Assembly: GCF_016132545.1 (NCBI RefSeq)
Contig: NZ_CP066167.1
Span: forward strand, 3,222,001 to 3,286,000
Source of the DNA: Spongiibacter nanhainus
Lineage (GTDB): Bacteria; Pseudomonadota; Gammaproteobacteria; Pseudomonadales; Spongiibacteraceae
Reading direction: 5' to 3'
DNA: 64,000 bases
Within the stretch, counting starts at the first letter, position 1; the number at the start of each line of letters is the position of its first letter. Below the pieces are notes generated by a model, which was not told where the DNA came from, made no database searches, and was given only the letters and a program-made list of their open reading frames with translations. Of this stretch, positions 1-64,000 are shown piece by piece. The translations under genes and the position numbers were made by a program.

Positions 1-49
1 GGCTTGCGATGTTTCCTGCCAAAGATCATGCACTTTTCTCCCCATAGTG

Positions 50-110
50 CGCACAATATATGTGCACGCCGTTTTTAATTGGCTCCGCCGGAGTGCACCA
101 TATTGGTGTT
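50..110. promoter_or_regulatory. Two NtrC-like palindromes near the left edge
   Basis: Two sites fit the NtrC enhancer pattern GCAC-N7-GTGC. The first, at 50-66, has the exact half-sites GCAC and GTGC. The second, at 94-110, reads GCAC then GTGT. Their centres are 44 bases apart, about four helical turns. An NtrC-controlled gene such as glnA would then start just left of the window and read leftward. I found no sigma-54 element with the correct GG-N10-GC spacing inside the window; the closest, on the minus strand at about 6-26, is one base too long. The rest of 1-238 holds no supportable gene. Confidence 0.35.
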
Positions 111-239
111 TTTGGCGTAAATCCGGCCTTACAGGGAGGAATATCTCAAGAAGCATGCCAAACCTTGGCACAGGCTCGTGGTCGCCTACAAAAAGGTAAT
201 AGAGCACCCAATTCCGCAGAGGCATCAAAGCTTAGAGAC

Positions 240-263
240 AAAAAAAAGGGGGCCTAAGCCCCC
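240..263 (-). terminator. Rho-independent terminator of the OmpA-family gene
   Basis: On the minus strand a six-base-pair G/C stem (248-253 with 258-263) with a four-base loop is followed by a run of eight T. It lies 37 bases beyond the stop codon of the porin gene. Confidence 0.85.
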
Positions 264-299
264 TTCTCGCTTACCCATTCGGATAAGTATATGCAGGAA

Positions 300-1391
300 T
301 CACTCAGCCGCTTGAGTCTGCACCACAGCGACTACGCGACGGTTTTTCTGGCGCCCTTCAGCAGTACTATTATCTGCAATGGGCCGCTGCTCACCGAAAC
401 CTACTGCGCTCAAGCGGTTAGCAGCAATGCCGTAATCCTTGATCAGCGCATTGCGCACAGAATCCGCGCGGCGCTGGCTCAGCGCTTGGTTGTAGGCATC
501 AGTACCGGTGTTGTCAGTGTGGCCTTCGATCACACCTTTGACGCCGTCGTTGGCTTTCATGAACTCAGCAACCTTGGCCAGTTCGCTGCGGTACGCTGCA
601 GGGATAACTGAAGAATCAACCGCAAACAGAACGTTCAGCTTGACTGACTGAGTTTGGCTCAGCACAAACGTACAACCCATTTCGTCAACCTTCACACCGG
701 GCTCAGTGTTTGGACACTTGTCGCGGTAGTTGGGTACACCGTCGCCATCCCGATCCAGCGGGCAACCGTTGGCGTCAACCGCCACACCCGGGGGCGTGTT
801 GGGGCAGTCGTCTTTGCGATCCATAACGCCATCGCCGTCCTGGTCGGTACCGGCTTGCTCGCCCTCAGCACCAAACAGATAACTCAGACCCAAAGAAACC
901 AAGCCACCCTGATAGGAATCATCAGTACCGTAGAGATAACGCACATCACCACGAACAGACCAGCGGTCGGTCAGGAAGGAACGCACACCCATACCAGCAT
1001 TAAGTTGAGTGTATTCATCATCGGTATTGTTGTCGTATTCCAGAGTTTTGACACCAACGCCGGCTGCGGCGTAGGGGAGCCAAGCACCCTGTTGGGTGAA
1101 GTAGTACACACCGGACAGGCTGCCACCGAATACTTCGGCGTCCAGGCCCTGAATATCGTCTTCATTGTCTGGCTTGGCGTAGTCCGCGCTCAGTTCCACA
1201 CCCCAATGGGTATTGATCCGATACTCCACACCGAGAATGCCAGTGCCAGCTTCATCAAGCCCTGTATCGCTATCAAAGATCTGATAACCCACCGCAGGAT
1301 TGAAATACCACACATCCTTGTCGTCAGCCGCCATGGCCGCAGACGAGGCGACAGCGCCAGCCAAGGCCAAGCTAGTTAACACCTTATTCAT
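300..1391 (-). CDS. OmpA/OprF-family outer membrane porin
   Basis: Outer membrane structural protein that anchors the membrane to peptidoglycan. From the ATG at 1391 it has 363 residues. A Sec signal peptide (MNKVLTSLALAGAVASSAAMA) is followed by an eight-strand beta-barrel-like region (about 22-185), two thrombospondin type-3 calcium repeats (DQDGDGVMDRKDDCPN and DRDGDGVPNYRDKCPN, about 190-245), and an OmpA C-terminal peptidoglycan-binding domain with EGHTDNTGTDAYN and the usual closing RRV. An in-frame ATG at 1424 exists, but the start at 1391 has GGGGAG in front and begins directly with the signal peptide. Monocistronic, with its own terminator. This layout matches OprF-like proteins of gammaproteobacteria. 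Confidence 0.9.
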   Translation of the reverse strand: MNKVLTSLALAGAVASSAAMAADDKDVWYFNPAVGYQIFDSDTGLDEAGTGILGVEYRINTHWGVELSADYAKPDNEDDIQGLDAEVFGGSLSGVYYFTQQGAWLPYAAAGVGVKTLEYDNNTDDEYTQLNAGMGVRSFLTDRWSVRGDVRYLYGTDDSYQGGLVSLGLSYLFGAEGEQAGTDQDGDGVMDRKDDCPNTPPGVAVDANGCPLDRDGDGVPNYRDKCPNTEPGVKVDEMGCTFVLSQTQSVKLNVLFAVDSSVIPAAYRSELAKVAEFMKANDGVKGVIEGHTDNTGTDAYNQALSQRRADSVRNALIKDYGIAANRLSAVGFGEQRPIADNSTAEGRQKNRRVVAVVQTQAAE

Positions 1392-1580
1392 AGAACTCCC
1401 CTTCTTAAAATTGGCAGTTTTCATTTAAAAATCACTACTTGGGCGACTATTTACAACGAGAATACCACGTAGAAGCCCACTTTCATCCCAGTTTTTGCGT
1501 AATTTTACCGGAGCAGCGCCTAATACCGGCTAATTTGCGGTGCTTCGTAACATTCTGCAACATAAACACGATTACAAAAT

Positions 1581-2285
1581 CTACTGGCACCATCCCATGA
1601 CGTCTTTAACGAACGGAATAGTCACCTTTCTCTTCATCTGCAAACTAGAGCGATCCAATTTCGCGACCAAATCAACCAAGTAATGCAAATCCCTTCGCCC
1701 GCGAGAAAGGATATACCTTACGACCGCCTCGTCGATAATGATACCCCGTGCCCGGCAGCGCGTGACAACAACATTCAGTAACTCTTCGTCGCCCAGGGCT
1801 GGCAGCCGATAGGTAGAAAAACTTTTCATCCTCGAGTAAAGGTCAGGCAGACAAAAACGCTCTGCCTGTATGCCCCCGGAGCTCGACACCAGCCAAGATT
1901 GCCCGTTAGCCAGGGCGGCGTTGTAAAGGTTAAACAGCGCGACTTCCCACGCGCGGTCTCCCACAACGGCGTCAATATCATCCAGGCAAAGCAGGTCACA
2001 CTCTTCCAGCCCCTCCAGTACCCACTCCGGGGAGCTGTCTGCCACACTTCGGATCGGTAAATATTGAGTCTTTAGCGAAGCGCCCTCCGCCAGGGCACAG
2101 CTGGCCTGCAGCAAGTGACTGCGCCCTACACCGGCAAGCAAATAAATAAAGCGTTCGCCTGCACCTTGCGCCTGGCGACGCAACTCATGAACAGCCAAGG
2201 CGGCTTCGTCCGCTACGTAAAAATTGTCTAAAGTGGCATCGTTATCCAGGCGAAAGCGCAGTGGAATCTGCTGAGCCGTGGTCAT
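1581..2285 (-). CDS. hda: DnaA regulatory inactivator Hda
   Basis: AAA+ protein of 234 residues that works with the DNA-loaded sliding clamp to make DnaA hydrolyse its ATP, preventing re-initiation of replication. Visible features: an N-terminal clamp-binding-like segment (QQIPLRF), a degenerate Walker A typical of Hda (AGVGRSHLL), a Walker B (LLCLDDIDAV) and a DnaA-like C-terminal AAA+ lid. It lacks the DnaA DNA-binding domain, as expected for Hda. Its start overlaps the stop of the upstream perM-like gene by four bases (ATGA), so the two are probably co-transcribed, an arrangement also known in Pseudomonas. Confidence 0.93.
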   Translation of the reverse strand: MTTAQQIPLRFRLDNDATLDNFYVADEAALAVHELRRQAQGAGERFIYLLAGVGRSHLLQASCALAEGASLKTQYLPIRSVADSSPEWVLEGLEECDLLCLDDIDAVVGDRAWEVALFNLYNAALANGQSWLVSSSGGIQAERFCLPDLYSRMKSFSTYRLPALGDEELLNVVVTRCRARGIIIDEAVVRYILSRGRRDLHYLVDLVAKLDRSSLQMKRKVTIPFVKDVMGWCQ

Positions 2286-3361
2286 TCCGGGCTCTCCTTC
2301 ACATCACCCGCGGCGGCATAAAAGTCGCTGCTCTGGTAGGCCTCGTGGGCGTGGAGGACCATCACTTTGATGACGGCAGCGGCGGGCAACGCCAGTAAGA
2401 TGCCCAAAAATCCAAACAGCTGGCCACCGGCCAGTACCGCGAAAATCACGATTACCGGGTGAAGTCCGATTTTATCGCCCACCAGCGTTGGCGTCAGATA
2501 GACGCTCTCCAGCACCTGCCCCGCACCGAACACGCCCGCCACCCCCAGCAGCGGCCACCAACTGTCAAATTGAAAGTACGCCGCCAGCCCCGCAGCTAGA
2601 ATACCGACAATAAACCCCAGATAGGGGACGATGCTGGCCAAACCCGCGATCAAGCCAAGTACCAGCGCCAAATCCAGCCCCACCAACCACAAGCCCGCCA
2701 TGTATACCAGCGCCAAAGACAGCATGACCATAAACTGCCCTCTAGCAAAGGCGCCGAGAATCTCATCGCACTCCCGGGCAATACCGACGACTTTGGGCTC
2801 CACTCTCCGGGGTAATAAGGCCCGAATCCGAGCCATCATATGATCCCAGTCACGCAGCAGGTAAAAGGTTACCACCGGCACCAGGGTCATATTGGCTAGC
2901 CAGGTCAGCACGGCGGCGCTGGACCCACTGACTTGCTGCCACACGTACATAAGGAGTCCACCGGCCGCACTCCAGTGCTTGCTGAGCGCCTCCTTGGCGG
3001 TATTCACGGACGACTGTTCTGGCAAATCGAAGTACTGCCGAAGCGCAGGCAGGCCACTTTCCTGGACCCAGGCAACAAAGCCGTACAGGCGTTGAATCAA
3101 CAGCTGGGTTTGATCCAGTAGCAGTGGCAGGGTAATCAACACCCCCAGAGCCGTAACCAAAGTGAGACCGACAAAGACGAGAGCCACAGCCGGTGTGCGT
3201 CCCAACTTGCGCTCCTCCAACCGGTCGACCAGGGGATCGCCGATATAGGCGAACACGGAAGCGAGTGCAAAGGGCATCAAAATCGGTCCCAGCAAACGCA
3301 AAATTAAATAGACCAATACCAGCGCCGCCGCGCCCCACATCAGCCGCGCGTTAACACTCAC
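2282..3361 (-). CDS. perM: AI-2E/PerM family transporter
   Basis: Polytopic inner membrane protein of 359 residues, from the family that contains PerM/YfgO and the TqsA autoinducer-2 exporter. The sequence shows two N-terminal membrane segments, a long loop (about 75-155), and a C-terminal set of hydrophobic segments with the conserved glycine/proline-rich stretch GLASIVPYLGFIVGILAAG. The transported substrate cannot be told from sequence. ATGA overlaps on both sides tie it into a DUF2066-perM-hda operon, which recurs in gammaproteobacteria next to purM. Confidence 0.85.
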   Translation of the reverse strand: MSVNARLMWGAAALVLVYLILRLLGPILMPFALASVFAYIGDPLVDRLEERKLGRTPAVALVFVGLTLVTALGVLITLPLLLDQTQLLIQRLYGFVAWVQESGLPALRQYFDLPEQSSVNTAKEALSKHWSAAGGLLMYVWQQVSGSSAAVLTWLANMTLVPVVTFYLLRDWDHMMARIRALLPRRVEPKVVGIARECDEILGAFARGQFMVMLSLALVYMAGLWLVGLDLALVLGLIAGLASIVPYLGFIVGILAAGLAAYFQFDSWWPLLGVAGVFGAGQVLESVYLTPTLVGDKIGLHPVIVIFAVLAGGQLFGFLGILLALPAAAVIKVMVLHAHEAYQSSDFYAAAGDVKESPE

Positions 3362-4533
3362 CGCTCAGCCCCTACCCAGCGATAGCGATTGCGCACCATC
3401 AACTGTGGGGGCACCCCGCCTGGCGAGCCCTGGTAACCGCTGCCACTGACTTCTTGCAAGCGCCCATCCATAGCCAGAAAACGCTGCGCTTTTTCCATAT
3501 CGTCGTTGAGCACCAAGTCCACCACCAGCTCTTTGTCAGACACCCATACCGAGTTGGCGTGACGCACTATTGCCAAACTTTCCAGATAACCCATCAAGGC
3601 TGCATAGCTGTGGAAATCGGCGATGCCGTCGATAAGAATCAGGCTACTGCCCGCTCCCACTCCGCCGCTGAATACGGCGTAGCGTTCCGCCTGCACGTCA
3701 GCCACGCGATCCACCGCGGAGGCTAATGCCTGCTGCGCTCCCATACCTTCCGACTCGAAGTTTCGGGCCACTTCGCCGTCCAACAATAGCCAACTCGCCA
3801 CCCACTGCCCAGTGGAAAATTCGCTGGCACGCCCCACCAGAATATAGGCACTGCCGTAACGTTGAGAGGCCTCTCGCACCGCCGTTGCCGATAATTGCCA
3901 AACCTGATTGACACTGAGATTGGCGGTATCGGTGAGATCAAACAGGGGAAACTGCAGCGGCAATCCTCGGCGCTCGGCCTCATCGGTCATCAAGGCCTGC
4001 AATTCGGGCTGCTCACCACCTCCGACAAAGCGCCGCCCCGATGCCGTATCCGCCACCAACCACACCAGCATTGACGGGCGATTAGCAGACCACACCGGCA
4101 AGCCCGCCGACTGCAGCAGCGCATTGACCTGGCGGGGAGAGTAACTCAGTTCCAACACCAGGCTGGGAGCGTCATCCTCTGCACTGGGATCGGTATCCGC
4201 CGCCAGTGGCTGATGATAGCGGTATTGCACGACCAGCGGTTCCGGGTTGGCCAAGGCGCTGGCGATATCTGCGCGGTCACTCACCTGGCTGCGACCCGAC
4301 ACCCTGATCAAAACCCGCTCCAAGCCCTTGGCTGCGGCGCGTCGGAAAGCGCTCTGAGTCTGCTCCTTTACCGGCACCGCCGCATCGTAAAGGTTGGCCA
4401 CCATTTCAGCACGGGCAGTTGCCGCGATAGTCAGCAGGCACAACGCCAAGCACCACGGAGCTGTCAGACCCAAGGTCACTGCCTTCGAGGCTGAGCAACT
4501 CCGATTAGCAAATTTCAACACGCGGCACTCCAT
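3358..4533 (-). CDS. DUF2066 periplasmic protein
   Basis: Protein of 391 residues with an N-terminal hydrophobic export signal ending near TARAEM, matching the DUF2066 family that sits beside purM and hda in many gammaproteobacteria. Function is unknown; the signal suggests a periplasmic or envelope location. The ATG at 4533 has a poor ribosome binding site, whereas an in-frame GTG at 4521 has GGAG six bases ahead, so the true protein may be four residues shorter. First gene of the leftward operon, divergent from purM. Confidence 0.8.
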   Translation of the reverse strand: MECRVLKFANRSCSASKAVTLGLTAPWCLALCLLTIAATARAEMVANLYDAAVPVKEQTQSAFRRAAAKGLERVLIRVSGRSQVSDRADIASALANPEPLVVQYRYHQPLAADTDPSAEDDAPSLVLELSYSPRQVNALLQSAGLPVWSANRPSMLVWLVADTASGRRFVGGGEQPELQALMTDEAERRGLPLQFPLFDLTDTANLSVNQVWQLSATAVREASQRYGSAYILVGRASEFSTGQWVASWLLLDGEVARNFESEGMGAQQALASAVDRVADVQAERYAVFSGGVGAGSSLILIDGIADFHSYAALMGYLESLAIVRHANSVWVSDKELVVDLVLNDDMEKAQRFLAMDGRLQEVSGSGYQGSPGGVPPQLMVRNRYRWVGAER

Positions 4534-4746
4534 TTTGTCTCAAACCCTTTACCCAACACGACTGGCCAGCGCCATTTCTCAGCGCTACTTTTCAGAGCCA
4601 CTCCCAGCACTACAGCTGCTCCCGGGAGAAACAGTAGCAGTCGCGAGCGGTAAAAAGACGGCATTTTGCTGCTGAATTGCACCGCCAATCAAGCTAGAAT
4701 ACCGCCCTCCCGAAATCCAGCCAAGCGCTTCAAGCGGCCGACAACT

Positions 4747-5805
4747 ATGACCGACAGCAACAAACCTCGCCTCAGTTACAAAGACGCCGGTGTCGATATC
4801 GACGCTGGCGATGCACTGGTGGAGCGCATCAAGGATGTAGCCAAACGCACCCGCCGCCCGGAGGTCATGACCGGCTTGGGAGGCTTTGGCGCCCTGTGCC
4901 AATTGCCCAGCGGCTATAAAGAGCCAGTATTGGTTTCCGGTACCGACGGCGTTGGCACCAAGTTAAAACTTGCCATGGACACCGGCATTCACAATAGCAT
5001 TGGCATCGATCTAGTGGCTATGTGCGTGAACGACCTGCTGGTCACTGGCGCTGAACCGCTGTTTTTCCTCGACTACTATGCCACCGGCGCCTTGAATGTC
5101 GACATCGCCGCCAGTGTTGTGAGCGGAATCGGCGAAGGCTGCGAGCAGGCCGGCTGCGCGCTGGTTGGTGGTGAAACCGCCGAAATGCCTGGCATGTATC
5201 AAGGCGAAGACTATGACCTGGCAGGCTTCTGCGTCGGCGTAGTGGAAAAATCCGGCATTATTGACGGCAACTCGGTACGCATCGGCGACCTCCTTATCGG
5301 CATCCCGTCCTCCGGGCCTCACTCCAACGGCTACTCACTGATCCGCAAAATCATCGAGGTCAGCGGCGCCTCACTGGACGAACCCTTTGGCGACAGCACC
5401 TTGGGCGAAACCCTGCTGGCCCCTACCAAGATTTACGTCAAGCCGGTGCTGAAGCTGATCAAGCAGTTCCAGATCAACTCCCTGGCCCATATTACCGGCG
5501 GCGGATTGCTGGAGAATATCCCCCGCGTCCTCCCCCGGGGTACCAAGGCAGTTATCGACACTCAAAGCTGGGACGCCCCGGCTATTTTCGATTGGCTCCA
5601 ACAGCAGGGCAATGTTGAACAGCGAGAGATGTACCGCACCTTTAACTGCGGTATTGGCATGGTCATGGCAGTGAGTGCAGATGACGCCGAAGGCATTCTC
5701 GACCTGCTGCGACAATATGACGAAACAGGCTGCATTATTGGCCGCATCGAGGCGGCCGGGGACGGCGAAGACTCCGTACAACTGGAAGGCCTGCAGGGCT
5801 CATGA
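4747..5805 (+). CDS. purM: Phosphoribosylformylglycinamidine cyclo-ligase
   Basis: AIR synthetase, the fifth step of de novo purine synthesis; it closes the imidazole ring of FGAM using ATP. From the ATG at 4747 ([21 protein letters not shown]) it has 352 residues, the normal length. Characteristic stretches are [12 protein letters not shown], the central [11 protein letters not shown], and the C-terminal [13 protein letters not shown]. An earlier in-frame ATG at 4666 would add 27 residues with no similarity to PurM. The stop overlaps the purN start (ATGA), giving the usual purMN pair. Confidence 0.96.
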
Positions 5806-6452
5806 CCTGTCGCATTGTGGTACTGATTTCCGGCAGCGGCTCCAACCTGCAGTCGCTGATCGACGCTGGCCAAAGCGGTGAACTGGGCGACGCCGATGTC
5901 GTTGCGGTACTCAGCAACAAGCCCGGCGCCTACGGTCTGGAGCGCGCTCAACAGGCGGGCATTGCCACCGACTGCGTCGAGCACCAGCGTTTCGACAGCC
6001 GCGAAGCCTTCGACAACGCACTGCGCGACGCCATCGACCGGCACCAACCGGACTTAGTCATCCTGGCTGGCTTTATGCGCATCCTCACTCCCGACTTCGT
6101 CCGCCACTACCGGGGCCGGCTGCTCAACATTCACCCCTCCCTGCTACCCAAGTACCCCGGTCTTCACACCCACCAGCGGGCCCTGGATGCTGGCGACACG
6201 GAGGCCGGCGCCACCGTCCACTTTGTCACTGAAGAACTGGACGGCGGACCACCAATAATCCAGGCAAAAGTACCAACATTACCCGACGACTCGGCAGAAA
6301 CACTGGCCGCGCGGGTCTTGTCCAAAGAGCATCGGATATACCCCCTGGCTGCCCGCTGGTTTGCCGAGGGGAGACTGCAACTGAACGACTCAGAGGCTCG
6401 GCTCGATGACAAAGCGCTCCCGCCCACAGGCTGGCAATACAGCGACGATTGA
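5802..6452 (+). CDS. purN: Phosphoribosylglycinamide formyltransferase
   Basis: GAR transformylase of 216 residues; it transfers the formyl group of 10-formyl-tetrahydrofolate to glycinamide ribonucleotide in purine synthesis. Seen: the phosphate-binding loop [11 protein letters not shown] near the N-terminus, the catalytic Asn-His context [13 protein letters not shown], and the catalytic Asp region [16 protein letters not shown]. It is translationally coupled to purM by a four-base overlap. The last 47 bases overlap the next reading frame. Confidence 0.95.
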
Positions 6453-7299
6453 GGCCCAAGTACGACTGTGGAGAGCAGCAATCATTGCGCTGCTCACCCT
6501 CAATTTGGCCCTACCCGCCGCAGCCGGCGGTAGCGGCCCCGACACCGCCACCACCCCGGCGGTCGGGATCAATACCAGCGAACTCGACGCCATAGAGCCC
6601 CCCTCTGCCAGTGATAACGACACGCCTGACGTCCCGCCGAAAACACCGACACCAGCACTATTGCCCTACACCGCCGAATATCGCATCAGCTACGACGGTA
6701 TGAGCACCACAGCAGACAGAACTCTAAGAAAGGATGGCGATACCTGGCACCTGGCTCAGGACGCCAGTATTTTTTTCCTCAAAGTATCGGAAGAAGCCCG
6801 TGTTAAAGCCTCCAGCTCAGGCTTGAGAACGCAACAGTACAGCTATCGCAATAGCGTCAGCAGCAAACGCAATCAACACATCATCTTCGATTGGGAGGCA
6901 GGCGTCGTTGCAGACCGCCAGGCCCGCAAGCCCTGGCAAAAACCCTTGAGCGGTAACTTGAGCGACCAACTGGGTTCACAACTTCAGCTCCGCGCCACCT
7001 TGCTTAGCGGCCGTTTTAAAGACGGCTATGAGCAAACCATCGTCAACAAAGGCAAGATCAAAACCTACCAATACAACCTCCTGGGCGAGGAGACGGTCGA
7101 GAGCGCACTGGGCACCGTCGACACCATAAAACTGCGGCGCCACCGGGAAGGCAGCAGCGCCGAAGCCATCATTTGGCTGGCTAAAGGCTGGAATTACCTG
7201 ATCGTCAAACTGGAGCAGCTTGAAGACGACGACGCTTTCTCACTGGAGCTGCTCAACGCAAAACTCGACGGCCAACAGCTCGCCGCAAAGAGCCAATAA
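6406..7299 (+). CDS. DUF3108 domain-containing exported protein
   Basis: Protein of 297 residues that follows purMN, as in other gammaproteobacteria. An N-terminal hydrophobic stretch (IIALLTLNLALPAAAGG) looks like a signal peptide. A low-complexity Thr/Pro linker (about 50-85) precedes a domain beginning PYTAEYRISYDGM, which fits the DUF3108 family. Function unknown; a periplasmic location is inferred. The ATG at 6406 lies inside purN, overlapping it by 47 bases. No later ATG occurs before residue 98, so the real start may be this one or a nearby non-ATG codon. Confidence 0.75.
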   Translation: MTKRSRPQAGNTATIEAQVRLWRAAIIALLTLNLALPAAAGGSGPDTATTPAVGINTSELDAIEPPSASDNDTPDVPPKTPTPALLPYTAEYRISYDGMSTTADRTLRKDGDTWHLAQDASIFFLKVSEEARVKASSSGLRTQQYSYRNSVSSKRNQHIIFDWEAGVVADRQARKPWQKPLSGNLSDQLGSQLQLRATLLSGRFKDGYEQTIVNKGKIKTYQYNLLGEETVESALGTVDTIKLRRHREGSSAEAIIWLAKGWNYLIVKLEQLEDDDAFSLELLNAKLDGQQLAAKSQ

Positions 7300-7317
7300 A
7301 CACCGCCGCTTGGCAGA

Positions 7318-7884
7318 TCAGGTTTTGGGAAGAGTGACGCCCCGCTGCCCCTGGTATTTACCGCCCCGATCTTTGTAGCTGGTTTCGCACACTTCATCGG
7401 ACTCAAAGAACAGCATCTGTGCCACCCCTTCATTGGCGTATATTTTTGCCGGCAAGGTGGTGGTGTTGGAAAACTCGAGAGTAACGTGCCCCTCCCACTC
7501 TGGCTCCAGTGGCGTCACATTGACGATAATGCCGCAGCGGGCATAGGTGGATTTACCCAAGCAGACCGTCAATACACTGCGGGGAATGCGGAAGTACTCC
7601 ACCGTCCGCGCCAGGGCAAAGGAGTTGGGGGGGATAATGCAGTAGTCGCCGGTGATATTGACGAAGCTTTTATCATCAAAGGCCTTGGGGTCCACGGTCG
7701 CCGAGTAGGTGTTAGTAAACACCTTGAACTCGTTGGAGCAGCGCACATCGTAGCCGTAGCTGGAGGTACCAAAAGAAATAATCTTCTCACCGCCTTGCTG
7801 GCGAACTTGGCCCGGCTCGAAGGGTTCGATCATTCCCTCGGATTCAGCCATGCGCCGAATCCACTTATCCGATTTTATTGCCAT
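7318..7884 (-). CDS. dcd: dCTP deaminase
   Basis: Converts dCTP to dUTP, the first step of thymidylate supply in many gammaproteobacteria. 188 residues, the normal size for the homotrimeric enzyme. Seen: [15 protein letters not shown], the active-site region [10 protein letters not shown], and the substrate-binding [18 protein letters not shown]. It lies 48 bases downstream of the Mrp gene on the same strand and converges on the DUF3108 gene with only 18 bases between stops. Confidence 0.95.
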
Positions 7885-7932
7885 TGGGTTTCCTTTATAT
7901 GTGCTGGCAGCCGGTAAGCGACCGCCGCCCGA

Positions 7933-9027
7933 TTAATCGTCACTGATAGAGATTTTTGGTGCCGCACTGGCACTGGCGGTACGCTTGGCCAATTCCGCCG
8001 CCATGCCCAGCGCCACCTGGCGATACAACGCGGCCGCCTCTCCTTCGGGATCGGACACCAGTACCGGCAAGCCACTGTCTGCCTGCTCGCGAATCTGCAG
8101 TGATAGTGGCAAGGCCCCCAGCATCGGCACGCCATAATCCGCGGCAATAGCGTCGCCGCCGCCGGCACCAAAAATATGTTCCTGATGGCCGCACTGACTA
8201 CAAACGTGGACTGCCATGTTCTCCACCACGCCCAGCACCGGCACCGACACCTTACGGAACATCTCAATACCTTTCTTGGCATCCAACAGCGCGATATCTT
8301 GAGGTGTCGTCACCACCACTGCGCCGGCCACCGGCACCTTCTGTGACAGCGTCAGCTGAATATCTCCAGTACCCGGGGGCAGGTCAATGATCAGATAATC
8401 CAGGTCCTGCCAGTAGGTCTGATACAGCAATTGCTGCAGCGCGCCGGTAGCCATCGGCCCCCGCCACACCATGGGTGTTTTCTCGGTAACCAAATACCCC
8501 ATGGACATCGACTGGATGCCGTGGGCCTCAACGGGCATAAGGTAGTGGGTGCCGTATTGCTCGGGTCGGCGACCTTCCGCCACTCCCAGCATCATTTGCT
8601 GACTGGGGCCGTAAATATCGGCGTCCAACAAACCCACCCGAGCCCCCTCCGCGGCCAGCGCCAAAGCCAAATTCACCGAGGTGGTGGATTTGCCCACGCC
8701 GCCCTTGCCGGAGGCCACCGCAATAATATTGCGGACATTCTCCATATTTTTGACATTCTGCTGGCCGACGTGGGGCGCAATCGACCAGGTCACCTGTACC
8801 TCGGCGCTCTCAACGCCATTCACATTGATCGCCTGCTCGGCCAAAAACTGCTCAAAGGCCTTCTGCTGACTGCGCGCGGGAAAACCCAGCTCAATGTTGA
8901 TGCGCGCCCGACCATTGCCGACATTGATCTCGGCAATGCGCCCATAGTCTGACAGAGGCTGGGACAAACCCGGCAATACCGCTGACATCAACTGCTGTCT
9001 TGCTGACTCCGTGACGTCCGCCGCCAT
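7933..9027 (-). CDS. apbC: Mrp/ApbC iron-sulfur cluster carrier ATPase
   Basis: P-loop ATPase that carries and transfers Fe-S clusters to apoproteins in the cytosol. From the ATG at 9027 (MAADVTESARQQL) the protein has 364 residues: an N-terminal DUF59-like domain (about 1-90), a deviant Walker A (SGKGGVGKSTTSVNLA), the stretch DLPPGTGDIQLTL, and a CSQCGHQEH motif in which the CxxC pair is expected to hold the cluster. An upstream in-frame ATG at 9216 adds 63 residues unlike any Mrp protein. Divergent from metG, the usual neighbour. Confidence 0.94.
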   Translation of the reverse strand: MAADVTESARQQLMSAVLPGLSQPLSDYGRIAEINVGNGRARINIELGFPARSQQKAFEQFLAEQAINVNGVESAEVQVTWSIAPHVGQQNVKNMENVRNIIAVASGKGGVGKSTTSVNLALALAAEGARVGLLDADIYGPSQQMMLGVAEGRRPEQYGTHYLMPVEAHGIQSMSMGYLVTEKTPMVWRGPMATGALQQLLYQTYWQDLDYLIIDLPPGTGDIQLTLSQKVPVAGAVVVTTPQDIALLDAKKGIEMFRKVSVPVLGVVENMAVHVCSQCGHQEHIFGAGGGDAIAADYGVPMLGALPLSLQIREQADSGLPVLVSDPEGEAAALYRQVALGMAAELAKRTASASAAPKISISDD

Positions 9028-9240
9028 AGTTACCTCGATACTGTAAAAAACGAACCCGCGAGTATACGCCCGGCCCCAGTCCCTCTCAATGTTCACGGGC
9101 CAAGCGGCCCGGCGCAGTGGCCAGGGCAGATGCGCATTGGGCACAAAAACGCTATGATAGCGCGCCCAAAAACCGCCAAATGAGACACATGGCGGCAATG
9201 CAAATATCGACATCACTCACGCAAGCCAAACAGGACTCCC

Positions 9241-11295
9241 ATGTCGCGCAAGATATTGGTCACCAGTGCCCTGCCCTATGCCAATGGCCCCCTCCACCTC
9301 GGCCATTTGCTGGAATCCATTCAGACGGATATCTGGGTGCGCTTTCAAAAAATGCGCGGTCACGACGTGGCCTACGTTTGTGCCGATGACGCCCACGGCA
9401 CGGCGATCATGCTCACCGCCGAGAAGCTGGGCATCACCCCGGAGGAGCAAATCGCCCGGGTAAAAGCGGAACACGAGCGGGATCTCGCTGGTTTCCAGAT
9501 CCGCTTTGACAACTACTACAGTACCCACTCCGACGAGTGCCGCCACTATGCGGAGGAGATATTCCGCCGCCTGGACGCCAACGGCCACATCGAGCGCAAA
9601 GAAATCACCCAGCTCTACGACCCGGAGAAAAACCTGTTCCTGGCCGACCGCTATATCAAGGGCACCTGCCCCAAGTGCAAGGCCGAAGACCAGTACGGCG
9701 ACAACTGTGAAGTCTGCTCTGCCACCTATACGCCGGCGGAGTTGATCAACCCGCGCTCGGCAATTTCCGGCGCGGTGCCGGTGGAGAAGGCTTCCACCCA
9801 TTTCTTCTTTAAGCTTGAAGATTTCGAAGGTCTGCTGCGCAGCTGGACCCGCAGTGACAGCCTGCAGCCACAAATTGCCAACAAACTCGGTGAGTGGTTG
9901 GATGCCGGCCTGCAGAGCTGGGACATTTCCCGGGACGCCCCCTACTTTGGCTTTGAAATCCCCGGGGCGCCGGGCAAGTATTTTTACGTGTGGCTGGACG
10001 CCCCCATCGGCTATATGGCCAGCTGTGCCAACTGGTGCGCCAGCACCGGCCGCAACTTCGACGATTACTGGGCCCCCGACTCCAAGGCCGAGCTCTATCA
10101 CTTTATCGGCAAGGACATCATCAACTTCCATGGCCTGTTCTGGCCGGCGATGCTGGACTCGGCGGGCTTCCGCCAACCTACAGCGATCTATGTGCACGGC
10201 TTCCTGACCGTCAACGGCAAGAAAATGTCCAAATCCCGGGGCACCTTTATCAAGGCGGAGACCTATCTCAAACACCTGCCGCCGGACTACCTGCGCTACT
10301 ACTTTGCCGCCAAGCTGTCCGGCGCCGTGGACGATATCGACCTCAACCTGGAAGATTTCGTTAAGCGGGTCAACTCCGATCTGGTGGGCAAGCTGGTCAA
10401 TATCGCCAGCCGCAGCGCCAAGTTTGTGCTTAAAGGCAATGACGGCGTACTCAGTGGTCAGCTCCACAACCCCGCCCTGTGGCAGCAGGTCGTGGACGCC
10501 AGCGAGGGCATCGCCAGCCACTTTGAGAACCGGGATTACGGCAAAGCCATCCGCGAAATCATGGCACTGGCAGATGCCACCAACGAATACTTCGACGCCG
10601 GCGAACCCTGGAAGCTGGCTAAAACCGAGGAAGGCGCCGCCGACGCTGTCGCCATCGCCTCCCAGTGCCTGAACTGCTTCTACGTGCTGAGCAGCTTCCT
10701 GGCACCGGTATTGCCTGCGCTGGCAGAAAAAGTGGAGAGCTTCCTCAATGTATCACTGAGCTGGGAGGCCCCCTTCCAGCCGCTGCTGGGTCACCGCATC
10801 GAGCCCTTCAAAGCAATGATGGCCCGGGTGGACAACGACAAGGTCCAAGCCATGGTGGAAGACAGTGCCGAGTCCATCGCCGCGGCACCCCAAGGCGCGA
10901 GCCAGGCCAGCAATAGCGGCAAAGCAAAACAGAAAAGCAACAAGGACGAGCCCCAGGGGCTGACCGACACCATCGAGTTCCCCGACTTTGCCAAAGTCGA
11001 CCTGCGGGTAGCCGAAATCGTCGCCGCCGATCATGTGGAAGGCGCGGACAAGTTGCTGCAATTGACGCTGAACCTCGGCGAGCTGGGGCAAAAGCAGGTG
11101 TTTGCTGGGATTAAGTCTGCCTACGCCCCTGAGCAGCTTGTGGGCAAGCTCACCGTAATGGTCGCCAACCTGGCGCCCCGAAAAATGCGCTTTGGCGTTT
11201 CTGAAGGCATGGTGTTGGCGGCAGGCCCGGGGGGTAAAGAGATTTGGCTGCTCAGCCCGGACAGCGGCGCTCAACCGGGAATGCGGATTCAATAA
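9241..11295 (+). CDS. metG: Methionyl-tRNA synthetase
   Basis: Charges tRNA-Met and initiator tRNA with methionine. 684 residues, the long dimeric form. Seen: the HIGH-type signature in [16 protein letters not shown], a zinc-knuckle region with CPKC and CEVC (about 145-162), the KMSKS loop in [12 protein letters not shown] (about 330), and a C-terminal tRNA-binding OB domain starting near [17 protein letters not shown] (about 578). A lysine/serine-rich linker (about 545-570) joins the domains. A 434-codon open frame on the opposite strand inside this gene is a shadow. Confidence 0.97.
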
Positions 11296-11301
11296 CCGCC
11301 C

Positions 11302-11322
11302 CTTATCGGCCACACCGATAAG
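11302..11322 (+). terminator. Hairpin after metG, possible terminator
   Basis: A perfect 8-base-pair stem (11302-11309 with 11315-11322) with a five-base loop lies seven bases after the metG stop. It is followed only by TGTTTC, so it is a weak intrinsic terminator at best, or an RNA 3'-end stabilising hairpin. The remaining sequence up to the rsxA start presumably holds the rsx promoter. Confidence 0.5.
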
Positions 11323-11502
11323 TGTTTCAGGATTAACACATTTTAAATTGAACGCTTGTTCGAAATAAAATACTGTTGGTTATGACAAGGTCATGACGGT
11401 GCCCATTGCTGTGGCACCTCTATGGCCGTTTGTACACGAGGCGAGCCGGCTCCAAGAAGCCACGATAGACGTATCAAGCCGCCAGAGGGGGAGGCAAACA
11501 CA

Positions 11503-12081
11503 GTGTTGGCGGATTATTCCATACTTCTTATCAGCGCCATTCTGGTCAACAATTTTGTACTGGTCCAGTTCCTTGGCCTGTGCCCCTTTATGGGGGTGTC
11601 CAGCAAGTTGGAAACCGCTATTGGCATGTCCAGCGCCACCACCTTCGTGCTGACCCTGGCCTCAATTTGTAGTTGGCTCACCTATCAATGGCTGCTGGTG
11701 CCACTGGGATTGGAATATCTGCGGACTATTTCCTTTATTCTGGTGATCGCTGTGGTGGTGCAATTTACCGAGATGGTGGTGCGTAAAACCAGCCCCCTGC
11801 TGTACAAAGTACTGGGGGTGTTTCTGCCGTTAATTACCACCAACTGCGCCGTGCTGGGCGTCGCGCTTCTCAACATCAACAAAGACCACAGCTTTGTTGA
11901 ATCCGCTCTTTATGGCTTTGGCGCGGCCGCCGGCTTTTCTATGGTACTGGTGCTGTTTGCTGCCATGCGGGAGCGGATTGCCGCTGCCGATGTGCCTACC
12001 CCCTTCCAGGGTGCTGCGGTGGGTATGGTTACCGCGGGCTTGATGTCGCTGGCCTTTATGGGCTTTGCCGGGCTGGTATAG
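11503..12081 (+). CDS. rsxA: Electron transport complex subunit RsxA
   Basis: Integral membrane subunit of the Rsx/Rnf ion-translocating ferredoxin:NAD+ oxidoreductase, which in gammaproteobacteria also keeps the SoxR sensor reduced. The 192 residues closely resemble E. coli Rsx[21 protein letters not shown], then [19 protein letters not shown], with six predicted membrane segments. The start is taken as GTG at 11503, nine bases after AGGGGGAGG and matching the family N-terminus; upstream ATG codons would add unrelated residues. Confidence 0.93.
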
Positions 12082-12092
12082 GGGAGCAGCGG

Positions 12093-12686
12093 ATGGATAT
12101 TTTCTTCACTGACGGTTTTATCGCGGCCTTGCTGGCGCTGGTCAGCCTGGGCGCCGTATTCGGCGCATTGCTGGGCTTTGCCGCCATCAAGTTTAAAACT
12201 GAGGGCGACCCCATTGCCGAACAGGTGGAGGCACTGCTGCCTCAAACCCAGTGCGGCCAGTGTGGCTACCCCGGCTGCCGCCCCTACGCCGAAGCCATTG
12301 CCGGCGGCGACGAGATCAACAAGTGCCCGCCCGGCGGCGAATCCACCATCGCCGCACTGGCCGACCTGCTGGGCGTCGAAGCCAAACCCCTGGACGCCGC
12401 CGAAGAGTCGGTGCCCTCGGTAGCTTACATCCGCGAAGAGGAATGTATCGGCTGTACCAAGTGCATCCAGGCTTGCCCGGTGGACGCCATTCTCGGCTCA
12501 GCCAAGCACATGCACACCGTGATCGCCAGTGAATGCACCGGCTGCGATCTCTGCGTTGAGCCCTGCCCGGTGGACTGTATCGAAATGCGTCCTTTGCCCA
12601 CGACTCTGCAAAGCTGGCACTGGGAAACCCCAGCTGACGGCGTCGAGTTAATCGCCAGTGACCGCCAATCTGTGGAGGCTGCCTGA
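12093..12686 (+). CDS. rsxB: Electron transport complex subunit RsxB
   Basis: Ferredoxin-like subunit of the Rsx complex, 197 residues. One N-terminal membrane anchor ([20 protein letters not shown]) is followed by a 4-cysteine domain ([15 protein letters not shown]) and two 4Fe-4S motifs of the CxxCxxCxxxCP type ([16 protein letters not shown] and [16 protein letters not shown]). It accepts electrons from the soluble side and passes them into the membrane complex. Eleven bases after rsxA. Confidence 0.95.
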
Positions 12687-12691
12687 GCCCT

Positions 12692-15142
12692 ATGCCTATC
12701 TCTGCAGACAGCCACAGCGACACCATCAAGGTTTGGGATATTCACGGCGGCGTGCACCCCCCTGAGAACAAGCACCAATCTCTGGGTGAACCCATTCAGT
12801 CGGCGGGCATCCCGCCCCGCCTTATTCTGCCCTTATCCCAGCACATCGGGGCGCCCGCTGCGCCACTGGTGGAAGTTGGCGACAAGGTCTTAAAGGGCCA
12901 GCAAATCGCCGAAGCCAAAGGCTTGGTCAGCGCGCCCATCCACGCCCCCACCTCGGGGGTCATTGCCGCCATCGAGCCCCGGGTCATTCCCCACCCCTCC
13001 GGGATGAGCGCCCCCTGCATCATTCTCGATACTGACGGCGAAGACACTTGGATTCCACACCAGGGCGTAGAGGATTTCCGCTCACTGGACAAGCCAGAAC
13101 TCCTCAAGCGTATTCGCGAAGCAGGGATTGCCGGCATGGGGGGCGCGGGCTTCCCCTCCGCAGTCAAATTGGGCGGCACCAAAGCCATCGACACGTTGAT
13201 TCTCAATGGCACCGAGTGCGAACCCTATATTACTGCTGACGATATTCTGATGCGGGAGCGGGCCGAACAGATCATCGCCGGTGCCGAGATACTCCGCCAC
13301 CTAGTCGCTCCCAGCGAGCGCACCGTGATCGGCGTAGAGGACAACAAACCCGAAGGCATCGCCGCCCTGCGCAAAGCCGCTGAAGGCACCGGCATCCAGG
13401 TCGCGGTCTTCCCCACCAAATATCCCTCCGGCGGCGAGAAGCAGCTGATAGAGATTCTGACCGGCCGGGAAGTCCCCTCTGGCGGACTGCCCGCTGACAT
13501 CGGCGTGGTGTGCCAAAACATCGGCACCGCAGTGGCCATTTACCGGGCCATCCGCTTTGGCGAACCGTTGATTTCCCGAGTCACCACCGTGACCGGTGAG
13601 GCCTGCGGCCACCAGCGCAACTACGAGGTGCTGCTGGGCACGCCAGTGCAGTACCTGCTCGATCGCAGCGAGTTCGACGCGTCTCGCTGCATTCGCCTGG
13701 TGATGGGGGGGCCGATGATGGGCTATACCCTCCCCGATACTGGCGTTCCCATTGTTAAGACCAGTAACTGTGTGCTGGCTCCCACCGTCGAGGAGCTGCC
13801 ACCTCCGCCCCCGGCCCAGGCCTGTATTCGCTGCGGCATGTGCGCCGAGGCCTGCCCGGTATCCCTGCTGCCCCAGCAGATGTATTGGTATGCCCGCTCT
13901 CAGGAATACGACAAGCTGGAAGAGCACAATCTGTTTGACTGCATCGAGTGCGGCGCCTGTTCCTATGCCTGCCCCAGCCATATCCCGCTGGTGCAGTATT
14001 ACCGCGCCGCCAAAGGGGAGATCAGGCAGGCCGAGCAAGACCGCATTAAAGCCGAGCGCTCCAAAGAACGCTTTGAAGCCCGCCAGGCGCGGATAGAAAA
14101 AGAAGCCGCCGAGAAAGAGGCCAAAAAACGCGCTCGCCTGGAGGCCGCCAAGGCCAAGCAGAATACAGCTGCCAAGCCGGTCTCTGACAACGACAACAAG
14201 AGCGATATTATTCAAGCGGCCATCGAGCGCAGCAAAGCCAAGAAGGCCCAGCAGAGCGACCCCGCCACCGCCGCTATTGAACGCGCCCAGGCCAAGCGCA
14301 GCGGCAAGGCAGCAGAGGAAACTCCACAAGAGCAACAAGCCCGCCTGGAAAAACTGGTCGCCAGCACCGAAAAGCGGCTCGAGTCTGCCAAAGAGAAACT
14401 GGCCCAAGCTGAGGCCGAAGGCAGTGATAAGGTGGAGGCCTTCCGCAGCGCCGTTACCACTACCGAGAAAAAACTACAGGGCGCCCGGGAGGAGCTGGCG
14501 GCACTAGACGCACCACCGGCCACTGCGGCGAGTTCGCCGCAGGACCAAAGTGCCGAATTGGACCCCGCCCAGGCCGCCATCGCTCGGGCTCAAGCCAAGC
14601 GGGCCGGGGCCGATGCCCCGGAATCCGATGAGGACAAAACCCAGCGCCTCCAGCAGCAAATCGCCAGCACCGAAAAACGCCTAAAGGCCGCTGAAGCGCG
14701 CTGGCAGGAGGCTCAGCAACAGGGCGGCAGCAAAGCCGAGGCCCTGGCTGCCGGCGTAGAAAAAACTCGGGAGAAGCTGGATGCCGCCCGCCAGGAGCTG
14801 GCCAGCCACCAAGCCACCTTGCAGACGGGCAGGGATAATAACGGCGACGCCGCCGACAGCCCCAGTGATGACCCGGCACAAGCCGCGATTGCCAGGGCCA
14901 TGGCCGCCCGGGAGGCAGCGGCCAATTTGAGCGAGACCGACAAACTGGCCCAGAGCGTAGAGTCACTGGAAAAACGCATTGCCCGCAGCCGCGAGAAACT
15001 CGACGCCGCCCGCCAAGCTGGCGATGACACCGTTGACGCTTTGGAAACCGCGCTGCAAAAACTAGAGACCAAGCTCAGCGAGGCCCAGGGCAAGCTGGCC
15101 GAGGCCAAGGGGTCAAAAACACCCCAGAGCCAAGAGCATTAA
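12692..15142 (+). CDS. rsxC: Electron transport complex subunit RsxC with long repeat tail
   Basis: NADH-side subunit of the Rsx complex, 816 residues. The core (about 1-440) has the nucleotide/flavin-binding region GMGGAGFPSAVK and two 4Fe-4S motifs (CIRCGMCAEACP and CIECGACSYACP). From about residue 450 to the end is a charged, Ala/Lys/Glu-rich predicted coiled-coil tail. It carries at least three long imperfect repeats opening with DPAxAAIxRAxAxR and continuing with ASTEKRL-type heptads, plus a shorter first unit. Such tails are known in RsxC of other gammaproteobacteria and vary in length; their function is unclear. Confidence 0.93.
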   Translation: MPISADSHSDTIKVWDIHGGVHPPENKHQSLGEPIQSAGIPPRLILPLSQHIGAPAAPLVEVGDKVLKGQQIAEAKGLVSAPIHAPTSGVIAAIEPRVIPHPSGMSAPCIILDTDGEDTWIPHQGVEDFRSLDKPELLKRIREAGIAGMGGAGFPSAVKLGGTKAIDTLILNGTECEPYITADDILMRERAEQIIAGAEILRHLVAPSERTVIGVEDNKPEGIAALRKAAEGTGIQVAVFPTKYPSGGEKQLIEILTGREVPSGGLPADIGVVCQNIGTAVAIYRAIRFGEPLISRVTTVTGEACGHQRNYEVLLGTPVQYLLDRSEFDASRCIRLVMGGPMMGYTLPDTGVPIVKTSNCVLAPTVEELPPPPPAQACIRCGMCAEACPVSLLPQQMYWYARSQEYDKLEEHNLFDCIECGACSYACPSHIPLVQYYRAAKGEIRQAEQDRIKAERSKERFEARQARIEKEAAEKEAKKRARLEAAKAKQNTAAKPVSDNDNKSDIIQAAIERSKAKKAQQSDPATAAIERAQAKRSGKAAEETPQEQQARLEKLVASTEKRLESAKEKLAQAEAEGSDKVEAFRSAVTTTEKKLQGAREELAALDAPPATAASSPQDQSAELDPAQAAIARAQAKRAGADAPESDEDKTQRLQQQIASTEKRLKAAEARWQEAQQQGGSKAEALAAGVEKTREKLDAARQELASHQATLQTGRDNNGDAADSPSDDPAQAAIARAMAAREAAANLSETDKLAQSVESLEKRIARSREKLDAARQAGDDTVDALETALQKLETKLSEAQGKLAEAKGSKTPQSQEH

Positions 15143-15160
15143 TCGGGAGCGGTACGCACT

Positions 15161-16204
15161 ATGGCATTTATGAAGATCAGCTCCCCCCACGCCCACGGGC
15201 CCATGAGCACCGCCCGGGTGATGCGCCTGGTGCTGTTCGCCACGGTTCCAGGGCTGGTGGCACTGACCTGGTTCTTTGGCTTTGGCACACTGGTCAATGT
15301 GCTGTGGGCCAGCCTCACCGCGTTGGCCTTTGAGGCCCTGGCACTGAAACTGCGCCGACGCCCACTGGGTTTTTACCTGAGCGACTGCAGCGCCTTAGTC
15401 ACGGCGTTTTTGCTGGGCATTGCCCTGCCCCCTGCGTCGCCATTCTGGTTGATTGCCGTGGGTACCGGCTTCGCCATCCTGATTTGTAAGCAGATGTATG
15501 GCGGCATGGGCTATAACCCATTCAACCCCGCCATGGCCGCCTACGTCTTGTTGCTGATTTCCTTTCCGGTGGATATGACCACCTGGCTGGCGCCGCGGGG
15601 CGCAGTCGACGCCGGCCAACTACTCGGCCCGGTAGACGCCATACTGCGCTGTTTTGGTCTTCTCAACCCGGTGGATGCCGTCACCATGGCGACGCCGCTG
15701 GATGTGGTCAAACAGAACGACGCCCTACTGATGGAAGACCTGTGGAGCCAATCAGCTCAGTTTGGTCAGTGGGGCGGTCTCGGCTGGGAATGGGTCAACC
15801 TGGGCTTTTTGTTGGGCGGCATCTATCTGCTCTACAAACGGGTCTTCACCTGGCACGCGCCGGTCAGCATGCTGGTAGCCCTGGCGGTGATGTCACTGCT
15901 GTTTTACGACGGCGGTAGCTCGGCATCCCCCGGTTCGCCGCTGTTCCATTTGTTTAGCGGCGCCACCATGTTCGGGGCCTTTTTCATTGTCACCGACCCG
16001 GTTACCTCGGCGGTCTCCAACCGCGGCCGGATGGTGTACGGCGCCCTGATCGGCGCCCTGGTCTTTGTGATTCGCGCCTGGGGCAACTACCCCGATGCAG
16101 TGGCCTTTGCGGTACTGCTGATGAACTTTGCCGCGCCATTTATCGATCACTACACCCAGCCCCGCACCTATGGGCACCGCCGTAAAAAAGCCGCCAAGGA
16201 GTAA
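15161..16204 (+). CDS. rsxD: Electron transport complex subunit RsxD
   Basis: Membrane flavoprotein subunit of the Rsx complex, 347 residues with multiple hydrophobic segments. The conserved block MYGGMGYNPFNPAMAAYV is present. The SGATMFGAFFIVTDPVTSA region is typical for the periplasmic-face segment downstream of the flavin site. The family carries covalently bound FMN; I infer the same here. Eighteen bases after rsxC. Confidence 0.94.
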   Translation: MAFMKISSPHAHGPMSTARVMRLVLFATVPGLVALTWFFGFGTLVNVLWASLTALAFEALALKLRRRPLGFYLSDCSALVTAFLLGIALPPASPFWLIAVGTGFAILICKQMYGGMGYNPFNPAMAAYVLLLISFPVDMTTWLAPRGAVDAGQLLGPVDAILRCFGLLNPVDAVTMATPLDVVKQNDALLMEDLWSQSAQFGQWGGLGWEWVNLGFLLGGIYLLYKRVFTWHAPVSMLVALAVMSLLFYDGGSSASPGSPLFHLFSGATMFGAFFIVTDPVTSAVSNRGRMVYGALIGALVFVIRAWGNYPDAVAFAVLLMNFAAPFIDHYTQPRTYGHRRKKAAKE

Positions 16205-16216
16205 GCACCGAGTACT

Positions 16217-16864
16217 ATGCTGGGACAATCTATTGGAAAAAACGGCGCCATGCTGGGGCTGTTCGCCGTGCTGACCACCGGTGTTATCGCGGCGACCTAC
16301 CTGTCGACCCGAGATCAGGTGCGGGACAATATTCGGCGTGCCGAAGAAAAAGCCCTGCTGGATATCATCCCCCGCCAGCGCCACGACAACGACATGCTGG
16401 AAGACAGCATGACTGTCGACAACAGCGAGCTGTTGGGTCTAAGGGAAGCCAAACTGCGCTATCTGGCCACACAAGAAGGCAAGCCGGTGGCCGTGATCCT
16501 GCCCGCCACTGCCCGGGACGGTTACACCGGTGATATCGACCTCATCGTTGGCATTAATGTCGACGGCAGCGTCGCTGGCGTGCGGGTGCTCAGCCACCGG
16601 GAAACCCCAGGCCTGGGCGATCAGGTCGACTACAAGAAAAGTCAGTGGGTCGATAACTTTCAGGGCAAGTCCTTGGAGCAACCCCCAATTGAACAGTGGA
16701 CGGTAAAAAAAGATGGCGGTGTCTTCGACCAGTTTACCGGCGCCACTATCACACCCAGAGCGGTGACCGGCGCGGTGCGTCGGGCCTTGCAGTATTTTGA
16801 CGCCCATCGAGAGCAACTACTGGCAAAGATGGCGACAGATAACCAGGAGCAAACCCATGAGTGA
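16217..16864 (+). CDS. rsxG: Electron transport complex subunit RsxG
   Basis: Periplasm-facing flavoprotein subunit with one N-terminal membrane anchor ([19 protein letters not shown]), 215 residues. The FMN-binding domain carries the covalent flavinylation motif [11 protein letters not shown] (about 172-182), in which the second Thr is the expected attachment site, and the conserved [18 protein letters not shown]. It overlaps the start of rsxE by eight bases. Confidence 0.94.
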
Positions 16865-17567
16865 TACCAGTTACCGCGACCTCTCCCTCAACGGTTTGTG
16901 GAAGAATAACCCGGCCATCGTGCAGCTGCTGGGACTGTGCCCACTGCTGGCGGTGACCGGCTCGGTGATCAACGCCATCGGAATGGGGTTGGCGACACTG
17001 TTGGTGCTGACCACCTCCAACACCTGCGTCTCGCTGATTCGCAATTTCGCCTCGGATGCCATCCGCCTGCCGGCTTTTGTGATGATCATCGCCGCAGCGG
17101 TAACCTGCATCGAGCTGTTGATGCAGGCCTTTGCCTACGAGCTATTCCAGATTCTCGGTATCTTTCTGCCACTGATTACCACCAACTGTGTGATTCTTGG
17201 CCGGGCCGACGCCTTTGCCAGCAAGAACTCCCTGCTGCCCGCCATGTACGACGGATTTATCATGGGTATGGGCTTTGCCGCAGTACTGGTTCTGCTCGGC
17301 GCCATGCGGGAGGTAGTGGGCACCGGCGCCATTTTCGCCAACATGGACCTGCTGTTCGGCGAGGGCGCCAAGGCCTGGAAAGTGGTGCTGTTTGAGGATT
17401 ACAAACCGGTATTAGTGGCCATTCTGCCCCCCGGTGCCTTTATCTTCACCGGGCTAATTATTGCGCTAAAAAATATGATCGACGGCCAGATTGAGAAACG
17501 CCGGGCCGCCAGCAGCGATACAGCGCCGGTTGACCGCCGAGTGCGGGTCACCGGCAATATCAGCTAA
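16857..17567 (+). CDS. rsxE: Electron transport complex subunit RsxE
   Basis: Membrane subunit paralogous to RsxA, 236 residues from the ATG at 16857. Conserved stretches: [21 protein letters not shown] and [20 protein letters not shown]. An upstream in-frame start at 16797 would read through the end of rsxG and is not supported. RsxE closes the rsxABCDGE operon. The nth (endonuclease III) gene that follows this operon in E. coli and Pseudomonas is absent here; a PBP7 gene on the other strand comes next. Confidence 0.94.
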
Positions 17568-17601
17568 CAACGCCTTTTATGGCGCTATTGATTAAGGAGC
17601 G

Positions 17602-18516
17602 CTAGTTGAGGCTGGCGGTGGGTTGCTTGGCCAAGTAGCCCGCCAATTTATTGCGCTGATAATTCCAGGCCGAGCTGGCCACTGAACCGCCATTGCCAGT
17701 TTCCAACCAGCGCTTGATGCGACCGGCATCGCCGATAGGGCTGCGCTTGCCAAAGGAGTCCAACATCACCAGCACCACTGGACGGCCATCCACTTCGGTT
17801 TTCATTACCAGGCAGCGACCCGCTTTATCCAGATAACCCGTCTTGCTGACATCGGCGGGCCAACGCTCGTAGCGCACCAGGGGGTTGGTGTTGACATAGG
17901 CGAGCTTGTAGCGGGGCCGGGAGAAATTGGCAGTGTGGACGGTGGTGGTGGAGTATTCCCGCAAGGTGGGATATTTGGCCGCGGCGGCCACCAGCTTGAC
18001 CAGGTCAGACGCGGTGGACACGTTCTGCTCAGACAAGCCGCTGCTGTCGACAAACTGGGTATTGCTCATTCCCAGTGCTGCCGCTTTGGCGTTCATCGCC
18101 TTAACAAAGGCCCTACTGCCGCCGGGATAAGTGCGCGCCAGTGACGCCGCCGCCAGGTTTTCCGACGACATCAAGGCAATGCGGATAACCTCTCCACGGG
18201 GTAATTCAGAGCCGGTGCGGATACGGGAAAAATAGTGGTCAATCGCCACCCGGTCCTGCTCGCTGAAGCGAATTTTTTCATTCAGATCCAGGTTGGCATC
18301 CAGGGTCACCATGGCCGTCATCACTTTAGTGATCGAGGCAATGGGCATTTGCAGGTTGGCGTGCTTTTCCAGCAACATTTCACCGGATTCGGCATCCATT
18401 GCTGCAGCGCTAACCGACGCTAATTTAGGCATCGCCTGTTTAGCTGCACCGGCCAAAGCGGCAGGCCCTACTACCATCAATAGCGACGCCACCGCCGCAA
18501 AGCACCACTTTTTCAT
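17602..18516 (-). CDS. pbpG: D-alanyl-D-alanine endopeptidase (PBP7 family)
   Basis: Periplasmic penicillin-binding serine peptidase that cleaves peptidoglycan cross-links. 304 residues from the ATG at 18516, chosen because AAGG lies eight bases ahead; a GTG at 18525 would overlap that site. A signal peptide (CFAAVASLLMVVGPAALAGA) is followed by the three active-site motifs: SITK (SxxK nucleophile), SEN within MSSENLAAASLA, and KTG in SKTGYLDKAG. Monocistronic; the roughly 200 bases upstream show nothing but the likely promoter. Confidence 0.92.
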   Translation of the reverse strand: MKKWCFAAVASLLMVVGPAALAGAAKQAMPKLASVSAAAMDAESGEMLLEKHANLQMPIASITKVMTAMVTLDANLDLNEKIRFSEQDRVAIDHYFSRIRTGSELPRGEVIRIALMSSENLAAASLARTYPGGSRAFVKAMNAKAAALGMSNTQFVDSSGLSEQNVSTASDLVKLVAAAAKYPTLREYSTTTVHTANFSRPRYKLAYVNTNPLVRYERWPADVSKTGYLDKAGRCLVMKTEVDGRPVVLVMLDSFGKRSPIGDAGRIKRWLETGNGGSVASSAWNYQRNKLAGYLAKQPTASLN

Positions 18517-18722
18517 GAAATACACCTTGGCCCGCTTACCCGAGGACGGACCTAACAGAAAACATTAGTGAGATACTACGCACTTTGTTGTTGTATGACT
18601 GTGCGCGTTTTCGCAATTGTTAGCACAATTGCCCCAGAGCGGCAAGAGAATGATCCGATCAAATTGGCAGCATATTTAGCCCCTTAGCGGGCACTTACGC
18701 TGCAAAAACTCATAAAATCATT

Positions 18723-19127
18723 TTAACTCTTTGTTTTTGTTCTCAAAGTACTAAGTATCTCATCGACGGCAGCGCGATCCATATCCCGGTCTTCGTCCGC
18801 GCAGGAATAGGTCACCAACAGCAGGTGGTCGGGGCCCAGCAAGTACCACTCGCGAATATAGTCACCCTCTTCCTCGGTCTCAAACTCCCAGCCCCGCCAT
18901 GCCTCACCTAGGCGACAGGCTCTGCCTTTTGCAACATCCAGATCCAGCTGTGAGATGAGCGATCTCAGGCCGGCCTCGTCGACAGCGCCGCCATCCGGAA
19001 CCAGCGCCGACAAACTAATGCAGCCCAACTCGTCCTCGTCATAGATCAAAATGCTCTCTTCATCCTGCTCGCTTAACCAGCATTCCGGCAGATCCAGAAA
19101 CCACCAGTCTGACTCAACTTCCCTCAT
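18723..19127 (-). CDS. Small acidic protein of unknown function downstream of rimI
   Basis: Protein of 134 residues I do not recognise. It starts at the ATG at 19127, overlapping the rimI stop (ATGA), so it should be translated with rimI. It is strongly acidic, begins MREVESDWWFLDLPECWL, and contains an aromatic, charged centre (WRGWEFETEEEGDYIREW). No signal peptide, membrane segment or cysteine motif is visible. A longer frame starting at 19310 runs back into rimI and is not favoured. Its position suggests a cytosolic accessory role, but nothing in the sequence names one. Confidence 0.65.
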   Translation of the reverse strand: MREVESDWWFLDLPECWLSEQDEESILIYDEDELGCISLSALVPDGGAVDEAGLRSLISQLDLDVAKGRACRLGEAWRGWEFETEEEGDYIREWYLLGPDHLLLVTYSCADEDRDMDRAAVDEILSTLRTKTKS

Positions 19128-19591
19128 GAAAACTCCAATGGCAGTGGCACTGACATTAGCAGTGCGTCTTCGCGGCCCGCGCCCAGCGGGTAATAATTTT
19201 TTCTGAGCCCGTCCTCGGCAAAGCCCATCGATGCATACAGGCTCCGCGCGGGGCGGTTGGAAACTCGGACTTCCAGCACACAACGCTCCGCCCCAAACTG
19301 CTGCATCCACGACAGGCCCGAGGCAAGCAACTCCCGCCCCAGCCCCCGGCCACGGTAGTGATCATCGACAATGATATTCAGCAGACTCACTTCATCCAGC
19401 ACCAGGGAAAACACCGCCACAGACACCAGCCGGTCATCGATTTTGATCCCCAGGCAATGATCGTCGCGCAAACTGCGCCGCCACACACTGCTTTGCCAGG
19501 GGTGGGGGTCAGATTTTTGTGACAGCGCCAGGCAGGCTTCCATATCAGCCAGGGTCAGTACCTCGGGAAAGGGCTCAGATAGGGAGCTCAT
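19124..19591 (-). CDS. rimI: Ribosomal protein S18-alanine N-acetyltransferase
   Basis: GNAT-family acetyltransferase of 155 residues that acetylates the N-terminal alanine of S18. The acetyl-CoA binding motif A reads VDDHYRGRGLGRELLASGL. The catalytic-side residues lie in ERCVLEVRVSNRPARSLYAS, followed by GFAEDGLRKNYYP. The start at 19591 overlaps the upstream gene by four bases (ATGA); a start at 19618 inside that gene is unlikely. Confidence 0.92.
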   Translation of the reverse strand: MSSLSEPFPEVLTLADMEACLALSQKSDPHPWQSSVWRRSLRDDHCLGIKIDDRLVSVAVFSLVLDEVSLLNIIVDDHYRGRGLGRELLASGLSWMQQFGAERCVLEVRVSNRPARSLYASMGFAEDGLRKNYYPLGAGREDALLMSVPLPLEFS

Positions 19592-20352
19592 AGAAAGCTG
19601 GCGCAAAGCTTTTGCCACAGTTGCGCCTTTTCCTGAGCGCGGTTCATCAGCGCCCTGACATCACTGTGGTAGATCACCTTCAAGCCATCGCGGTCGAGAT
19701 GGTCAGCGGCGATATAAGCTTCCAACGCCTCCCCCATGACCACCAGGCGAGAGCCCCGCCAGCGCTCGGCGTGAGAAAGCAGAAAGCCGGTAAATGCATC
19801 CCTGGCCTCCGCCTTGCCCTGGGCCATGCGTCCCTTTACCAGCGGGCCGGCATTTGGCATCGGCCAGCTAAAGGTCGAAGCTTGAAAGGCGGGCGTGGAT
19901 TCCTCGGCAAACTGCCGCCCCACCGCCTTGGCAATATTCGCCAACAAGCGCTTTTCAGCTGCGCTAAGATCAGCCTCCGAGGTGTCAGTCAAAAACATTA
20001 GGCCAATAGCGGTATCCACCAGCGTCGCACCGAAGCGCGGCGCCGACGACTCCGCCGCAGGGGCGTCCGTGATTTTGCTGGGCTCGGCTTTCCTCGCCGG
20101 GGCAGCAGCGCTCGACACATCGATATCCAGTGCCGCCCTGGCCGCTGCCGAGGCCTGTTTATCCACCCGAGCCACGCCCCCCGCTGGGACTTCGTTAGCC
20201 TGCTGTTCTTGGCGGGGTGGAACATCAACCGCCGCTGATGCGGGGATGAAATTGCCCTGCTCGGAGGCAAGGGCACCGGGCAACTGGAAGCGGGGCACAT
20301 AACTGTGCACTCCCATCGCTTTTAGATACTGTTGCTGCACCGTTCCCTGCAC
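19588..20352 (-). CDS. HolD-like protein (DNA polymerase III psi candidate)
   Basis: Protein of 254 residues starting with GTG at 20352 after GGAGA. Sequence similarity to annotated proteins is weak, but three things point to the psi subunit of DNA polymerase III. It lies directly before rimI, as holD does in E. coli. It opens with YLKAMGVHSYVPR, resembling the start of HolD (QLQQLGITQW). It ends with AQLWQKLCASFL, resembling the HolD end (ALWQQICTYE). The middle (about 35-120) is Ala/Pro-rich and probably unstructured, making the protein almost twice the E. coli length. Psi links the clamp loader to single-strand binding protein through chi. Medium confidence only. Confidence 0.55.
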   Translation of the reverse strand: MQGTVQQQYLKAMGVHSYVPRFQLPGALASEQGNFIPASAAVDVPPRQEQQANEVPAGGVARVDKQASAAARAALDIDVSSAAAPARKAEPSKITDAPAAESSAPRFGATLVDTAIGLMFLTDTSEADLSAAEKRLLANIAKAVGRQFAEESTPAFQASTFSWPMPNAGPLVKGRMAQGKAEARDAFTGFLLSHAERWRGSRLVVMGEALEAYIAADHLDRDGLKVIYHSDVRALMNRAQEKAQLWQKLCASFL

Positions 20353-20754
20353 TGGGATCGCTCTCCGCTTGCTATTACTGGCTGTTTGCTGGCTTTTTTG
20401 CTGGATTGCGTTGCCGGCCTGTTTACGGCCTCGCGGCGCGTGCCTTGGCGGCCCGCCCCGACGCTTGCCATTATAGCCCTTTGGCCACCGCCTTGCCTAA
20501 GAGGCCCCATCTGAGAGCCACAAACGGAACACACAAAGCCAAAGGCAATCCGCGGGCTGCAATGAACTTCACTGCACTGATCGCTGACAAAGCAAGGGCA
20601 AACCTTGCCACTTGCTAGTCGGCAAACGAGATAACACGTCCCTCGCCATTGACGGCTGGTGGGCGGGCCGGCTTAACTATGGCTTTATTAAATAACTTGG
20701 CGGTCACTGTTGATATCGCCAGTAAGAACATTATCACGGAGCAATCACCCCGCT
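20353..20754. other. Divergent intergenic region without recognised gene
   Basis: Four hundred bases between two divergently read genes. It should hold both promoters. I found no RNA gene, convincing short gene, terminator or repeat. Open frames here (for example 20406-20618 on the plus strand) have arginine- and proline-rich composition and no ribosome binding site. Confidence 0.5.
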
Positions 20755-22353
20755 ATGCGAGGACAACGCCGCCCCATTTCCACCCTGTGTCAGTTGCTGT
20801 GTATGGCATTCATGCTGGCGCCGCTGGCTGCCAGCGCCGATGAGCAACGCATCAAAACCCTGGAAGAGGCCACCCAGCAAAGCAGTAACGGCCTACAGAC
20901 ACCGAGTCGGCGCAAACCCAGCGCGCTGCTGGCGGAGTACCCCCTGAGTGACGGCGAGACGCCCCCTGAAACGGCCATCGACCTGCTGGGCCACAATATC
21001 CAACGGGGCAGTTTCCAGCGGCTTTACTGGACTGCGGGCCAAGCTGTGGCCGGCCTATCTATGCCGACTCCGGTGTTGGTCGCCGCCGGTATCGAGCCAG
21101 GTCCCACGCTGTGCCTGACGGCCGCCGTTCACGGCGACGAACTCAACGGTGTGGAGGCTATCCGCCGGGTCATGTTCAGCCTGGAAAGCGACAAACTTAA
21201 AGGGACAGTCATCGGCGTTCCCATCGTCAATATGCACGGATTTTTGCGCACCTCTCGCTACCTGCCCGACCGCCGGGATTTGAACCGCTATTTCCCCGGG
21301 GACCCCAATGGCAGCTCTGCGGCGCGGATCGCGCACAGCCTGTTTAACGAAGTGATCGCCCACTGCGACCGCTTGATTGATATCCACACCGGCTCCTTTC
21401 ACCGCACCAATCTGACCCAGCTGCGCAGTGACCTCGGTAACGAGCAAGTCAAAGACTTCAGCCGCATGTTTCACGACGTGATGGTGTTGGATGGCGCCGG
21501 TGCCCGGGGCACATTGCGCCGGGCCGCGGTGGACGCCGGCATTCCTGCGGTCACGCTGGAGGCCGGCGAACCGCTGCGGCTGCAACTCAAAGAGGTCAAC
21601 CAAAGTGTGGCGGGCATTCAAACCGTTATGCGCCAATTGGGCATGACCGATGAAGCCCCCGGCAAACGCCCAGATCAAACCGTCTTTTACAAGTCGACGT
21701 GGCTGCGCTCCAGCCAGAGTGGTGTTTTTCTCACCGAGGCCAAGCTGGGCCAAAAGGTCTCAAAAGGCGACATCCTGGGTACAGTGACCGACCCCATTAC
21801 CAACCGCAGCACCGTCATTCGCTCAACGGTTGATGGCAAAATCATCGGCATGGCTTTGAATCAAATGGTTATGCCCGGCTTTGCTGCCTACCATATCGGC
21901 ATAGCGACAGACGAGAAAAAAGCCACCGCCGAAAAAGTCGCCGACAGCGTCGTCGCGGAGGCACTGGAACCCGTTGCCGAAGGGCTAAAAGAGGCGGCCC
22001 GGGAAGCCGCGCAATCCGCAGCCGAGAAGAGCGACAACCCCGAAGATGTGACGGCCGCAGTGCGTGAAGCGGTGAAAGCCGCCGCCAAAGACACACCGAA
22101 GATTGTCGAGGAAAGTGCCAAAGAAGACAGCAAGCCCAGCAATACTCGCAACAAGGAAGAGCGGGGCACCGGCCCCTCCGCTGAGGATACCGGCAGCCGG
22201 CGCGACTCTGGCCCAGCTCCGGCGCCGGCACCCGAGACCAAGGCCGACAAGGAGCACAGTGGTAATCCACCCGAGGACGAAGCTGAAGCCGAGGACGAGC
22301 CCCCCATGCCGGAGCTTACTCCGCCCAGTGAGCAGGAGGACCACCCCGATTAG
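20755..22353 (+). CDS. Aspartoacylase/succinylglutamate desuccinylase-like zinc hydrolase
   Basis: Exported protein of 532 residues. A signal peptide (LCQLLCMAFMLAPLAASA) precedes an M14-like zinc hydrolase domain (about 75-300) with the zinc ligands expected in AVHGDELNGVEAIRRV (H and E) and DIHTGSFHR (H). A region resembling a lipoyl-like beta domain follows (KLGQKVSKGDILGTVTDP, about 335-380). The last 140 residues are a highly charged Ala/Glu/Lys/Asp tail ending EEDEPPMPELTPPSE-like and are probably disordered. The substrate is unknown. The start at 20755 is used rather than a TTG at 20710 because it gives a clean signal peptide. Confidence 0.8.
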   Translation: MRGQRRPISTLCQLLCMAFMLAPLAASADEQRIKTLEEATQQSSNGLQTPSRRKPSALLAEYPLSDGETPPETAIDLLGHNIQRGSFQRLYWTAGQAVAGLSMPTPVLVAAGIEPGPTLCLTAAVHGDELNGVEAIRRVMFSLESDKLKGTVIGVPIVNMHGFLRTSRYLPDRRDLNRYFPGDPNGSSAARIAHSLFNEVIAHCDRLIDIHTGSFHRTNLTQLRSDLGNEQVKDFSRMFHDVMVLDGAGARGTLRRAAVDAGIPAVTLEAGEPLRLQLKEVNQSVAGIQTVMRQLGMTDEAPGKRPDQTVFYKSTWLRSSQSGVFLTEAKLGQKVSKGDILGTVTDPITNRSTVIRSTVDGKIIGMALNQMVMPGFAAYHIGIATDEKKATAEKVADSVVAEALEPVAEGLKEAAREAAQSAAEKSDNPEDVTAAVREAVKAAAKDTPKIVEESAKEDSKPSNTRNKEERGTGPSAEDTGSRRDSGPAPAPAPETKADKEHSGNPPEDEAEAEDEPPMPELTPPSEQEDHPD

Positions 22354-22382
22354 CCCGTCTAACGCACTGAGGTAAGCATCGT

Positions 22383-23423
22383 ATGGATCCACTCACGCAA
22401 GGGCTGCTGGGCGCCACCGCAGCGCAAAATGGCGGTAGCGGTCGCCGCCACACCGTGGCGGTCTCCCTGTTGGGCTTTCTTGCCGGTATGGCTGCCGACC
22501 TGGATGTGGTGATTCGCAGCCCCACCGATCCCTTGTTGTTTCTGGAATACCATCGCCAGTTCACCCACTCCCTGGTGTTTATCCCCATCGGCGGCGCACT
22601 CTGTGGACTGGTGCTTTATCTGTTGTTTGCCCGGCGCCAACTGTCGCTGTGGCAAAGCGTGTTTTACTGCACCCTCGGCTATGCCACCCACGCCCTGCTG
22701 GATGCCTGTACCACCTACGGCACACAATTGCTGTGGCCCTTCAGTGACGCCCGCATAGCCTGGAATGTGCTATCCATTATCGATCCACTGTATACAGTGC
22801 CCATATTGGCGGCTTGCCTGATCGCGGCCAAAGGCAGAACCTGGGCGGCGCGCTTGGCGCTATTCTGGGTTCTGGCTTATCCCGCGATGGGCTGGTGGCA
22901 ACACCAGCGTGCCGAAGGCGCTGCCCAGCAACTGGCCAGGGAACGGGGCCACGACGTTATTTCTTTAGACGTAAAGCCCTCCTTCGCCAATATAGTGGTA
23001 TGGAAGTCGGTGTACAGCAGCGGCGGTCGCTATTACGTGGACGCTGTTCGCGCCGGTCGCCGCGTTACCGTCATCCCCGGCAGCAGCATCCCGCAACTGA
23101 ACCTGCAACGGGATTTGCCCTGGCTGACGCCGTCTGCCACCCAGGCCGAGGATGTCGAGCGCTTTCGCCACTTTTCCAATGGCTATATCGCCTTAGATCC
23201 CGAGGTTCCCAATCGCATCATCGACATTCGCTACTCCCTGCTTCCCCACGAAATCGACGCACTGTGGAGTATCCAGCTCGACCCACAAGCGCCGGAGCAA
23301 CACGTAAGCTTTCAAAGCCACCGTCAAGACAGCCGGGCCAAGAGCAAAACCTTGTGGCACATGCTGCGGGGTAGCCCCCTGCCATCCCTCAATAGCAAGC
23401 AAATCGCCGATAGTCAGCTATGA
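22383..23423 (+). CDS. YdjM-family membrane-bound metal-dependent hydrolase
   Basis: Inner membrane protein of 346 residues from the YdjM/YbcI/DUF457 family, whose biochemical role is not settled. It opens with the family signature [11 protein letters not shown] and continues [12 protein letters not shown] and YHRQFTHSL, with the conserved Asp and His residues thought to bind metal. Four to five hydrophobic segments lie in the first 190 residues, followed by a soluble C-terminal domain. Its stop overlaps the start of the next gene (ATGA), so the two are co-translated. Confidence 0.82.
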
Positions 23424-24403
23424 CCGCTCTTTCCGTTCTCGACCTCTGCCCCATTGTTCAGGGCGGCACTGCCGCCGAGGCCCTGCAGCGATCCCGGGAT
23501 CTCGCCCAGCTCTGCGAACAATTGGGCTACAAACGCTATTGGCTGGCAGAGCACCACAACATGCGTGGTATTGCCAGCGCGGCCACCGCCTTGGCCATTG
23601 CCCACGTCGCCGCAGGCACAAGCCGTATTCGGGTCGGTGCCGGCGGTATCATGCTGCCCAACCACGCGCCGCTGGTAGTGGCGGAACAATTCGGCACGCT
23701 GGAAAGCCTGTACCCGGGACGTATTGACCTGGGCTTGGGGCGCGCCCCAGGCACAGACCAGAAAACCATGCAGGCTCTGCGTCGCAACCTGGACGGCGAC
23801 GTCGAACAGTTCCCACGGGATGTCGTGGAGATCCTCGGCTACTTCGAGGGCGATATCAGCAGCCCGGTGCAAGCCGTACCCGGCACTGGCCTCAACATAC
23901 CGGTATGGATACTGGGCTCCAGTCTGTTTGGTGCGCAACTGGCCGCCGCCCTGGGGCTGCCCTACGCCTTTGCCTCTCACTTTGCCCCGGCGCAGCTCGA
24001 CGACGCGCTGGCACTGTACCGGGAGCGTTTCCGGCCCTCAGCCCATCTCGAGCACCCTTACGTCATGGCCGGCTTTGGTGTCTATGCTGCCGAAACCGAT
24101 CGCGAGGCGCAGATGTTAGCCAGCTCGATGCAACAAACCTTCGTGGCCCTGCGCCGGGGTAACCCAAGCCCTCTGCCGCCACCAGTCGCAAACTATTGGT
24201 CATCCCTGAGCGTCGCAGACCAACACCTGCTGAAAGGCGTGATGAACTGTAGCGCCATAGGCGACCCAGACACGGTTCGCGAGCAACTGCGGCAATTTAT
24301 CGACCGCACCCAGGTCGACGAAGTTATTGTCACCAGTCAGATATTCGATCATCAAGCACGACGAGACAGTTACCGCATACTCGCCGAACAAATGTCGCTG
24401 TAA
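23420..24403 (+). CDS. LLM-class flavin-dependent oxidoreductase
   Basis: Bacterial luciferase-like monooxygenase fold, 327 residues, of the YhbW/MsnO8 type. It opens [19 protein letters not shown], then [20 protein letters not shown], and has [19 protein letters not shown] and [15 protein letters not shown]. These proteins use reduced FMN or F420-like flavin to oxidise organic substrates; the substrate here cannot be read from sequence. Coupled by ATGA to the YdjM-family gene. Confidence 0.88.
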
Positions 24404-24428
24404 GCTGCGCGGCACTCCCCCGGAACAC

Positions 24429-24517
24429 ATTTCAGCTATATGACAGAAAAGGCGTTGCACGGGAATTTCGTGACAGCGTGTCACTAAAACGTAAACCCTC
24501 TGTCACCAAAGCGTTGT
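24429..24517. promoter_or_regulatory. Pho-box-like repeats upstream of phoX
   Basis: Two PhoB-type signals lie in the promoter region. On the minus strand 24429-24446 reads CTGTCATATAGCTGAAAT, close to the 18-base Pho box. On the plus strand GTGTCACTAAA at 24478 and CTGTCACCAAA at 24500 are exactly 22 bases apart, that is two 11-base Pho repeat periods, with weaker units between and after. Together they suggest phosphate-starvation control of the PhoX gene by PhoB. This is read by eye, not scored. Confidence 0.5.
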
Positions 24518-24584
24518 GATCACACTGCTAAATTCTGTCGCGGAGAAAACAGATCCCACCTATTTCCGCGGAGTGACTAAGCAG

Positions 24585-26606
24585 ATGAGCGAAGCAACCT
24601 TTGACCCAACAAAATACAACAACAGCGACAACGAGCCTTTTTCTTCAGTACTGGATAAAGAAATTTCCCGTCGCGGCATGATCAAAAGCGGCAGCAGCGT
24701 CGCTGCGCTGGGTATGCTGGGCGGCTTTGGCCTGGCAGGCTGTGGCGGCGACGACAGCAATGGCAACGGCGGTAATGAGCCCTCAGTAACACTGGGCTTT
24801 AATTCCATATCTGGTTCAAAAACCGATGCCTGTGTGGTGCCTCCCGGCTACTCGGCACAGGTACTGGCTCCCTGGGGCACACCATTAAACAGCGATGCCA
24901 GCCCCTGGCAGGCCGATGGCAGCAATACCGGCGAAGACCAAGCTAACGCAGTGGGTATGCACCACGACGGCATGAGTTACTTCCCGCTGAATGGTAGCTC
25001 CACCGACGGCCTGTTGTGTATCAACCACGAGTATATCGACTCCGGCGCCCTGCACCCCAATGGCCCCAGCGAAGAAAATGGCATTCGCACCATCGTCGAC
25101 GAAGTTCGCAAAGAGATTAATGCCCACGGCGTATCGGTGGTCCGCATCCGCAAGGAAAACGGCAAGTGGAACGTCGTTGAAAACGACAGCCTCAACCGCC
25201 GCTACACTGGCTTTACCGAGATGGATATCGCCGGCCCGCTGGCGGGATCCGACAAGCTGGTCACCAAATACGACGGCACCGGCACTGTGGCTCGCGGCAC
25301 CTTCAATAACTGCGGCAGCGGCGAGTCGCCCTGGGGCACCTTCCTGACGTGTGAAGAGAACTGGCCCGGCTACTTCAAAAAAGCCAGCGGCCGCACCGCC
25401 GCCGACGAACGGGTGGGGATTTCAAGTAACAACAATCGCTACCGCTGGGAAACCGCCGCGGGCGATGCCAGCGAAGTCGATGACGAGTTTGCCCGTTTTG
25501 ATGCCACCCCCAGCGGCGCCAGCGCTGGCGACGATTATCGCAATGAAGCCAACGGCCACGGCTACGTCGTCGAGATTGACCCTTACACCGCCAATTCCCG
25601 CGCAGTAAAGCGCACCGCACTGGGTCGTTTCCGCCACGAGTGTGTGGTGTATGGCAAACTGGAAGCCGGCCAGCCTGTGACCTTCTACTCTGGTCACGAC
25701 GGTCGATTCGAGTACCTCTACAAATATGTTTCCAATGCCACGTGGAGCCCCAGCGACGCCAACAGCAACAACCGCCTGGAAATCGGCGACAAGTATTTAA
25801 ATGATGGCACGCTGTATGTTGCTAAATTTAACGAGAACGGCGCCGGCCAGTGGATTCCTCTGGTGCCAGCAACAGCAACCACCGGTGGCAGCACACTGGG
25901 CAACGACATTGGCGATCAGGAAGACATTATTCTCGACACGATCTCCGCCGCCGACGCCGTGGGCGCTACCCCCATGGACCGTCCAGAGTGGATTGCCGTT
26001 GACCCGGTTAATGGTGCGGTATACCTGACGCTGACCAACAATACTCAGCGCACCGACAATACCAACGCCGCCAATCCTCGTCTGAACAACGCCTTTGGTC
26101 ATATCATTCGTTGGATGGAAGGCGGGAACGCCGAAAGCTTTAATTGGGATATCTTTGTGTTTGGCTCTGCCGACGATGCCGACGCCAACACCAACTTGTC
26201 CGGCCTGACGGCCGCCAACCAGTTCGCCAGCCCCGACGGCCTGGTGACTGATCCACGCGGCATACTGTGGATTCAAACCGACAACGGTGCCGATGAAGTT
26301 ACCGAGGAGACAAACGACCAGATGCTGGCCGTGATTCCCTCTAACTTAGTCGATGACGACAATAACCTGGAAACTGTCACTGCCAGTAACCAAGCTGAAC
26401 TGCGTCGTTTCTTTGTTGGCCCCAACGGCTGTGAAGTCACTGGCTGTACTTTCACCCCTGACCTGAAAAACTTCTTCGTCAACATCCAGCACCCCGGTAA
26501 CTGGCCCGACACCGACAACGCGGCTCTGGCCACTGCCGGCGATGTGCGCCCCCGGGCCGCCACGGTGGTGATCACTAAAGATGACGGCGGCGAGATCGGC
26601 ATTTAA
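24585..26606 (+). CDS. phoX: PhoX-family alkaline phosphatase
   Basis: Phosphatase of 673 residues that releases phosphate from organic esters outside the cytoplasm; PhoX enzymes use iron and calcium and are common in marine bacteria. The N-terminus has a twin-arginine signal (SRRGMIKSG) followed by a hydrophobic stretch ending LAGCGG, which could also be a lipobox. Family stretches include GEDQANAVGMHHDGMSYFP, LLCINHEY, ESPWGTFLTCEENWPGYF, GRFRHECVVYGKLE and FYSGHDGRFEYLYKYV. The start at ATG 24585 has GGAG eleven bases ahead; a GTG at 24516 lies inside the Pho-box region. A terminator follows. Confidence 0.93.
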   Translation: MSEATFDPTKYNNSDNEPFSSVLDKEISRRGMIKSGSSVAALGMLGGFGLAGCGGDDSNGNGGNEPSVTLGFNSISGSKTDACVVPPGYSAQVLAPWGTPLNSDASPWQADGSNTGEDQANAVGMHHDGMSYFPLNGSSTDGLLCINHEYIDSGALHPNGPSEENGIRTIVDEVRKEINAHGVSVVRIRKENGKWNVVENDSLNRRYTGFTEMDIAGPLAGSDKLVTKYDGTGTVARGTFNNCGSGESPWGTFLTCEENWPGYFKKASGRTAADERVGISSNNNRYRWETAAGDASEVDDEFARFDATPSGASAGDDYRNEANGHGYVVEIDPYTANSRAVKRTALGRFRHECVVYGKLEAGQPVTFYSGHDGRFEYLYKYVSNATWSPSDANSNNRLEIGDKYLNDGTLYVAKFNENGAGQWIPLVPATATTGGSTLGNDIGDQEDIILDTISAADAVGATPMDRPEWIAVDPVNGAVYLTLTNNTQRTDNTNAANPRLNNAFGHIIRWMEGGNAESFNWDIFVFGSADDADANTNLSGLTAANQFASPDGLVTDPRGILWIQTDNGADEVTEETNDQMLAVIPSNLVDDDNNLETVTASNQAELRRFFVGPNGCEVTGCTFTPDLKNFFVNIQHPGNWPDTDNAALATAGDVRPRAATVVITKDDGGEIGI

Positions 26607-26650
26607 TTCAGGCCATAATCACAGCACAACAATAAACAATAATAACGATG

Positions 26651-26676
26651 GGGCGGCAGGGAGGCCGCCCTTTTTT
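26651..26676 (+). terminator. Rho-independent terminator of phoX
   Basis: A seven-base-pair G/C stem (26651-26657 with 26664-26670) with a six-base loop is followed by six T. It lies 45 bases after the phoX stop. Confidence 0.9.
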
Positions 26677-26724
26677 ATGGCTATTAGCTTAGCGCGGCAA
26701 TCATTTAGCACCACGGGTAGAGGG

Positions 26725-27705
26725 TTACTCCGCCAAACGCTCCACCAACTCCACGCGCCGATTGTGCTCCCGCCCCGCGTCTGTGCTATTGCTGAACACC
26801 GGGACCAACGGACCTACACCGTGGGATTCCAAGCGCGCTGCATCTACCTCGAAGTGCTCTGTCAGCGCCTTAACCACCGCCCTCGCCCGAGCACCGGATA
26901 ATCCGTAGTTATAACTGAATGTACCTTTCGCATCGGTGTGCCCCACAACATAAAAGCGTTTGTCAGGATTTGCTTTGAGGAAATCGGCAATTTCCTTGAG
27001 TGCCAGATCAGACGCCGCGGTAAGACTCGCTTTATCGTAGTCAAAGTATAAGCCCTCCAATACCACCCGACCTTTTTCCTCAATATCAGCCCCTATCGCT
27101 TCGGCGTCGACAATTACCAAGCCAGACTCAGCAGCCTTGACCTCGACCACGTCCACTAATGTTGCGACTCGATCCTCGCGAAAACGGTATACCGTTACCA
27201 CCACGTAAGCAGTGCCGGCAGCCCGCTCCTTCCAGGCGACAATACTGCCACCTCCCCCAGAGGTCGACGAGCCGCTCACCATCTCGTTGACCGCCGCTCC
27301 TGAATCGACCCAGGCATTGTTGAGAAACAACACCTGCCGCCATTTGCGGCTACCCACCTCGGCGCTGCGTCCACCCGCCGATTCGTACCCCTGAGCAAGA
27401 ATTTCCATTCCCGCCGCCGAGAGTCCGTCCAGATAATTCTGAAAGACCTCCCTATCACTGCGGTCAACACCGTCCAGCGCATAGTAGATTCGCGTCACAC
27501 GGCCGGCTACCATTTCGCCCTGATCGATATGGCGATAGCCAGTGACCGGGCCAGTGGGGACAAAATAGTCGCGGTGATTTTCCACTTGGTACCATTCAAT
27601 GGTCGAATCAGGGTAGCGGGATATCATCGGGTGATCGTCGCTGCCATCAACATCCGCAAGGGCAGAGAAGGAGAACATCATTAAAGCAAGTAGTCGTATC
27701 AACAC
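26725..27705 (-). CDS. Exported protein with C-terminal OmpA domain (DUF4892-like)
   Basis: Protein of 326 residues. The start is GTG at 27705, eight bases after GGAGG, and gives a signal peptide (LLALMMFSFSALA). The N-terminal part (about 20-200) resembles DUF4892 proteins (HPMISRYPDSTIEWYQVENH). The C-terminal 110 residues form an OmpA/MotB peptidoglycan-binding domain (YFDYDKASLTAASDLALKEI, VVGHTDAKGTFSYNYGLS, NRRVELVE). It follows the sigma factor gene by 39 bases on the same strand and may belong to its regulon. Confidence 0.82.
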   Translation of the reverse strand: MLIRLLALMMFSFSALADVDGSDDHPMISRYPDSTIEWYQVENHRDYFVPTGPVTGYRHIDQGEMVAGRVTRIYYALDGVDRSDREVFQNYLDGLSAAGMEILAQGYESAGGRSAEVGSRKWRQVLFLNNAWVDSGAAVNEMVSGSSTSGGGGSIVAWKERAAGTAYVVVTVYRFREDRVATLVDVVEVKAAESGLVIVDAEAIGADIEEKGRVVLEGLYFDYDKASLTAASDLALKEIADFLKANPDKRFYVVGHTDAKGTFSYNYGLSGARARAVVKALTEHFEVDAARLESHGVGPLVPVFSNSTDAGREHNRRVELVERLAE

Positions 27706-27744
27706 GGGCGGTTCCTCCGCTATGGATTTCCTGTTCAGTATTGC

Positions 27745-28305
27745 TCATTGCTGCGTCAGGTAGTCGCGACACACAGCCAGGGCCTGGCGCAATTTTTTGC
27801 GCACTTGAGACAAGTACTCTCTGGTCGCCCCTGGGCTGCGCTCCAGCATGTCGGCAATTTCCACGGCGGTAAATCCCTCAATGACTGCCCAACTAATCGC
27901 CTGGGCCGCTTCCGGGGCCCGAGCGGCAAAGCGCGCAAATTGCTTGTCGACACAGTCCTGAAGATTCAAGCTCTCTTCCCAATCTACGTCGCTCTCTTCT
28001 TGCCACAGGGGTAAGGCTTCATCACTGCGGCGGCGAAAATAATCCAGCATCACCGAGCGCGCCACCGACCACAGCCAGGCCCGGGGGGCGTGAATATCCT
28101 CTGCTTCTCTGCAACTGCGAACAATTTTTATAAAGGCGTCCTGACACAACTCTTCCCGATCGAACTCGCTGACGCCTCGCCGGCGATAAAAAGCGAGAAA
28201 ACGGCTGGCGTAGTAGCGGTACAGCTCGTCCAAAGCGCGGCGACCTCTGCGGCCCCCCAGGCTGATATCCCGGAGCAATACTGCCTCATCCACACTCACA
28301 CTCAC
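27745..28305 (-). CDS. ECF-type RNA polymerase sigma factor
   Basis: Sigma-70 family regulator of 186 residues with only regions 2 and 4. Region 2 is seen in FDREELCQDAFIKIVRSC and APRAWLWSVARSVMLDYFRRR. Region 4 is the helix-turn-helix FTAVEIADMLERSPGATREYLSQVRKKLRQAL. It starts with GTG at 28305, overlapping the stop of the following-listed anti-sigma candidate gene by four bases (GTGA), typical for a sigma/anti-sigma pair. It probably controls envelope genes nearby. Confidence 0.9.
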   Translation of the reverse strand: MSVSVDEAVLLRDISLGGRRGRRALDELYRYYASRFLAFYRRRGVSEFDREELCQDAFIKIVRSCREAEDIHAPRAWLWSVARSVMLDYFRRRSDEALPLWQEESDVDWEESLNLQDCVDKQFARFAARAPEAAQAISWAVIEGFTAVEIADMLERSPGATREYLSQVRKKLRQALAVCRDYLTQQ

Positions 28306-29099
28306 CGGCTGCTACCTTTAGCCGGTGAAGACACTGGCAAGAAGTGAAGCGCCAATGCACGCTCACCGTTGAGCGTACAACGTATGCCATATTCTGATTT
28401 CAGCACCTTAGCCAGGCGCTCACCGGCCTCATCGTTGCTCCACAGCAAGCGGGCGTTATTGTGGTGTGTATCAAAGCGCAAGCCTATAGCTTCAATCGCG
28501 GCAAACCGCGCATAGTGGCGACGCAGCTCAGCGATATTTTTAACGGCAATATCGACCTGTAATAGCCCTTCCGGGTTGCGTGAGCAAAGCGCGAAAACCC
28601 TCGAGGCCCGCTTTTGGCCTGTGCCCGAAAGAGCATCAGCCTCTGCCAAGGGTGCGCTATAATCCCGGGCCTCACTCTTCGGGGACAATAAGCGCGCCGG
28701 CTCTGAGGCATCGGCGGCAAAGCCCGACTCCCCTGTCAATTCGGCGCTGGATAACATTGGCCTGTCTTGCCCCTCATTGGGCTTAAACGCACCGGGTTCG
28801 AAAACACTCAAGGTAAAGGCCAACAAAATGCTGGCCGTCAGCCCCATTGCGGGAAGCCAGGCCGGTGTTGAGGGGCGAAACAGCCGGTGGATGGGGTTGG
28901 GCTCCAGCAAGCCCTCATCAGCCAAGCGCCGATGGAGTCGCTTGAGTGCAAGGTCGCCCACCGCAGCTTTAGTGCCACGGTCACGAATCATTTGCGGGCG
29001 CTCGCGCTTCGCCACAGCGCGGCGCAGGGACTCCGTCAGTTCGTCGCCGCTTGCGCGCCCTGACAACTCATTCAACCATTGATCGATATCGTCGGCCAT
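28302..29099 (-). CDS. Putative anti-sigma factor, single-pass membrane protein
   Basis: Protein of 265 residues with no family I can name. A charged N-terminal cytosolic part (about 1-80) is followed by one hydrophobic segment (AWLPAMGLTASILLAFTLSV, about 84-103) and a C-terminal domain of about 160 residues. It overlaps the ECF sigma factor gene by four bases and precedes it in the operon. Position and topology, not sequence similarity, are the basis for calling it an anti-sigma factor. Confidence 0.6.
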   Translation of the reverse strand: MADDIDQWLNELSGRASGDELTESLRRAVAKRERPQMIRDRGTKAAVGDLALKRLHRRLADEGLLEPNPIHRLFRPSTPAWLPAMGLTASILLAFTLSVFEPGAFKPNEGQDRPMLSSAELTGESGFAADASEPARLLSPKSEARDYSAPLAEADALSGTGQKRASRVFALCSRNPEGLLQVDIAVKNIAELRRHYARFAAIEAIGLRFDTHHNNARLLWSNDEAGERLAKVLKSEYGIRCTLNGERALALHFLPVSSPAKGSSR

Positions 29100-29167
29100 T
29101 CTCTCTCGACATGTTCTATTGGGCGTACATCATATTTACGCAGGCCGAGGCATAGCACTCAGGTTAC

Positions 29168-29296
29168 GGCGGACAGGTGAAGCCTTGTCCGCCCTACGCC
29201 ACATACCTTGCCCCAAAACGTAGGGCGTACATCGCTGTGTATGTACGCCGAAGAAAACAACCACGTCAACGGCGGACAGATAAAGCGCTGTCCGCC
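29168..29296. repeat. Palindromic repeat cluster, locus 1
   Basis: Three imperfect hairpins in a row: 29168-29193 (arms GGCGGACA / TGTCCGCC), 29224-29249 (arms GGCGTACAT / ATGTACGCC) and 29271-29296 (arms GGCGGACAG / CTGTCCGCC). The same family recurs at 40926-40990 and 44350-44527. The third hairpin runs into the 3' end of the VWA gene and encodes its last residues. Confidence 0.85.
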
Positions 29297-31011
29297 CTGC
29301 GCTGCCACAACAAGTCGGCCTGGCGCGCCAAACCCACAAACTCCCGCCGCAGGTCATCTTCCGCGCCACCGCGACTGTTCTCCAGCAAGGCTTCGGCTCG
29401 ACGAATCACCCCACTGTAACTGGCCTGACCGCGGAATTCAGAGTCTTTCAATAACAACCCCAATTCGGCGACTGTCGCCGCCCACCGCAAGTTATCGGAT
29501 TCCTGAGAATCCCCCTCTTTGAGCACCGATGAAATCTCCCGGCTTGTGCCCCCCGCCGGTGAACGGTAACGCAATTTTACCCACATCAGCTCATCACTGC
29601 GGCCCGTATTCGCTCTGCGACCTTGCTGATACCGCAGCGCCGTTGCAACCTCCCCAGCCTGGCCAGGTTGAATTTCGTACAGTGCTGTGACCACCTGTCC
29701 AGCACCAAGATCGCCGGCATCTTTGCGGTCGTCCTTAAAGTCCTCAGCCGCCAGGCGACGGGTTTGATAACCCAGCAAACGGTAGGCGGCAACCTGCCTG
29801 GGATTAAACTCGACTTGTATTTTAACGTCCTTGGCTACCGTGGTGAGGCTGCGTTGTAATTTGTCTACCAGCACCCGGCGCGCCTCAAGCTCGCTGTCGA
29901 TATAGTAGTAATTGCCGTCGCCGTGTCCAGCAATGCGGTTCATCCGGCCGTCCCCAAGATTACCGTGGCCAAACCCCAATACAGTGAGGTAAATACCCTG
30001 ATCCCGGTGCTGCTCAATCAGCTCAACCAAGTCGCCAGTGCGTCGAGGACCAACATTAAAATCGCCATCGGTGGCCAATATCACCCTGTTGTTAGCATTG
30101 GGGTCGAATTGCGCGCGGGCAAGCTGGTAAGCCGTCAAAATACCCTGGGCTCCCGCTGTCGAACCCCCCGACTCCAGCGACTGTAGAGCCCGGTAGATGG
30201 CGGTTTTATCCTTACCACTGACCGCTGGCAGAGCAACGCCGGCGCTGCCGGCATACGTCACGATTGCCACCCGGTCGTCAGCGTCCAGGCGTTCAGTCAG
30301 CGCCAGAAACGCTTTTTTCAGTAGCGGCAAACGGTCCTCGCCACGCATTGAGCCTGAGGTATCCACCAGAAACACAAAGCGATTGGGGCGAGCCTGCCGA
30401 TCGTCCAAATCCCGCGCCTTCACCTGCACCATGGCCAGTTTTTTCGTACTGTCCCAGGGCGCGGCACCCAGGCTGGTATGGAGCGCAACAGGATGCTCAC
30501 CACTCACCGTCGGCAGAGGATAATCAAAGTAATTGAGCAGTTCCTCCAGGCGCAGTGCATCGGCAGGGGGCAGCTGACCGCTCTGAATATGTCGGCGCAT
30601 ATTGCTGTACGACGCGGTATCCACATCCAGGCCGAAGGTGGACAGCGGGGACAGCAGCGGATCACGGTATCCACCCTCGTAGAGCGTTTCATACTGATCT
30701 CCTGATGGCGACACTGCGCCAACACTCCCCGGCATGACACTGGGGCGGGCGTAGGACATTGCTCGGAGCTGGGCCGGAGACGAGGCTTTGGGCGCGACAG
30801 CGATGGCTTCCGGCCGCAACTCCCCCGTGAGGCGCTTACCTGAACCGCTTGCGGACTGATCGTCGGCCTCTGTTTGAATGACTTCCGTTGTCCTGACTTC
30901 ACCGACCACCGGTCGCTTGTAGTGTTCGGCTTGGTGATCCTGGTGGTGTTGGCAGGCCACTAGCGCGATGGCGGATATCAAAAGGACCGCCGGTTTGTGA
31001 GTAAGTGTCAT
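29266..31011 (-). CDS. VWA-domain lipoprotein (YfbK-like)
   Basis: Protein of 581 residues. The N-terminus (LLISAIALVACQHH) has a lipobox with Cys at about residue 20. A YfbK-type N-terminal region (TFGLDVDTASYSNMRRHI) is followed by a von Willebrand factor A domain with the metal-site motif DTSGSMRGEDR and ATDGDFNVG, then a DUF3520-like C-terminal region (VKIQVEFNPRQVAAYRLLGY). Its function is unknown; VWA domains bind metal and partner proteins. It lies upstream of the anti-sigma/sigma pair on the same strand. The last ten or so codons (ADSALSVRR) are made of the palindromic repeat, so the C-terminus may have been altered by repeat insertion. Confidence 0.85.
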   Translation of the reverse strand: MTLTHKPAVLLISAIALVACQHHQDHQAEHYKRPVVGEVRTTEVIQTEADDQSASGSGKRLTGELRPEAIAVAPKASSPAQLRAMSYARPSVMPGSVGAVSPSGDQYETLYEGGYRDPLLSPLSTFGLDVDTASYSNMRRHIQSGQLPPADALRLEELLNYFDYPLPTVSGEHPVALHTSLGAAPWDSTKKLAMVQVKARDLDDRQARPNRFVFLVDTSGSMRGEDRLPLLKKAFLALTERLDADDRVAIVTYAGSAGVALPAVSGKDKTAIYRALQSLESGGSTAGAQGILTAYQLARAQFDPNANNRVILATDGDFNVGPRRTGDLVELIEQHRDQGIYLTVLGFGHGNLGDGRMNRIAGHGDGNYYYIDSELEARRVLVDKLQRSLTTVAKDVKIQVEFNPRQVAAYRLLGYQTRRLAAEDFKDDRKDAGDLGAGQVVTALYEIQPGQAGEVATALRYQQGRRANTGRSDELMWVKLRYRSPAGGTSREISSVLKEGDSQESDNLRWAATVAELGLLLKDSEFRGQASYSGVIRRAEALLENSRGGAEDDLRREFVGLARQADLLWQRRADSALSVRR

Positions 31012-31097
31012 CGGGTAATCTCCCTGTTTTAGGTGGTGTCAGGGAGATAGACGTAGCGAGCGCCACAAGTATCAGGATAAATTTTATAAAACGTTCT

Positions 31098-31322
31098 CTA
31101 CAGACCACCGGCCTCGTCTTCAGACAACACCGTTACCGCGGCACCACCGCTGTCAAGCCCGTCATCGGACCACTCATTTCCCCCCTCAACGCACACCACC
31201 ATTGGGCGACAGCACACCTCACAATCCTCAGTGTAGCGCTGAAGCCCCGCTGAGGGGTCCACCAACAGCTCAATCACTTCACCACAGTAGGGACAGCGCT
31301 GCCTTATCGACTCCAGATTCAT
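31098..31322 (-). CDS. CPXCG-motif cysteine-rich protein
   Basis: Small protein of 74 residues with CPYCG near the N-terminus and a second cysteine cluster ([10 protein letters not shown]), together a likely zinc ribbon. It matches a small uncharacterised family named for the CPxCG motif that is widespread in gammaproteobacteria. Divergent from the PilZ gene. Confidence 0.85.
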
Positions 31323-31378
31323 CGAACCCCCATTCCATTTTTAGTCACAAACCGTATGATCTCACCATAAACCCAATA

Positions 31379-31750
31379 ATGGCGAACACGGCAATGAGCG
31401 ACGAGGACGACAAGCCAGTACAACGGCGACGCTACTATCGGCTGCCCTACCCCGAGGACGCCCAACCACCCTTCCGCGACCACGACGGCCGCAGCTACCC
31501 GGTGCTGGAGCTATCGGAAAAAAGCGTGGTGATCGCGCCTGCCGAGGGTGAGACCTGGGCAAAGGGCGATCCCGTCAGCGGCGAGATTCTGTTTAGCGAC
31601 GGCGAAAGCGAAACCATCAGTGGCGAAGTCCTGCGTCAGGACGCGCGCGGCGTGGTGGTTTTACTCAGCGATGGCGTTACCTTTCACCATGTGATAAAGG
31701 AACAGACCTTCGTTAAAAAGCACTATCCCCTGTTTCTGCGCCACCGCTAG
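31379..31750 (+). CDS. PilZ-domain protein
   Basis: Protein of about 123 residues. The N-terminal RRRYYRLPY fits the RxxxR cyclic-di-GMP-binding motif of PilZ domains, followed by a beta-barrel-like domain. The expected D/NxSxxG motif is only partly seen (LELSEKS), so c-di-GMP binding is not assured. The start is ambiguous between ATG 31379 and ATG 31394; neither has a strong ribosome binding site. Convergent with the allophanate hydrolase gene, only 13 bases between stops. Confidence 0.7.
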   Translation: MANTAMSDEDDKPVQRRRYYRLPYPEDAQPPFRDHDGRSYPVLELSEKSVVIAPAEGETWAKGDPVSGEILFSDGESETISGEVLRQDARGVVVLLSDGVTFHHVIKEQTFVKKHYPLFLRHR

Positions 31751-31763
31751 GGGACAGCGCCCC

Positions 31764-33566
31764 CTATTTTTGCCGATCCGCCAGGTAGGCCCGCCACCCC
31801 CCGTAGTGACTAATGTCAGTGGCGCCCGCCAGCCCCGCAGCTTCGCATATAAAACCGCTGCACTGACTGCCATCCTCTAGCATCACTTTGCCGATACCTA
31901 ATGGTGCAGGGATACCCGCCGTGAAACTTCCAAACTCGGAGGAGGGCAAGGACCAGACCTCCACCTCAATAGCAGTGCCGCCCTCGTTCGCCACTACCAT
32001 CGCGGGGCGAAATGGCGGCCCTCCCGCCAGAGCATAGAGTTTGTACTGCGCAGCCGATAAAGTTTTACTTTTCAGGCGACCACCCCGTTCAGTGAGCTGC
32101 CAGTTTAAGGGCTGCCCCTCTAAATGGGCGCCACACACCACCACGTCTATACGGAGGTCGCCGCCACTGGGCTTGGCAGCCAGGGCTTGATACTCGGCTT
32201 GCTTTGCGCCCAGCGGCAGCTGAAACAGTTGTTGCAGGCGGTTGGCGATAGACAGCAAACGCCGGTCGCTAAAGGCTTCACCCACCAAAGTCAGGCCGAA
32301 GGGAAAACCGGCGTCGGTAAAGCCAGTGGGCACTGCCACCCCAGCCAAATCGAACAAATTCATATAGTTGGTGTAGTGCCCCATATGGCTATTGAGGCGA
32401 ATCGGATCGGCCTGCACCTCGTCAATGCGGTAGGGCCGCGGCGTGGTGGGGGTCAGAAGCGCATCGGCACTGTCCAGTACGGCTTGAGCCTGCTTGCGCA
32501 GCGCTTTGAGGCGGTACTGGGCGCTAAAGGCATCGCGGGCACTGGGAGCGGCTCCGCCACCGATAATGGTCCGGGTGACGTCCAGCAGGGCCTCGGGTTG
32601 TTGATCGATATAGGGCTGGGTAGCCAGGTAGCGTTCCGCCACCCACGGCCCTTCGTAGAGTAGTCTGGCGGCTTCAATAAAGGCGGCCATGTCCACTTCA
32701 ACCAGCTCTATACCGCTATCAGCGATCTGCGCCAGGCTCTGTTGGTAGCACTGGGCATAGCCTTCATGACCAAAGAACTCCAGCTGCTCCTGTTTCATAA
32801 CAGCCAGTTTAAGGGGACCGTTTTGATGGCCGTAATGCCTGGGTGAATTGGCAAAAGGATTGGGGCGGCTGTAGGCATCGGCGGGATCGTCACCTTCGGC
32901 TATGGTAAGCACCGCGTGGGCATCGTCACTGTGCAAAGCAAAAATAGTCATGCAATCCAGTGTGCGACAGGCCGGCATCATGCCGGTGGCTGACAGCAAA
33001 CCGATACTGGGTTTGACTCCCACCAGGTTATTGAGACAGGCTGGCACCCGGCCGGAGCCGGCGGTATCGGTACCCAGGGAAAAGGTCACCAGACCGAGGG
33101 CCACAGACACTGCGGATCCCGAACTGGATCCACCGCTAATCATTTCCGGATCGTGGCTATTTTTACAGGCTCCCCAGTTTGAGCGGGTACCTACCAAGCC
33201 GGTAGCGAACTGATCGAGGTTGGTTTTACCGATAGGAATAGCGCCGGCTTCAATCAGTTTATTCACCACAAAAGCCGACTGCTCGGGTATGTGTCGAGCC
33301 GCTTCGCAGGCTGCTGTCGTTGGTATACCCGCTAAATCGATATTGTCCTTGATAGCAAAGGGCACGCCGTAAAGGGGTAAGCTGTCCGGCGCTACGTCCT
33401 CCAAGTGCTGTAAATAGGGCTCAAGCTCAGCCTGGCTTAGCCGGTGAATCCAGATATTGTAATCACTTGTTTGCTCGCAGCGCTGCTGGATTGTATCGAC
33501 CAGTTGGCGGACAGTTAAACTGCCGTCGCGGTAGCCCGTTTGCAATGCCGTCAGTGTTAAGTTCAT
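31764..33566 (-). CDS. atzF: Allophanate hydrolase
   Basis: Hydrolyses allophanate to ammonia and carbon dioxide, the last step of the pathway encoded here. 600 residues from the ATG at 33566, which overlaps the carboxylase stop (ATGA). The N-terminal amidase-signature domain shows the catalytic Lys in FAIKDNIDLAG and the Ser-cisSer pair in SGGSSSGSAVSVALG with DTAGSGRVPA. The C-terminal domain (about 450-600) is the allophanate-specific extension. An earlier in-frame start at 33743 would lie inside the carboxylase gene. Confidence 0.93.
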   Translation of the reverse strand: MNLTLTALQTGYRDGSLTVRQLVDTIQQRCEQTSDYNIWIHRLSQAELEPYLQHLEDVAPDSLPLYGVPFAIKDNIDLAGIPTTAACEAARHIPEQSAFVVNKLIEAGAIPIGKTNLDQFATGLVGTRSNWGACKNSHDPEMISGGSSSGSAVSVALGLVTFSLGTDTAGSGRVPACLNNLVGVKPSIGLLSATGMMPACRTLDCMTIFALHSDDAHAVLTIAEGDDPADAYSRPNPFANSPRHYGHQNGPLKLAVMKQEQLEFFGHEGYAQCYQQSLAQIADSGIELVEVDMAAFIEAARLLYEGPWVAERYLATQPYIDQQPEALLDVTRTIIGGGAAPSARDAFSAQYRLKALRKQAQAVLDSADALLTPTTPRPYRIDEVQADPIRLNSHMGHYTNYMNLFDLAGVAVPTGFTDAGFPFGLTLVGEAFSDRRLLSIANRLQQLFQLPLGAKQAEYQALAAKPSGGDLRIDVVVCGAHLEGQPLNWQLTERGGRLKSKTLSAAQYKLYALAGGPPFRPAMVVANEGGTAIEVEVWSLPSSEFGSFTAGIPAPLGIGKVMLEDGSQCSGFICEAAGLAGATDISHYGGWRAYLADRQK

Positions 33567-36500
33567 GCTGAGGCCTCCACAATCGCCACCATCTGCCCTG
33601 CCGCCACGCCGGCGCCCTCTCTCAATAAGCAACTTTTCACTCGACCACCCTCCGGGGCGGCAATAGCGATTTCCATCTTCATCGACTCCAGCAATAACAG
33701 CGTTTGTCCGGCCACAACGGTGTCTCCCTCTTTCACCAACCATTTCCAGACGCTACCCGCCACCGAGCTATCCACGGGTAGCTCGCCTTCGGATAACGCC
33801 ACCTCCTCGGTGGACTGAGTCACCTCCGGCGCTTGGTAGTGGAACTGTCCATCGGCGTGCCAGCGCGCCAGCTCCTCGCTAAAGGCCTGCTCCCGACGCT
33901 GGGTGTGCTGGGCAATGGCCTCGCGGTTATCCGCCAGCAAGGCGTCGTAGTCCGCCAATGAAAACTCGCCTTGTTCGATTTTTATATCGTATTGACCCAA
34001 CGGAAAATCCTGGCGAATCTGCAGTAGCTCCTCCTGGCTCACCTCAAAGAATTTCACCTGATCGAAGAAACGCAGTAGGTAAGGTTTACTGAAGGCCGCG
34101 GTGCGGCGGTAGCGATTCCACATTTGCAGGGTACGACCGACGAATTGGTAGCCCCCCGGCCCCTCCATGCCATAGATACACAGGTAAGAGCCGCCGATAC
34201 CGACGGAGTTTTCCGCAGTCCAGGTACGGGCCGGGTTGTACTTGGTGGTCACCAAACGATGGCGGGGGTCCACCGGCGTAGCTACCGGCGCCCCCAGATA
34301 AACGTCGCCCAAGCCCATCACCAGATATGAAGCATCGAAGACAATCTCCTTAACCGCATCGATGCTGTCCAGGCCGTTGATACGACGAATAAACTCCAAG
34401 TTACTGGGGCACCAGGGGGCACCCGGCCGCACCGACTGCTCGTACTTGGCAATGGCCTGGCGGCAGGCTTCATCATCCCAGCTCAAGGGCAGGTACACCG
34501 TCCGGGAGGGAACGGACAACTGATTTAACTGCCCGCACAACGCCCCTTCTATACGTTTAAGCTCGGCCAGTAGCTGAGCCAGGGCCAACTGTTGCGCGTC
34601 GTAGTGAATCTGCAGTGAGCGAATTCCCGGTGTCATTTCTTCAATACCGGGTATCGGGTTTGCCTCCAGGTGCTGCATCAAAGCGTGGGCGCGAAAACGC
34701 AGCCGAATATCTAATTCCAGTGGTCCGTATTCCACCAACAAAAATTGATCGCCGGCGACACGGTAGAGAATCTCGTCACCGTAATCGTCCGCAGACAAGC
34801 GCTGCACGATTGGCGAGGCCAAGGGCTGAATTTGAGTCGGTGTCTCAGCAGGGCCAGACAGCGAAGCGATACACTGCTGCTGGTGCCCTTCGGCAGCCAC
34901 CGCCTCATCCATCGATACCGGAACAAAACGCAATTTATCTCCGGCCCGGAGTTGCCCCAGCTTCCAAAGGTCGGCAGTGATCACCGTGGCCGGGCACACA
35001 AAGCCCCCCAAGGAAGGACCGTCGGGACCCAATATCACTGGCATATCACCGGTAAAATCCACGGTGCCAAACGCATAGGCATTGTCGTGAATATTGCTGG
35101 GGTGCATGCCGGCTTCGCCACCGCTTTTTCGCGCCCATTGTGGCTTGGGACCGATCAGGCGAATGCCGGTGCGGCTGGAGTTGTAGTGCACTTCCCAATC
35201 GGCAGAGAAAAAGGTCTCGATATCCTTGTCGGTAAAAAAGTCCGGCGCGCCGTGGGGGCCGTAAATCACCCTCAGCTGCCATTGCCCACCGATATCCGGC
35301 AGCGGCAAGTCTGAGTCGGGCTTGGTCTGCAACGGTTGGGCAAATTCTGAGATCGCCAAGGCATCACCTACCCGTAGGGCGCGACCGTTGTGACCGCCGA
35401 ACTGGCCCAAAGTAAAGGTGGACTTGGACCCCAGATAATCCGGGCAGTGAATTCCCCCTGCTACTGTAAGATAAGCCCTGGCACCGCTTTGGATACGCCC
35501 CAACCGCAGAGTTTGCCCTGCCTTAACGCAAACGGGCCGCCACAATGCCAGTGGCTCTCCGTCCAGCTCAGCTGGCAAAACCGCACCACCAATCACAATC
35601 TTTGTTTCGCAACTAAACTGCAACGTTGGACCCTGAAGGGTGATTTCCAGCCCCGCCACACCGGGACTATTGCCCAGCAGCTGGTTACAGAGTCGGAAGG
35701 AATAATTGTCAAAGGCCCCCGATGGCGGCACACCAACATCCCAGTAGCCACGGCGTCCTGGATAATCCTGGATAGTGGTTTGTGTACCGGCTTGAAGCAC
35801 ATCGATACGAGCGGGCCGATAGGCCAGATCGTTCAGGTAGCGCGTGGTTAAGGTGCCAGCGCGTAAATGGCTGTCATCCAGCAAACCAACCAGGTAGTCG
35901 AGGTTAGTGACGATGCCATAGATCTCACTCTCATTTAGCGCCTGCTTTACCCCGTCGATAGCACTGTCGCGACTATCTGCGTGGACTATCACCTTGGCCA
36001 GCATGGGGTCGAAAAACGGTGAGACCTCCAGCCCGCTGTCCAGCCAGTGATCAATGCGCAACCGCCCCCTGTCAATGGCCGCTGGGAAATCCACCCGGCT
36101 GAGCAGACCGGCACAGGGCTGAAACTGGCGATATGGATCCTCTGCGTAAACCCGCACCTGTACGGCATGGCCGGAAGGTGACAGCTCGGATTTTAAATTT
36201 GTTAAAGACGGCAGCTCACCTGCCGCCAGTTGCACCATCCATTCCACCAGGTCCACACCCCACACCATTTCGGTAACGCCGTGTTCTACCTGCAAACGGG
36301 TGTTCACCTCGAGAAAGTAAAAGGCCTCGCTGTCTTGGTCATAGATAAACTCGACGGTGCCGGCGTTGCGATACTTCACCGCCGACAGCAAGTCTTCGGC
36401 GCGGCGATGGAGGGTCTGGCGCACTTCATCGGATAAGTTAGGCGCCGGGCTTTCTTCCACCACCTTTTGGTTGCGGCGCTGAGCACTGCAGTCCCGTTCA

Positions 36501-37171
36501 CCCAGGGAGACCACCGTGCCCTCGCCATCGCCAAACACCTGCACCTCGATGTGCCGCGCCCGGGCAACGAACTTTTCTAGAAACACACCGTCATCGGAAA
36601 AATTATTGCTGCCCAGGGTTTTAACCTTGTCGAAGCCCTCACGCAGTTGCGCATCGCTCTCGCACACTTGCATGCCGATACCACCACCGCCAGCGGTGCT
36701 CTTAAGCATTACTGGATAACCGATGCCCTGAGCGGCGGCCAGCGCCTCTTCAACACTGGTCAGCAATCCCGTTCCCGGTGGCAGAGGCACGCCCACCTGC
36801 TCAGCGATTTCCCTGGCCCGGTGTTTTAGACCAAAAGCCTCCATCTGCTCGGGTGTCGGCCCGATAAAAGCGATGCCGGCAGCTTCACAGGTACGGACAA
36901 AATCGGCGTTCTCACTGAGAAAACCGTAACCGGGGTGAATAGCACCGGCGCCAGACGCCTTGGCGATCTCGAGGATTTTCTGACTATTGAGGTAGGAGTC
37001 GGCAGCGCCCCCCTCTCCCAAAGAATAGGCCTCGTCAGCCTGGCGGACATGAAGACTGCGGGCATCGGCTTCGGCGTAAACCGCCACCGCCTGCACGCCG
37101 AGCTTTTGGAGGGTACGGATAATCCGGGTGGCGATGGCACCGCGGTTGGCAATGAGAACTTTGCTAAACAT
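33563..37171 (-). CDS. Biotin-dependent urea/guanidine carboxylase
   Basis: Large single-chain biotin carboxylase, 1202 residues. Domains in order: biotin carboxylase (about 1-450) with ATP-grasp loop KSTAGGGGIGMQ at 157-168; carboxyltransferase of the KipA/AHS2 then KipI/AHS1 type (about 465-1050) with GGEAGMHPSNIHDNAYAFGT and TAENSVGIGGSYLCIYGMEG; and a C-terminal biotinyl domain with the biotinylated Lys in ESMKME at about 1165. By similarity it is a urea carboxylase, but the operon has a guanidine-I riboswitch and carboxyguanidine-deiminase-like genes, so guanidine is the more likely substrate. Its start has AGGAG three bases ahead. Confidence 0.9.
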   Translation of the reverse strand: MFSKVLIANRGAIATRIIRTLQKLGVQAVAVYAEADARSLHVRQADEAYSLGEGGAADSYLNSQKILEIAKASGAGAIHPGYGFLSENADFVRTCEAAGIAFIGPTPEQMEAFGLKHRAREIAEQVGVPLPPGTGLLTSVEEALAAAQGIGYPVMLKSTAGGGGIGMQVCESDAQLREGFDKVKTLGSNNFSDDGVFLEKFVARARHIEVQVFGDGEGTVVSLGERDCSAQRRNQKVVEESPAPNLSDEVRQTLHRRAEDLLSAVKYRNAGTVEFIYDQDSEAFYFLEVNTRLQVEHGVTEMVWGVDLVEWMVQLAAGELPSLTNLKSELSPSGHAVQVRVYAEDPYRQFQPCAGLLSRVDFPAAIDRGRLRIDHWLDSGLEVSPFFDPMLAKVIVHADSRDSAIDGVKQALNESEIYGIVTNLDYLVGLLDDSHLRAGTLTTRYLNDLAYRPARIDVLQAGTQTTIQDYPGRRGYWDVGVPPSGAFDNYSFRLCNQLLGNSPGVAGLEITLQGPTLQFSCETKIVIGGAVLPAELDGEPLALWRPVCVKAGQTLRLGRIQSGARAYLTVAGGIHCPDYLGSKSTFTLGQFGGHNGRALRVGDALAISEFAQPLQTKPDSDLPLPDIGGQWQLRVIYGPHGAPDFFTDKDIETFFSADWEVHYNSSRTGIRLIGPKPQWARKSGGEAGMHPSNIHDNAYAFGTVDFTGDMPVILGPDGPSLGGFVCPATVITADLWKLGQLRAGDKLRFVPVSMDEAVAAEGHQQQCIASLSGPAETPTQIQPLASPIVQRLSADDYGDEILYRVAGDQFLLVEYGPLELDIRLRFRAHALMQHLEANPIPGIEEMTPGIRSLQIHYDAQQLALAQLLAELKRIEGALCGQLNQLSVPSRTVYLPLSWDDEACRQAIAKYEQSVRPGAPWCPSNLEFIRRINGLDSIDAVKEIVFDASYLVMGLGDVYLGAPVATPVDPRHRLVTTKYNPARTWTAENSVGIGGSYLCIYGMEGPGGYQFVGRTLQMWNRYRRTAAFSKPYLLRFFDQVKFFEVSQEELLQIRQDFPLGQYDIKIEQGEFSLADYDALLADNREAIAQHTQRREQAFSEELARWHADGQFHYQAPEVTQSTEEVALSEGELPVDSSVAGSVWKWLVKEGDTVVAGQTLLLLESMKMEIAIAAPEGGRVKSCLLREGAGVAAGQMVAIVEASA

Positions 37172-37181
37172 GATCTCCTGT

Positions 37182-37329
37182 CTGCGGGCCGTCCCGCAGG
37201 GTTTTCATTTTGTCTGTGGTCGTCCACAGGCAGTGTTTAGGTTTTTTTCTACCCTTGTGGGGTGGTGTTTTTTTGGGCGATGCCCTGTTGGGCACTCTGT
37301 CGAGAGTGTATTTGCTATTCCATAGCAAG
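37182..37329 (-). other. Hairpin-rich leader of the carboxylase gene
   Basis: Between the carboxylase start and the structured repeats are several perfect short hairpins: 37182-37199 (seven base pairs, CTGCGGG arm), 37214-37229 (six base pairs, CTGTGG arm, loop TCGT) and 37313-37329 (seven base pairs, TTGCTAT arm). The first ends just before the ribosome binding site, so it could affect translation. No gene is supportable here. Confidence 0.6.
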
Positions 37330-37335
37330 AGTTTC

Positions 37336-37549
37336 GCCCTGCTGGGCGACCTACTTCTTTTTGTGTGAAAAAGAAGTAGGCAAGAAAAGCACACCCCTAT
37401 CGCTCGGCCTTCGGCTACCCTGCGCTTCTCGCCATTCAATGAAAACGCTGCGGAACTCGCCTGACGGCTCAAACAGTCCTCGCTAAAAGCCTTTCATTGA
37501 ATGCCTGCGATGCTCGGCGAGCTCAAAGGGGATTCAAACCCGGTGCCAC
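37336..37549 (+). repeat. Structured repeat element, copy A
   Basis: Conserved blocks separated by stems. Hairpin CGCCC-TGCT-GGGCG (37336-37349); a perfect 12-base-pair stem (37352-37363 with 37369-37380); block AAGAAAAGCACACCC; block TGCGCTTCTCG (37421-37431); a second perfect 12-base-pair stem (37433-37444 with 37492-37503) enclosing GCTGCGGAACTCGC (37447-37460) and CAAACAGTCCTCGC (37470-37483); block CTGCGATGCTC (37505-37515); and GGTGCCAC at 37542-37549. The same blocks occur in copy B in the other orientation. Reading frames across it are artefacts of the repeat. Confidence 0.8.
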
Positions 37550-37578
37550 TAGCGAGAGAAGAACACCATTTTCTCAAT

Positions 37579-37803
37579 GTGGCACCCCCGGGCCCCTTCA
37601 GGGCCGCTGAGCATCGCAGGGACAAAACGGAATAAGCGCGAGGACTGTTTGAGCGAAGCGAGTTCCGCAGCGCCCGTTTTGGCCCGAGAAGCGCAAGGAA
37701 CTGCTGGCGTCTTTTTGCCAGCAGCGGCACTGCAGGGTGTCTTTTCTCTTTGCTTACTTTCTCTTTGGACAAGCAAAGAGAAAGTCAGTCGCCCAGCAGG
37801 GCG
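37579..37803 (-). repeat. Structured repeat element, copy B (inverted)
   Basis: Minus-strand copy of the same element, 29 bases from copy A. Hairpin CGCCC-TGCT-GGGCG (37790-37803), a perfect 12-base-pair stem (37756-37767 with 37774-37785), an extra eight-base-pair hairpin (37701-37708 with 37717-37724), block TGCGCTTCTCG (37685-37695), and a stem of 10 pairs in 11 (37620-37630 with 37674-37684) enclosing the identical GCTGCGGAACTCGC and CAAACAGTCCTCGC. It ends with CTGCGATGCTC and GGTGCCAC. Stem sequences differ from copy A while staying complementary. Confidence 0.8.
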
Positions 37804-37887
37804 AAAACCGTGCCAGCCGTATGCCAATACAAACCCGACAGAGTCAATAAAATCGCTCACCGCCTCCCCCCCCCCAACATTCTGGAA

Positions 37888-38526
37888 TCAATCCCAAACA
37901 ATCATCTCAATTGGCGTTGGATTGTAAGCATTACAAGGATTGTTCAACTGCGGGCAGTTGGACACCAACACCAACACATCCATCAAGGCCTTTAACTCCA
38001 CATACTTACCCGGCGCCGAAATACCGTCGGCAAAGGTCAGTCCCCCTTCTTCGGTAATGGGCACATTCATAAAAAAGTTGATGTTGTGGGTGATGTCCCG
38101 CTTACTGAGCCCGTATTCAGGGTGCTCAGCGATCGCCAGCATCCAACTATCCCGACAGGCATGCATGCAGCGTTTTTCCAGGTCGTAGCGCACGGTGTTG
38201 CTTTCGGTGGCGCAGGCGCCGCCCAGAGTGTCGTGACGACCGCAGGTATCGGCAACGATTTCCAGCATGGGCCGGTTTTCATTGCTGCGCAGTACGCTGC
38301 CGGCGGTGAGGTAGACGTTGCCCTGCTCGCGGATGGTATCGGTGGCGCTATACCGCTCACTGGGATTATCGGCGCTGTAGAACAGGGTATCGGCGGCTTG
38401 GTTGCCTTCCAGATCGAGGATGCGGACGGTCTGTCCGGCACACACTTTTTTCAAGTAGTAGTCGCCAGCGTCGACCACGTCTCTGGCGATGGCATCGCTG
38501 GCGTTTAGTTGGCTTTCTTTAATCAT
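37888..38526 (-). CDS. DUF1989 protein, second urea-carboxylase-associated (carboxyguanidine deiminase subunit)
   Basis: Protein of 212 residues of the DUF1989 family, corresponding to urea-carboxylase-associated protein 2. Seen: [21 protein letters not shown]-type opening, [12 protein letters not shown] with likely metal-binding Cys and His, and [14 protein letters not shown]. Homologous pairs form carboxyguanidine deiminase (CgdAB), which turns carboxyguanidine into allophanate and ammonia. I do not assign which subunit is A or B. It lies two bases after the first DUF1989 gene and is followed by the long repeat-filled gap. Confidence 0.88.
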
Positions 38527-38528
38527 GA

Positions 38529-39254
38529 TCAGGCCCCTAAGTGGTACAAGGCGTTGTTGGCAAAGCCACGACGATTTTCGTCGCAGTGGTTAAGGCAAAT
38601 ATCGTCATCGCTCATGGGCTCGGCTTTGCTCAGAGTGACGCCAATCGGGCAACGGGGGTAAGCGTCAGCTTGCTTCAGGGGATGGGGGCAGGCGTGGATA
38701 AGCACCAGCGTGTCCATTTCAAAGCGCAGGGTAACGCTGCTTCCCGGCTTGCTGGCACTGTCGTCCAGTGCCATATTGCCATCGGCGTCGGTGACCACCT
38801 TGCTAAACCAGTTTATGTTGGCCGCCATATCGGCGCCGCTGAGGCCATACTTGGCCAGTTCCACCAGAAAGGCGTCGTAGCCGTTTTGATGCCAGTCGTT
38901 GCGATCGCGCTGGTAATCTCGCCGCCCCCATTTGCCGGCCACATTCTCGGCATTGGCATTGCCGCAAACGGTATCGTGCCAACCGCTATCATCGGCAGTG
39001 ACCGAGGCGAATATCCGCCCCATATCCGAATACAGGCAGTGGCCCCGGGTGAGTTTGAAGGTATGCTGGCATTTCAGTGTATCCGGGGCGTTGTAGCGCT
39101 CCAGTGGATTGCGGGGGTTGTAGAACAGCATCCCGGCATTGCCTGAGCCAGTAAGGTCGGTCAGGGTAAGCTGCGTTCCCCGGCGCAACTCCAGGGACCA
39201 GTGCCCGCCCGGAGCGATTTCAGTGTGATAAGTTTCCATGTGATCACTAACCAT
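38529..39254 (-). CDS. DUF1989 protein, first urea-carboxylase-associated (carboxyguanidine deiminase subunit)
   Basis: Protein of 241 residues, partner of the next gene and the same family (urea-carboxylase-associated protein 1). Parallel motifs: [50 protein letters not shown], and a C-terminal cysteine region near [13 protein letters not shown]. The start at 39254 has GGAGG eight bases ahead and overlaps the ABC ATPase gene by eight bases, so transport and catabolism are translationally linked. Predicted role: subunit of carboxyguanidine deiminase. Confidence 0.88.
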
Positions 39255-40029
39255 GTGTCAGTTCCTCCGTCGATGTCATCGACAGACTTTCATCTATTTC
39301 TTTTAACAACTCGTCGCCGGTTTCCCCCACCGGCAAGTCGTAGGTAATGCCGGCGCCATAGGCATTGGGGCTCTGCGGATCGACTCTGAGTTTGTCAAAT
39401 ACCCAAAGCCGTGTTCCCAAGTGGAAGCCTTCTTTAAGGTCGTGGGTCACCATAAACACCGTGAGTTTGTGCTTGCGCCACAGATCCAGTACCAAGTCGT
39501 GCATATCGGCACGGATGCCGGGATCCAGGGCACCAAAGGGCTCGTCCAGCAACAAGATGCGGGGTTTGAGAATCAAGGCCTGGGCAATGGCCAGACGCTG
39601 GCGCATCCCGCCGGAAAGTTCATCTGGGTAGCGGTCGCGCATGTGACTGAGGCCAACAATATCCAACAGTGCGGCGGCCTCATCGCGGGCGGCTTTCTTT
39701 GCGGCGCCGAACAGAAAGCCAAGGCGGGTTTTCTCGAAAGCTCTGGCGATGGCGACATTTTCCAACACAGTAAGATGGGGAAATACCGAATACTGCTGGA
39801 ATACCACACCGCGCTCGGCATCGGGCTCATCCGGGATCGGCTTGCCATCGATTTTTATCTCACCCTGGCTGGGAGACTCGGTGCCCAGCAACATGCGCAG
39901 AAAGGTGCTTTTACCGCAACCGGACGCTCCCACCAGGGTAATAAACTCGCCTTCCTTCACAGTGGCAGAGATATTTTCCAGGATCACGTTATCGCCGTAA
40001 CGCTTCCAGATATGCTCGATCTCAATCAT
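39247..40029 (-). CDS. ABC transporter ATP-binding protein (guanidine/urea operon)
   Basis: ATPase of 260 residues of the nitrate/taurine (TauB/SsuB) type that powers the importer. Walker A GASGCGKST (about 36-44), signature LSGGMRQRLAIAQAL, Walker B ILLLDEPFGALD and the H-loop MVTHDLKEGFHLG are intact. It starts within the stop codon of the permease gene. The genes around it indicate uptake of guanidine or a related nitrogen compound. Confidence 0.92.
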   Translation of the reverse strand: MIEIEHIWKRYGDNVILENISATVKEGEFITLVGASGCGKSTFLRMLLGTESPSQGEIKIDGKPIPDEPDAERGVVFQQYSVFPHLTVLENVAIARAFEKTRLGFLFGAAKKAARDEAAALLDIVGLSHMRDRYPDELSGGMRQRLAIAQALILKPRILLLDEPFGALDPGIRADMHDLVLDLWRKHKLTVFMVTHDLKEGFHLGTRLWVFDKLRVDPQSPNAYGAGITYDLPVGETGDELLKEIDESLSMTSTEELTHG

Positions 40030-40850
40030 TACTTGCCCTCCTGCTGCGCGTGCCAGGGGAAGGCAAAACGGCTGATTTTGACCAGCGCATAGTCGATAAC
40101 AAAGGCCAGCAGTGTTATCCAGGCCACATAAGGCAGAATAACGTCCATCGACAGATAACGTCGTACCAGGAAGACTCGGTAACCGAGACCATCGGTGGAG
40201 GCGATGGCCTCCGCCGCAATCAGGAACAGCCAGGCGGTGCCCAGCGACAACCTAACGGCATCGATGAGACGCGGCATCAATTGGGGGATCAGCACTCGCA
40301 CAATGATTTGTCCGGAGTTGGCGCCCAGGGTCTGGGCCTTGACCAATTGTTCCCGGGGGATTTCCAGCGCCCGCTTCTGAATATCACGGGCGATAAAAGG
40401 CGTGACACCTATGGCGATCAAAGCCACTTTCGACAACTCGCCCAGACCAAAAACAATAAACAGAATCGGCAGCAGTGCCATGGGTGGCACCAGGGAGATC
40501 ACTGTAAGCAGCGGAGAAAATGTCGCGCCCACCAATGGCAGTGCGCCAGTCATTAACCCAAACGCCATCCCTAAAGACGCAGCGATTAACATGCCGATTC
40601 CCAGCCGTTGCAGGCTGCTGCCAGTATCTTGCCAAAACAGGTATTCGCCAGTGCGCTTGCTGGGCTCAAAGGCCAGGCGATACATGGCGTCACCCATTTG
40701 CTGAAAGCTAGGCAGTAGCTTGTCGTAACTGTTTTCCGCCAGCCGCGCTTCAGATGCTGAAATATACAGCATCAACAGCAGGGCAAAGGGCAGCAGAGCC
40801 AAACCGATGCGCCACACGCGGTTGGGGGACTGGTTAATCAGACGTTTCAT
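40029..40850 (-). CDS. ABC transporter permease (guanidine/urea operon)
   Basis: Membrane subunit of 273 residues from the ATG at 40850 (MKRLINQSPNRVWRIGL). About six hydrophobic segments and the cytoplasmic EAA-type coupling loop (REQLVKAQTLGANSGQIIVRVLIPQLMPRL) place it in the BPD_transp_1 family of the TauC/SsuC type. An earlier start at 40934 would run into the intergenic palindromic repeat and is not supported. Confidence 0.9.
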   Translation of the reverse strand: MKRLINQSPNRVWRIGLALLPFALLLMLYISASEARLAENSYDKLLPSFQQMGDAMYRLAFEPSKRTGEYLFWQDTGSSLQRLGIGMLIAASLGMAFGLMTGALPLVGATFSPLLTVISLVPPMALLPILFIVFGLGELSKVALIAIGVTPFIARDIQKRALEIPREQLVKAQTLGANSGQIIVRVLIPQLMPRLIDAVRLSLGTAWLFLIAAEAIASTDGLGYRVFLVRRYLSMDVILPYVAWITLLAFVIDYALVKISRFAFPWHAQQEGK

Positions 40851-40925
40851 AGAATCGCCGCTGTTGTTAAGAATGGAGGGCGTACCGCGTTGAGCCTGTA
40901 AGCCATGGTGTTGCCGTCGATATTC

Positions 40926-40990
40926 GGCGGACAAGTGATGCGATGTCCGCCCTACCGAACCGTAGGGCGGACATGGTTTTCATGTCCGCC
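40926..40990. repeat. Palindromic repeat cluster, locus 2
   Basis: Two adjacent hairpins of the same family as at 29168-29296: 40926-40951 (arms GGCGGACA / TGTCCGCC) and 40966-40990 (arms GGCGGACAT / ATGTCCGCC), joined by a short palindrome-like CCTACCG..CGTAGG. The cluster sits inside the operon between the substrate-binding protein and permease genes, where an RNA hairpin could stabilise the upstream message. Confidence 0.85.
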
Positions 40991-41008
40991 GCCACCTTCC
41001 CGCAAGCC

Positions 41009-42049
41009 TTACAATTCGCCGTCGGCGGCCATCTGCATATAGCTGGGATCAAAGCGGAACTTGATATTGCCGGGGTTACCGAACACACCCGCCGGGGTTT
41101 CAATACCGATAAAGCCCGCATCCGGCGCACCTTCACCCAACAAGCCGTGGGCAAAAGAGAACTCCGCCACATTCTTCATAGTCTCTTTGAGCTGGGCACT
41201 GTTGGTGAATTTCACTGCGTCGGCGGGATCGTAAAACATCTCAGTGCTGGCCAATTGCGCTTCATAGCCAGCCAAATCAGTGCCGGAAGCCACACCCATT
41301 GCGGTGCGGGCAGCGATGCCTTTTTTGCCGCTGTCGCTCATGGTGGCCATGATCTCATACCAGGCGCCGGTCAGGGCCTTACCCAGTTTGGGATTGGCTT
41401 TCAGCGTCTCGGTGTTGATCACCAACAGGTCGATGATTTCACCGGGGATATCGGAGGAATCGAACACCTTGTTGGCGCCGGGCATTTCCAGGATTTCACT
41501 GAGCAGAGGATTCCAGGTCACCACTGAGGTCACACCAGCGGTGGGGAATACCGCCACCATATCGGCGTCAGAGGTATTCACTACTTTCACATCGGCCTCG
41601 CTCATGCCCACACTTTCCAAGCCACGAGCCAGTAAGTAGTGGGACACGCTCAGTTCAACCAGATTAACGGTTTGGCCTTTGATGTCTTTAAGGTCATCGT
41701 AGGCTTTGAGGACCACGCCGTCATTGCCGTTGGAAAAGTCCCCAACCACCAATGCGGTACTATCAACCCCACCCGCAGCGGGAATGGTCAATGCATCCAT
41801 GTTGGTCATGGTGCAGGCGTCAAAGCCACCAGCCGTGTACTGGTTAATGGATTCGATATAGTCGTTGATTTGTACGACGTCGATCTCAATGCCGTATTTT
41901 TTAGCCCACTTGTCGACGATTTTTTGCTCGGCGCCGTAGCCCCAGGGCATCCAACCGACATAGATGGACCAACAGACTTTGAAGCTGTCTGCAGCATGAG
42001 TAAATGACGAAACTGTCAGGGTGAGTAGTAAAGCGGCCAATCGCTTCAT
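41009..42049 (-). CDS. ABC transporter substrate-binding protein (guanidine/urea operon)
   Basis: Periplasmic binding protein of 346 residues, the first gene of the operon and directly controlled by the riboswitch leader. Signal peptide MKRLAALLLTLTVSSFTHA, then a NitT/TauT-type binding fold beginning FKVCWSIYVGWMPWGYG. It matches the group annotated as putative urea ABC transporter binding proteins in urea-carboxylase operons. With the riboswitch upstream, guanidine is the likelier ligand. GGAGG lies before the ATG. Confidence 0.9.
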   Translation of the reverse strand: MKRLAALLLTLTVSSFTHAADSFKVCWSIYVGWMPWGYGAEQKIVDKWAKKYGIEIDVVQINDYIESINQYTAGGFDACTMTNMDALTIPAAGGVDSTALVVGDFSNGNDGVVLKAYDDLKDIKGQTVNLVELSVSHYLLARGLESVGMSEADVKVVNTSDADMVAVFPTAGVTSVVTWNPLLSEILEMPGANKVFDSSDIPGEIIDLLVINTETLKANPKLGKALTGAWYEIMATMSDSGKKGIAARTAMGVASGTDLAGYEAQLASTEMFYDPADAVKFTNSAQLKETMKNVAEFSFAHGLLGEGAPDAGFIGIETPAGVFGNPGNIKFRFDPSYMQMAADGEL

Positions 42050-42113
42050 CGCGAACCTCCAGCGGTTTTGTTACGCGGTTTATGGAGCACTCCTGGTGAT
42101 AAATCACCGATCG

Positions 42114-42322
42114 TCTCCCGGGCTTTTGTCCCGCCGTGTAACCTTCCATCTGAACGTTGGCCTCACTGGCCCGCTAACTTGCGCTAGCTCGCTGATGTAA
42201 GCTGCCACCTCACTCTGTTTCTGAGAGGGGCGAAGGTCGAAAGCTCTCGGACCAGACATCGCATCGTGTTGCTTGCACTCGTATTGCTTTTACTCGTGCA
42301 ACTTATGCGACCGGAACCCTAG
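42114..42322 (-). ncRNA. Guanidine-I (ykkC) riboswitch
   Basis: Read on the minus strand, the leader of the transporter gene contains the three most conserved ykkC blocks in the right order: CTAGGGTTCCGG (42311-42322), TGGTCCGAGAGC and GGGACAAAAGCCCGGGAGA (42114-42132). A hairpin follows the first block and a variable insert of about 90 bases sits before the last, so the RNA is longer than a minimal aptamer. No T-rich terminator follows; downstream are small hairpins and then the ribosome binding site, so control of translation is possible. Guanidine-I riboswitches switch on guanidine export or degradation genes, which fits the operon. Confidence 0.92.
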
Positions 42323-42422
42323 CCTTCCATTTTTTGATTCGGCCAGGCTACCAAAGCCAAACTCGAATCACCGAATTGTATTGTGCGTCCTGAATCACCA
42401 GGAGTGCGGACAATAGCACTCA

Positions 42423-42538
42423 TACAGATTCTATGCCAATCCCCGCTAATGGCGAGAATTGCCCTTTCTTCACCCACCCGGACAGGTAATCGCCCTTAAA
42501 ATGCACCAATCGATCACCAAGCGCTCTTTTTTGGTGCA
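42423..42538 (-). promoter_or_regulatory. Possible sigma-54-like promoter and inverted repeat upstream of the riboswitch
   Basis: On the minus strand 42423-42439 reads TTGGCATAGAATCTGTA, similar to a sigma-54 promoter in the -24 half but with GT instead of GC in the -12 half. About 65-100 bases further upstream is a perfect 8-base inverted repeat, TGCACCAA at 42502 and TTGGTGCA at 42531, whose halves resemble NtrC half-sites though with the wrong spacing. Nitrogen control of a guanidine operon would make sense, but this is weak. Confidence 0.25.
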
Positions 42539-42593
42539 GGGATAGAAGTGCACTTGAGCTACCGCCACCGTGGCAGATTTGCCACGGCCCTGT

Positions 42594-42640
42594 AAGCTGG
42601 AGTCAGAAAGCTGGGGTCAGGAAGCTGGAGTCAGTAAGCT
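42594..42640 (+). repeat. 14-base tandem repeat upstream of phoA
   Basis: Three 14-base units, AAGCTGGAGTCAGA, AAGCTGGGGTCAGG and AAGCTGGAGTCAGT, followed by a partial AAGCT. They lie about 95 bases before the phoA start. Purpose unknown. Confidence 0.8.
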
Positions 42641-42734
42641 ACCACTACGTTACAGGCTTGATAGACCGATACCGGCTGTTGTTATTTACAGCGTTTGTTA
42701 TTTGCTGCATTCGTCCTGACTAAAGGGAACACTC

Positions 42735-44351
42735 ATGCTCTACTGGCGCCACCTGCTTATCACCTTTCTGTGCTGTCTTGCCGTTGGCGGCTGTCAAAAA
42801 TCACCGAAGGCTTCGAAACCGCCCCCTAGCTACCTTCAGGCCCCCATCGTGCAGCACACTCGACAAAATCCCTGGTACACAGAGGCAGAGAAACGCCTTG
42901 AGCAGCACCCCGCTGCACACCGCGAAAAGCGCGGCGGCGCCAGGAATATCGTGCTTTTTGTGGGTGACGGCATGGGGATTTCCACCCTCACCGCCGCGCG
43001 GATTTTCCAGGGGCAGCAGCTGGGAAACTCCGGCGAGGAAAACCGCCTGAGCTTTGAGGACTTCCCCTATACCGGGTTAATCAAGACCTACAACGTCAAC
43101 GCCCAAACCCCGGACTCCGCCGGCACCATGAGCGCCATTGTCTCCGGAGTTAAAACCGACGCCGGGGTGCTGGCTGTGGACGAACACGTTGAGCGCGGCG
43201 ACTGCGCCAGTCAGTCAGGCAGGGAAGTGATCAGTGCTCTGGAGCTGGCGGAACTGGCAGGCCAGGCCACAGGTATTGTCACCACAGCACGGATCACCCA
43301 TGCCACCCCCGCCGCCACCTACGCCAAATCGGTTGATCGCAATTGGGAGAATGACAGCGCGCTGAGCGATGCAGCGCGACAGAGCGGCTGCGAGGACATT
43401 GCCATGCAGCTGGTCAATTTTCAGGAAAGGTTACGTAGCCGCTACCCCGGCGCAAGCGGCGATGGGATCGACGTGATTATGGGGGGCGGACGACGCAATT
43501 TTCTGCCAGCTCATCCCGCATTTAACTCTGTCGACACGCCAGAGGGCGAGGTCGAAGGCTTACGATCAGACGGCTATGACTTAACCGCCCAGTGGCAACA
43601 GAGCTACCCCAAGGGTCGCTATGTAATCGATGCGGAAGGTTTGGCAACAGTAGACCCCGGCACGGAGAAATTATTGGGCTTATTTGAGCCTTCACATATG
43701 CACTACGAAGCGGACCGGTCCAATGACCTGGCCGGGGAGCCGTCCCTGGCCGATATGACTGAAAAGGCAATTAGCCTGCTACGCAATAAACCAGAGGGCT
43801 TCTTTCTGATGGTTGAGGCGGGGCGTATTGACCACGCCCACCACGCCGGTAATGCCTACAACGCCCTCAGCGATACGGTGGCACTCAGCGACGCGGTGGC
43901 CAGGGCGCTGGCCATGACCGACGAGAAAGACACCTTAATTCTGGTGACCGCGGACCACAGTCATGTCTTCACCATGGCGGGCTACCCCAAGCGTGGCAAC
44001 CCCATACTGGGCAAGGTGGTGGCCCCCAACAGCGAGCAGCCGACATTGGCGGCGGACGGGCAACCTTACACCACTCTGGGCTATGCCAATGGCGCGGGCT
44101 TCGACGCTAGCGATCGTACTGATGGCAGTCGCAGCAGCGAGATTCAAGCTGGTAGATACGACTTGTCCGAGGTGGATACCCAAGCGCCGGGCTTTCATCA
44201 GGAAGCCTTGGTACCGCTGAATTCTGAAACCCACGGTGGCGAGGACGTAGCCTTGTTTGCCCGCGGCCCCGGAGCGGCCCTGGCCAGCGGCAACCACGAG
44301 CAGAACATGATCTTTCACATTATGAATTATGCGGCGGGGTGGTTGCCGTAG
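42735..44351 (+). CDS. phoA: Alkaline phosphatase
   Basis: Phosphomonoesterase of 538 residues. The signal has a lipobox (CLAVGGC), so it is probably a lipoprotein. The zinc-binding start NIVLFVGDGMGISTLTAARI and the nucleophile Ser in TPDSAGTMSAIVSGVKTDAG are intact, as are GRIDHAHHAGNAYNAL and VTADHSHVFTMAGY metal-ligand regions. No obvious Pho box is seen in front. The stop codon TAG is provided by the first bases of the palindromic repeat cluster that follows, so the C-terminus may have been set by repeat insertion. Confidence 0.93.
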   Translation: MLYWRHLLITFLCCLAVGGCQKSPKASKPPPSYLQAPIVQHTRQNPWYTEAEKRLEQHPAAHREKRGGARNIVLFVGDGMGISTLTAARIFQGQQLGNSGEENRLSFEDFPYTGLIKTYNVNAQTPDSAGTMSAIVSGVKTDAGVLAVDEHVERGDCASQSGREVISALELAELAGQATGIVTTARITHATPAATYAKSVDRNWENDSALSDAARQSGCEDIAMQLVNFQERLRSRYPGASGDGIDVIMGGGRRNFLPAHPAFNSVDTPEGEVEGLRSDGYDLTAQWQQSYPKGRYVIDAEGLATVDPGTEKLLGLFEPSHMHYEADRSNDLAGEPSLADMTEKAISLLRNKPEGFFLMVEAGRIDHAHHAGNAYNALSDTVALSDAVARALAMTDEKDTLILVTADHSHVFTMAGYPKRGNPILGKVVAPNSEQPTLAADGQPYTTLGYANGAGFDASDRTDGSRSSEIQAGRYDLSEVDTQAPGFHQEALVPLNSETHGGEDVALFARGPGAALASGNHEQNMIFHIMNYAAGWLP

Positions 44352-44527
44352 GGCGGCCATCGCCGATTATGTCCGCCACCACCACGGTGGGGATGGCGGA
44401 CACAAAAGCGGCGTCCGTCGGGCCGGGAAAGCAAATTCGGCTACGCGTAGGGCGTACATCGCCTTTCATGTACGCCGCATCAAGCAGTGGCGGGAACGGC
44501 GGACAGGTAAATCGCTGTCCGTCCTAC
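44350..44527. repeat. Palindromic repeat cluster, locus 3
   Basis: Largest cluster of the family, filling the gap between the convergent phoA and rhlB genes. It holds four hairpin-like units: about 44351-44376 (arms GGCGGCCAT-like / ATGTCCGCC), 44396-44419, 44451-44476 (arms GGCGTACAT / ATGTACGCC) and 44498-44523 (arms GGCGGACAG / CTGTCCGTC). Some arms carry mismatches, as if the older copies have decayed. Confidence 0.8.
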
Positions 44528-44531
44528 GGGC

Positions 44532-45977
44532 CTATGACAACAAATCGGCGGGCGGCTGTTCGCAGGGCAGTTTCATGCCCAATTCGGTTTCAATGGCCGG
44601 CAGCAAAAAGGCATCATCCTCGCAGGCGAAGCTGATGGAGGTGCCGGTGGCACCGGCGCGCCCGGTACGGCCGATGCGGTGAACGTAGTCATCGGGGTCT
44701 TCGGGCAGGGTGTAGTTCACGACGTGGCTGATGCCATCGACGTGAATCCCCCGCCCCGCTACATCGGTGGCCACCAGGCACTGGATGCGACTGTCTTTAA
44801 AATCCTGAAGGGTACGGGAGCGTTTGTTCTGGGGAATCTCCCCCGACAAAATGCCGCAGCTCACCCCGGCCTTGCGCAAGCGCTCGTGGAGGCGCCGCAC
44901 TTCATCCCGGCGGTTGGCAAAAATAATCACGCTCTGAGCATCCGGCTGGCGGACAATATTGAGCAAGCAGCGGAATTTATCCTGGGACTCGATCAGGTAC
45001 ACCTTCTGATCCACCGAGTCTGTGGCCACATGCTCGGGCTCGATTTCAATCCGCACTGGCTCGTAGGTCCACTGATCAGTAAGGCGGATAATATCTTCCG
45101 TGAAGGTGGCACTAAACAGCAGAGTCTGGCGGTGGGTTTTTCGGGGCGTTTGCCGCACGATGCGCTTCACCTGGGGAATAAAGCCCATATCCAGCATGCG
45201 GTCGGCTTCGTCAATGACCAGCACCTCAACCTGATCCAGATAGAGATCCCGGCGGCCGGTAAAGTCCAGCAGGCGTCCCGGCGTGGCCACCACGATATCC
45301 ACCAAACCGCTGTTGAGGCGCTCAAGCTGCTTTTGGTAATCCATGCCGCCAATCAGGGTCGAGACATTGAGGCCACAGTACTTGCCCAATTGTTTGGCGT
45401 CATCGCCTATCTGCACGACCAGCTCACGGGTGGGAGCAATAACCAGTGCTCGAGGCTCGCCGGCAAAGCGCTCCTCTTCAACCGGATTGCTTAACAGATC
45501 GTTAAAAATGGTGACCAGGAAGGCGGCGGTTTTACCGGTACCGGTTTGCGCTTTACCGATAACATCGTTGCCGCGAAGGGTGTGGGGCAAGGACGCCGCC
45601 TGAATGGGCGAGCAGTATTGAAAACCGGCGTCGGCAATGCCGTGCATTAGGCGCTCATCGAGGCCGAGATCGTGAAAGCGGGTTTTGCCGGCTTCCTCTG
45701 GTACTTGAAACTGGTCCAAACTCCAGTTGGCATGCTGATCCATTGCGGTACCGTTCTTTTTGGTGTTTTTAGTGCGGCGCTGGCGGCCACTGCGGCCCCC
45801 ACCGTTGCCGCGATTCGATTCATTGTCTTTGGCAGACGCACCGCTGTTATTGTCGGCGCGCTTATTCTGGGACGCGGGGCCGGCAGCCTGGGTTTCCGCC
45901 GGCGACTTGCCTGATGAGGCACGTTGTTGAGTGTTGTCTTGGGACTCTTCTTTGGAATTAAACAGCTTGCTTAGCAA
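44532..45977 (-). CDS. rhlB: ATP-dependent RNA helicase RhlB
   Basis: DEAD-box helicase of 481 residues that helps the RNA degradosome unwind messenger RNA. A low-complexity basic/polar N-terminal extension (about 1-75, rich in Asn, Gly, Ser, Lys) precedes the core. Motifs in order: Q-motif region FQYCSPIQ, motif [26 protein letters not shown] in [18 protein letters not shown] in LLFSATF, and [10 protein letters not shown]. The N-terminal extension resembles that of Pseudomonas RhlB. Confidence 0.92.
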
Positions 45978-46052
45978 AATGGTTTCGTCTCAGATTGAAC
46001 AATAATCCGCCATTCTAACACCAATACGCGCCACATCACCCGCACTGCGGTA

Positions 46053-46742
46053 TTACGGATTGTTGACCTGTGCCTGCCGCCATTTCTCCTGGGTCAATTT
46101 ATCCCGGGCCTGGCGATCGAGGTAGTAGTCGACACTGAAAAACCGGCCGCCGCCGGTGAATACCAAACTGAGCAGCATAATAAAGTAGGTGGCTGCAAAC
46201 TCGATACCGTTGTTGAGTACCACAAACTGCCCCCGCTCAGTTAGCCACGGATAGTGGCCGTGCTCTTGGAGAAGTTGCCGTGCCCGCTCCAGTCGCTTCC
46301 CGACCTCTACGCTGTTTTCCAAGCTGTCCCGGGCTGCCGGGATGCCGACATCCGCCAGCGGCTTGGCGGTGCTGGTGGCAGGGTCAGAAGGGGCCACCGC
46401 AAACCAGCCGTTGTCCCAGTGTACGGTCCAGGCCGCCACCGCCATGGTCACCAGCAGTGGAATTGCCGCCCAGCGTACCGCAAACCCAAACAACAGCAGG
46501 AAGCCGCCCACCAGTTCGGTATAGGTGGCCAGTAGTGCGGCGATATCGGCATAGGGCAAACCCAGCCCCTGCTCAAACCACAACGTGGTTTGTTCCAGGT
46601 GGCGCAGTTTGTAAAGCCCGGCGGCTATCATGATCGGCGCCAGGTAGAGTCGTATCAGCAGCGGCGCCAAGCCACTCAAGTAATCGAGCAAACCAAAAAG
46701 ACCGTCGTGTAAACCGTAATAGGCCCGCAATAGCAGCGTCAT
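46053..46742 (-). CDS. DoxX-family membrane protein
   Basis: Inner membrane protein of 229 residues. The start at ATG 46742 gives MTLLLRAYYGLHDGLFGLL, typical for the family; a GTG at 46781 with AGGAG about seven bases ahead would add 13 residues and cannot be excluded. Several membrane segments are seen (LLIRLYLAPIMIAAGLYKL, ELVGGFLLLFGFAVRWAAI, PLLVTMAVAAWTVHW, and AATYFIMLLSLVFTGGG). The long insertion between the last two resembles the longer DoxX proteins; the function is not known. Confidence 0.82.
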   Translation of the reverse strand: MTLLLRAYYGLHDGLFGLLDYLSGLAPLLIRLYLAPIMIAAGLYKLRHLEQTTLWFEQGLGLPYADIAALLATYTELVGGFLLLFGFAVRWAAIPLLVTMAVAAWTVHWDNGWFAVAPSDPATSTAKPLADVGIPAARDSLENSVEVGKRLERARQLLQEHGHYPWLTERGQFVVLNNGIEFAATYFIMLLSLVFTGGGRFFSVDYYLDRQARDKLTQEKWRQAQVNNP

Positions 46743-46817
46743 CCCCCACCCCCGCGTTGTCGTTTTCAGTGCTGTGCACACACCTGCTCCTGAGCGAGGC
46801 GTGTGTGCACTATGCCA

Positions 46818-47567
46818 CTATCGCGGACAGCTGCAAACGGGACACTGTGGATCGGGCGACAGGCCCAGGGTGCGAAACTCCATGGCAAAGGCATCGATAA
46901 TCAGCAGCCGGCCACACAGTAAGTCGCCAGCCCCGGTCAGGCACTTTAGCGCCTCGGTAGCCTGAAGGCTGCCCACCATCCCCACCAGTGGCGATAGCAC
47001 GCCACTCTCGGAGCAATTCAGCGCGGCATCGTCGCCATCGTGGTAGAGGCAGCGATAGCAGGGGCTATCCTCGCGCCGGAAGTCATAAACCGATAGCTGC
47101 CCCTCCCCGCGAATTGCAGCGCCGGACACCAGCGGCACCCCGGCGCGGTAGCAGGCCTCGTTGAGGGCAAAGCGGGTAGCAAAGTTATCGCTGGCATCCA
47201 CCACCACATCTACCGCCGCCACAGCGCTGCCCAGCGAGTCCCCTTCCAGCCGCCGCGGGTAACGACGCAGGCGAATATCCGGGTTGAGTTGGCGGGCAGT
47301 GTCGGCGGCGGAGTCCACCTTGGGGCGGCCAATATCACTGTCGCCGTGGGCAATTTGCCGTTGCAGGTTGCTGAGGTCGACCAGGTCATCGTCGGCCAGA
47401 TGGAGTTCACCCACCCCCGCTGCAGCCAGGTACATTGCCACTGGGCAACCCAAGCCCCCGAGCCCAACAACCAATACCTTGCCGGCCAGCAAGGCCTGCT
47501 GGCCGCCGACGTCGATCTCAGGCAGCAAAATATGACGGCTGTAACGCAGTAATTGTTGATCATCCAT
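46818..47567 (-). CDS. moeB: MoeB/ThiF-family adenylyltransferase
   Basis: Activates the C-terminal glycine of a small sulfur carrier (MoaD, possibly ThiS) by adenylation, for molybdopterin or thiamine synthesis. 249 residues. Starts RYSRHILLPEIDVGGQQAL; nucleotide-binding VLVVGLGGLGCPVAMYLA; catalytic stretch VDASDNFATRFALNEAC; zinc ligands CYRCLY and CPVC. It overlaps prmC by eight bases in the hemA-prfA-prmC-moeB cluster known from E. coli relatives and Pseudomonas. Confidence 0.92.
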   Translation of the reverse strand: MDDQQLLRYSRHILLPEIDVGGQQALLAGKVLVVGLGGLGCPVAMYLAAAGVGELHLADDDLVDLSNLQRQIAHGDSDIGRPKVDSAADTARQLNPDIRLRRYPRRLEGDSLGSAVAAVDVVVDASDNFATRFALNEACYRAGVPLVSGAAIRGEGQLSVYDFRREDSPCYRCLYHDGDDAALNCSESGVLSPLVGMVGSLQATEALKCLTGAGDLLCGRLLIIDAFAMEFRTLGLSPDPQCPVCSCPR

Positions 47568-48420
47568 TGCGCGGCTGCTCCGACTCTGCGGGCCATTGGC
47601 CCCAGCTCATTCGTTGATTGCCACCGTAATCGTCGCCGCTGGCCACCGCAAGGTAACCCCGCTGCGTCAGCAACTCACGCACCGCCGAGCCCTGTTCAAA
47701 ACCGTGTTCCAGCAGCAGCCAGCCGCCGGGAAGTAAATAGTCGGGCGCGGTATCGATAATGTGCTGCAGATCGGCCAGGCCGTTTTGCTGGGCGACTAAG
47801 GCCGAGCTGGGTTCAAAACGCAGATCGCCCTGGCCGAGGTGAGGGTCGTCAGCGGCAATGTAAGGGGGGTTACTGACGATCAGCGCAAAGCGCTGGGCCG
47901 TCAGTCCATCAAACCAGTTGGCTTGCAGAAACGCGACGTTGGCAATGGCCAGTTGCTGAGCATTGGCCTGGGCCAGCGCCACCGCCGCCGGCTTTACATC
48001 GCTGCCTGTCACTCGCCAATGGGGACGTTCACTGGCCAGGGCCAGGGCAATGGCCCCGGTACCGGTGCCCAAGTCCAGCACCCGATGAGCGGGTTCAGCA
48101 TCCACTAGCAACAGAGCTTGCTCTACCACGCACTCGGTGTCGGGACGGGGAATCAGTGTATCGGCAGAAACCTGCAAAGATAGCGACCAGAACTCCCGGT
48201 AACCCAGCAAGTAGGCAACCGGCTCGCCCCGTTGACGCCGCTCCATTAGCGCCCGAAATTGCTCACCCTGGGTTTCGGACAGTGTTTTCTCCGGCCAGGT
48301 GTAAAGATAACTGCGGGGCTGTTGCAGGCAATGACAGAGCAATAGCGCGGTATCCAGCTGGGCTGAGTCGCTTTCCGTCAGCGCGGTGTGGCTGCGCAGA
48401 GCCTCGGCGATGGTGAGCAC
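47560..48420 (-). CDS. prmC: Peptide chain release factor N5-glutamine methyltransferase
   Basis: Methylates the glutamine of the GGQ motif of release factors RF1 and RF2. 286 residues from a GTG at 48420, one base after the prfA stop; an upstream ATG at 48510 lies inside prfA. Seen: N-terminal domain, the S-adenosylmethionine motif VLDLGTGTGAIALALA, and the substrate-binding NPPY in LIVSNPPYIAADDPHLG. It sits beside its target gene prfA. Confidence 0.93.
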   Translation of the reverse strand: MLTIAEALRSHTALTESDSAQLDTALLLCHCLQQPRSYLYTWPEKTLSETQGEQFRALMERRQRGEPVAYLLGYREFWSLSLQVSADTLIPRPDTECVVEQALLLVDAEPAHRVLDLGTGTGAIALALASERPHWRVTGSDVKPAAVALAQANAQQLAIANVAFLQANWFDGLTAQRFALIVSNPPYIAADDPHLGQGDLRFEPSSALVAQQNGLADLQHIIDTAPDYLLPGGWLLLEHGFEQGSAVRELLTQRGYLAVASGDDYGGNQRMSWGQWPAESEQPRNG

Positions 48421-48421
48421 A

Positions 48422-49504
48422 TCAATCCGCCAATGCCGCCAGCAGGTCTGCCTGGTATTCCTGACGCAGGGGGCCAACCACCTGGTCGACGTCGCCCTGC
48501 ACAAACTCATCCAGCTTATAGAGCGTCAGGTTAATACGGTGATCAGTCACCCGCCCCTGAGGGAAGTTATAGGTGCGAATACGTTCAGAGCGGTCACCAC
48601 TGCCCACCAGGTTGCGGCGCTGATCGGCCTGGGCCTGCTGTTGCTGGCTGACCTGCGCGTCATTGAGCTTGGCCGCCAGCAGCGACATGGCCCGGGCGCG
48701 GTTTTTGTGTTGGGAGCGCTCATCCTGGCACTCCACCACTACCCCTGTGGGCAAGTGGGTAATACGGATCGCCGAGTCGGTTTTGTTAACGTGCTGACCA
48801 CCGGCACCACTGGCACGGAAGGTATCGATGCGCAGATCCGCCTTGTTGATCTCCACCTCATCCTGCTCGTCGGGCTCGGGCATGACCGCCACAGTACAGG
48901 CTGAGGTGTGAATGCGGCCCTGGGATTCGGTTTCCGGCACCCGTTGCACCCGGTGGGCACCGGACTCAAACTTGAGATGACCGTAGACCTCGTTGCCAGC
49001 CACCCGGCTAATCACTTCTTTATAGCCACCGTGCTCACCGGGGCGCTCACTGAGGATTTCCACCTTCCAGCCCTTGTTTTCGGCATAGCGGCTGTACATG
49101 CGGAACAGGTCACCGGCGAAGATCGCCGCTTCGTCGCCACCGGTGCCGGCGCGGATCTCCAGAAACACGTTGTGGGAGTCGTTGGGGTCCCGGGGCAACA
49201 ACAAGACCTGAAGTTCGGCCTCCAGCTCTTCTATCTTCTGCTCGCCGTCGGCGACCTCCTCCTCTGCCATGGCGCGCATATCGGCATCGTCTTCCGACAG
49301 CATGGCCCGGGCTTCCTCAAGGTCTTCCTGTACCTGGCGGTAACGACCGTAGCTCTCCACCACCGGCTCGATTTCGGCGTATTCCTTGGACAGATTCCGA
49401 AAGCGATCCTGATCGGCAATGATGTCGGGATCACTGAGAAGCGCGCCGATTTCTTCGTAGCGGTCGAGCAGGTTGTCCAGTTTGCTGAGCAGGGAGGCCT
49501 TCAT
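48422..49504 (-). CDS. prfA: Peptide chain release factor 1
   Basis: Terminates translation at UAA and UAG. 360 residues, the normal length. The GGQ motif is in [18 protein letters not shown]. The codon-recognition region is near [14 protein letters not shown], where the PxT-type anticodon segment lies ([12 protein letters not shown]). It is the middle of the hemA-prfA-prmC-moeB cluster, 77 bases after hemA. Confidence 0.96.
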
Positions 49505-49581
49505 AGTATCCTAGGGTAGTCGTGTTCTAAGGTGTTATTGCAACGGGGTGTGGCAGTAGAGGGCGCAGAGTATACACCCCT

Positions 49582-50853
49582 TCAGCGGTCGTCGTCCTTG
49601 AGTTGAAACAGCTCCCGAGCCCAGTTGACCAAATCGCTGCGACCCTTGGCTCCCGCTTCTTTTATTTGTGTGGTGGGGCTATGCAGCAATTTATTGGTCA
49701 GCCCCTTGGCCAGCTGCTCCAACACCTTTTCGGCGGAATCGCCCCGGGACAATTGCCGCAGCGCCCGTTCTAGCTCAGCGTCGCGGAGCTGCTCAGCCAT
49801 GGCGCGGTACTCTTTAACAGTATCCACCGCGTCCAGCGATCGCAGCTGTGCTTCCCAGTCCACCACCGCATCGAGAATAATCTGGTCGGCCTTGCGGGCT
49901 TCATCCTGGCGGGTCCGTTTGTTCTGCTCGACAATTTCCCGCAGATCATCCACCGAATAGAGGTAGACGTCAGACAGATCGGCGACCTGGGGCTCAATAT
50001 CCCGGGGGACGGCAATATCCACCATCACCACCGGTCGATGCTTGCGCTTTTTAAGGGCGCTTTCCACCGCCCCCTTGCCCAGAATCGGTAGCTGGCTGGC
50101 CGTGGAGGCAACCACGATATCGGCATCGACCAGGTACTGGGGAATATCCGACAGCAGCACCGCTTCGGCCTGGAGCTGCTCGCCAAGCAGCCGGGCCCGC
50201 TCGAGGGTCCGGTTGGCGATAACAATACGTTTGATGCCTTTTTCACGGAGATGTAGCGCCACCAGCTCTATGGTTTCACCGGCGCCAATTAACAGCGCGG
50301 TGCACTGGCTAAGTTTGCTAAATACATGCTGGGTGAGATTGACCGCGGCATAGGCCACCGATACCGGATTTTCGCCAATCGCGGTGTCGGTGCGGACTTT
50401 TTTGGCCACCCCAAACACCTGGGAAAAAACCCGGTGCATCATGCGCTGGGCGGTACCGGCATCCACCGCCTGGGAAAAGGCAGACTTCATTTGGCCGAGG
50501 ATCTGCGGCTCACCCAACACCATGGAATCCAGGCCAGAGGCCACCTGCATCATGTGGTTAAGCGCTTCCCGCCCCTGATAGCAGTAGCTGCAGCTTTCCA
50601 GCTCGGCTTCATCTACATGGTGGTAGCTTGCCAGCCACTCTCGCAAAGCCTCGGCCATCTGCGACGCGTCGTCCTCTCCCACACCATAGATCTCGGTGCG
50701 ATTGCAGGTAGACAATATCGCCACTTCCGGCACACCGGCGCGGGTCACCGCATCCTGCAATGCCACGTGCATCTGCTCCGGCACGAAGGCAACGCGCTCT
50801 CGCAGTTCCAGCGGTGCGGAATTGTGGTTGATGCCAAATACGATTACGTTCAT
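49582..50853 (-). CDS. hemA: Glutamyl-tRNA reductase
   Basis: Reduces glutamyl-tRNA to glutamate-1-semialdehyde, committing glutamate to tetrapyrrole synthesis. 423 residues from the ATG at 50853 (MNVIVFGINHNSAPLELRE). The catalytic Cys is in ILSTCNRTEIYGV. The NADPH domain shows LLIGAGETIELVALHLREKG. A C-terminal helical dimerisation domain is present. An in-frame ATG at 50931 would add 26 unrelated residues. Divergent from the TPR-lolB-ispE genes, as in Pseudomonas. Confidence 0.95.
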   Translation of the reverse strand: MNVIVFGINHNSAPLELRERVAFVPEQMHVALQDAVTRAGVPEVAILSTCNRTEIYGVGEDDASQMAEALREWLASYHHVDEAELESCSYCYQGREALNHMMQVASGLDSMVLGEPQILGQMKSAFSQAVDAGTAQRMMHRVFSQVFGVAKKVRTDTAIGENPVSVAYAAVNLTQHVFSKLSQCTALLIGAGETIELVALHLREKGIKRIVIANRTLERARLLGEQLQAEAVLLSDIPQYLVDADIVVASTASQLPILGKGAVESALKKRKHRPVVMVDIAVPRDIEPQVADLSDVYLYSVDDLREIVEQNKRTRQDEARKADQIILDAVVDWEAQLRSLDAVDTVKEYRAMAEQLRDAELERALRQLSRGDSAEKVLEQLAKGLTNKLLHSPTTQIKEAGAKGRSDLVNWARELFQLKDDDR

Positions 50854-51104
50854 TGAACAGCAGAGCGCCTGACTGTGGTCGCAGCCTGGCGGCCGGTATT
50901 TAAGACCAACCAGGAAAATTCCGGATTCCAATTCACCATGGCCAGCAGCTCGCTGCTTTTGCTAAACGAGGCCAACGGTAAAAACTGGGCGAATTCTAGC
51001 AAGTTGCGTGCAAAAAGTGCATTTTCTGCGGCGCCAATCATTATCCGGCACCGCTCAAAAGTCATGTTAAGATGGCCCGATAGTGACTTGAATGACGGTA
51101 TCGA

Positions 51105-52835
51105 ATGCGCTTTTTTGCTGTTCTGCCAATCGTGGCTTCCCTGGTCCTGAGCGCCTGTGCAGCGCTCAACGACTCCGCCCCTCAATCTTCTGCCGACGCC
51201 CCCGCCTCCTACTCTGCCGCCAAGGCGGCGGCACCTGTACCCAGCCGCCCCTTTCCCGACGATGCCTTCAGCGACCTACTGGTCGCAGAGATGGCAATGC
51301 GGAATCAAGACCTGCAAACCGCGCTAGCTAAATACCAGCAGCAGGCCGACATCACCGGCGATACCGGTGTGATCGCCACCACGGCGCGCCTGGCTCAGTT
51401 TCTGCGGGACAATGAGACCACTGAGAAATACGCTCGGCAGTGGCTACAACGGGAACCGGACAACCCCGAAATCCACTTTGTGCTGGCCACCGCCCTGTCC
51501 CGGCAGCAAAAACCTCTGGCCGCTCTGCCCCATATGACTCGGGTGCTAGAACTGGGCGGCGATGCCAATTTTGCCGCACTGGCAGCGGCCGCATTGTCAC
51601 GCCCCGAGCAGCAGCTCGAGGACTTTCGCCTGCAGCTCGACGGCATCGCTAAGCGCTACCCCCACGACAACTCGGTGCGCATCGCACGGGCGCTGATCTT
51701 TCAATATCAACAACAAGAAGAAAAAGCCCTGAAACTGGTCCGCCAAGTGCTGGACGAGGATCCGGATAATGCCCACGCATTGTTGATCGAAACCCGCACC
51801 CTAAAACAGTTGGGGCGGGATGGCGAAGCGATCGACCGCATGAAGCATGCGGTGGACCAAAACCCCAGTAACAAACGGCTGCGTCACGACCTGGCCCGAT
51901 CTCTGGTCAAGACCGATCTCTACCAAGCCAAAGCCCAGTACGAGGTGCTCAGCCGGCAGTTTCCCGGCGACACCGACGTACTATTGGAACTGATGCTGGT
52001 CAACCGGGAGCTGGACCGTTTTGACGAGGCGGAAGAACAGTTGCGCCAGCTGATTGCCAGCGAAGATCAAAGCAGTCGCGCCCACTTTGTACTGGGCCGA
52101 CTCGCCGAGGAGGATCGCGACTGGCAGACAGCGCTTGAGCACTACCAAGCCGCCAGTTATGGCGAAGAGTTCGATCGCGCCGTCCGCCGTCTGGCAGCCC
52201 TGAGCGCCGCGGAGGAAAGCACTGATCGCGCTTTGGCGCGGCTGGCCGCACTGCGCGAGGACCTGCCCCAACATGCCGTCACGCTGTACCTGCTGGAGGC
52301 TGAGTTACTGCGCACATCTGCCCAGCCACAGCGCGGCTTTGACCTTTTAAGCGATGCCCTGGCAGAGCACCCCGACGATGAAGGACTGCGATACGCCCGT
52401 TCGCTGTTTGCGGAAAAGCTGGGCAATATCGAGGTTGTAGAGAACGATCTTCGCCACATTCTCAAACGCGATCCCAACAATGCCGCAGCCCTCAACGCAC
52501 TGGGCTATACCCTGGCCAACCTCACATCCCGGCTGGACGAAGCCGAGCAGTTGGTAAAACGCGCACTGCAACAGGAACCGGATGACCCGGCTATTATCGA
52601 CAGCTACGGCTGGATACTGCTGCTCAAAGGGCAAGTCGAAGAGGCGGTGACGTGGCTGGAAAAGGCCTTTGCTCAGACCCAGGATCACGAAATTGCCGCC
52701 CACCTGGGAGAGGCACTGTGGCAAGCGGGCGATCAACAGCGCGCCAAATCCGTGTGGAAGCAGGGCCTGGAACACACCCCCAACAGCCCGATCATCTACG
52801 ACACCCTGCGCCGATTGAAGTTGATGAATGACTAG
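51105..52835 (+). CDS. TPR-repeat lipoprotein
   Basis: Exported protein of 576 residues. Lipobox LVLSACAAL gives a likely lipidated Cys at about residue 18. The rest is nearly all helical, with many tetratricopeptide-like units, for example DPNNAAALNALGYTLANLTS and EPDDPAIIDSYGWILLLKG. It matches the conserved TPR protein encoded before lolB in Pseudomonas. It overlaps lolB by eight bases. A scaffold role in the envelope is inferred. Confidence 0.85.
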   Translation: MRFFAVLPIVASLVLSACAALNDSAPQSSADAPASYSAAKAAAPVPSRPFPDDAFSDLLVAEMAMRNQDLQTALAKYQQQADITGDTGVIATTARLAQFLRDNETTEKYARQWLQREPDNPEIHFVLATALSRQQKPLAALPHMTRVLELGGDANFAALAAAALSRPEQQLEDFRLQLDGIAKRYPHDNSVRIARALIFQYQQQEEKALKLVRQVLDEDPDNAHALLIETRTLKQLGRDGEAIDRMKHAVDQNPSNKRLRHDLARSLVKTDLYQAKAQYEVLSRQFPGDTDVLLELMLVNRELDRFDEAEEQLRQLIASEDQSSRAHFVLGRLAEEDRDWQTALEHYQAASYGEEFDRAVRRLAALSAAEESTDRALARLAALREDLPQHAVTLYLLEAELLRTSAQPQRGFDLLSDALAEHPDDEGLRYARSLFAEKLGNIEVVENDLRHILKRDPNNAAALNALGYTLANLTSRLDEAEQLVKRALQQEPDDPAIIDSYGWILLLKGQVEEAVTWLEKAFAQTQDHEIAAHLGEALWQAGDQQRAKSVWKQGLEHTPNSPIIYDTLRRLKLMND

Positions 52836-53385
52836 ATCCACCCTTGCCGCCATTCTTGCAGCGCTCCTGGTCAGCGCCTGCGCCACCATTCCCCCCAGCA
52901 CCGGCAAAGACTACTGGCGCATGCAGGGCAAAATCGGTGTGTGGTACAAGGACCAGCGCGAAAGCGGCACCCTCGACTGGAATCAGTGTGGTTCCCGCTA
53001 CTTTGCCATAGCCCTGCGGGGGCCGGCCGGCATTGGCGGCATCGATATACGCTACGGACCCGACGGCGCGACGCTGGAGCAAGGCGGCGAAGAGCAGCGC
53101 GCCCCCGACGCTGAAACACTGGCGGCACGCAGTGGTTGGCCCATTCCGGTGGACTCTCTGCGTTACTGGTTGCGGGGGCGCGCCAATCCCGGCTTTCCTC
53201 AACAAAGCCAATTGTCCCCCGAGGGCAAACTGGAGTTGCTGCAACAGAGCGGTTGGCGCATCCAGTACAGCGACTACGCCGAGAACTCAGGCCTGCCAAC
53301 CCGCCTGGAAGCCCGGCGCGACTCAAAGCGGATAAAAATCATCGTCTGGGAGTGGAGCTCAGAAGCCAACTGCCATCATGACTGA
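52828..53385 (+). CDS. lolB: Outer membrane lipoprotein insertion protein LolB
   Basis: Receives lipoproteins from LolA and inserts them in the outer membrane. 185 residues with lipobox LLVSACATI. The start of the mature part (YWRMQGKIGVWYKDQRESG) and the following GTLDWNQ and LRGPAGIGG match LolB. It overlaps the TPR gene and ispE by eight bases each, so the three are translated together. Confidence 0.9.
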   Translation: MTRSTLAAILAALLVSACATIPPSTGKDYWRMQGKIGVWYKDQRESGTLDWNQCGSRYFAIALRGPAGIGGIDIRYGPDGATLEQGGEEQRAPDAETLAARSGWPIPVDSLRYWLRGRANPGFPQQSQLSPEGKLELLQQSGWRIQYSDYAENSGLPTRLEARRDSKRIKIIVWEWSSEANCHHD

Positions 53386-54241
53386 TTTTTCGACAAGCGC
53401 CGACACCTTGGTGGTGCCCTGCCCGGCGAAGATTAATCTCTTCCTTCATATATTGGGTCGTCTGCCCAATGGCTACCATCAATTACAGACGGTTTTCCAA
53501 CTCTTGGATTACGGCGACACGCTCACGGTGCGCCAACGCCAGGATAGTCAACTGACCCTGAGCCCCGATCTGGCTGATGTCGACAACAAGGACAATCTAG
53601 TACTCCGCGCTGCCATAGCTCTGCGTCGGTTCGCCGGCTACCAGGGGGGCGCCGACCTGTATTTGGAAAAACGCCTGCCGATAGGTGGCGGTATTGGCGG
53701 CGGTAGTTCAGACGCCGCCAGCACCCTGCTCGCCCTCAACCAGTTGTGGCAGCTCAATTTGTCGCTGGACACCCTGGCTTCCATAGGCCAACAACTGGGG
53801 GCCGATGTGCCGGTCTTTGTGCATGGCGCCACCGCCTGGGCCGAGGGCACCGGTGAGAAACTCACTCCACTTTCTATACCCTCTAAGTGGTATCTGGTAC
53901 TGCGCCCCAATTGCTTTGTCTCCACTGGGGAAATTTTTTCCCATCAACAATTGACACGTCAGGACGCACCCATCAAAATAGCGGCCTTTCTTGAGGGGGG
54001 TACGGGAAATAGCTGCCAACCATTGGTTCGCAAGCTCTATCCCGAAGTCGATAAGGCCTTGATTTGGCTCGACAAATTCTCACCCGCGATGCTGACTGGC
54101 ACCGGATCATGTGTGTTCGCCAGCTTCGACAACGAAGACGCGGCCCGCGCTGTCTTAGCCCAACGCCCCGAGGGGACAGAGGGTTTTGTGGCCAGAGGAG
54201 TTGACCTTTCTCCTGCTCACACAGCACTGGGCATCGCCTGA
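53378..54241 (+). CDS. ispE: 4-diphosphocytidyl-2-C-methyl-D-erythritol kinase
   Basis: GHMP kinase of the non-mevalonate isoprenoid pathway, 287 residues. N-terminal [20 protein letters not shown] contains the catalytic Lys; the ATP loop is [20 protein letters not shown]; the C-terminal GHMP motif is [12 protein letters not shown]. It follows lolB and precedes tRNA-Gln and prs, the common order in gammaproteobacteria. Confidence 0.95.
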
Positions 54242-54262
54242 ACAGATTTGAAAAGTTACCAC

Positions 54263-54337
54263 TGGGGTGTCGCCAAGCGGCAAGGCACTGGGTTTTGATC
54301 CCAGCATTCAGAGGTTCGAATCCTCTCACCCCAGCCA
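54263..54337 (+). tRNA. tRNA-Gln (TTG)
   Basis: A full cloverleaf of 75 bases. The acceptor stem TGGGGTG pairs with CACCCCA, the anticodon stem CTGGG/CCCAG encloses the loop TTTTGAT with anticodon TTG, the T arm is GAGGTTCGAATCCTC, and CCA is encoded. It lies 21 bases after ispE and before prs. Confidence 0.95.
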
Positions 54338-54486
54338 TTTTTCGCGAGGCCAGAAACGGCCGCGCAAACGGGTCCCGAAGTCGGCAGCCAAGCCCAGTGG
54401 CGCTGCCACCTTTAACAGGCCCAAGGCCTAAAAATAGGCCACAAGTCATCGATACCCCGCATTCACAGCCCGACAGGACCCCGACC

Positions 54487-55431
54487 ATGCACAACATGAT
54501 GGTCTTCACCGGCAATGCCAACCCCGAATTGTCCACTAAGGTGGCCAAGAATCTGAACCTACCGCTGGGCGACGCCACGGTCAGCCAATTCAGTGACGGC
54601 GAGGTGTTTGTCGAGATCAACGATAACGTCCGCGGTGCGGATGTGTTTATCATCCAGCCGACCTGCGCCCCCACCAACGACAACATCATGGAATTGGTGG
54701 TCATGGCTGACGCCATGCGCCGGGCCTCAGCCGGCCGCATCACCGCCGTTGTCCCCTATTTTGGCTACGCACGTCAGGATCGCCGGGTGCGCTCCCAGCG
54801 GGTGCCGATTTCTGCCAAGGTTGTGGCCGACATTATGAGCGGCGTCGGGATCGACCGGGTACTGACCGTAGACCTCCACGCCGAGCAGATTCAGGGCTTC
54901 TTTGATGTACCGGTAGACAATGTCTACGGCTCGCCAATTTTGCTGGACGACATCAGCCGCCAGCAGTACGACAACCAAATGGTAGTGTCCCCCGACATCG
55001 GCGGCGTAGTCCGGGCCCGCGCGGTAGCCAAACAACTCAACGACGCCGACCTGGCTATTATCGACAAACGCCGCCCCAAAGCAGGCGTTGCGCAGGTCAT
55101 GCACATCATCGGCGAAGTGGAAGGTAAAACCTGTATTCTGGTGGACGACATGGTGGATACCGCCGGCACACTGTGCAAGGCCGCCGGCGCGCTGAAGGCC
55201 AATGGCGCAGCAAAAGTTGTCGCTTACTGTACACATCCTGTATTATCCGGGCCCGCCGTTGACAACATCAACGCTTCTGAGCTGGACGAGCTGGTGGTGA
55301 CTGACACCATTCCGCTGTCCGAAGCCGCGAGTCAATGTGCACGAATTCGACAGCTCACGCTGTCTAACCTGCTGGCCGAGTCGATTCGACGGGTCAGCAA
55401 TGAAGAGTCGATCAGCGCCCTGTTCCGGTAA
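54487..55431 (+). CDS. prs: Ribose-phosphate pyrophosphokinase
   Basis: Makes PRPP from ribose 5-phosphate and ATP for nucleotide, histidine and tryptophan synthesis. 314 residues from the ATG at 54487, with AGGA ahead. Seen: [20 protein letters not shown], the ATP loop [20 protein letters not shown], the metal/PRPP-loop [18 protein letters not shown], and [17 protein letters not shown]. Upstream in-frame starts run through the tRNA gene. A terminator follows before rplY. Confidence 0.96.
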
Positions 55432-55467
55432 TACTTACCTGCACAAATAGGCTAATCGATAACTGTA

Positions 55468-55500
55468 CCGCCAAACTGGTCGCAAGTTTGGCGGTTTTTT
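55468..55500 (+). terminator. Rho-independent terminator after prs
   Basis: A perfect 10-base-pair stem (55468-55477 with 55485-55494) is followed by six T. It separates prs from rplY, though read-through is possible. Confidence 0.92.
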
Positions 55501-55520
55501 CGCTTATATAGGAGACAATC

Positions 55521-56174
55521 ATGTCCAGCGAATATACTGTCAGCGCCAAAGCGCGTACTGACGTGGGGAAAGGTGCGAGCCGCCGCCTGCGTCGTGAAGC
55601 TGCCGAAGTTCCCGGCATCGTTTACGGTGGTAACAAAGAGCCACAGATGATCAGCATCCCCCACAAGGATCTGACCTGGTTCCTCAGTGACGAGGCTTTC
55701 TTTTCCTCAGTGCTGAACCTGGAAATCGATGGCAAAGGTGAGTCCGTGGTCATCAAGGACCTGCACCGCCACCCCGCTAAAAACCAGCTGCTGCACGCCG
55801 ACTTCATGCGGGTCAGCGCCGATACCAAGATCACTCTGCACGTGCCCCTGCACTTCCTAAACGAGGAAGCCTGTGTGGGCGTGAAAATGCAGGGCGGCAA
55901 GATCACCCACGCCATGACTGAAGTGGAAGTAGCCTGTCTGCCAAAAGATCTGCCCGAGTACATTGAAGTGGATATGCTGGACGTCGAAGTTGGCACCATC
56001 CTGCACATCTCGGACCTCAAACTACCCGAAGGCGTCGAAAGCACTGCGCTGCAGCTCGGTGAAGACCACGACCAGGCAATCTGCTCCGTGCAAACTCCCC
56101 GTGGCGGCTCCTCCGATGACGACGAGGCAGAAACCAGCGAAGACGGTGACAGCGGCGACGCCGAAGAGTCCTAA
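55521..56174 (+). CDS. rplY: 50S ribosomal protein L25 (long form, CTC family)
   Basis: Binds 5S rRNA. 217 residues: an N-terminal L25 domain ([22 protein letters not shown]) and a C-terminal TL5-type domain absent from the short E. coli protein. The end is an acidic low-complexity tail (about 195-217, Asp/Glu/Ser-rich). AGGAG lies six to eight bases ahead of the ATG. The order prs-rplY-pth-ychF is conserved. Confidence 0.94.
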
Positions 56175-56194
56175 ACCCAGCAGCAGGCGCCACA

Positions 56195-56812
56195 TTGGAT
56201 ACGATCAAACTGATAGTCGGCCTGGCCAATCCGGGCCCGCAGTATCAGGAGACACGTCACAATGCCGGCGCCTGGCTGGTATCCGAGCTGGCTCGCCAAC
56301 AAGGCGAGTCACTCACTCCCGAGTCGCGCTTTTTTGGCGACACGGCACGCATATTCCTCAATGGCCAGGACATTCGCCTTCTAATCCCCGCGACCTTTAT
56401 GAACCGCAGCGGACAGGCTATCTCTGCTCTTGCAAATTTTTACAAGATTTCCCCCGCTTCAATCCTGGTGGTTCACGACGAGCTAGACCTGCCTCCCGGT
56501 GTTGCCCGTTTTAAAAAAGGCGGCGGTCACGGTGGCCACAATGGCCTGCGGGACACCATCAGCAAACTCGGTAATGACGCCGGCTTTTACCGCCTGCGGG
56601 TGGGCATTGGTCACCCAGGCAGCGCCGCACAAGTTACCGGCTACGTGCTGGGCAAACCCAGCCCCGAGGATCGTCGGGCCATCGATGATGTCATTGACGA
56701 AGCACTCCGCGCCCTGCCCACCGCCGCCAGCGGCGACTGGCCCCGGGCCATGAACCAACTGCACAGCTATCAGTCAGCCAACAGCGCGGCTGCGGACAAA
56801 AAAGGGTACTAG
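56195..56812 (+). CDS. pth: Peptidyl-tRNA hydrolase
   Basis: Releases tRNA from stalled peptidyl-tRNA. 205 residues. It starts at a TTG ([18 protein letters not shown]), the only codon that gives the family N-terminus. The catalytic His is in [11 protein letters not shown]. Also seen: [37 protein letters not shown]-type stretch and RVGIGHPG. The use of TTG and a weak ribosome binding site suggest low expression. Confidence 0.94.
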
Positions 56813-56816
56813 AGAT

Positions 56817-57908
56817 ATGGGTTTCAATTGTGGCATCGTCGGCCTGCCCAACGTCGGCAAATCAACGTTGTTCAACGCACTGACCGAAGCCGGTATCGAC
56901 GCAGAAAACTTCCCCTTCTGCACCATTGAACCTAATGCCGGCATCGTGCCGGTACCCGACCTGCGCCTTAAAGCCCTGGCAGACATCGTCTCCCCGGAGA
57001 AGGTCATCCCCGCCACCATGGAGTTCGTCGACATCGCCGGACTGGTGGCAGGCGCCTCCAAAGGCGAAGGGCTGGGCAACAAATTCCTGGCCAATATCCG
57101 CGAAACCGACGCTATCGCTCACGTGGTTCGCTGCTTTGACAACGACAACGTGATCCACGTGGCCAATAAAGTCGACCCAGTGGCCGATATCGACGTTATC
57201 AATACCGAGCTGGCCCTCGCCGATCTGGAAAGCGTGGAAAAGCAACTACAAAAAGTCACCCGCACCGCCAAGAGTGGCGATAAAGAGGCCATTGCCGCCA
57301 AAGCCCTGCTGGAGAAACTGCAATCGCATCTGGATAGCGGCTCACCGCTGCGCTCATTGGCTCTGAGTGAAGACGAACAACGCCAAGTCTCACAGCTGCA
57401 ACTGCTTACCACCAAGCCCACCATGTACATTGCCAACGTCAACGAAGACGGCTTTGACAACAACCCCCACCTGGACGCCGTGCGCGCCATCGCCGAGGGC
57501 GAAAATGCCATTGTGGTGCCGATCTGCAATAAGTTGGAAGCCGAAATCGCCGAGCTGGAAGACGAAGAAAAAGATGAATTCCTGGCCGAACTGGGCATGG
57601 AAGAAGCAGGGCTGGATAAAGTGATTCGCGCCGGCTACGACCTGCTGGGCCTGCACACCTACTTCACTGCAGGCGTCAAAGAAGTCCGCGCCTGGACGAT
57701 TCCTCTGGGCGCCACCGCCCCGCAAGCAGCTGGAAAAATTCACACCGATTTTGAAAAAGGCTTCATTCGCGCCGAAGTCATTGGCTACGACGACTTCATT
57801 GCCTACAAAGGCGAGCAAGGCGCCAAAGATGCCGGCAAATGGCGACTGGAAGGCAAAGACTACATCGTCAAAGATGGCGACGTGGTGCACTTCCGCTTCA
57901 ACGTCTAA
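56817..57908 (+). CDS. ychF: Redox-regulated ATPase YchF
   Basis: Obg-like P-loop ATPase of 363 residues linked to ribosomes and stress. The nucleotide motif is [17 protein letters not shown] at the N-terminus, followed by [20 protein letters not shown] and the NKVDP-type loop. The C-terminal TGS domain ends in [15 protein letters not shown]. It starts four bases after pth, so the two are probably co-transcribed. Confidence 0.96.
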
Positions 57909-57937
57909 GTGCCCCGCCCAGGCGCCTGGCCAGAGAC

Positions 57938-57973
57938 TTGACAAGCTCTCGGTAAGCCGGGAAAATGCGCGCC
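57938..57973 (+). promoter_or_regulatory. Sigma-70 promoter of tRNA-Met
   Basis: A perfect -35 box TTGACA (57938-57943) is followed after 17 bases by GAAAAT (57961-57966), then by a G/C-only discriminator GCGCGCC. A G/C-rich discriminator is typical of stringently controlled stable RNA promoters. It lies 37 bases before the tRNA. Confidence 0.65.
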
Positions 57974-58009
57974 TTCTCCGAAACCCTGCCTGGGGTTTCA
58001 GCTAGAAAT

Positions 58010-58086
58010 GGCAAGGTAGCTCAGTTGGTTAGAGCACAACACTCATAATGTTGGGGTCGGCGGTTCGAATCCGCCCCTTGCTACCA
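58010..58086 (+). tRNA. tRNA-Met (CAT), elongator type
   Basis: A full cloverleaf of 77 bases. The acceptor GGCAAGG pairs with CCTTGCT (one G-U pair), the anticodon stem CAACA/TGTTG encloses the loop CTCATAA with anticodon CAT, and CCA is encoded. The D arm and loop sequence resemble E. coli metT rather than initiator tRNA, which would have an unpaired first base. tRNA-Ile with modified CAT cannot be fully excluded. Confidence 0.9.
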
Positions 58087-58597
58087 TTTCTTTGTATCAC
58101 TACCCCAACCAAAACACTTCAGCTCGAGTCAGCCAACACCCCAAAAAGTGTCGGGGCGGGTGAGAAGCGCCGCTGCGGTTCGATAAAATGCGCCGCATTT
58201 TAGACGCCGAAGCAACGCGTAGGCGCCCGAAGGGACAAAACAGGCCCTAGCCTGGTTTGACCCATCCGCCCGATAAGCCGCCTTTCACACCCAAAGGCCC
58301 GTCGGCAAAGCACTCCAAAGCACCCTATCTTCGGAAACTACTTGTATTCAATTTCAGGCTTCGACTGCTAAGCTCAAGCCCAAATCGCAGCCGCCTCATA
58401 GCCGATGGTTTTACCAGCTACTCCCGACTAGAGGGCATTAGTTCCAATCTGGCAGCAAAGTAGGCTAGTATTCTTTAAATCTGAGTGCGTTACCGCGCCA
58501 AGCTAAGGCGCTATGTAAGCGAGGCCCTGATAGGAACGGGTGCCAGTTTACCGATAAAGCGCACCCTATCTGCAACGATAATTAGAGGAAGAGGGTT
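58087..58597 (+). other. Intergenic leader before the Ig-like lipoprotein gene
   Basis: About 510 bases without a supportable gene. The only structure I see is a perfect five-base-pair hairpin GCGCC-AAGCTAA-GGCGC (58495-58511), and a strong ribosome binding site AGAGGAAGAGG shortly before the ATG. The 68-codon frame at 58257 has no ribosome binding site. Confidence 0.5.
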
Positions 58598-61123
58598 ATG
58601 AAGCTTCTGCTACGCGCCAGCCTGCTGGCCACGGCGAGTGTCATGTTTGCTGGTTGCGGCGGTGGAGATAGCGGAGGCCCGAGCCTCACTCCGGGAGAGG
58701 GCGGCCCCAACACTGGCGGCGACCAAGAGGTGATCAGCGCAGGCTTGGCTCAGGGTGCTGGCTTTAGTCAGGAACTTATCGGCACCGCCGCTGATTCTCT
58801 AGAGCTAGGCGATTCAACGCTACTGACTGTCAATTTGGCCCGCCTCAACACGACATCCGGCGCTTTCACCTTAATCGCGGAAGAAGCCAGTGTCAGCTTC
58901 AGCTCAAACTGCAGCAACTCCAGTCAGTCGGACATCACTCCAGCAACGTCGACCAGCGACACCGGTCAGTTTACTGCCACTTATACAGCAGCAGGATGCA
59001 GCGGCGACGACCTGATCACCGCCACCATCAGCTATGAAGGCGTAAGCTATAGCGCCAGCACGACCATTACCACCAATAATTTCGACGTCCGCTTCGGTAA
59101 CTTTGTCGACGGCACCTTTGTCGAAGGCGCAATCACCAACACACCGCAAACTACATTGAGCGCGGGTGATACTGCTCAACTCAGCGTGCGGTTTGTCGAC
59201 CAAGACAACGCGCCGTTTACTGGCGCAACTGACGTATTCTTTAGTTCAACCTGTCTCAACAACGGTCTGTCGGAAATCGACCCGGCGATCGTCACCAATA
59301 ACAACGGTACGATCCTGGCCACTTATACCGCACGCGGCTGTGACGGTCAGGATACAGTGACAGCAACCACCAGTGCCGGCGGCAATACCCTGACCGCCAC
59401 CGTTGACCTCACCACCGAACAGCCGCCTCTGGGTGCACTGCAGTTTGTTTCCGCCGAGCCCGAGATTCTGCAACTCAAGGGCACAGAAGGTGCCGTAGAC
59501 ATTAGCAATGACGGCAGAGATATTGGCCCACAGTCTACTGTGACCTTCAGAGTGACCAGCGACAATGGCGAACCGCTACCTAACCAGCGCGTTGATTTTG
59601 AGCTTGTCACTGGTGATAGCGGTGCCAGTAACGATGGCAGCGATGCTTACCTGAGCCGCTATACCGACTTCACCGATGTCGACGGTCAGGTGAGCACAGT
59701 GGTTAACCCCGGCACCACTGCCACGCCGCTGCGGGTACGGGCCACAGCAGAGCGCAACGATGTCGATATCTCTGCGGTTTCCAGCCGCCTGGTGGCAACT
59801 ACCGGCATTCCCGACCAAGACAGCTTCTCGCTGAGCGTCTCCACCTTCAATATTGACGGCTGGGCTTACGAGGGCATCGAGACTGAAATCACCATTCGCG
59901 CCGCCGACCGCTTCAACAACCCGGTGCCCAATGGCACCGCACTGGTGTTCTGGGCAGAAGGCGCGTCCATTGAACCCAGCTGTGTAACCCAAGGCGGCGC
60001 CTGTAGCGTTACGCTGACCTCTCAAGATCCTCGCCCCGAAACCGGTCGCGTGACGGTATTGGCCAGGGCAATCGGCGAGGAGTCCTTCACCGATGCCAGC
60101 CCCACCAATGGTCGCTATGACGACGGTGAAGTCTTTGACGATCTCGCCGAACCCTTTATGGATAACAACGAGAACTGCGAGTACGACGCGAATGTCGAGG
60201 AGTTCGCCGACTTCAACAATGACAACGCTCGCAATGAAGCCAACGGTCTCTACGACGGTCTGCTGTGCACCAAAAACGGTGTTAACAACAACTGTAATCC
60301 CAACTCGGAAACGATTTTCACCAGCGCCAGCACGGTGATCGTGCTGTCGGGCTCCACTGACTTGAGTGTCGAGGCCTATCTTGCCGACGATTTCAGTATT
60401 GATCCGGTTATAGGATGTGGCGGCGACGCTGAAAATAGCGGTACATGGCTGAATGCCTCCACGTTAAGTGAAGTGGTGTTGGATTGCCCTCAAACCATCA
60501 CAGTCGGTGTTGAAGATGCCCGTGGCCAAGTCCCCCCAGCCGGTACAACATTGAGCGTAGCCAGTGATCAAGGCGATTTGGTGGGCCCCACCGAGTACAC
60601 CATGGCATCAACCAATAGCTATGGCCCCTGGGTGGAATCCTTCTTTTTGAACCCCGCTGACGAAGGCGGCGATGGCGTGTTCGAAGTTACCGTCGCCACT
60701 CCAAACACGGAAGGCGGCGGTGTCACGACCTATACCCGACTGATCTCAGTGATACAGCGCAGCGTCGGCATTACTCTCGAGCAACCGGAAACCGACGACG
60801 AACTTCAGATCGACTCGGTGGAAGGCGGCTCCTTCCAGCTCAAAATCGAAGAGCTGAATGAGCTGGGACTGCCAGCGGGCACGACGATCACGCTGTCTAC
60901 AACGCGGGGGTCCATCACCAGCGCGACAAGCATTACCTTGGATTCGGACCTGCTGGGCAGCCGTCGCGAGCAAATCGACTTTGCGCCTACAGGCGCCCCC
61001 GGCTTCGGTTTCTTGACCGTGACCGTAACCACCCCGATCGCCGATGGCTGCAACGCTGCTAAAAGCTACGTCAGCGAATTCGAGTTTGAGGAAGTGGTCG
61101 CCGAGGAAGAAGAAGCGCCCTGA
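58598..61123 (+). CDS. Large lipoprotein with Ig-like domains
   Basis: Surface or outer-membrane protein of 841 residues. The lipobox is MFAGCGGG, after which comes a Gly/Pro-rich linker. The rest is made of beta-rich domains of the bacterial Ig-like (invasin/BIg_1) type, seen as repeated units: SLELGDSTLLTVNLARLNTT, LSAGDTAQLSVRFVDQDNAP and GPQSTVTFRVTSDNGEPLPN. The first two domains each contain paired cysteines (FSSNC..AAGC and FSSTC..ARGC), likely disulfides. A middle part is acidic and Asp/Asn-rich (about 505-575), possibly calcium binding. Related proteins are widespread in gammaproteobacteria; adhesion is likely but unproven. Confidence 0.78.
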   Translation: MKLLLRASLLATASVMFAGCGGGDSGGPSLTPGEGGPNTGGDQEVISAGLAQGAGFSQELIGTAADSLELGDSTLLTVNLARLNTTSGAFTLIAEEASVSFSSNCSNSSQSDITPATSTSDTGQFTATYTAAGCSGDDLITATISYEGVSYSASTTITTNNFDVRFGNFVDGTFVEGAITNTPQTTLSAGDTAQLSVRFVDQDNAPFTGATDVFFSSTCLNNGLSEIDPAIVTNNNGTILATYTARGCDGQDTVTATTSAGGNTLTATVDLTTEQPPLGALQFVSAEPEILQLKGTEGAVDISNDGRDIGPQSTVTFRVTSDNGEPLPNQRVDFELVTGDSGASNDGSDAYLSRYTDFTDVDGQVSTVVNPGTTATPLRVRATAERNDVDISAVSSRLVATTGIPDQDSFSLSVSTFNIDGWAYEGIETEITIRAADRFNNPVPNGTALVFWAEGASIEPSCVTQGGACSVTLTSQDPRPETGRVTVLARAIGEESFTDASPTNGRYDDGEVFDDLAEPFMDNNENCEYDANVEEFADFNNDNARNEANGLYDGLLCTKNGVNNNCNPNSETIFTSASTVIVLSGSTDLSVEAYLADDFSIDPVIGCGGDAENSGTWLNASTLSEVVLDCPQTITVGVEDARGQVPPAGTTLSVASDQGDLVGPTEYTMASTNSYGPWVESFFLNPADEGGDGVFEVTVATPNTEGGGVTTYTRLISVIQRSVGITLEQPETDDELQIDSVEGGSFQLKIEELNELGLPAGTTITLSTTRGSITSATSITLDSDLLGSRREQIDFAPTGAPGFGFLTVTVTTPIADGCNAAKSYVSEFEFEEVVAEEEEAP

Positions 61124-61186
61124 TATTTATCTCTTAACCCGCGCTTGAAAGCGCGCCTCTGTGCTGCGTCATGGTAAAATTCCGCC

Positions 61187-61909
61187 ATGACGCAGCGCGA
61201 CACTCTCTACAGCACGCCCCGCCCCGCCATCGACCGCTTTGCCTTTGACGAGCAAGTGGTGGATGTCTTTCCGGATATGATTCAACGCTCGGTGCCGGGC
61301 TACGCCACCATTATCGCCATGACTGGCATTCTCGCCGGGCGCTACGCCCAGCCCCACTCTCGTTGCTATGATTTGGGCTGCTCCCTGGGGGCTAGCTCAT
61401 TGTCGATGGCCCAGCATATCGATGTGGAAGCTGTGGAGATTATTGGTGTGGACAACTCGCCGGCGATGATCGAACGCTGCAGCGAACGCGCCAAACAACA
61501 CAGCACACCGTTAACACTGCGCTGCGAGTCCATCCAGGACACCGAACTGAGCAAGGCCTCGGTGGTAGTGCTTAACTTCACTTTGCAGTTTGTACCCGAA
61601 GCTGACCGTGCCGCGCTTCTTCAGCGTATCGGCAAGGCCATGCAGCCAGGCGGAATATTGGTACTATCGGAAAAAATCCGCTTTGCCGACCCACACCTGC
61701 AGGAACTCAATACCCAGCTTCACCACGAGTTCAAACGTGCCAATGGCTACTCCGACATGGAAATTGCTCAAAAGCGATCAGCACTGGAGCAGGTGCTAAT
61801 CCCTGAAACCCTGGACAGTCATCGCCAACGACTTAAAGGCGCGGGTTTTGCCAGCATCGATGTGTGGTTCCAGTGCTTTAACTTTGCCTCACTGGTTGCG
61901 ATCAAGTAA
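61187..61909 (+). CDS. cmoA: Carboxy-S-adenosyl-L-methionine synthase
   Basis: Makes carboxy-SAM from SAM and prephenate for the wobble uridine modification cmo5U. 240 residues. Seen: FAFDEQVVDVFPDMIQRSVP near the N-terminus and the SAM-binding YDLGCSLGASSLSMA. It overlaps the start of cmoB by one base (TAATG). Confidence 0.95.
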   Translation: MTQRDTLYSTPRPAIDRFAFDEQVVDVFPDMIQRSVPGYATIIAMTGILAGRYAQPHSRCYDLGCSLGASSLSMAQHIDVEAVEIIGVDNSPAMIERCSERAKQHSTPLTLRCESIQDTELSKASVVVLNFTLQFVPEADRAALLQRIGKAMQPGGILVLSEKIRFADPHLQELNTQLHHEFKRANGYSDMEIAQKRSALEQVLIPETLDSHRQRLKGAGFASIDVWFQCFNFASLVAIK

Positions 61910-62883
61910 TGCCGATTAGAGACTTTCACCCCTTCCTTAAACTGCTGGCCGAGTCGGGATTTGAAGACTGGGCCGATGCCCTTCCCGGCCAAATCGATGC
62001 CGGTCTCAGCGAGGCCCGTTACGGCGATCTGCCCCGCTGGCGGGATGCAGTCTCCGCACTTCCCGATCTGTCCCCCACAACCATCGCTCTCAATCAAAGC
62101 CGGGTTGGCGCTGACGGGCCAATCACCACCGAACAGCAACAGGCATTGCAGCACACCCTGATGCAACTGCATCCCTGGCGAAAAGGGCCTTTTGAACTGT
62201 TTGGAGTGCACATTGACACCGAGTGGCGCTCGGACTGGAAATGGGACCGCCTGGAGAGCGCCATATCTCCCCTGCAGGGTCGCAACGTGCTGGACGTAGG
62301 CTGTGGCAGCGGCTACCACTGCTGGCGCATGCGCGGCGCGGGTGCGGCTCTGGTGGCTGGAATCGACCCCACACCGCTATTTGTGATGCAGTATTTTGCT
62401 TTGCAACGCTACATCAACGACCCCGCCGTCGCCGTGCTGCCGATGGGTATTGAGCACCTGCCCGAAAAAATGCGGCGCTTCGATACCGTATTCTCCATGG
62501 GCATTTTGTACCACCGCCGCTCCCCTTTCGATCACTTGCTCGCTCTGCGAGACGCATTGAGAAGCGGTGGCGAACTGGTGTTGGAGACCCTGGTTATCGA
62601 GCAGGCCCAGGGCGACTGTTTGGTGCCCAAGGGACGTTACAGCAAGATGGGCAATGTCTGGTTTATTCCCAGCCCCGAGAGCCTGACGATCTGGCTGGAA
62701 AAAGTCGGCTTCAAGCACATCCGAGTGGTAGACGTCAGCACGACGACCACCGAGGAGCAGCGCCGCACAGAATGGATGCGATTTCACTCCCTGGAGCAGT
62801 TTCTTGACCCTGAAGATCCGTCCCGCACAGTGGAAGGCTACCCCGCGCCCCGACGCGCCATTCTGATCGCAGAGGCGCCTTAA
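61909..62883 (+). CDS. cmoB: tRNA U34 carboxymethyltransferase
   Basis: Transfers the carboxymethyl group from carboxy-SAM to 5-hydroxyuridine at the tRNA wobble position. 324 residues. Seen: WRKGPFELFGVHIDTEWRSD-type segment, the nucleotide motif VLDVGCGSGYHCWRM, and FDTVFSMGILYHRRSP. Directly coupled to cmoA, the usual pair. Confidence 0.95.
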   Translation: MPIRDFHPFLKLLAESGFEDWADALPGQIDAGLSEARYGDLPRWRDAVSALPDLSPTTIALNQSRVGADGPITTEQQQALQHTLMQLHPWRKGPFELFGVHIDTEWRSDWKWDRLESAISPLQGRNVLDVGCGSGYHCWRMRGAGAALVAGIDPTPLFVMQYFALQRYINDPAVAVLPMGIEHLPEKMRRFDTVFSMGILYHRRSPFDHLLALRDALRSGGELVLETLVIEQAQGDCLVPKGRYSKMGNVWFIPSPESLTIWLEKVGFKHIRVVDVSTTTTEEQRRTEWMRFHSLEQFLDPEDPSRTVEGYPAPRRAILIAEAP

Positions 62884-63040
62884 TCACCCAGCACAAGGCT
62901 CTGCGCCATATAAGGTACAGCGGCCAAAGCTTTAAGCTCATCACAAAAATAATAAAGCTACCGTTTTATTTTTACTCCACTATGCTATCTTGTGCTAACC
63001 TTAAACGATAAAAGCACAAGCTGAGCGCGGTAACGACGCC

Positions 63041-64000
63041 ATGGACAACCGTCAACACGAATCCCGCCCCCACGCCCTGCGAGCCGTCGCGCTACAATGG
63101 CTGGGCGATACATTGGATCGTTACCTTGCCCGACTGCAGGACAACTTTAATCGACGGGCGCAAAGTGCCGCCAGTCCCGCCGAGAAAGATGACCTGCTAT
63201 CCCACCGGCAACTTATCGCCCTTGGCAAAGAAACCGCCCATAAGGCGTTTTTTACCCACATACTGCACAGCTTCGACCATGCGATTCCCTATAGCCCTGC
63301 CGGGAGCAGCCCGCTGGACCGGCTGTACCAGCATTGCCAAACTGCCGAGAGCGACGAAAGCGCCCGCTTACAGTTGGCGCAACTGTGCCGCAGCCTCACT
63401 CCAACATCGATCCTGGCCGGCTTCCAGCACCTGGCTGAGCCCCTGCGACTGAGCCAACATCGCAACCAGGCCTTAAATCTGTTTCAGATTTTGGTGGTCC
63501 GCAACCTCGGCCAGCTCTACACCCTACTGGACACCGCCCTGAAAGAGGGTCAGCAGGTCAACCAACTGCGGGAGTGGATCGCTCACATTGAGCATCAACT
63601 TCATCACGACAGCCTGTCGGCCCAGGAACGCGCACTGAATGAAGCTCGCCTGCAACGACTGAAGTCCCGATTGAGCGGCAAGCTCCAGTCGGTCGTCGCG
63701 GTCGATGACGATGACTTGCTGGCTGAAGTCGGGGCCATTTTTGAGCTCCGCCACCTTGCCGAGGAACACCAGCGGCGCAGCGCCCCCGATGACCTGAGAA
63801 GCACGCTGAACCGCCTTCGTAAAGTCGTTACCCAGGCGGCGCTGAAGGATCGGGAAGGTTTTCTCAACCCCCTCCACCCGGTTCGGCAAATCAGCCGCCA
63901 GATCATCGCGGCAACAGCCCAGTGGGAGCATGCTGACCCCGACAGCCAACAGCAGTTCGCCACGGCCCTAAAATTATTTTGTGGCCAGCTTGAACAAAAT
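63041..64000 (+). CDS. DUF1631 protein, cut by the window end
   Basis: The reading frame starts at ATG 63041 (MDNRQHESRPHALRAVALQW) and stays open for 320 codons to the last base, so the 3' end lies outside. The visible part is helical and charged. The stretch LNRLRKVVTQAALKDREGFL followed by NPLHPVRQISRQIIA resembles the core of DUF1631 proteins, a poorly known family in gammaproteobacteria. No membrane segment or signal is seen. Function unknown. Confidence 0.75.
   Translation, partial: MDNRQHESRPHALRAVALQWLGDTLDRYLARLQDNFNRRAQSAASPAEKDDLLSHRQLIALGKETAHKAFFTHILHSFDHAIPYSPAGSSPLDRLYQHCQTAESDESARLQLAQLCRSLTPTSILAGFQHLAEPLRLSQHRNQALNLFQILVVRNLGQLYTLLDTALKEGQQVNQLREWIAHIEHQLHHDSLSAQERALNEARLQRLKSRLSGKLQSVVAVDDDDLLAEVGAIFELRHLAEEHQRRSAPDDLRSTLNRLRKVVTQAALKDREGFLNPLHPVRQISRQIIAATAQWEHADPDSQQQFATALKLFCGQLEQN

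Follow-up and report, generated by a model that had tools for sequence, protein, structure and literature searches.

Results

Gene content and layout of the operon

Seven genes on the minus strand of the window, i.e. the whole stretch of 64,000 nucleotides of Spongiibacter nanhainus DNA that was analysed, follow one another behind a riboswitch leader. The three genes nearest the leader encode an ABC system, comprising a substrate-binding protein that carries the label 'putative urea ABC transporter' (41009-42049; TIGR03427, 561 bits, cut-off 334), a permease, the true start of which is uncertain (40029-40934; PF00528), and an ATPase (39247-40029; PF00005). These are followed by two DUF1989 proteins, assigned as putative carboxyguanidine deiminase subunits, one of the UAAP1 type (38529-39254; TIGR03425, 315 bits, cut-off 206) and one of the UAAP2 type (37888-38526; TIGR03424, 336 bits, cut-off 285), then by a predicted guanidine carboxylase, for which the family label is urea carboxylase (33563-37171; TIGR02712, 1835 bits, cut-off 1304), and by the allophanate hydrolase AtzF (31764-33566; TIGR02713, 758 bits, cut-off 511). 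The profile matches thus bear out the gene content given in the first-pass annotation, i.e. an ABC importer, two DUF1989 proteins, a carboxylase and an allophanate hydrolase behind the leader.

AtzF has both an amidase and an AH_C domain and passes the equivalog cut-off; its start was taken at 33566, overlapping the carboxylase stop, instead of that of the long open reading frame (31764-33743), which probably carries a false N-terminal extension. The UAAP1 and UAAP2 type subunits adjoin the carboxylase within the operon and each scores above its NCBI cut-off, and on these grounds they are taken as the putative CgdA and CgdB; the published basis for this class, as given in the available part of PMC11410670, is position in the DUF1989 family tree. 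The substrate-binding protein, permease and ATPase together are, by analogy with published relatives, probably a guanidine importer, the only solved relatives of the binding protein being remote ones that bind taurine and sulphonate.

The genes had been described as mostly overlapping by 4-8 bases, which the open reading frame coordinates support at only two of the six junctions, i.e. ATPase/first DUF1989 (8-nt overlap) and carboxylase/AtzF (4-nt overlap). The remaining junctions comprise a 74-nt gap between the substrate-binding protein and the permease (subject to the uncertain permease start), a 1-nt overlap between permease and ATPase, a 2-nt gap between the two DUF1989 genes, and a previously overlooked gap of 716 nt that separates the carboxylase from the second DUF1989 gene.

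The guanidine-I leader

The covariance model for the guanidine-I (ykkC) aptamer (Rfam RF00442) matches the minus strand at 42113-42333 with 76.2 bits (E 8.7e-12), exceeding the gathering score of 63, and does so again when the operon alone is searched, in agreement with the leader proposed earlier at 42114-42322. The aptamer has two long peripheral loops, with 40 and 85 positions outside the Rfam alignment, and these loops are probably the reason why a scan of the whole genome splits it into two pieces of 38.3 and 35.4 bits, both below the cut-off; the two pieces were the only guanidine-I matches in the genome among the 150 of 209 first-look candidates that were scored. Upstream of the aptamer there are two promoter-like sites (42455-42410), against 0.6 expected for the region.

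The expression platform (42050-42112, minus strand), which runs up to the start codon, has no detected U-run terminator, and a crude scan of the operon strand from 41950 to 42740 found no terminator-like site. The corresponding platforms in the genus, of 61-64 nt, have at most five T per eight bases in all 17 leaders. The terminator-type platform, which is usual for but does not define the guanidine-I class, is therefore not seen here. According to the part of a review that was available (PMC12186494), guanidine-I riboswitches are usually terminator-based and guanidine-II riboswitches act on translation. In the window the Shine-Dalgarno sequence lies partly within a small predicted hairpin (AACC..GGUU), and a fold with a partly paired Shine-Dalgarno sequence is also predicted for several relatives, the leaders of others, such as genus genomes G008 and G007, being predicted to fold otherwise. 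We infer that the leader acts on translation and not via a terminator; Rho-dependent control may be an alternative. A leader peptide, suggested by an upstream in-frame ATG that, by eye, follows AGGAG in a number of relatives, was dropped as a candidate, since the window has ATA at that position.

A guanidine-II riboswitch before the carboxylase

Within the 716-nt gap there is a second aptamer that had been overlooked, a guanidine-II (mini-ykkC) riboswitch at 37184-37231 on the minus strand, the Rfam match (RF01068, 40.2 bits, cut-off 32) ending 12 nt before the carboxylase start codon. It consists of two hairpins, with stems of 6 and 7 pairs and with ACGA and ACGG loops. The gathering score was passed in the scan of the window and again on the operon alone, and this was the only guanidine-II match reported in the genome (150 of 554 first-look candidates scored).

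Two ACGR-loop hairpins just before the carboxylase are present in 17/17 operons of the genus by a simple hairpin rule. Two hairpins of comparable strength (a stem sum of at least 10, with 5 or more pairs in the first stem and 4 or more in the second) are present in 41 of 5100 random 123-base pieces from the same 17 operon regions, those covering the real site being kept in, as against all 17 carboxylase starts, and a chance origin of the hairpins was rejected on this comparison. Because a stem had to reach 4 pairs to pass the rule, base pairing over positions 1-4 adds no independent support. Sixteen further hairpin sites were picked among 21 loci that were already positive, the other five positives being Zhongshania records, so that an unbiased count is provided by the 17 genus sites alone. 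The first stem, P1, is CTGTGG/CCACAG in the window and CAGTGG/CCACTG in the 16 other genus members, one pair being changed on both sides with the stem kept; P2 likewise differs on both sides among genus members, its inner pairs being maintained.

The covariance model recovers fewer of these sites. Guanidine-II was found in 0/6 close relatives at the Rfam gathering score, the same relatives being 6/6 for guanidine-I, and five of the six have the hairpins by the rule (the exception is locus L013). In a scan of 57 genomes with stricter filters, RF01068 was reported in 13, and the match lies in the operon gap in only three of the 17 genus operons (those of the S. nanhainus genome, G007 and G011); the matches of G002, G006 and G015 lie outside it.

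Signature residues of the carboxylase

In the accessible portion of PMC11410670, guanidine carboxylases are defined by Asp at Kluyveromyces lactis position 1584 plus, as the distinction from urea carboxylases, Asp at 1330; the available text of the review (PMC12186494) likewise assigns Asp to guanidine carboxylases and Asn to urea carboxylases. The window carboxylase has both Asp residues, Asp705 being aligned, by a count along the printed alignment numbering, with K. lactis Asn1330, and Asp956 with K. lactis Asp1584; it also has a biotin motif, SMKM, at 1163. The K. lactis urea carboxylase (3VA7, 5I8I) is homologous over the full length (1129 bits) but differs at the first of these residues and in being, in 5I8I, part of a longer urea amidolyase, whereas the window enzyme is encoded by a separate gene.

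Among the best 80 of 112 carboxylase loci by similarity, the first signature site is Asp in 50 and Asn in 30, and the second is Asp in 78 (unread in 2). A guanidine-riboswitch-like motif, defined loosely as either a short guanidine-I-like pattern or the guanidine-II-like hairpin rule, lies upstream in 41/50 Asp loci versus 1/30 Asn loci of this set, although the Asn loci are mostly from Achromobacter and Bordetella, so that the loci are not independent and Fisher values overstate the strength of the association. The sole motif-positive Asn locus (L067) is without aptamer context, and in four of the nine Asp loci lacking the motif the available upstream sequence was no longer than about 3 kb.

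The S. nanhainus genome has one TIGR02712 protein above the cut-off and, elsewhere, a match to a urease alpha gene, which would make a urea carboxylase redundant. The SMR family (PF00893) had no match in the genome, the same search being positive in 8/14 control genomes.

Conservation in the genus

The genus was represented by the S. nanhainus genome and 17 others (n = 18). A full-length carboxylase is present in 17/18, G009 being without one; the same 17 have guanidine-I (S. nanhainus itself as the sub-cut-off pieces), and all 17 operons have the seven genes in the same order. The closest named records among the best 80 of 112 loci are from Zhongshania, a marine genus, with carboxylases 75-76% identical; a literature search combining Zhongshania and guanidine turned up only work on a blue-light-sensing bacterium.

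A repeat element in the long gap

Most of the 716-nt gap is filled by a palindromic repeat element of about 560 bp with inverted ends (37279-37844, no strand assigned). There are six near-complete copies in the genome including that in the operon, to which the five others are 87-93% identical, and repeat-matching pieces occur in 23 of the 57 genomes (S. nanhainus counted), including 18/18 of the genus. The gap is also long in G011 (1167 nt) and G014 (866 nt), and is 75-114 nt in the other 14/17 genus operons. The three long-gap species, which are related and have repeat DNA in the operon, keep the guanidine-II hairpins. In a tree of the seven joined operon proteins, drawn with a root placed by hand on G001, G006, G012 and G013, the three long-gap operons fall on one side of a branch with support of 99.6/100; their grouping in the carboxylase tree is weak (58/47), and the inserted DNA of G011 is rearranged, with what appear by eye to be tandem repeats of another kind. 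One old insertion shared by the three species is the simplest, though not the only, reading. A crude scan of 37100-38000 found neither a terminator-like nor a sigma-70-like promoter site on the operon strand; the opposite strand has six of the former kind and one of the latter.

Discussion

The genes and the signature residues are directly observed, as are both aptamers together with their conservation, and in all likelihood the operon serves guanidine nitrogen assimilation under the control of both guanidine-I and guanidine-II. The proposed scheme takes ligand, switching, enzyme activities and import from published relatives. Cellular guanidine would bind the guanidine-I leader, so that the importer and deiminase subunits are expressed more strongly, and would also bind the internal guanidine-II hairpins, thereby opening the ribosome site of the carboxylase, the stop of which overlaps the AtzF start. 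The carboxylase is predicted to convert guanidine, bicarbonate and ATP to carboxyguanidine, which the DUF1989 pair would deiminate to allophanate, and AtzF would then hydrolyse allophanate to ammonia and CO2. The first-pass annotation had likewise proposed a guanidine pathway, a proposal that stands as far as sequence goes, although its picture was incomplete in missing the second riboswitch, and the pathway and layout had already been published.

A urea amidolyase pathway, in which the carboxylase would act on urea and the importer bring urea in, is what the NCBI labels imply, both for TIGR02712 ('urea carboxylase') and for TIGR03427, but it is highly improbable. Against it stand Asp in place of Asn at residue 705, the two guanidine aptamers, deiminase subunits of which a urea route has no need, and the separate urease alpha gene; it was rejected on the residue, riboswitch and urease evidence, and the earlier preference for guanidine over urea is supported by the same sequence features. 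Nor does it seem at all likely that a substituted guanidine, e.g. methylguanidine, is the main substrate, with free guanidine as an intermediate. The guanidine-II switch of Vreelandella, as described in the accessible text of PMC12508155, does not discriminate between guanidine and methylguanidine, which would be compatible with such a role, but the 4-nt overlap of the carboxylase and AtzF genes leaves no space, at that junction, for dioxygenase/lyase genes (MgdH/MgdL).

A further alternative concerns transcription and is compatible with the guanidine pathway. It is possible, albeit unlikely, that the repeat has split the operon, so that the carboxylase and AtzF are expressed from their own promoter and not on the guanidine-I transcript. 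That the gap consists mostly of a palindromic repeat, and is so much shorter in most of the genus, is consistent with this, but neither a terminator nor a promoter candidate was seen on the operon strand in the crude scan of the region. A more elaborate and rather doubtful proposal is that, in the repeat-bearing branch, the repeat has become part of the control, with the message for import and deimination being separated from that for carboxylation and hydrolysis, through processing of the RNA or a newly arisen start, the carboxylase being controlled solely or mainly by guanidine-II, and the guanidine-I leader being translational.

The pathway was reportedly first worked out by Nelson (2017), Schneider (2020) and Sinn (2021). 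The arrangement with guanidine-I at the head of the operon and guanidine-II before the carboxylase is, from the parts of the two papers available, already described for enterobacteria (PMC12186494) and Vreelandella (PMC12508155), and the window operon is a further example of it. For Vreelandella boliviensis, which has the same layout, the available part of PMC12508155 gives in-line probing, growth on guanidine and proteomics; its gca operon resembles that in the window in having guanidine-I ahead of the operon, an ABC transporter, cgdA/B, guanidine-II between cgdB and gca, and atzF after gca. It differs in that mgdH and mgdL lie between gca and atzF, where the window genes overlap, and, as far as that account goes, in lacking the repeat that takes up most of the gap ahead of the window carboxylase. 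Raoultella terrigena, Erwinia rhapontici and Klebsiella michiganensis, which belong to a lineage other than that of S. nanhainus, similarly have importer and deiminase genes with guanidine-I and a downstream carboxylase and AtzF with guanidine-II, according to the accessible text of PMC12186494; the same text has Raoultella and Klebsiella able to use a Gdx exporter, in contrast with the S. nanhainus genome and its lack of an SMR-family match.

The operon is a clear further instance of the guanidine nitrogen pathway, conserved across a genus, and again suggests that the labels 'urea carboxylase' and 'urea transporter' are wrong for operons of this type. The repeat-bearing species, moreover, provide a natural test of whether an internal guanidine-II riboswitch suffices on its own for the second half of the operon.

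The guanidine-I aptamer at the head of the operon (window 42113-42333, minus strand) is 221 nt long, as against 127-162 nt in the other matches listed from the genus. In the leader 5' of the substrate-binding protein gene, several of the relatives' loci (L166-L174 and others), read by eye, carry an in-frame upstream ATG after AGGAG, at a position where the window leader has ATA. An alkaline phosphatase gene (PF00245, window 42735-44351) adjoins the operon and is divergent from it.

Matches to guanidine-II above the cut-off also occur at a distance from the guanidine operon in three genomes of the genus, i.e. G002 (C2:95430-95472, locus L134), G006 (C2:322622-322666, L132) and G015 (C3:320494-320540, L139). 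SMR-type exporters are often under guanidine riboswitch control in other bacteria, according to PMC12186494; a family search for SMR members (PF00893), positive in 8 of 14 control genomes, found no match in the Spongiibacter nanhainus genome itself.

The operon gap between the second DUF1989 gene and the carboxylase gene contains a palindromic repeat of ~560 bp (window 37279-37844), the ends of which, read by eye, resemble GGGCACTCTGTCG. Six near-complete copies are present in the same genome, including that in the window (the others being L085-L089), and pieces matching the repeat occur in all 18 genus genomes. The same gap in the operons of two relatives, G011 and G014 (L164, L165), holds related repeats, accompanied in G011 by tandem repeats that appear, by eye, to be of a different kind.
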